From an uncultured Ruminococcus sp. (lineage in GTDB: Bacteria; Bacillota; Clostridia; Oscillospirales; Ruminococcaceae), in contig CAMWLD010000018.1 of the NCBI GenBank assembly GCA_947175005.1, positions 1 to 15,429 of the forward strand: a stretch of 15,429 nt of DNA, given 5' to 3'. Positions within the stretch are counted from its first letter, which is position 1, and each line of letters starts with the position of its first letter. Under the pieces are notes generated by a model. It made no database searches, was not told the DNA's origin, and was given only the letters and a program-made list of their open reading frames with translations. Both the position numbers and the translations under genes were made by a program. Of the stretch, positions 1 to 15,429 are shown piece by piece.

Positions 1-322
1 TAGATTCTGTCGGATTGGCAAGTTCTCTCAGCCTTTGAAAATTCTCCAGCGCAATTCCGCCCGCAGGCTCACCGTGAGTGAGGCACACTGTAACACATGC
101 CCCCATTTGGGCAAGATAGCGTGCCGCAACAAAGCCGTCGCCGCCATTGTTTCCTTTGCCGCAAAGCAGCAATATTTGCTTACCGCAAATATTCTCCATA
201 AGAGCAGCCGTATGCTCCGCAAGGAATTTCCCTGCATTTTCCATAAGCTGCAAATAGGAAACGCCCCTTGTATCGGCGTTTGCTTCGGCTTGCTTCATTT
301 GTTCGGGTGTGCATATATACAT
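1..322 (-). CDS. nnr: NAD(P)HX epimerase / YjeF N-terminal domain protein, 5' part only
   Basis: The reverse strand from 322 to the window edge reads about 107 codons without a stop, beginning MYICTPEQMKQAEANADTRG and continuing through MENAG and the glycine-rich GKGNNGGDGFVAARYL stretch. That GxGNNGGDG loop followed by an (A/V)AR helix is the hallmark of the YjeF N-terminal (NAD(P)HX epimerase) fold, which repairs hydrated NADH/NADPH. In most bacteria this domain is fused to an ADP/ATP-dependent NAD(P)HX dehydratase (Nnr). Whether the dehydratase half is present cannot be seen, because the gene runs off the left edge. The ATG at 322 has GGAG eight bases upstream. It lies downstream of the transglutaminase-like gene on the same strand, with a 163-bp gap. 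Family assignment is firm; the full architecture is unknown. Confidence 0.88.
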   Translation of the reverse strand, partial: MYICTPEQMKQAEANADTRGVSYLQLMENAGKFLAEHTAALMENICGKQILLLCGKGNNGGDGFVAARYLAQMGACVTVCLTHGEPAGGIALENFQRLRELANPTES

Positions 323-485
323 AATATCGGCTCCATTCAATAATAAGATTTGTCGCTCTGTGCTAAACACTGATACTTTTAAATCATGCTTTTATATTTG
401 CCATAGGTGTTTCTCGTCTGCAAAGGTAAAGACCCGATCGCCGTCGAACCCCTTTTTTATCCCGCCGACATATCAAACCGGCAAA

Positions 486-1379
486 TTATTCATCAATATT
501 AAATTTACGGTACTCGCAGCGGTCGATCCGGTGCTCTATACTCATTTCGCCAAAGCCCATGAGGGCGTAAAAGGGGCGCACTTCTGCTGCGGGGACGGTT
601 TGCCCCGAGCGGTAGGAAAGGTCGCTTATCCAGGTGCAGTCCACATAATACCATTCACCGTCGGCGGCAACAGCGTTCCAATTGTGGTTTGAGGGTATAT
701 CCGAAAGCTCATCGCGGGTGTAGTTTTCGGAAACCGAAGCGCCTTTCATGCAGAGGCAATATATTCCCTGCGCATTGCACAGTGCAGCATAAAGGTTTGC
801 AAAACCGCCGCAGGTGGTGCGGAAATCATTTTCAAGAATACTCTTAAGGCTGATAACATTCCTTGCCGAGCCGTTTTCCTCGGCGTCAAAATCATACGCC
901 ACATTCTGTCCGACCCACATTGCAAGAGCATATGCCTTATCCCGTTCGGTTTTTTGCCCTTTGCAAATCTCATCTGAAAGATCGGAAATTCTTTTCAGTA
1001 TCTCTTTACTGTCCTCGCCGTCCTGCTCGGTAATATACCAATTGCTTTGAGCGGCAGTAAGGATTGTGGGGTGCAGAGTCATATATTCGTTTTTCTCCAG
1101 CACCTCCGGGATAGGCTCGAATGTGCCGTAATAGGTGGTGTAAACGTCACTGCGAACATATGCGACAGTGGTGGGAATACCCGATGTATAAGCACCCGAT
1201 ACATCGGCATTTTTTCCACTGTCAATGTCATTTGCTCCCACATAGTGAACAGCCCCAGTTATAAGCGCAGCCCCCAACAGCAGCGATAACACGGCTATTA
1301 TAAGAGATCGATCCATATTATAATCAAGAATTTTAAGAAGCAAAAGGCAATGTGATCTTGCTTTTTGTAATTCCTGCAA
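486..1379 (-). CDS. Membrane-anchored transglutaminase-like (cysteine protease fold) protein
   Basis: The 297-residue reading frame has one hydrophobic segment (about residues 25-46, LIIAVLSLLLGAALITGAVH) and then an extracytoplasmic region. The C-terminal half carries a transglutaminase-like triad: Cys190 in TTCGGFANLYAALC, His232 in NHNWNAV and Asp247 in YYVDCTW. In this superfamily the Cys-His-Asp arrangement supports peptidase or amide-transfer chemistry; bacterial secreted members are mostly uncharacterised and may act on cell-wall or surface proteins. The start is uncertain. TTG at 1379 follows AAAGGAGG with only a four-base gap, whereas ATG at 1316 (residue 22, just before the membrane segment) has no visible ribosome-binding site. 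I keep the TTG start because of that strong site. The gene has its own promoter at 1497-1526. Substrate unknown. Confidence 0.8.
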   Translation of the reverse strand: MQELQKARSHCLLLLKILDYNMDRSLIIAVLSLLLGAALITGAVHYVGANDIDSGKNADVSGAYTSGIPTTVAYVRSDVYTTYYGTFEPIPEVLEKNEYMTLHPTILTAAQSNWYITEQDGEDSKEILKRISDLSDEICKGQKTERDKAYALAMWVGQNVAYDFDAEENGSARNVISLKSILENDFRTTCGGFANLYAALCNAQGIYCLCMKGASVSENYTRDELSDIPSNHNWNAVAADGEWYYVDCTWISDLSYRSGQTVPAAEVRPFYALMGFGEMSIEHRIDRCEYRKFNIDE

Positions 1380-1496
1380 TTGGCCTCCTTTGTAGATAGT
1401 TTGTAAAGCTTTAATTAAATTTTAATGATTTTTAATTAATATAATCAGAATAAATTATTAATATATCGTTTTATAATATTCTCTATTTACTTGTTT

Positions 1497-1526
1497 ATTT
1501 TACCACGGATCTAATATAATTGTCAA
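1497..1526 (-). promoter_or_regulatory. Sigma-A promoter of the transglutaminase-like gene
   Basis: On the minus strand TTGACA (1526-1521) is followed by an 18-bp spacer and TAAAAT (1502-1497). Transcription should begin near 1490 and leave a leader of about 110 nt before the TTG start. Confidence 0.6.
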
Positions 1527-1664
1527 GTATGCACAATTGAAAAATATTTCTATAATATCCCCCGAAAAAGCTACACTGACAGGTTTTTGCAGCATTCGGC
1601 AGAGCTTAAATATGCACATAAATCCGAAAATAAGTAAAAGTTTCATTAAAATTTCCCACAACGT

Positions 1665-1693
1665 TTGACAAATCGGATTATTTGGGTTATAAT
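1665..1693 (+). promoter_or_regulatory. Perfect-consensus sigma-A promoter for rsmD-coaD
   Basis: TTGACA (1665-1670), a 17-bp spacer and TATAAT (1688-1693) match the vegetative consensus exactly. The start point should fall near 1700, about 80 nt upstream of the rsmD ATG. Confidence 0.85.
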
Positions 1694-1778
1694 TAAATAT
1701 ATGTAAAAAGCTTTGGACGGCGGGCGCTTTGCACGGCTGCCAAGGCAACGGTTTTTGGGGGAGAAAGGTTTTGGAAAA

Positions 1779-2342
1779 ATGCGCGTGATAACAGGCTCTG
1801 CCAAGGGCAGAAGGCTCAAGACCCTTGAGGGGACCGATGTCCGTCCCACCACCGATATGGTCAAGGAAGCTATTTTTTCGGTGATACGTTTTGATCTGGA
1901 CGGAGCGAATGTGCTGGATCTGTTCTGCGGCTCGGGGCAGCTGGGGATCGAGGCGCTGTCGGGCGGGGCGAAAAGCTGCCGCTTTGTGGACTGCTCCCGT
2001 GCTTCATTGGATTGCACAAGGGAAAATATTGCTCACTGCGGGCTGGACAAATATGCCACCCTCACCCTTTCGGACGGAGTGGATTTTATCCGCAACGCAA
2101 GGCTGAATTTCGACATTCTCTTCCTTGACCCGCCCTATAATAAAGGGCTTATCGAGCAGGTGCTGCCCTTTGCGGCAGGGAAGATCTCCGACAGAGGAAT
2201 TGCGGTATGCGAACACGAACGGGGGCTTGTATTGCCCGAGGAATTTGGCAAACTGCAAAAATCCAAGACCTACCGCTACGGAAAAACCGAGGTCACCGTT
2301 TACAGAGTGCCTGCAGACGAGGACGAGGAAGTTGTTTTGTGA
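1779..2342 (+). CDS. rsmD: 16S rRNA (guanine966-N2)-methyltransferase RsmD
   Basis: The 187-residue protein begins MRVITGSAKGRRL, matching the usual RsmD opening (MRI.GG..KGR.L), so the ATG at 1779 is chosen over an upstream in-frame TTG at 1713. The Rossmann-fold SAM site is VLDLFCGSGQLGIEALSGGA, the acidic end of the next strand is FVDCS, and the catalytic motif IV is LFLDPPY. RsmD methylates N2 of G966 in 16S rRNA on the assembling 30S subunit. Length is normal for the family (about 180-200). It is the first gene behind a consensus promoter, and coaD follows 40 bp downstream, the common rsmD-coaD arrangement in Firmicutes. No anomaly seen. Confidence 0.93.
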   Translation: MRVITGSAKGRRLKTLEGTDVRPTTDMVKEAIFSVIRFDLDGANVLDLFCGSGQLGIEALSGGAKSCRFVDCSRASLDCTRENIAHCGLDKYATLTLSDGVDFIRNARLNFDILFLDPPYNKGLIEQVLPFAAGKISDRGIAVCEHERGLVLPEEFGKLQKSKTYRYGKTEVTVYRVPADEDEEVVL

Positions 2343-2382
2343 TATTTGTAACATAATTTTAATAAAAGGAGCGGTGCATTTT

Positions 2383-2874
2383 ATGCGTACAGCGGTATGC
2401 CCGGGAAGCTTCGACCCTATTACTTTCGGTCATTTTGACATTATCCACCGAGCCTCGGCTTTGTTTGACAAGGTGATAGTGCTGGTGGCGGTGAACGAGC
2501 AAAAGAAGCCTATGTTCACTCCCGATGAGCGGGCGGATCTGATAAGGCGGGTCACGGGAGATATTGAAAATGTGGAGGTTGACATTTGCCGCGGGCTTAT
2601 AGCCGACTATGTGCGAAAGGTCGGGGCTGTGGCTATTGTCAAGGGTCTGCGGGCTGTGACCGATTTTGAATATGAATTTCAGATGTCACTGGTGAACAGA
2701 AGCATTTACGACGGGGCGGAGACGGTATTTCTTACCACAAGCTCGGAAAATATGTACCTAAGCTCCAGTGTTGCAAAACAGGTTGCCTATTACGGCGGCG
2801 ACATCAGCGGATTCATTCCCGGGTGCATTTTAGCTGATGTGCGGGCAAGAATGGAAAAGCAGGATAATGTGTAG
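2383..2874 (+). CDS. coaD: Phosphopantetheine adenylyltransferase
   Basis: This 163-residue protein transfers AMP from ATP to 4'-phosphopantetheine, making dephospho-CoA in the penultimate step of CoA synthesis. The N-terminal PGSFDPITFGH carries the nucleotidyltransferase (T/H)xGH signature (His17). KGLRAVTDFEYEFQMSLVNR is the strongly conserved CoaD substrate-binding segment, and YLSSSVAKQVA corresponds to the ISSTxVR-type C-terminal motif, here with Lys in place of the usual Arg. ATG at 2383 is preceded by AAAGGAG with an 11-base gap; a GTG at 2374 is too close to that site. The length matches the family (about 160). It is most likely cotranscribed with rsmD. Confidence 0.95.
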   Translation: MRTAVCPGSFDPITFGHFDIIHRASALFDKVIVLVAVNEQKKPMFTPDERADLIRRVTGDIENVEVDICRGLIADYVRKVGAVAIVKGLRAVTDFEYEFQMSLVNRSIYDGAETVFLTTSSENMYLSSSVAKQVAYYGGDISGFIPGCILADVRARMEKQDNV

Positions 2875-2986
2875 TTAACCAAAAATATGCAAAATGTCAA
2901 TACTTAATTCAGTGAAAATCAATTGAATCGTTTTATAAGTTTAATAAATAATTTACAAGAATTTTAAAATAGGAGGACAGCTTAAA

Positions 2987-3466
2987 ATGGATGAAACAAG
3001 CAAGGGCGTTACCATAGATGCCTGTCTTGATATTATGGACGAAATGCTGGACAAGGCGGGGGGATTTTTCGGCACAAAAAAAGGCATGGTAGATCTGGAG
3101 CAGTTCAAGGACTGCATTGACAAAATACGTCTTAATATGCCCGACGAGATAAAGAACGCCAAAAAGGTGGTCAACGACAGGAAATCCATAATTGACGAGG
3201 CCAACCGCAAGGCGGAAAAGATCATTATCAGCGCGGAAAGCAGAGCAAAGGAGCTGACCTCCAACCACGAGATCGCCCGTTTGGCGGAAATGCGAGCTTC
3301 GGAGATCGAAAAGCAGGCGCAAGCCCAGGCAAAGGCTGTAAAAGCGGCTGCAGACGCTTACATTACCGATATGCTGACCAAAACCGAGGAGGCTCTTTCC
3401 GCAAGCATTACCGCTGTGCGCCGCACCAAGAGCACTATCAAGCCCCCTGCAAAGCCTCTTCAATAA
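2987..3466 (+). CDS. Coiled-coil protein resembling ATP synthase subunit B/H-type stalk proteins
   Basis: The 159-residue protein is soluble and highly charged. Its first 55 residues contain short helices (VTIDACLDIMDEMLDKAGGFF). Residues about 60-140 form a long Ala/Glu/Lys/Arg-rich helix (EANRKAEKIIISAESRAKEL, IEKQAQAQAKAVKAAADAYI) with no helix breakers, as expected of a coiled coil. A basic, proline-rich tail ends it. Such helices resemble the b/H stalk subunits of rotary ATPases, and similar proteins directly after coaD are often named ATPase in clostridia. It has no membrane anchor and no other ATPase subunits nearby, so that name is probably misleading; a structural or division-related role (DivIVA-like) is equally possible. 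AGGAGG lies ten bases before the ATG. It follows coaD by 112 bp. Confidence 0.72.
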   Translation: MDETSKGVTIDACLDIMDEMLDKAGGFFGTKKGMVDLEQFKDCIDKIRLNMPDEIKNAKKVVNDRKSIIDEANRKAEKIIISAESRAKELTSNHEIARLAEMRASEIEKQAQAQAKAVKAAADAYITDMLTKTEEALSASITAVRRTKSTIKPPAKPLQ

Positions 3467-3686
3467 ATGCTGCCCGGCAAATTGCAGTATAGATTTGATT
3501 TGGATATTACCATTTGCAACCAGTGCGTAATTCAATATAAGGTGTTTTGCATTTGACCGCTTGCAAATAGAGTATACTAACTCTAAGCATATAAAGCGAA
3601 TTTGCAACTTTGCACAGCTTTACACAATTAATATTATGAAAAAAATACCGAGGGATAAAAATAAAATCTAAGGAGGAAATTTCGCA

Positions 3687-5129
3687 ATGAATGAAAACCT
3701 TTACAAAGTACATATGGGCGGCGCAAAGTGCGCTGTAGACCTGGGCGACGGCTCGGAGCGAGGCGAATATGTGAACCAGGACTACATTCTGCACAAGCTG
3801 GGCAGACCTCACCGCAGCATCAGCCTGATGTACTGCTACTACCCCAACGACTCCCAGTGGCCCGGGCGTATCTCGGAGGTCATGAAGGACGCCAATGTGT
3901 CTTTCCAGTGGGACTACCCCTATGACGATTATTTCACCTACAAGGGCGGCATAGGCGGCAGTCTTGATGATGAGCCTTTTACCTGTATGCGTGATGTGCG
4001 CCGCCACGGACAGGATGTGACGCTGACCTTGACGGTCGACCCCAAGTGCACCGACGAGCAGCTTATTGCAATTGCAAAGGACCTGCGCACCTTCGGGCGG
4101 CTTATGCTGAGAATAAATCACGAGGCAACTGGCGACTGGTTCAGTTTTACAAAGAGGGCAAGCTATAAAGAGATCGGTGACTTTTTTGTGCACTTTACCG
4201 AAATAATCCACGAATATGCACCCAATGTGAAAACCATTATCTGCATAGGCGGCATTGAGGATCTTACCAAGACGGAAATGGAGAAAGAGGAGGAATTCAA
4301 GGCTACGATCCCCGCGGCGGACATATGGTCGGTGGACAAATACATGGCGCTGCACTGGGGCTGGCCCTTTGATGTGGCACTGAAGGGTGGAAATTCCCAC
4401 TCCAGGAGCAAGGTGCAGGAGGTCTATGACAAAACCAAGGCAAGCTATGAGAGATACAAATTCCTCAACGGCGGCGTGGGCAAGCCTATGGTAATGAGCG
4501 AGTTCAACGCTGACGGCGACGTTACCGGCGCATACGACCAAGCAGCTATGGTAAAGGAATTCTGCGATATTATGGAAAGGGACAATGCTGACGACTGGTT
4601 CAGCGGATTTACCTTCTACCAGTTCAGGGACAGAGGTCGTCTCGGACTGGAAATAGAGGACCCCAACAATCCCGATGTAGGCATTGAACAGCCTGTGCTG
4701 AAAACCTACAAGGAAATAATCCATTCCGAGCGTTTCCTGCCTAAAATGACCGAAAGCCCCATGGACGCGGAAAGCGGTATAAAGCTGCGCTGGGGCGGCG
4801 CTGAGGATTCGGACGGTGTGGCGATAAAGCTGCATTTTGAAAAAAATCCCCACTTCTGCGAGGTCACTTTCGAGGACGAGGGCAACTACATGATGGAGAT
4901 AAACGGCAGGTGGTTCTATAAGTCCCCCAAGGCAAAGGTGATCGACCTGATGAGCGCATTTTATGAGAAGCCTTTGGAGGGCGAATGCGATATGACATTG
5001 AAGATCTTCGCGCCTCCTGCAAGCGGAGAAAACGACCCGTCACAAGGGGCTGACTGGATGGAGAATTATTACTATACTATGGAAAAACTCCCCACCGTGC
5101 GGCTGGAGTTTGAGCCTGTGGAAAAATAA
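3687..5129 (+). CDS. Leaderless glycoside hydrolase, GH26-like TIM barrel with C-terminal beta domain
   Basis: The 480-residue protein has no signal peptide or membrane segment, so it should be cytoplasmic. Residues about 40-350 look like a (beta/alpha)8 glycosidase. LMLRINHEATGDWF places a His145-Glu146 pair at the end of strand 4, the acid/base signature of family GH26, and KPMVMSEFNADGD places Glu272 at the end of strand 7 as candidate nucleophile. FSGFTFYQFRDRGRLG would be strand 8. Residues about 360-480 appear beta-rich and may be an accessory domain. GH26 enzymes act on beta-mannans and related glucans and are usually secreted; a cytosolic member might trim imported oligosaccharides or have diverged. 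The ATG follows AAGGAGG with a ten-base gap, and a strong terminator follows the stop. The family call is by motif only. Confidence 0.62.
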   Translation: MNENLYKVHMGGAKCAVDLGDGSERGEYVNQDYILHKLGRPHRSISLMYCYYPNDSQWPGRISEVMKDANVSFQWDYPYDDYFTYKGGIGGSLDDEPFTCMRDVRRHGQDVTLTLTVDPKCTDEQLIAIAKDLRTFGRLMLRINHEATGDWFSFTKRASYKEIGDFFVHFTEIIHEYAPNVKTIICIGGIEDLTKTEMEKEEEFKATIPAADIWSVDKYMALHWGWPFDVALKGGNSHSRSKVQEVYDKTKASYERYKFLNGGVGKPMVMSEFNADGDVTGAYDQAAMVKEFCDIMERDNADDWFSGFTFYQFRDRGRLGLEIEDPNNPDVGIEQPVLKTYKEIIHSERFLPKMTESPMDAESGIKLRWGGAEDSDGVAIKLHFEKNPHFCEVTFEDEGNYMMEINGRWFYKSPKAKVIDLMSAFYEKPLEGECDMTLKIFAPPASGENDPSQGADWMENYYYTMEKLPTVRLEFEPVEK

Positions 5130-5136
5130 ATCGGCA

Positions 5137-5203
5137 AGACACGGTGAGAAATTTTCTCTGAGATATTTTCTCTGAGAAATTTTCTCACCGTGTCTGTTTT
5201 TTT
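5137..5203 (+). terminator. Intrinsic terminator after the GH26-like gene
   Basis: A long inverted repeat starts with AGACACGGTGAGAAA (from 5137), closes with its complement ending at 5195, and is followed after one base by seven T (5197-5203). Confidence 0.88.
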
Positions 5204-5234
5204 GAATATTTCCTTTATACTTGCTGCACAGCAG

Positions 5235-5269
5235 AAAAAAATCACCCGACTTTATGCAAAGTCGGGTGA
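5235..5269 (-). terminator. Intrinsic terminator of the tyrosine-rich protein gene
   Basis: A perfect 12-bp stem (TCACCCGACTTT at 5242-5253 with AAAGTCGGGTGA at 5258-5269, four-base loop) is followed on the minus strand by seven T (5241-5235). Confidence 0.88.
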
Positions 5270-5301
5270 AAATTTTGCTTATTTGTTATCTCAAAGCTCA
5301 A

Positions 5302-6840
5302 TTACTTGAGAACAATGAGGTAAGGACCGCCTGCGGTAACAGTGAATGTTGTGCTGCCGTCGGACTGAACCTTTGCCTTGCTTACGCCCTTAAGGGAGTT
5401 AGCGTCGGGATCGTAACGGTATACAACTGCCGTGCAGCCCGCTCTTTCGGAATTGAACTTAACGGTAACGTTAGCCTTTGAGCCGAAGCTGTCAAAGTTG
5501 GAGGAAACGCCGATCTGAGCCTTTCCTACAGCGTCCTTGGAAGCTTTCTTAACAAGGCTGTCGGGAATGTACTTGATGTTGTACTCGGTATAAACGATCA
5601 TATCCTTGGGAGTGGTAACGTTCTTACCGTTTACAGTCCACTTAACACCGTTATCAAGAACAAATGTAACACTTACATTCTTGCCGTCGATAGCCTCAAG
5701 AACGTCCTTGCTTACCTCGTAAGAGCCGTTCATATTTACCTTGATGGTGCTGCCGCTGGCTGCTGCCTTGGCATACTTAACAATGGTATCCCAGCCTGCT
5801 CTGTTCTTCTTGCCGTAGATGTAAGGCTCGCCGTCCTCGGCTTCTCTGGTGGAAGATGAGGATGTTTCATTCTTGTTTGCAAGCTGATTTCTGAAAGTGA
5901 AGTAGGGATCATTGAAAGTATAGATGTTGCCGTATCCGTAAGGATAGAGATAATTATAGTTGTAGCCATAATCATAGCCGTAACCATAGTTTACACCGTA
6001 GTAGCCGTAGGGAACGTAGGTAATATCTGTGCCAAGGGCTGTGCCGCCTGCATTCTGAGCTGCCTGGAGGCTGCCGTAATATGTGCCGTTGTAATAGTAA
6101 TAATAAGTGGTGTCACCGGTAGAACCGTAGGGAGTGTAGAAAATATCCACGCCCAATGCTGTACCGCCTGCCTTGATAGCGTCCTCAAGAGTACCGTAGT
6201 AAACGCCGTTGTAACGGTATCTGTAGATAGAGCCGGGAGTATAATTATAGTTGGGATAATATCCTGTGTTATGCTGGGTAACCTTGCTGCTGTCATAGTT
6301 GGATGCAGCAAGAGCAGCGCTGTAGGTGCTGTATCTGAGACCTGTTACCGAGCTTACATAATAGGTATAACCATAATAAGAGTTACTGTAATAGGGTATT
6401 TCCTTTACATAGGAAGCAATCCCGTAGGAGTGGTTCAAAGCCTCGGAATATGTAGGATAATAGGACTTTGTGACATCGCTGTACCACCATGAGGATGTTG
6501 AAGTTGTGGGCAAAGAACCGTTGTATGTGCCTTTGTATGCAAGGTTTGCATCTGCTGCACCGGCAGCAATTGCATCAGCCTGGCTGTTATAATATGAATT
6601 TTTGTCTGCCGAATACCATACAGCGCTTGTTTTGGGAACGTTGCTTGCGGGTACAGAAGTAACCTTTGAGCCGTCAACACTTCCTATTGCGCGCCATGCA
6701 TCAGTAAGGGAACCGTAGTAAACACCGTTGTAGTAATAGTACCAACCGCTGACATCATCAGCAGAAGCGTAAATTGCCATGCCCTGAGCCGCCAAAGCTG
6801 CTGCACAGGCAATCGCAGCGATTTTTCTTCTTATTTTCAT
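5302..6840 (-). CDS. Secreted tyrosine-rich repeat protein with C-terminal beta domain
   Basis: The 512-residue product starts with a classical signal peptide (MKIRRKIAAIACAAALAAQG, cleavage predicted after ASA at residue 27). Residues about 28-285 are built from roughly six imperfect repeats of about 40 residues; the clearest are YYYYNGVYYGSLTDAWRAIG, RYNGVYYGTLEDAIKAGGTA and YYNGTYYGSLQAAQNAGGTA. A Tyr/Gly-dense strip (YGYGYDYGYNYNYLYPYGYG) and a Ser/Thr/Glu linker follow. The last 165 or so residues (from NRAGWDTIVKYAK) form a different domain, with DVLEAIDGKNVSVTFVLDNG and a final VTAGGPYLIVL, of a type I recall at the ends of clostridial extracellular proteins. No LPXTG, dockerin or S-layer motif is visible, so the anchoring is unclear. 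AAAGGAG precedes the ATG. Function unknown; adhesion or matrix role is inference. Confidence 0.82.
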   Translation of the reverse strand: MKIRRKIAAIACAAALAAQGMAIYASADDVSGWYYYYNGVYYGSLTDAWRAIGSVDGSKVTSVPASNVPKTSAVWYSADKNSYYNSQADAIAAGAADANLAYKGTYNGSLPTTSTSSWWYSDVTKSYYPTYSEALNHSYGIASYVKEIPYYSNSYYGYTYYVSSVTGLRYSTYSAALAASNYDSSKVTQHNTGYYPNYNYTPGSIYRYRYNGVYYGTLEDAIKAGGTALGVDIFYTPYGSTGDTTYYYYYNGTYYGSLQAAQNAGGTALGTDITYVPYGYYGVNYGYGYDYGYNYNYLYPYGYGNIYTFNDPYFTFRNQLANKNETSSSSTREAEDGEPYIYGKKNRAGWDTIVKYAKAAASGSTIKVNMNGSYEVSKDVLEAIDGKNVSVTFVLDNGVKWTVNGKNVTTPKDMIVYTEYNIKYIPDSLVKKASKDAVGKAQIGVSSNFDSFGSKANVTVKFNSERAGCTAVVYRYDPDANSLKGVSKAKVQSDGSTTFTVTAGGPYLIVLK

Positions 6841-6943
6841 TTTTAAAATCTCCTTTTCATGGTTTATTTATTTGGATGAAATTGTATTAAAACAATAATA
6901 CAACAGCAGTATGCTTTTACCATCCTTTTTAGCTGCTGAAATT

Positions 6944-6972
6944 ATTATAGCATACTTTTTTCAATTTTGCAA
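6944..6972 (-). promoter_or_regulatory. Sigma-A promoter of the tyrosine-rich protein gene
   Basis: On the minus strand TTGCAA (6972-6967), a 17-bp spacer and a perfect TATAAT (6949-6944) predict a start near 6937 and a leader of about 95 nt. CAGCAG and CTGCTG in the first part of that leader can pair into a 5' hairpin. Confidence 0.68.
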
Positions 6973-7079
6973 TAGTATTTGCTACAAAAGTTATTACAAT
7001 TTGGTTACAATATAGTGTAAAATCACCGAAAATGCGAAAAATTGTAACCGAATATAGACAATGCCCCGGGCAGGGATTT

Positions 7080-7718
7080 TCATGTCCTGTCAAAGGGCCA
7101 TATTAAGCCCGCTGTTTTCTTCGCTATTGCTTCCGAGTTTGCCCACTCGCAAAAGCAATCCCCAACATAACGGTATCCTTCATTACTGTGCAAACGCATA
7201 TACTGACTTTCTATTTGTCCTATCCTGCCCTGTTTTTTCTGAAGCTCCATGAGCTTTTCGAGAGTATAATATTCTATCAGCTTCCGTGCGATATTCTCTC
7301 CGAAGCATATGCTGCCCGAAGCTATCATGAAACTTTCTGTTTCGTCCTTTAAGCATTCGGGCATATCAACACGAACGCAGGTGTCCCAAGAAGGCCGGTC
7401 ATGCTCCATTATGTACAGCCGGTCTTGCTCCATTATGTACATAGGAATATCAACAGCTATAAAGCTTTCATATCCCACGGTCTTGCTGTAATAGTCTGCA
7501 CCCAAATGATAGTCGTTGTGATCAAACCGATACCCCCGGGCTTCCGTAAGCTCTCTTGAAAAATCCCCGTCATAATCGCAGACCATCGCTTTCCATTTGC
7601 CGTCCCCAAGATATTCTTTAACATCGCCGAAATCATCATACACCATATACGGCGTACCAAATTCTATTTTCACATCTTTGTAGGTCATCCAAGGAATCGA
7701 TAACATATGGACACTCAT
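7080..7718 (-). CDS. Unrecognised soluble protein (212 residues)
   Basis: I do not recognise this protein. The open frame extends up to 7931, but its first part runs through the structured RNA; ATG at 7718 (MSVHMLSIPWMTYKDVKIEF) with CAAGGAAAGGA just upstream is the supported start. It is acidic and aromatic-rich, without signal peptide or membrane segment. Residues about 25-75 are Tyr/Asp/Gly-rich (YMVYDDFGDVKEYLGDGKWK), and the C-terminal third is helical (FGENIARKLIEYYTLEKLME). An in-frame 24-bp tandem duplication gives YIMEQDRL-YIMEHDRP in mid-protein. It may be transcribed from the promoter of the upstream RNA by read-through, or from a promoter I could not identify. Moderate confidence that it is expressed; no function offered. 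Confidence 0.6.
   Translation of the reverse strand: MSVHMLSIPWMTYKDVKIEFGTPYMVYDDFGDVKEYLGDGKWKAMVCDYDGDFSRELTEARGYRFDHNDYHLGADYYSKTVGYESFIAVDIPMYIMEQDRLYIMEHDRPSWDTCVRVDMPECLKDETESFMIASGSICFGENIARKLIEYYTLEKLMELQKKQGRIGQIESQYMRLHSNEGYRYVGDCFCEWANSEAIAKKTAGLIWPFDRT
7395..7442 (-). repeat. 24-bp tandem duplication inside the 7080-7718 gene
   Basis: Units 7395-7418 and 7419-7442 match at 22 of 24 bases. The length is a multiple of three, so the frame is kept and an eight-residue motif is doubled. Confidence 0.85.
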
Positions 7719-7825
7719 TCCTTTCCTTGATTTTTCTAAAATAAAAAGGTCAGCCAAGCGGCGACCCTGCAATAACATTTTAATCGGACAGTACGTCCCC
7801 GACAAAACCGCAAACAGTTTGTAAA

Positions 7826-7988
7826 CAAAAATAAATCCCGCCTTGCCGCCATGTGGCGAATAAAACCCGCACGCAGCAGGTGGGTGACAGCCCCTCGGTT
7901 TCACGCTCCCTGCGTCCGTAGCTCCGCACATCTAATGCGGCGGGAGGTCTGCAATCCGTCGAGGGAGACTGAATCCCTAATAAAAAGT
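7826..7988 (-). ncRNA. ssrS: Probable 6S RNA (SsrS)-like structured RNA
   Basis: The minus strand carries about 165 nt of GC-rich sequence that is incompatible with its AT-rich surroundings and is not well explained as coding. It can form an irregular long stem (CCCUCG near 7965 with CGAGGG near 7895), an inner CUCCC/GGGAG pairing and an apical hairpin CCGCAU...GUGCGG (7940-7924). The 3' part, CACCCACCUG then GCGGGUU then GGCGGCAAGGCGGGA, resembles from memory the 3' arm of bacterial 6S RNAs (E. coli has a comparable CACCUU...GGGUU...GGCGGCA order). A promoter lies at the right distance and a U-rich run follows at about 7835-7825. 6S RNA imitates an open promoter and sequesters sigma-A RNA polymerase. 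It could instead be a leader of the 7080-7718 gene. Confidence 0.55.
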
Positions 7989-7993
7989 GTTGG

Positions 7994-8020
7994 ATTATAA
8001 AACCACACTTTATCGGTCAA
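7994..8020 (-). promoter_or_regulatory. Promoter of the 6S-like RNA
   Basis: On the minus strand TTGACC (8020-8015) and a perfect TATAAT (7999-7994) are separated by only 15 bp (16 if read as CTTGAC), shorter than optimal. The predicted start is near 7987, matching the upstream end of the structured RNA. Confidence 0.5.
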
Positions 8021-8128
8021 GGCAGAATATATCTTGTTTACATTAGTATATCACAGCGGGGGCAAAAAATCAATGTGCCTTTTTCGGTAAATTTAACGGC
8101 ATGATTTGGTAATTTTGCATAAAAAACC

Positions 8129-8422
8129 TTATTCGTCGTCGTAGATCTCCGAAAGTCTGTCCATAAAAATTTTACCTATGCGTTCATACTCTTCATCATC
8201 GTCAATGGTAGCCAAGGTTTCCTCGCCGTTTTCGTCCTCCTCGCTGCGAAGGACTACCAGCTCTGTGTCCGCCTCTGCCATTTCCTCGGGATTGTCATAA
8301 TAAGGAACCAGCGCATAATAAAGCTGATCGTCCTCCTCATAAGTGTCCATAAGCTCAAAGACCTGCTCCTCCCCGTCCTCGTCGACCAGGGTATAAAGGT
8401 CAAAACCTTCAAATTCAGCCAT
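8129..8422 (-). CDS. DUF1292 (YrzB-like) small acidic protein
   Basis: The 97-residue protein is extremely acidic and begins MAEFEGFDLYTLVDEDGEEQ, then FELMDTYEEDDQLYYALVPY and VVLRSEEDENGEETLATIDD, the recognisable pattern of the Firmicutes DUF1292 family (B. subtilis YrzB). The function of the family is not known; in many Firmicutes it sits with alaS/yrrK (Holliday-junction resolvase-like) genes, which are absent here, so this copy is alone. AAGGAGG lies nine bases before the ATG. It has its own sigma-A promoter (8577-8605) and an approximately 148-nt leader containing a pair of palindromes (8523-8552), so it may be regulated. I saw no clear terminator downstream. Confidence 0.85.
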   Translation of the reverse strand: MAEFEGFDLYTLVDEDGEEQVFELMDTYEEDDQLYYALVPYYDNPEEMAEADTELVVLRSEEDENGEETLATIDDDEEYERIGKIFMDRLSEIYDDE

Positions 8423-8522
8423 TGTTGTTTACCTCCTTATAATTGTCTTAAAACACAAAAAACATTCGCTGTAAACTTATGCGGCACGAACCTTTATCCT
8501 TTACCGTGCAGTGCACTTGCCT

Positions 8523-8552
8523 GTCAATTTTATTGACCGTCAATTTATTGAC
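8523..8552. promoter_or_regulatory. Two adjacent palindromes in the DUF1292 leader, possible operator
   Basis: GTCAATTTTATTGAC (8523-8537) and GTCAATTTATTGAC (8539-8552) are near-identical inverted repeats one base apart. They lie about 20-50 bp downstream of the predicted DUF1292 start point, a place for a repressor site or for small RNA hairpins. Confidence 0.45.
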
Positions 8553-8576
8553 AACATTTACAGCCCTAACATTTTA

Positions 8577-8605
8577 ATTTTACACTATTTTTACGGAAAT
8601 GTCAA
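8577..8605 (-). promoter_or_regulatory. Sigma-A promoter of the DUF1292 gene
   Basis: On the minus strand TTGACA (8605-8600), a 17-bp spacer and TAAAAT (8582-8577) form a near-consensus promoter. It diverges from the mini-ORF promoter at 8665-8693. Confidence 0.7.
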
Positions 8606-8664
8606 TGTGTATTTTTCATAAAAATATTGCACAAAAAATATGCACTATTTTTCTCAAAAAACTA

Positions 8665-8693
8665 TTGACATTTACCAAAAGATATGATATTAT
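8665..8693 (+). promoter_or_regulatory. Strong extended sigma-A promoter of the mini-ORF transcript
   Basis: TTGACA (8665-8670), a 17-bp spacer and TATTAT (8688-8693) preceded by the TGn extension (TGA, 8685-8687) predict a strong start near 8700. No conventional gene follows for 1.7 kb, which makes the 8700-10226 unit an intended transcript. Confidence 0.8.
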
Positions 8694-8715
8694 ATAAACA
8701 AGGAAAAGGAAACAA

Positions 8716-8727
8716 CCCGAAAACGGG
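8716..8727 (+). other. Small hairpin at the 5' end of the mini-ORF transcript
   Basis: CCCG-AAAA-CGGG begins about 16 nt after the predicted transcription start. A 5' hairpin of this kind could protect the RNA end. Confidence 0.4.
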
Positions 8728-8756
8728 AACGGGCAATTCGGAGGCGAAGGCTTCCA

Positions 8757-8816
8757 ATGCCGAACAAGAAGTTCCGAGCAAAGGGGTTTCCGGTGAATCC
8801 TAAAACGGCGGAGTAA
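8757..8816 (+). CDS. Micro-ORF 1: 19-residue basic peptide
   Basis: ATG CCG ... TAA encodes MPNKKFRAKGFPVNPKTAE, strongly basic. Upstream GGAGGC-GAAG-GCTTCC (8740-8755) contains the ribosome-binding sequence and can fold on itself just before the ATG. First module of the array. Confidence 0.4.
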   Translation: MPNKKFRAKGFPVNPKTAE

Positions 8817-8868
8817 CAATAAAATTAAGTTGCAATCCGCAATAAGTTTGGAAAGGAAGGCGAGTCCC

Positions 8869-8955
8869 ATGGCGATAGCAGATAGCACTTCACAGCAGTT
8901 TTTCGGGATATCCCGCAGCGGCTCGCATATATCAAAGCTTTCGGAAAAGCGTTGA
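8869..8955 (+). CDS. Micro-ORF 2: 28-residue peptide
   Basis: Starts MAIADSTSQQFF and ends SKLSEKR before TGA. AAAGGAAGG precedes, and GAGTCCC-ATGGC shows the shared start context. The frame includes the palindrome CGGGATATCCCG (8904-8915). Confidence 0.4.
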   Translation: MAIADSTSQQFFGISRSGSHISKLSEKR

Positions 8956-8982
8956 ATCGGAGTTTAAAGGAAATCATAATTA

Positions 8983-9075
8983 ATGTATGATCACTCCGGG
9001 TACTTGAAATTACAAACGCTTTCATTTCCGGGCGAATATAAAGCTGATAATGAGCCGCACGTCAAAGCAAATTGA
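8983..9075 (+). CDS. Micro-ORF 3: 30-residue peptide
   Basis: Starts MYDHSGYLKLQTLSF and ends EPHVKAN before TGA. AAAGG lies 12 bases upstream. Its stop overlaps the next start in TGATG. An alternative ATG at 8987 gives MITPGT, which recalls the MITRG peptides of the later cassettes and may be a diverged third copy. Confidence 0.35.
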   Translation: MYDHSGYLKLQTLSFPGEYKADNEPHVKAN

Positions 9076-9170
9076 TGGGCGGAATTTTTATATACTGTAC
9101 ATCGTGCGCTATGCACAGCAGTGTATCGGAAAGGTCGATACAAGCGGGACATCCCACAAAATCTTATTAA
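9075..9170 (+). CDS. Micro-ORF 4: 31-residue peptide, overlaps micro-ORF 3
   Basis: Starts MGGIFIYCTSCAMHSSV and ends HPTKSY before TAA. The TGATG overlap (9073-9077) is a classical translational-coupling arrangement, although no separate ribosome-binding site precedes it. Inside, GTATCG (9123-9128) and CGATAC (9136-9141) pair around a GAAAGGT loop. Confidence 0.35.
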   Translation: MGGIFIYCTSCAMHSSVSERSIQAGHPTKSY

Positions 9171-9189
9171 ATTAAAGAGGGTTGTGCCA

Positions 9190-9198
9190 ATGCAGTAA
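9190..9198 (+). CDS. Start-Gln-stop minigene
   Basis: ATG CAG TAA behind AGAGGGTTGTGCCA. The site has the same purine-rich run, then CC, then start layout as the start-Ala-stop elements further on. Confidence 0.3.
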   Translation: MQ

Positions 9199-9221
9199 TT
9201 TTGCATATATAGGCAGATTTC

Positions 9222-9240
9222 CGGCTTAATAAAACAGCCG
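9222..9240 (+). other. Hairpin CGGCT/AGCCG in the mini-ORF transcript
   Basis: CGGCT (9222-9226) and AGCCG (9236-9240) can pair around a nine-base loop. No T-run follows, so it is not a terminator. Confidence 0.4.
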
Positions 9241-9266
9241 TAATATAGATAAGCTAAAGCAAAGGA

Positions 9267-9293
9267 GTGAGTCCAAAGGTTCATTCAGCATAG
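9267..9293 (+). CDS. GTG-started 8-codon frame MSPKVHSA (cassette A)
   Basis: GTG AGT CCA AAG GTT CAT TCA GCA TAG. Cassette B has the same nine-codon frame with two silent third-base changes and one Val to Gly. Against translation, AAAGGA abuts the GTG, and an in-frame TAA lies 12 bases upstream so no other start exists. Confidence 0.25.
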   Translation: MSPKVHSA

Positions 9294-9332
9294 CTTCCGA
9301 GTAAAGCTTATTTAAGAAGGGATCTGATTATT

Positions 9333-9368
9333 ATGATTACAAGAGGTTTTTACGACAGGAATATTTGA
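9333..9368 (+). CDS. 11-residue peptide MITRGFYDRNI, copy A
   Basis: ATG ATT ACA AGA GGT TTT TAC GAC AGG AAT ATT TGA, preceded by AAGAAGGGATCTGATTATT, with AAGGG as a ribosome-binding site about 11 bases upstream. Copy B at 9773 encodes the identical peptide with GAT for GAC and TAG for TGA, and keeps the GGATCTGAT lead-in. I know no characterised peptide of this sequence. Confidence 0.55.
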   Translation: MITRGFYDRNI

Positions 9369-9375
9369 GCATTGT

Positions 9376-9426
9376 GCCGCAGGCGGGTGCGTAGAGTGCC
9401 TGTAAAGCAAGCAGAAATGCGGCGGC
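9376..9426 (+). other. Structured spacer with GAAA tetraloop, cassette A
   Basis: GCCGC (9376-9380) can pair with GCGGC (9422-9426), enclosing CAGGC/GCCTG and the GCA-GAAA-TGC hairpin (9411-9420). Cassette B keeps GTGCCGC, the GCAGAAATGC hairpin and a compensating partner at 9814-9848, although the rest has diverged. Confidence 0.4.
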
Positions 9427-9494
9427 GGGAATTTGTGGACCAAAGTGTTCACGGGAAATTTATGAAACGAGGAACGGTCCAATGGCATAGTTAA
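9417..9494 (+). CDS. Alternative 25-codon frame over the first start-Ala-stop of cassette A
   Basis: Starts MRRREFVDQSVHGKF and ends GTVQWHS before TAA, overlapping the start-Ala-stop at 9482 in another frame. Cassette B does not preserve this frame, so it is probably chance. Confidence 0.15.
   Translation: MRRREFVDQSVHGKFMKRGTVQWHS
9482..9490 (+). CDS. Start-Ala-stop minigene 1
   Basis: ATG GCA TAG behind GAGGAACGGTCCA. The surrounding GAGGAA(C/A)GGTCCAATGGCATAGTT block is repeated at 9909. Confidence 0.45.
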   Translation: MA

Positions 9495-9552
9495 AATATA
9501 TGCAGGTTTCTTTGCAATATGAACACTGAATAAAAATTGGGAGTTGTTTCCG

Positions 9553-9561
9553 ATGGCATAA
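9553..9561 (+). CDS. Start-Ala-stop minigene 2
   Basis: ATG GCA TAA behind GGGAGTTGTTTCCG. GATCG (9569-9573) and CGATC (9580-9584) form a small hairpin just after it. Confidence 0.45.
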   Translation: MA

Positions 9562-9564
9562 TTA

Positions 9565-9633
9565 ATGCGATCGTTCAAGCGATCTTATATCGCAAATAAA
9601 ATAAACGGAGGTTACGGCTTTCGGCTTCTTTAA
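9565..9633 (+). CDS. 22-residue basic frame after minigene 2
   Basis: Starts MRSFKRSYIANKINGG and ends YGFRLL before TAA. The ATG lies four bases after the stop of minigene 2, so it could be reached by reinitiation. Cassette B has no counterpart. Confidence 0.2.
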   Translation: MRSFKRSYIANKINGGYGFRLL

Positions 9634-9662
9634 TAAAATCAGAGCAATGATACTGTAAGGGA

Positions 9663-9689
9663 GTGAGTCCAAAAGGACATTCAGCGTAG
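9663..9689 (+). CDS. GTG-started 8-codon frame MSPKGHSA (cassette B)
   Basis: GTG AGT CCA AAA GGA CAT TCA GCG TAG, the counterpart of 9267-9293. AAGGGA directly abuts the GTG, which is poor spacing for initiation. Confidence 0.25.
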   Translation: MSPKGHSA

Positions 9690-9720
9690 CTTTGCTGCAG
9701 ATTTGCCGGTCTTACAAAGT

Positions 9721-9740
9721 CTGCGGACGGTTTTCCGCAG
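9721..9740 (+). other. Hairpin CTGCGGA/TCCGCAG, cassette B only
   Basis: A 7-bp stem (9721-9727 with 9734-9740) with a six-base loop lies between the GTG frame and copy B of the 11-residue peptide. It accounts for part of the longer spacing here than in cassette A. Confidence 0.45.
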
Positions 9741-9772
9741 GTCATAGGTTTACCCCGAAAGGATCTGATACT

Positions 9773-9808
9773 ATGATTACAAGAGGTTTTTACGATAGGA
9801 ATATTTAG
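9773..9808 (+). CDS. 11-residue peptide MITRGFYDRNI, copy B
   Basis: Identical peptide to 9333-9368, with a silent GAC to GAT change. The stop changes from TGA to TAG, explainable by one deleted G in TTTGAGCA. AAAGGATCTGATACT precedes it. Confidence 0.55.
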   Translation: MITRGFYDRNI

Positions 9809-9813
9809 CAAAC

Positions 9814-9848
9814 GTGCCGCCTCGGTAATGCAGAAATGCTTGCGGTAC
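9814..9848 (+). other. Structured spacer with GAAA tetraloop, cassette B
   Basis: GTGCCGC (9814-9820) pairs with GCGGTAC (9842-9848, one G-U) around the GCA-GAAA-TGC hairpin (9830-9839), paralleling 9376-9426. Confidence 0.4.
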
Positions 9849-9917
9849 GGTGTGAATGTGAGTTGTCAGTTACAGCTTCACTATCCTAACGAAATGAGGA
9901 AAGGTCCAATGGCATAG
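9828..9917 (+). CDS. Alternative 29-codon frame ending at start-Ala-stop 3
   Basis: Starts MQKCLRYGVNVSCQLQLH and ends NEMRKGPMA before TAG, in the same frame as the ATG GCA TAG at 9909. No ribosome-binding site is visible and cassette A has no matching frame; probably chance. Confidence 0.15.
   Translation: MQKCLRYGVNVSCQLQLHYPNEMRKGPMA
9909..9917 (+). CDS. Start-Ala-stop minigene 3
   Basis: ATG GCA TAG behind GAGGAAAGGTCCA, the cassette B counterpart of 9482. Confidence 0.45.
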   Translation: MA

Positions 9918-9963
9918 TTCAAATTTTCATTCGATCAAATTTAAATGTTAGGAGTTGTTCCCC

Positions 9964-9972
9964 ATGGCTTGA
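9964..9972 (+). CDS. Start-Ala-stop minigene 4
   Basis: ATG GCT TGA behind AGGAGTTGTTCCCC, the counterpart of 9553 with a synonymous Ala codon and a different stop. TTGATC and GATCAA pair just downstream. Confidence 0.45.
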   Translation: MA

Positions 9973-10031
9973 TTAAATTGATCGTTCATATGATCAACGA
10001 TATCGGATTTTAAAGAAAGGAATTTAGACCA

Positions 10032-10040
10032 ATGGCTTAG
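10032..10040 (+). CDS. Start-Ala-stop minigene 5
   Basis: ATG GCT TAG behind AAAGAAAGGAATTTAGACCA. It lies outside cassettes A and B, so the motif has spread or been kept independently. Confidence 0.4.
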   Translation: MA

Positions 10041-10103
10041 GTTTACTTTGGTATCTGATACCGCTTCAAGCGTCAAGTTTCCGAAATTATAATATGGAGG
10101 ATA

Positions 10104-10121
10104 ATGCTTTCACTTAATTGA
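10104..10121 (+). CDS. Five-codon frame MLSLN
   Basis: ATG CTT TCA CTT AAT TGA behind GGAGG, with only three bases between, which is very short. It lacks the TCC and ATGGC features of the others. Confidence 0.2.
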   Translation: MLSLN

Positions 10122-10156
10122 TTAAATTAAAATTTCACGAATTGGAGTTGTTTCCA

Positions 10157-10174
10157 ATGGCGATAAAAGGTTAG
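10157..10174 (+). CDS. Last micro-ORF: MAIKG
   Basis: ATG GCG ATA AAA GGT TAG behind TGGAGTTGTTTCCA, the third copy of the GGAGTTGTTTCC start site. It is the last module before the terminator. Confidence 0.4.
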   Translation: MAIKG

Positions 10175-10197
10175 TCTTTCATCATAAAAACACTCAG

Positions 10198-10226
10198 CCG
10201 CCCGCAGTTTCTGCGGGCGGTTTTTT
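10198..10226 (+). terminator. Strong terminator of the mini-ORF transcript
   Basis: A perfect 10-bp GC-rich stem CCGCCCGCAG (10198-10207) with CTGCGGGCGG (10211-10220), a three-base loop and six T (10221-10226). Confidence 0.93.
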
Positions 10227-10376
10227 ATAATAATACTGCACACAAGAATATTTTCCCGAAAAAAAAGAAAAATATAAAACGCATTTCACATTACCGGGCA
10301 GCAAAATACATAACGCCTCCATTTTACATAGCGAGTGGCTGCGGTGACACACCGCCGCCGCATTGCCCAAAACATC

Positions 10377-10405
10377 AAGACAAAATCCCCCGAGTGTGGT
10401 ATACT
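10377..10405 (+). promoter_or_regulatory. Promoter of the AraC-GGDEF gene
   Basis: AAGACA (10377-10382), a 17-bp spacer and TATACT (10400-10405) with TGG extending the -10 element. The start is predicted near 10412, inside the palindrome at 10402-10417. Confidence 0.6.
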
Positions 10406-10417
10406 GTAATTACAGTA
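10402..10417. promoter_or_regulatory. 16-bp perfect palindrome over the promoter, probable operator
   Basis: TACTGTAATTACAGTA overlaps the -10 element and predicted start point. A dimeric repressor bound here would block initiation. Autoregulation by the downstream gene is possible, but AraC proteins usually prefer direct repeats. Confidence 0.55.
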
Positions 10418-10436
10418 ACGTTATTGTGGTGATAAT

Positions 10437-11264
10437 ATGAATAAATTTACAATTTTGTCCCAGGCTCTTGATTTCATTGAGGAAAATCTCACAGGGGAGA
10501 TCACTCCCGAAATGTGCGCCGAGAAATGCTGCTATTCACTTTCAAATCTCCAGAAAATGTTCCGCTGCGCCTTTCATATAGGCATTGCGGACTACATTTC
10601 CCGCCGCAGGCTCACTATGGCGGCAAGAGAGCTTATCGAAACAACCGGCACCGTTCTCGAGATCGCACTGAAATACGGCTACAATTCCCACGAGGTCTTT
10701 ACCCGTGCATTTGTGCGGCTGTGGGGAGTAACACCCAAGGAATTTCGCAAAAGCAGCGGATTTTACGAGATCTACCCCAAGCTGGCGGAGTTCAGGACAA
10801 TGACCGACGAAAGGGGAAATATTATGAGTTTATGGCGAAGATTTGATGTTTCGCACCTGTACGATTTCATCTGCGAGCGCAGAGGCAAATATGTCCTGTG
10901 CTTTGATATGGTGGGCTTGCTGTATATCAACGATACCTACGGCAGAGCGGCAGGAGATATTGCCATTGCCGAGGGACTGCGGCGTATGGACAGCGCCGCC
11001 GAAGAAGGTATGCTGCCGATACGCATAGGCGGAGACGAGTTTGTGCTGATAACCGATCTGTCCGACAGAGAAGCTGCGCAAAAGCTTATGGAAAAGATAC
11101 TCAGTGAAAACGGAAAAATGTGCGTTTCGGGAAATTCTGAATTTCCCGTATCCATGCGCGCGGATATTGACGTGATACCCGACAAGGGAACTATCCGCTA
11201 CAACGAGCTTTTTGAAAAGCTGTACATTTCCTGTTACAATGCAGAGCATAAAGACCAGAAATAA
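10437..11264 (+). CDS. AraC-type HTH fused to a GGDEF domain
   Basis: The 275-residue protein has an N-terminal AraC/XylS double helix-turn-helix (about residues 8-105: ITPEMCAEKCCYSLSNLQKM, then EIALKYGYNSHEVFTRAFVR and GVTPKEFRK). A C-terminal domain (about 150-270) carries an intact GGDEF loop (IRIGGDEFVLI, residues 196-205). Asp157, Asn165 and Asp174 align with metal- and guanine-contacting residues of diguanylate cyclases, but the usual D-x-F-K is V-G-L-L, so the phosphate-contacting Lys is missing, and no RxxD inhibitory site precedes GGDEF. It may bind GTP or have weak cyclase activity. No membrane segment. A likely transcription factor sensing or making nucleotide signals; the flagellar genes converge on it. 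A weak ribosome-binding site only (TGGTGATAAT) precedes the ATG. Confidence 0.8.
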   Translation: MNKFTILSQALDFIEENLTGEITPEMCAEKCCYSLSNLQKMFRCAFHIGIADYISRRRLTMAARELIETTGTVLEIALKYGYNSHEVFTRAFVRLWGVTPKEFRKSSGFYEIYPKLAEFRTMTDERGNIMSLWRRFDVSHLYDFICERRGKYVLCFDMVGLLYINDTYGRAAGDIAIAEGLRRMDSAAEEGMLPIRIGGDEFVLITDLSDREAAQKLMEKILSENGKMCVSGNSEFPVSMRADIDVIPDKGTIRYNELFEKLYISCYNAEHKDQK

Positions 11265-11285
11265 TAAACCTTGAAAAATCCGCGC

Positions 11286-11338
11286 AAAAAAGAGGCTGTT
11301 TGCAGTGTGTGCCGCAAACAGCCTCCATTTTATTTTTT
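11286..11338. terminator. Bidirectional terminator between the AraC-GGDEF and flagellar genes
   Basis: A perfect 12-bp stem GAGGCTGTTTGC (11292-11303) with GCAAACAGCCTC (11314-11325). The minus strand continues directly into six T (11291-11286) and the plus strand into a T-rich run (11328-11338). Confidence 0.9.
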
Positions 11339-11804
11339 AATGGCTCGAATTCAAATGACTGCCCTTGTTAACGTCCACAGCCGTAGCGCCGAAGTAGTTG
11401 ACGACCTTTTTCCCTTTGGCGGAATCTGTCAGCTCCTCATAAATTTGCCGCCGTCTGCCCTCCAGGTGAGCCATAGCCCGCTGTTCTGTCTCCATGGCGG
11501 TCTCGGTCACGCTTTTAAGCTCCTGTATCCTTTCCGAAAGCTCCAGCATAGACCCTGTAAGCCCGGAAATTTCCTCAAAGGAAAGCAGCCGCTTTATCTC
11601 GTTCCTGCGATCAATGGACTGCTGATTTATCAGGCTGCGCATATCTGCCGATATGCCATCCACCGCCGTAACGATCTCCTGCCTGCGCTCTATCAGCTCC
11701 TCCACGCCGTCAATATCCTCGTAAATTATGCGGGAGGTAATATCATTGAAATGCCTCATCTGCTCAATTTTTCTGTCCACAAGCTCCAAAATTCTCGGGT
11801 CCAT
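11337..11804 (-). CDS. FliT/FlgN-type flagellar export chaperone (putative)
   Basis: The 155-residue protein is almost wholly helical and charged (IDGVEELIERRQEIVTAVDG, LLSFEEISGLTGSMLELSER, AMETEQRAMAHLEGRRRQIY) with a flexible tail (NYFGATAVDVNKG). Size, helix pattern with the (L/I)xERRQE(I/L) motif and position directly after fliD-fliS match FliT- or FlgN-like chaperones, which hold the filament cap protein or hook-associated proteins in the cytosol before export. Those families are poorly conserved, so the call rests largely on position. GGAAAGGG precedes the ATG. It is the last gene before the bidirectional terminator. Between it and fliS lies a 192-bp gap containing a 17-bp tandem repeat. 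Confidence 0.58.
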   Translation of the reverse strand: MDPRILELVDRKIEQMRHFNDITSRIIYEDIDGVEELIERRQEIVTAVDGISADMRSLINQQSIDRRNEIKRLLSFEEISGLTGSMLELSERIQELKSVTETAMETEQRAMAHLEGRRRQIYEELTDSAKGKKVVNYFGATAVDVNKGSHLNSSH

Positions 11805-11937
11805 ATTATCACCCTTTCCTAAATTTTCCGGAATATAGTGTTCCGAAAAAACGTAAGTCTTTTGTCACCTTTGTTCGCTGAATACTGACCGCTGCAGCAA
11901 AATAGCCGTGAGCAGCGGTTTGTAAATCTCACTTGGC

Positions 11938-12005
11938 GGCTAAATTTATTCAGAGGCTAAATTTATTTAGAGGCTAAATTTATTTAGAGGCTAAATTTAT
12001 TTAGC
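11938..12005. repeat. Four-copy 17-bp tandem repeat overlapping the fliS stop
   Basis: Four units of ggctaaatttatttaga (11938-11954, 11955-11971, 11972-11988, 11989-12005) differ at only one internal base plus the final one. Each unit contains the near-palindrome CTAAAT-TT-ATTTAG. The rightmost unit covers the last codons and stop of fliS. Confidence 0.93.
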
Positions 12006-12359
12006 CATTTTCCCTGCTTCCTCAAAAGCGTCCCTTATCTGCTGGATCATGGGAAGGATTTCCTTGATAAGCTCGGCATTCTTTTTCATATTTGCCTCTA
12101 AGATCTTCTCGCGGAAATATTGATAAAGGGTCGCCAAATTATCGGAAATTTCATACTTCACTTTAAGGTGAGCGTCCAGTGCGTCCACTATCTCCCCCGC
12201 CCTTGTGAGAGAATTATGCGCCTTGGGGATGTCCTTTTCGTCAATAAAGATAATTGCCTTGTTAAGCTCCAGTATCATTTTGTCGTACAGGGCAATAAGC
12301 AGCTGCGCAGGTGTCATAGTCGTTACCGACTGCTGCATATATTTCTGGTATGGATTCAT
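11997..12359 (-). CDS. fliS: Flagellar secretion chaperone FliS
   Basis: The 120-residue protein begins MNPYQKYMQQSVTTMTPAQL and continues LLIALYDKMILELNKAIIFI, the signature of FliS (NPY.aYq...v.tasP.eLil.LYdg). The middle keeps NSLTRAGEIVDALDAHLKV. FliS binds the C-terminal part of flagellin in the cytosol, prevents premature polymerisation and delivers it to the export gate. Length is normal (about 125). The ribosome-binding site is weak (ACAGG), so it may depend on transcription and translation of fliD, 116 bp upstream. The last three codons, MAK-stop, lie in the tandem repeat, which has been copied downstream of the stop rather than into the protein. Confidence 0.95.
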   Translation of the reverse strand: MNPYQKYMQQSVTTMTPAQLLIALYDKMILELNKAIIFIDEKDIPKAHNSLTRAGEIVDALDAHLKVKYEISDNLATLYQYFREKILEANMKKNAELIKEILPMIQQIRDAFEEAGKMAK

Positions 12360-12475
12360 TTAACCTGTGACCCGCTTTCTATTAACAGGGCGAAGCGCAC
12401 GGCACTATGGCACTATGATGCCTTGCCGCCGCTCCGCCTTTTTTCACATAATCTAAGTAAACTATGCTCTATCCC

Positions 12476-15373
12476 TTAGCTCTCCGAATTGTTCATGCCG
12501 TAAAGTGTGGAATTGAACAAGGAAGAGGACTGGTTGCTCATATTCATCATGTATGTTTCAAGCTGCGAATACTGCTTCCACAGTCTCTCATACTGGGTCT
12601 CATACCTTGTGTTAAGGCGTTCAATGACCTTCTGCATAGCCTCGATCTGAGAGTAGATCATATTCTTCTTTTCCGACCTTGTGCCTGCAACGCCCGCCAT
12701 GGAGGTAAGCAGACCCTTAGCATTTCCTCTGCTGTCGGTCTTGGTATCAATAGCCGCATTAACAGCATTGTTGAGCTTTGCAGCCAAGCCGTTTTCGGGA
12801 TCGGTGAAGAATGCAGCCAGCTCGTCGCCGTATCTCTCAATAGCAGCGTCAAGAGTAGCCTCGCCGCCGTCCATAAATCTCAGCTTGCCGTACTCTTCGA
12901 TTTTATTGGAGGTGTCAATGCCCAAAGCCTGTATCGTAAAGCCGCCCACATTGCCGTTGATAGCGCTGCGGAGCTTGTTGAATACCTTGGTAAGAGTGGT
13001 ATCGTGGTAGAGCATACCTGTCTTTGCATTTTCTTCCCACTTCTCGATCTCCTTCTCGGACATCTCCTCTTTCTGCTCATCGGTAAGAGGCTCATAATAA
13101 TCGTTGCCGTCCTTGGGGCGTGCAGTGCTGATCTGCGCGTAAATGTCGTCCAGCAACTTGTTGTAGCCCTCCATGAAGTTCATGATAACTTCCTTGATCT
13201 TGCTGTTGTCCTTGGCAACATTGACCTTTATCTCGTCAGCCTTGCCCGCAGCAATGTCGCTCTCGTCAAACTCCTCCACATCGTCAATACCGAAGGTAGT
13301 GCCGTCAATGGAGAACACATTGGAGGAGCTCTCCAGTGTAACGCCGTTTACGGTTATCATACCGTTCTCGCCGCTCTTTATCATGCTGCCCGTAATATCG
13401 CTGCCTACCAGCTTTGCAGCATAGCCGAAAGCCTGGTTAAGATCAGCCATAGCCATAATGCTTATTTCGTTGCCCTCGCTGTCCTCATTGCTGAGCGTAA
13501 GAACGTTCTTGCCGGTGACAGTAAGTCTGCCTGTTTCCTCGTCATAAGCAAATATCGCATTGCCGTCCTTGTCACGGGCGTCGATCATATCCTGAATGGT
13601 GACCTCGCCGTTCTCGCCTGTGCCCTTAACGTCGATTATCTCATCAGTGCCGTCCTTAACGAAAGCCAGGCTGCCGCTTGCAACCACGTGAGAAGTGGGG
13701 AAGGGATCAATTGTAAAGTTGGAAGCCTTGCCGTTGTAGGTAGGACCGGTATACTCACTAAGGTCATTGTTGACGAGATCAACAGCACCCTTTCCCTCAA
13801 TAGTGATCATTTCCCCCTGGGGGTCAAAGATAATTGTTGCAGTGTTGCTGGTTTTATCAGCGCTTACACTGAACTGACCTTTTGCACTGCTGCCAAAAGC
13901 TGCCTTGTAAGCATCGTTAAGAGCCGCTGCATAATCGTCTGCGGAATAATTCTTGTACTTTCTTTCGTAGCCCAAAGAGTTCAGGTAATCATCAGCCTTT
14001 GTGTAGCCCTCTATTTCATCTCCGCTGGCGTCTATCAGCTTGCCGCCCTCTACGGTGAACAGGGTCGTGCCGTCAGCATTGGCATAGGTGGTGTAGCCTG
14101 TATCCTCATTGACATATTTATATAGACTTTTGCTGTAGCCCACATCTACGTTGTAATTAACATAAACAACCGCATTGTCATAGGTCTTGTCGCTGCCGTC
14201 TGCGCCCTTATAGGTGAACTCGCTGTACTCCTGGTGCTTTCCAAGACCTGTAACACCCAGCTTAGTGCCGTTAATGATAATATCGTCACCCTCGCCAAAG
14301 CCGGAAGAATAGGCCAAAAACGTGAACTTTGCGCTGCTGTCCAGTTCCTTTGTGGCAAACTCCGCATAGACCGGAGAGCTGCCCAAAGCCGTGCCGTCAA
14401 TATTGAACAAAGCGTTCAGCAGGTTGCCGCTCTTCTGCTCAAGATTCAGTGACGAGCCTGCGCCTGTGGTGGTGGACTCGAGAGTAAAGGACTGAGTAAG
14501 TCCGCTGAAGGTCATCTTTACCCCTGCGTCGGACTTGTTTATCTCGCTCATCATATCAGCGATCTTAGTGTCCTTGTCAAAGGAAAAGTCAACACCGTTG
14601 ATAGAGAACTCGAACTTGCTGCCGTTGAGCCTGTTTGTAAAGTCAACGCTGCCCAAAGTAGCCTGAGAGGAAATAGTGTTGGAAGCGTCATTTTTAAGAC
14701 CTACAGCGTCATGGTAGCCCACAGTGAATATGTGAGATACCTTATCCCCCGCCATATTGTCGAGGGTCAGCTGCCACATGCCACTGTCGCCGTATTTGAA
14801 CTGAGTTGCATGACCTGCGTCGTCCTTTTTGAGAATGCCCTCAAAGCTCTGATTCAGAGCGTCAAGGAAATTCTGCGCCGAAGTTTCAGCGTCTGCGACC
14901 TTGTCAAATTTAACATTCTTGGTAACGCCGTCAAGAGTTACCTTAACAGTCTGCTCACCGGTTATTGAGGGATTGGAAAAGTCGAGCTGAACTCCTCTTG
15001 AAGCGATGTTCTCCCCGCCCAATTTCGCAGCCGTAGCCTTTTTGAGAGCAGTAATTGTGTAGTCCCCGGGGGTAGCCGAAGAGCTTGCGGTAACGTTCAG
15101 CCTGTCGTTGGAGGAAGTAGCCTTGTTGGACTTCATTACCGCATTTGCACGGATAGAATCCTTAGAGGTAATGTCCAGATACTTGCTCTGGAAATCCTGG
15201 ATCTTGGTAATAATATCCCTGTAGGCCTCCTGCTTCCACTGAAGCGTCTGAAGCTTCTGCTTGCGGGAGTTAATTGCATTGGTGGTGTTGGCGGTAGCCG
15301 CTTTTATAAGGGACTCGGTGTCAAGACCCGAAATAAGACCCGCCATTCTTGCTGTTTCTTTTACGGTTGACAT
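12476..15373 (-). CDS. fliD: Flagellar filament cap protein FliD (hook-associated protein 2), unusually large
   Basis: FliD forms the cap at the filament tip that guides flagellin assembly. The N-terminal domain (about residues 10-115) starts MAGLISGLDTESLIKA and includes a coiled coil (RKQKLQTLQWKQEAYRDIIT). The C-terminal domain (about 695-950) holds KIKEVIMNFMEGYNKLLDDI, PLTDEQKEEMSEKEIEKWEE and the final coiled coil QIEAMQKVIERLNTRYETQY. At 965 residues it is about twice the enterobacterial length. The extra material is the central exposed region, including a Tyr/Asp-rich stretch around residues 405-510 (YVNYNVDVGYSKSLYKYVNE). That exposed domain varies most within the family and may touch surfaces or host material. 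ATG at 15373 with GAGGG five bases upstream. First gene seen of the fliD-fliS-chaperone group; its promoter is probably outside the window. Confidence 0.94.
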   Translation of the reverse strand: MSTVKETARMAGLISGLDTESLIKAATANTTNAINSRKQKLQTLQWKQEAYRDIITKIQDFQSKYLDITSKDSIRANAVMKSNKATSSNDRLNVTASSSATPGDYTITALKKATAAKLGGENIASRGVQLDFSNPSITGEQTVKVTLDGVTKNVKFDKVADAETSAQNFLDALNQSFEGILKKDDAGHATQFKYGDSGMWQLTLDNMAGDKVSHIFTVGYHDAVGLKNDASNTISSQATLGSVDFTNRLNGSKFEFSINGVDFSFDKDTKIADMMSEINKSDAGVKMTFSGLTQSFTLESTTTGAGSSLNLEQKSGNLLNALFNIDGTALGSSPVYAEFATKELDSSAKFTFLAYSSGFGEGDDIIINGTKLGVTGLGKHQEYSEFTYKGADGSDKTYDNAVVYVNYNVDVGYSKSLYKYVNEDTGYTTYANADGTTLFTVEGGKLIDASGDEIEGYTKADDYLNSLGYERKYKNYSADDYAAALNDAYKAAFGSSAKGQFSVSADKTSNTATIIFDPQGEMITIEGKGAVDLVNNDLSEYTGPTYNGKASNFTIDPFPTSHVVASGSLAFVKDGTDEIIDVKGTGENGEVTIQDMIDARDKDGNAIFAYDEETGRLTVTGKNVLTLSNEDSEGNEISIMAMADLNQAFGYAAKLVGSDITGSMIKSGENGMITVNGVTLESSSNVFSIDGTTFGIDDVEEFDESDIAAGKADEIKVNVAKDNSKIKEVIMNFMEGYNKLLDDIYAQISTARPKDGNDYYEPLTDEQKEEMSEKEIEKWEENAKTGMLYHDTTLTKVFNKLRSAINGNVGGFTIQALGIDTSNKIEEYGKLRFMDGGEATLDAAIERYGDELAAFFTDPENGLAAKLNNAVNAAIDTKTDSRGNAKGLLTSMAGVAGTRSEKKNMIYSQIEAMQKVIERLNTRYETQYERLWKQYSQLETYMMNMSNQSSSLFNSTLYGMNNSES

Positions 15374-15429
15374 AATGCCCTCAACCTTTCGTTATTAATG
15401 CCGTTACAATTTTATTGGTGCAAAACCGG

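Follow-up and report, generated by a model that had tools for sequence, protein, structure and literature searches.

Judged from sequence, positions 8665 to 10226 of the window (the whole stretch of 15,429 nucleotides analysed here) are a bounded promoter-to-terminator unit kept by selection. We propose, with a probability of roughly 40%, that 8700 to 10226 is the gene of one long RNA, in which a translation-gated attenuator is followed by an array capturing initiating 30S subunits; together these would form a sensor of ribosome capacity whose product is a ribosome-titrating RNA. The layout, conservation and helices described below are computational results, from which we infer expression and function. 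That the same design is kept in relatives suggests an unrecognised kind of ribosome-engaging RNA.

A predicted transcription unit filled with micro-frames

All features reported here lie on the forward strand. A consensus scan placed the promoter at 8665–8693 (TTGACA-17-TATTAT plus TGn). With 11 of 12 consensus matches it is joint best among 17 promoter-like sites in 8000–10600, where shuffles predict 7.4, and the element is also present in 13 other aligned loci (14 including the window). Transcription is expected to start near 8700. The unit closes with a predicted intrinsic terminator at 10196–10226, for which the scan measured a stem of 12 pairs (10196–10222) followed by T's. The original prediction had named both this GC-stem terminator with its T-run and the promoter in its form TTGACA-17-TGnTATTAT, and both were borne out. 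A second, internal terminator-like hairpin at 9052–9089 was missed by the consensus terminator scan.

Ribosome-site-like starts were scanned for as AGGA, GGAG, GAGG or AAGG with an ATG 4–13 nt downstream, using 40 dinucleotide shuffles as control. Between promoter and terminator the scan found 13 such Shine-Dalgarno plus ATG sites, compared with 4.2 ± 2.1 in the shuffles (maximum 10) and none on the opposite strand of the unit. The frames behind them measure 2, 2, 2, 2, 2, 2, 5, 5, 11, 11, 19, 28 and 30 codons, in close agreement with the "about fourteen" starts and frames of 2–31 codons predicted originally. The leader holds a frame of 19 codons (8757–8816), which is kept in G006, the sole relative checked, and is followed by the 28-codon opening frame F1 (MAIADSTSQQFFGISRSGSHISKLSEKR, then stop; 8869–8955). 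The 11-residue frame F2, MITRGFYDRNI, occurs twice, at 9333–9368 and 9773–9808, the second copy carrying a synonymous change and a different stop codon. Site scan and relative comparison also gave MQ-stop (9190–9198), MA-stop at 9482–9490, 9553–9561, 9909–9917 (three codons in G006), 9964–9972 and 10032–10040, a frame of 5 codons (10104–10121) and MAIKG-stop (10157–10174). Among the 12 starts kept in G006, frame length is unchanged at 11. The ATG at 8983 (30 codons), one of the 13, is missing from the nearest relative; it may be incidental.

Two further elements, GGAGUGAGUCC at 9264–9274 and GGGAGUGAGUCC at 9659–9670 (read together as GGAGTGAGTCC), are among the most regular of the unit, yet no ATG stands behind them. 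They were recognised by sequence reading, by a 16S-tail duplex scan and by an internal duplication inside the unit, with spacings of 396–441 nt. Such start-less elements, like the extended 16S-tail match and the attenuator-like 5' domain described below, went beyond what had been expected originally.

Similar arrays in relatives and protection of their sites

Within the genus, a 5' domain related to that of the window occurs in 17 of 20 genomes. Further examples come from other genera, from other families within the order and from the cultured Ruminococcus flavefaciens XPD3002. A search of related genomes for the layout, by which the original prediction was to be checked, revealed arrays of this kind in 26 genomes read (24 in the site count, plus L154 and L155). 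A further order-wide match, L169, falls where a long frame begins and was discarded as probably due to chance. In 25 arrays (30.3 kb) we counted 263 ribosome-site plus ATG combinations, compared with 93 expected and 16 antisense. Most array frames are short: of 257, 196 do not exceed 12 codons and 105 do not exceed four, a size reached by 21.5% in shuffles, and 152 have five or more. Phage and plasmid minigenes, in which an AUG, one or two codons and a stop follow a good ribosome site, have the same start-stop form; here many stand in an array that is present in one copy, once two, per genome.

Comparison of five pairs of relatives demonstrated that the predicted ribosome sites and starts resist substitution: in ribosome-site cores, UCC, starts and stops 41 of 601 positions differ, versus 975 of 5237 elsewhere. 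Stops are unprotected in one of the five pairs, where 11 of 22 positions differ. The stops that abound in every frame of the unit would agree with a decayed gene or a frameshifted remnant. The original prediction had argued against decay, which an intact long gene in relatives would have favoured; none was seen in the array's place in the 26 array-bearing genomes read. Given the similar arrays in relatives and their protected sites, we rejected gene decay, whose probability we consider negligible.

Extended match to the 16S 3' tail

At many sites the motif UGAGUCC lengthens the match to the 3' tail of 16S rRNA, and several of these sites have no start codon. TGAnTCC occurs 86 times sense and once antisense, and the 16S tail can form 260 sense and 14 antisense duplexes at or below −12 kcal/mol, against 82 in one shuffle per array. 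UCC lies 0–2 nt before the ATG at 41% of 238 distinct array sites but at 1% of 299 ordinary starts, and the end of the tail, GGAUCA, contributes 3.4 kcal/mol at array sites versus 1.2 at ordinary starts. Behind UCC-ATG, 78 of 118 frames have at most four codons. Of 31 genomes searched, one showed the exact 16S end pattern, and it was not the window's own; the others may lack 16S or may differ. A GGA-UCC mini-hairpin was considered as the reason for the UCC and judged too weak, with 2–3 pairs. Extended Shine-Dalgarno pairing has been reported by cryo-EM in Staphylococcus aureus (PMC13009471). Pairing there likewise reaches beyond the canonical Shine-Dalgarno toward the start codon in a Gram-positive, but the sites serve genes or small uORFs, whereas here they are serial in a gene-less RNA.

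The n of UGAnUCC is G in 72 of 83 cases although G would bulge against the 16S tail, so the motif may have a partner besides the tail. This conserved G, the start-less elements and the covarying helices would suit a structured RNA acting as scaffold or regulator, whose GGAGUGAGUCC elements bind a protein or RNA partner and whose ribosome-site likeness and short frames are partly by-products. We regard this reading as improbable, since the ATG is conserved, frame length is held at the starts kept in G006 and all three stop codons are used.

The array sites can be read as GGA-spacer-UCC-AUG. In sponge RNAs such as CsrB and RsmZ many short GGA-containing sites are gathered in one RNA, and the array too repeats a short GGA site that could titrate a partner. 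We considered a CsrA sponge because GGA is repeated and flagellar genes adjoin: fliS lies in the window, and a 965-residue frame beside it reads like a putative fliD. The array sites differ, however, in having start codons, stops and a 16S-tail match, and no CsrA match was obtained in 9 of the 17 genomes of the genus that carry the array, including assemblies that are 100%, 97%, 97% and 93% complete. A CsrA sponge is thus excluded as the general role and is highly improbable for this unit.

Two recurrent peptide-like frames

Two peptides recur among the arrays, the opening frame F1 and the 11-residue F2 ("..GFHDLN."). Frames related to F1 have 17–28 codons in other arrays, and by eye the gaps of F1 in 14 aligned rows leave the frame open. 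F2-like frames number 30, in 19 of 25 arrays; they keep G-F/Y-H-D-L-N through synonymous changes (CAC/CAT, GAT/GAC, CTG/TTG) and end in differing stop codons, and F2 looks like a conserved peptide. These features, together with the 152 frames exceeding four codons, argue for the main rival, a micropeptide operon: an mRNA for F1 and one to five GFHDLN copies, in which the frames of 1–4 codons are spacers or coupling devices. We consider it possible but unlikely. The 105 frames of at most four codons, and the 78 of this size behind UCC-ATG, are too short as products; genera differ in the frame used for the C-terminal part of F1 (SGS versus GLAE, RLAG or RRLV), whereas the RNA helix is retained; and F2 was not seen in the g16 and f13 loci read (L157, L158 and L167). 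The three roles first envisaged (micropeptides, abortive translation, scaffold) were not separated, two frames being peptide-like and so many others minimal.

If F2 is the product, it would represent a recurrent, so far unlabelled micropeptide family; gene finders do not usually report frames as short as those of the unit. A peptide-like F2 was counted against ribosome capture, as a pure ribosome sponge would not need it. If the array is translated, a long transcript is maintained in these bacteria with two in five of its frames too short for a product, and initiation itself must then be at least part of its purpose. Ribosome allocation would in that case have a further control at the level of RNA, and minimal frames and extended Shine-Dalgarno sites could be studied in a natural collection.

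A candidate attenuator in the 5' domain

The conserved 5' domain (8848–8998; models R1/R2, 33 members aligned) comprises the opening frame and two predicted helices. In helix 1 the 5' arm CGAGUC (8861–8866), directly before the F1 AUG, pairs with the 3' arm GCGGCUCGC (8918–8926); helix 2 (8959–8997) pairs GGAGU (8959–8963) with ACUCC (8993–8997). Covariation analysis of the aligned loci, named originally as a check, found 93.1% of cells paired over both helices, with two-sided change in 6 of 14 pairs and at most 45.5% of cells paired in slid versions. The MAFFT alignment of the domain misplaces bases at the G000/G006 start codon, and the model-based one used later leans toward structure. Helix 2 has 98.1% of cells paired and changes on both sides in 3 of 5 pairs.

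The 3' arm has an alternative partner at 9052–9058, since the 5' side of the internal hairpin (GAGCCGC), which with its T-run forms the candidate attenuator at 9052–9089, complements it. This side is the arm's best partner in 23 of 27 loci, and 13 of these also beat 95% of shuffles; in 14 of 27 the match either has a better rival or fails to exceed 95% of shuffles. In constrained folds of 27 loci, blocking the F1 start left the terminator base with less pairing than holding the 3' arm did in 22. When the arm was held, the hairpin base formed 2.9 or more base pairs in 24 of these loci; even so it stayed unpaired in G008 and G167 and was weak in G002. A T-run lies 120–190 nt past the 3' arm in 27 of the 28 loci given and was not found in the searched stretch of L155 (R. 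flavefaciens), L157, L161 and L164. In G003 three strands change together (UGAGUC, GCGGCUCA and UGAGACCGC), and in L148, L151, L153 and G169 the 3' arm reads GCGACUCG and one antiterminator pair is broken. The window's unconstrained fold favours the antiterminator and lacks the start helix, which would make read-through its default.

We envisage the ribosome-responsive RNA as follows, with a switch at the F1 start codon. A 30S subunit on this codon would free the 3' arm GCGGCUCG to pair with the 5' side of the hairpin, and polymerase would read on; with the start empty of 30S, CGAGUC would hold the arm and transcription would stop early. The downstream array would capture initiating 30S at sites with extended 16S 3' tail complementarity, where start-stop frames would keep each engagement brief and unproductive and start-less sites would hold 30S without initiation. 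Attenuator and array would thereby act together as a ribosome-capacity sensor producing ribosome-titrating RNA. Attenuators of the trp type, like the candidate here, combine a short opening frame, alternative helices and a terminator-like hairpin, but they switch at sense codons and precede biosynthetic genes, whereas the proposed switch here is at a start codon and a micro-frame array lies downstream.

Comparison with known RNAs

Among 4227 Rfam models searched against 33 array loci, none matched within the array at gathering level; matches at this level (6S, tRNA, RNase P) lay outside it, and a tRNA or Rfam identity was rejected. Weak sub-threshold matches fell mostly on the last 150 bases, terminator included, the best in the window reaching 33.9 bits against a cut-off of 59. 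A literature search, mostly without subscription journals, gave no paper on such an array among the matches listed. Large structured RNAs such as OLE, ROOL, GOLLD and raiA are likewise long and conserved, with unclear function; the array differs from them by translation signals throughout and by the lack of a gathering-level match. On either reading, ribosome-engaging or peptide-coding, the unit is without an Rfam match at cut-off.

Our most general proposal is a tentative one, less likely than the mechanism suggested for the window: many gut and rumen Clostridia of one order may carry a new class of chromosomal RNA, in which a start-codon-gated attenuator senses ribosome supply and ribosomes are then bound at a string of sites, both start-stop and start-less, that match the entire 16S tail, buffering free 30S.

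Genes downstream of the array

The attenuator-like 5' domain would also fit a long leader controlling the next gene, as attenuators control a downstream structural gene. We regard this as very unlikely, since a strong terminator ends the unit and the following genes differ: an AraC-GGDEF protein in G000 and G006, RNase P RNA in G169 and other sequence elsewhere. Control of the neighbouring AraC-GGDEF gene was rejected, as among 32 homologue loci scanned with motifs taken from the window the array lies upstream only in L045 (the G006 record); L060 and L069 carry one stray motif each.

A bounded unit rich in translation signals

The unit at 8665-10226 (+) opens with a promoter that matches 11 of 12 consensus positions and carries an extended -10 in a consensus scan, and is closed by a terminator with a stem of 12 pairs. 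Between these ends the original prediction had placed about fourteen ribosome-binding-like sites, feeding frames of 2-31 codons. We found 13 sites with a Shine-Dalgarno core and a suitably spaced ATG, where 40 shuffles gave 4.2 ± 2.1 and the opposite strand none; their frames span 2 to 30 codons, in good agreement with that description. Sequence repeats within the unit lie 396-441 nt apart, and no Rfam family at cut-off, tRNA or tmRNA was found inside it. Judged from sequence, it is very probably (about 0.9) a conserved, functional RNA unit rich in translation signals.

Distribution in related genomes

When 150 genomes, among them the window's own, were searched at the DNA level, 22 matched at E 0.01, some only at promoters or by chance. 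Reading the loci repeatedly revealed the anticipated promoter-array-terminator design, in the order promoter, leader, F1 (the opening frame, 8869..8955 in the window), helix, terminator-like hairpin, array and terminator. For the 5' domain we built a covariance model from 14 sequences (R1). At E 0.1 it had matches in 42 of 294 genomes, the weaker ones being unproved; genera g3, g22, g134, g136 and g162 contain matches at E 1.1e-5 or better. R1 places the domain in 17 of the 20 genomes of the window's genus, namely the 14 used for building and three of the remaining six (G001, G010 and G014), with no match in G007, G012 and G017, which are 80, 85 and 91% complete. Ten of 16 genomes reached via named records matched R1 at E 0.05; Ruminococcus flavefaciens XPD3002 gave a weak match (E 0.038) and R. 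albus 8 none at E 0.05.

A second model (R2) was built from 33 sequences; these include the loci of XPD3002 and genome G212, so that R2 is no independent test of those two loci. In a sample across the order, 20 of 396 genomes matched R2 at E 0.01. At E 0.05 R2 matched 43 of 60 genomes in the genus of G212 (29 of 33 good assemblies), and 7 of 61 in family f13, 6 of these in one genus. We take the genus of G212 to be that of R. flavefaciens, because one of its genomes, G607, gave a match whose contig number and coordinates are those of the XPD3002 match. The XPD3002 locus, when read, has promoter, F1 with its helix, ribosome-site elements and terminator, and the g16 and f13 loci read (L157, L158, L167) have only a short form made of F1, a few more sites and a terminator. 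The match at locus L169 is probably due to chance. One genome (G003, locus L141) carries two array copies ~2 kb apart, the second one short.

Site density and selection in the arrays

Twenty-four genomes supplied the 25 arrays compared (30.3 kb in total), those of G005, G009 and G018 ending at contig edges and that of G201 containing an N run. They hold 263 ribosome sites with ATG in sense (93 expected) and 16 in antisense. Frames of at most 4 codons make up 105 of 257 complete frames, compared with 21.5% in shuffles, and those of at most 12 codons 196 of 257, compared with 51.3%. The shortest class accounts for 78 of 118 frames behind UCC-ATG and 27 of 139 behind other sites. A relaxed scan returned 112 frames no longer than 4 codons, of which 25 encode Met-Ala; the 112 stop at TAA (55), TGA (41) or TAG (16).

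In five pairs of related arrays, 41 of 601 positions in ribosome-site cores, UCC, starts and stops had changed, against 975 of 5237 elsewhere; in the G014-G001 pair the aligned stop positions were unprotected (11 of 22 changed). Comparing the window with its nearest relative, G006, 12 of 13 starts are conserved and 11 of those 12 frames have the same length, the other going from 2 to 3 codons.

Extended complementarity to the 16S tail

The repeated array element is AAGGAG-UGA-G-UCC. For the 16S 3' tail the complementary sequence is AAGGAGGUGAUCC, which the element matches with one bulge per side; the GGATCACCTCCTTT part of the tail was found in 1 of 31 genomes searched. Duplexes with the tail at -12 kcal/mol or better number 260 in sense and 14 in antisense; shuffling each array once gave 82. 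UCC stands 0-2 nt upstream of ATG at 41% of 238 distinct array sites and at 1% of 299 ordinary starts, the latter taken from frames of at least 250 codons in the fetched loci and selected by best ribosome site. TGAnTCC occurs 86 times in sense and once in antisense; its n is G in 72 of 83 classified elements, which the 16S tail leaves unexplained, and after many of the elements ACA, AAA or CC stands in place of ATG. For S. aureus, a 2026 study reports Shine-Dalgarno pairing extended toward the start codon, by cryo-EM and toeprints (PMC13009471).

The 5' domain and a putative attenuator

Directly before the F1 AUG, CGAGUC pairs with GGCUCG near the F1 end, and a second helix lies downstream (GGAGU/ACUCC, with variants GGAAGU/ACUUCC). 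Covariation was examined in a model-fitted alignment of 33 sequences, in which 93.1% of cells were paired and slid controls reached up to 45.5%. Two-sided changes affect 6 of 14 pairs, a value equalled by 2 of 500 shuffles, and further pair types showed no excess (201 of 500). In an unfitted alignment of 14 sequences, 2 of 9 pairs of the first helix have a two-sided change, in one sequence each.

The 3' arm of the first helix has a second complementary stretch on the 5' side of the downstream T-run hairpin, where its best partner lies in 23 of 27 scored loci (28 given); the match exceeds 95% of shuffles in 14 of 27, and both hold in 13. In folding, the hairpin base is less paired with the F1 start blocked than with the 3' arm held in 22 of 27 loci, in part because the arm is complementary to the hairpin. 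The window's free fold already favours the antiterminator. We propose, with moderate support, a switch that would be gated at the F1 start.

Peptides or ribosome capture

Across arrays F1 has 17-28 codons, usually opens MA-, ME- or MS-, and often contains EQQF or REF, then SGS, whose codons form the GGCUCG arm. This arm lies in a different reading frame in G213, R. flavefaciens, g16, f13 and f24, indicating that the helix is kept and the peptide end is not. The chief rival of ribosome capture is a peptide operon, in which F1 and the repeated micro-frame F2 (9333..9368 and 9773..9808 in the window) would supply the useful products. By the pattern used, 19 of 25 arrays contain F2, with 30 instances in all, a count that includes one G167 frame twice (nested ATGs); within its G-F-H-D-L-N motif H is kept in 25 of 30 and D in 29 of 30, with synonymous codon changes. 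Ribosome capture, in which a gated attenuator and a capture array would let the unit engage ribosomes, is a tentative reading that we rate at somewhat below even odds.

CsrA titration was excluded as the general role: of the 17 genomes of the genus that carry an array, 9 gave no match to CsrA.

Genomic neighbourhood

Directly upstream and divergent lies a DUF1292 gene (8129-8422, -), read beside the element also in R. flavefaciens (L155), G212 (L140) and several other relatives. A 6S RNA gene (7831-8031, -; 48 bits, Rfam cut-off 46.4) is likewise divergent to the array. Of the 33 array loci scanned, 10, including that of R. flavefaciens, have an opposite-strand 6S at the Rfam gathering score close to the array; since flank lengths differ among these loci, a missing 6S says little.

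The sequence after the array varies between loci; at L131 (G169) an RNase P RNA gene follows on the same strand. In the window, a domain search identified a fusion of an AraC-type helix-turn-helix with GGDEF (10437-11264, +), with relatives at 55 loci of the genome collection, titled mostly Ruminococcus, Oscillospiraceae and Clostridia. A 512-residue, Tyr-rich protein with repeated YYYNGxYYGSLxxA-like units (5302-6840, -) is perhaps secreted, judged by its start, and gave nothing in a Pfam search at E 0.001. A tandem repeat of 17 bases in 3.9 copies occupies 11938-12004, at the 3' end of fliS.
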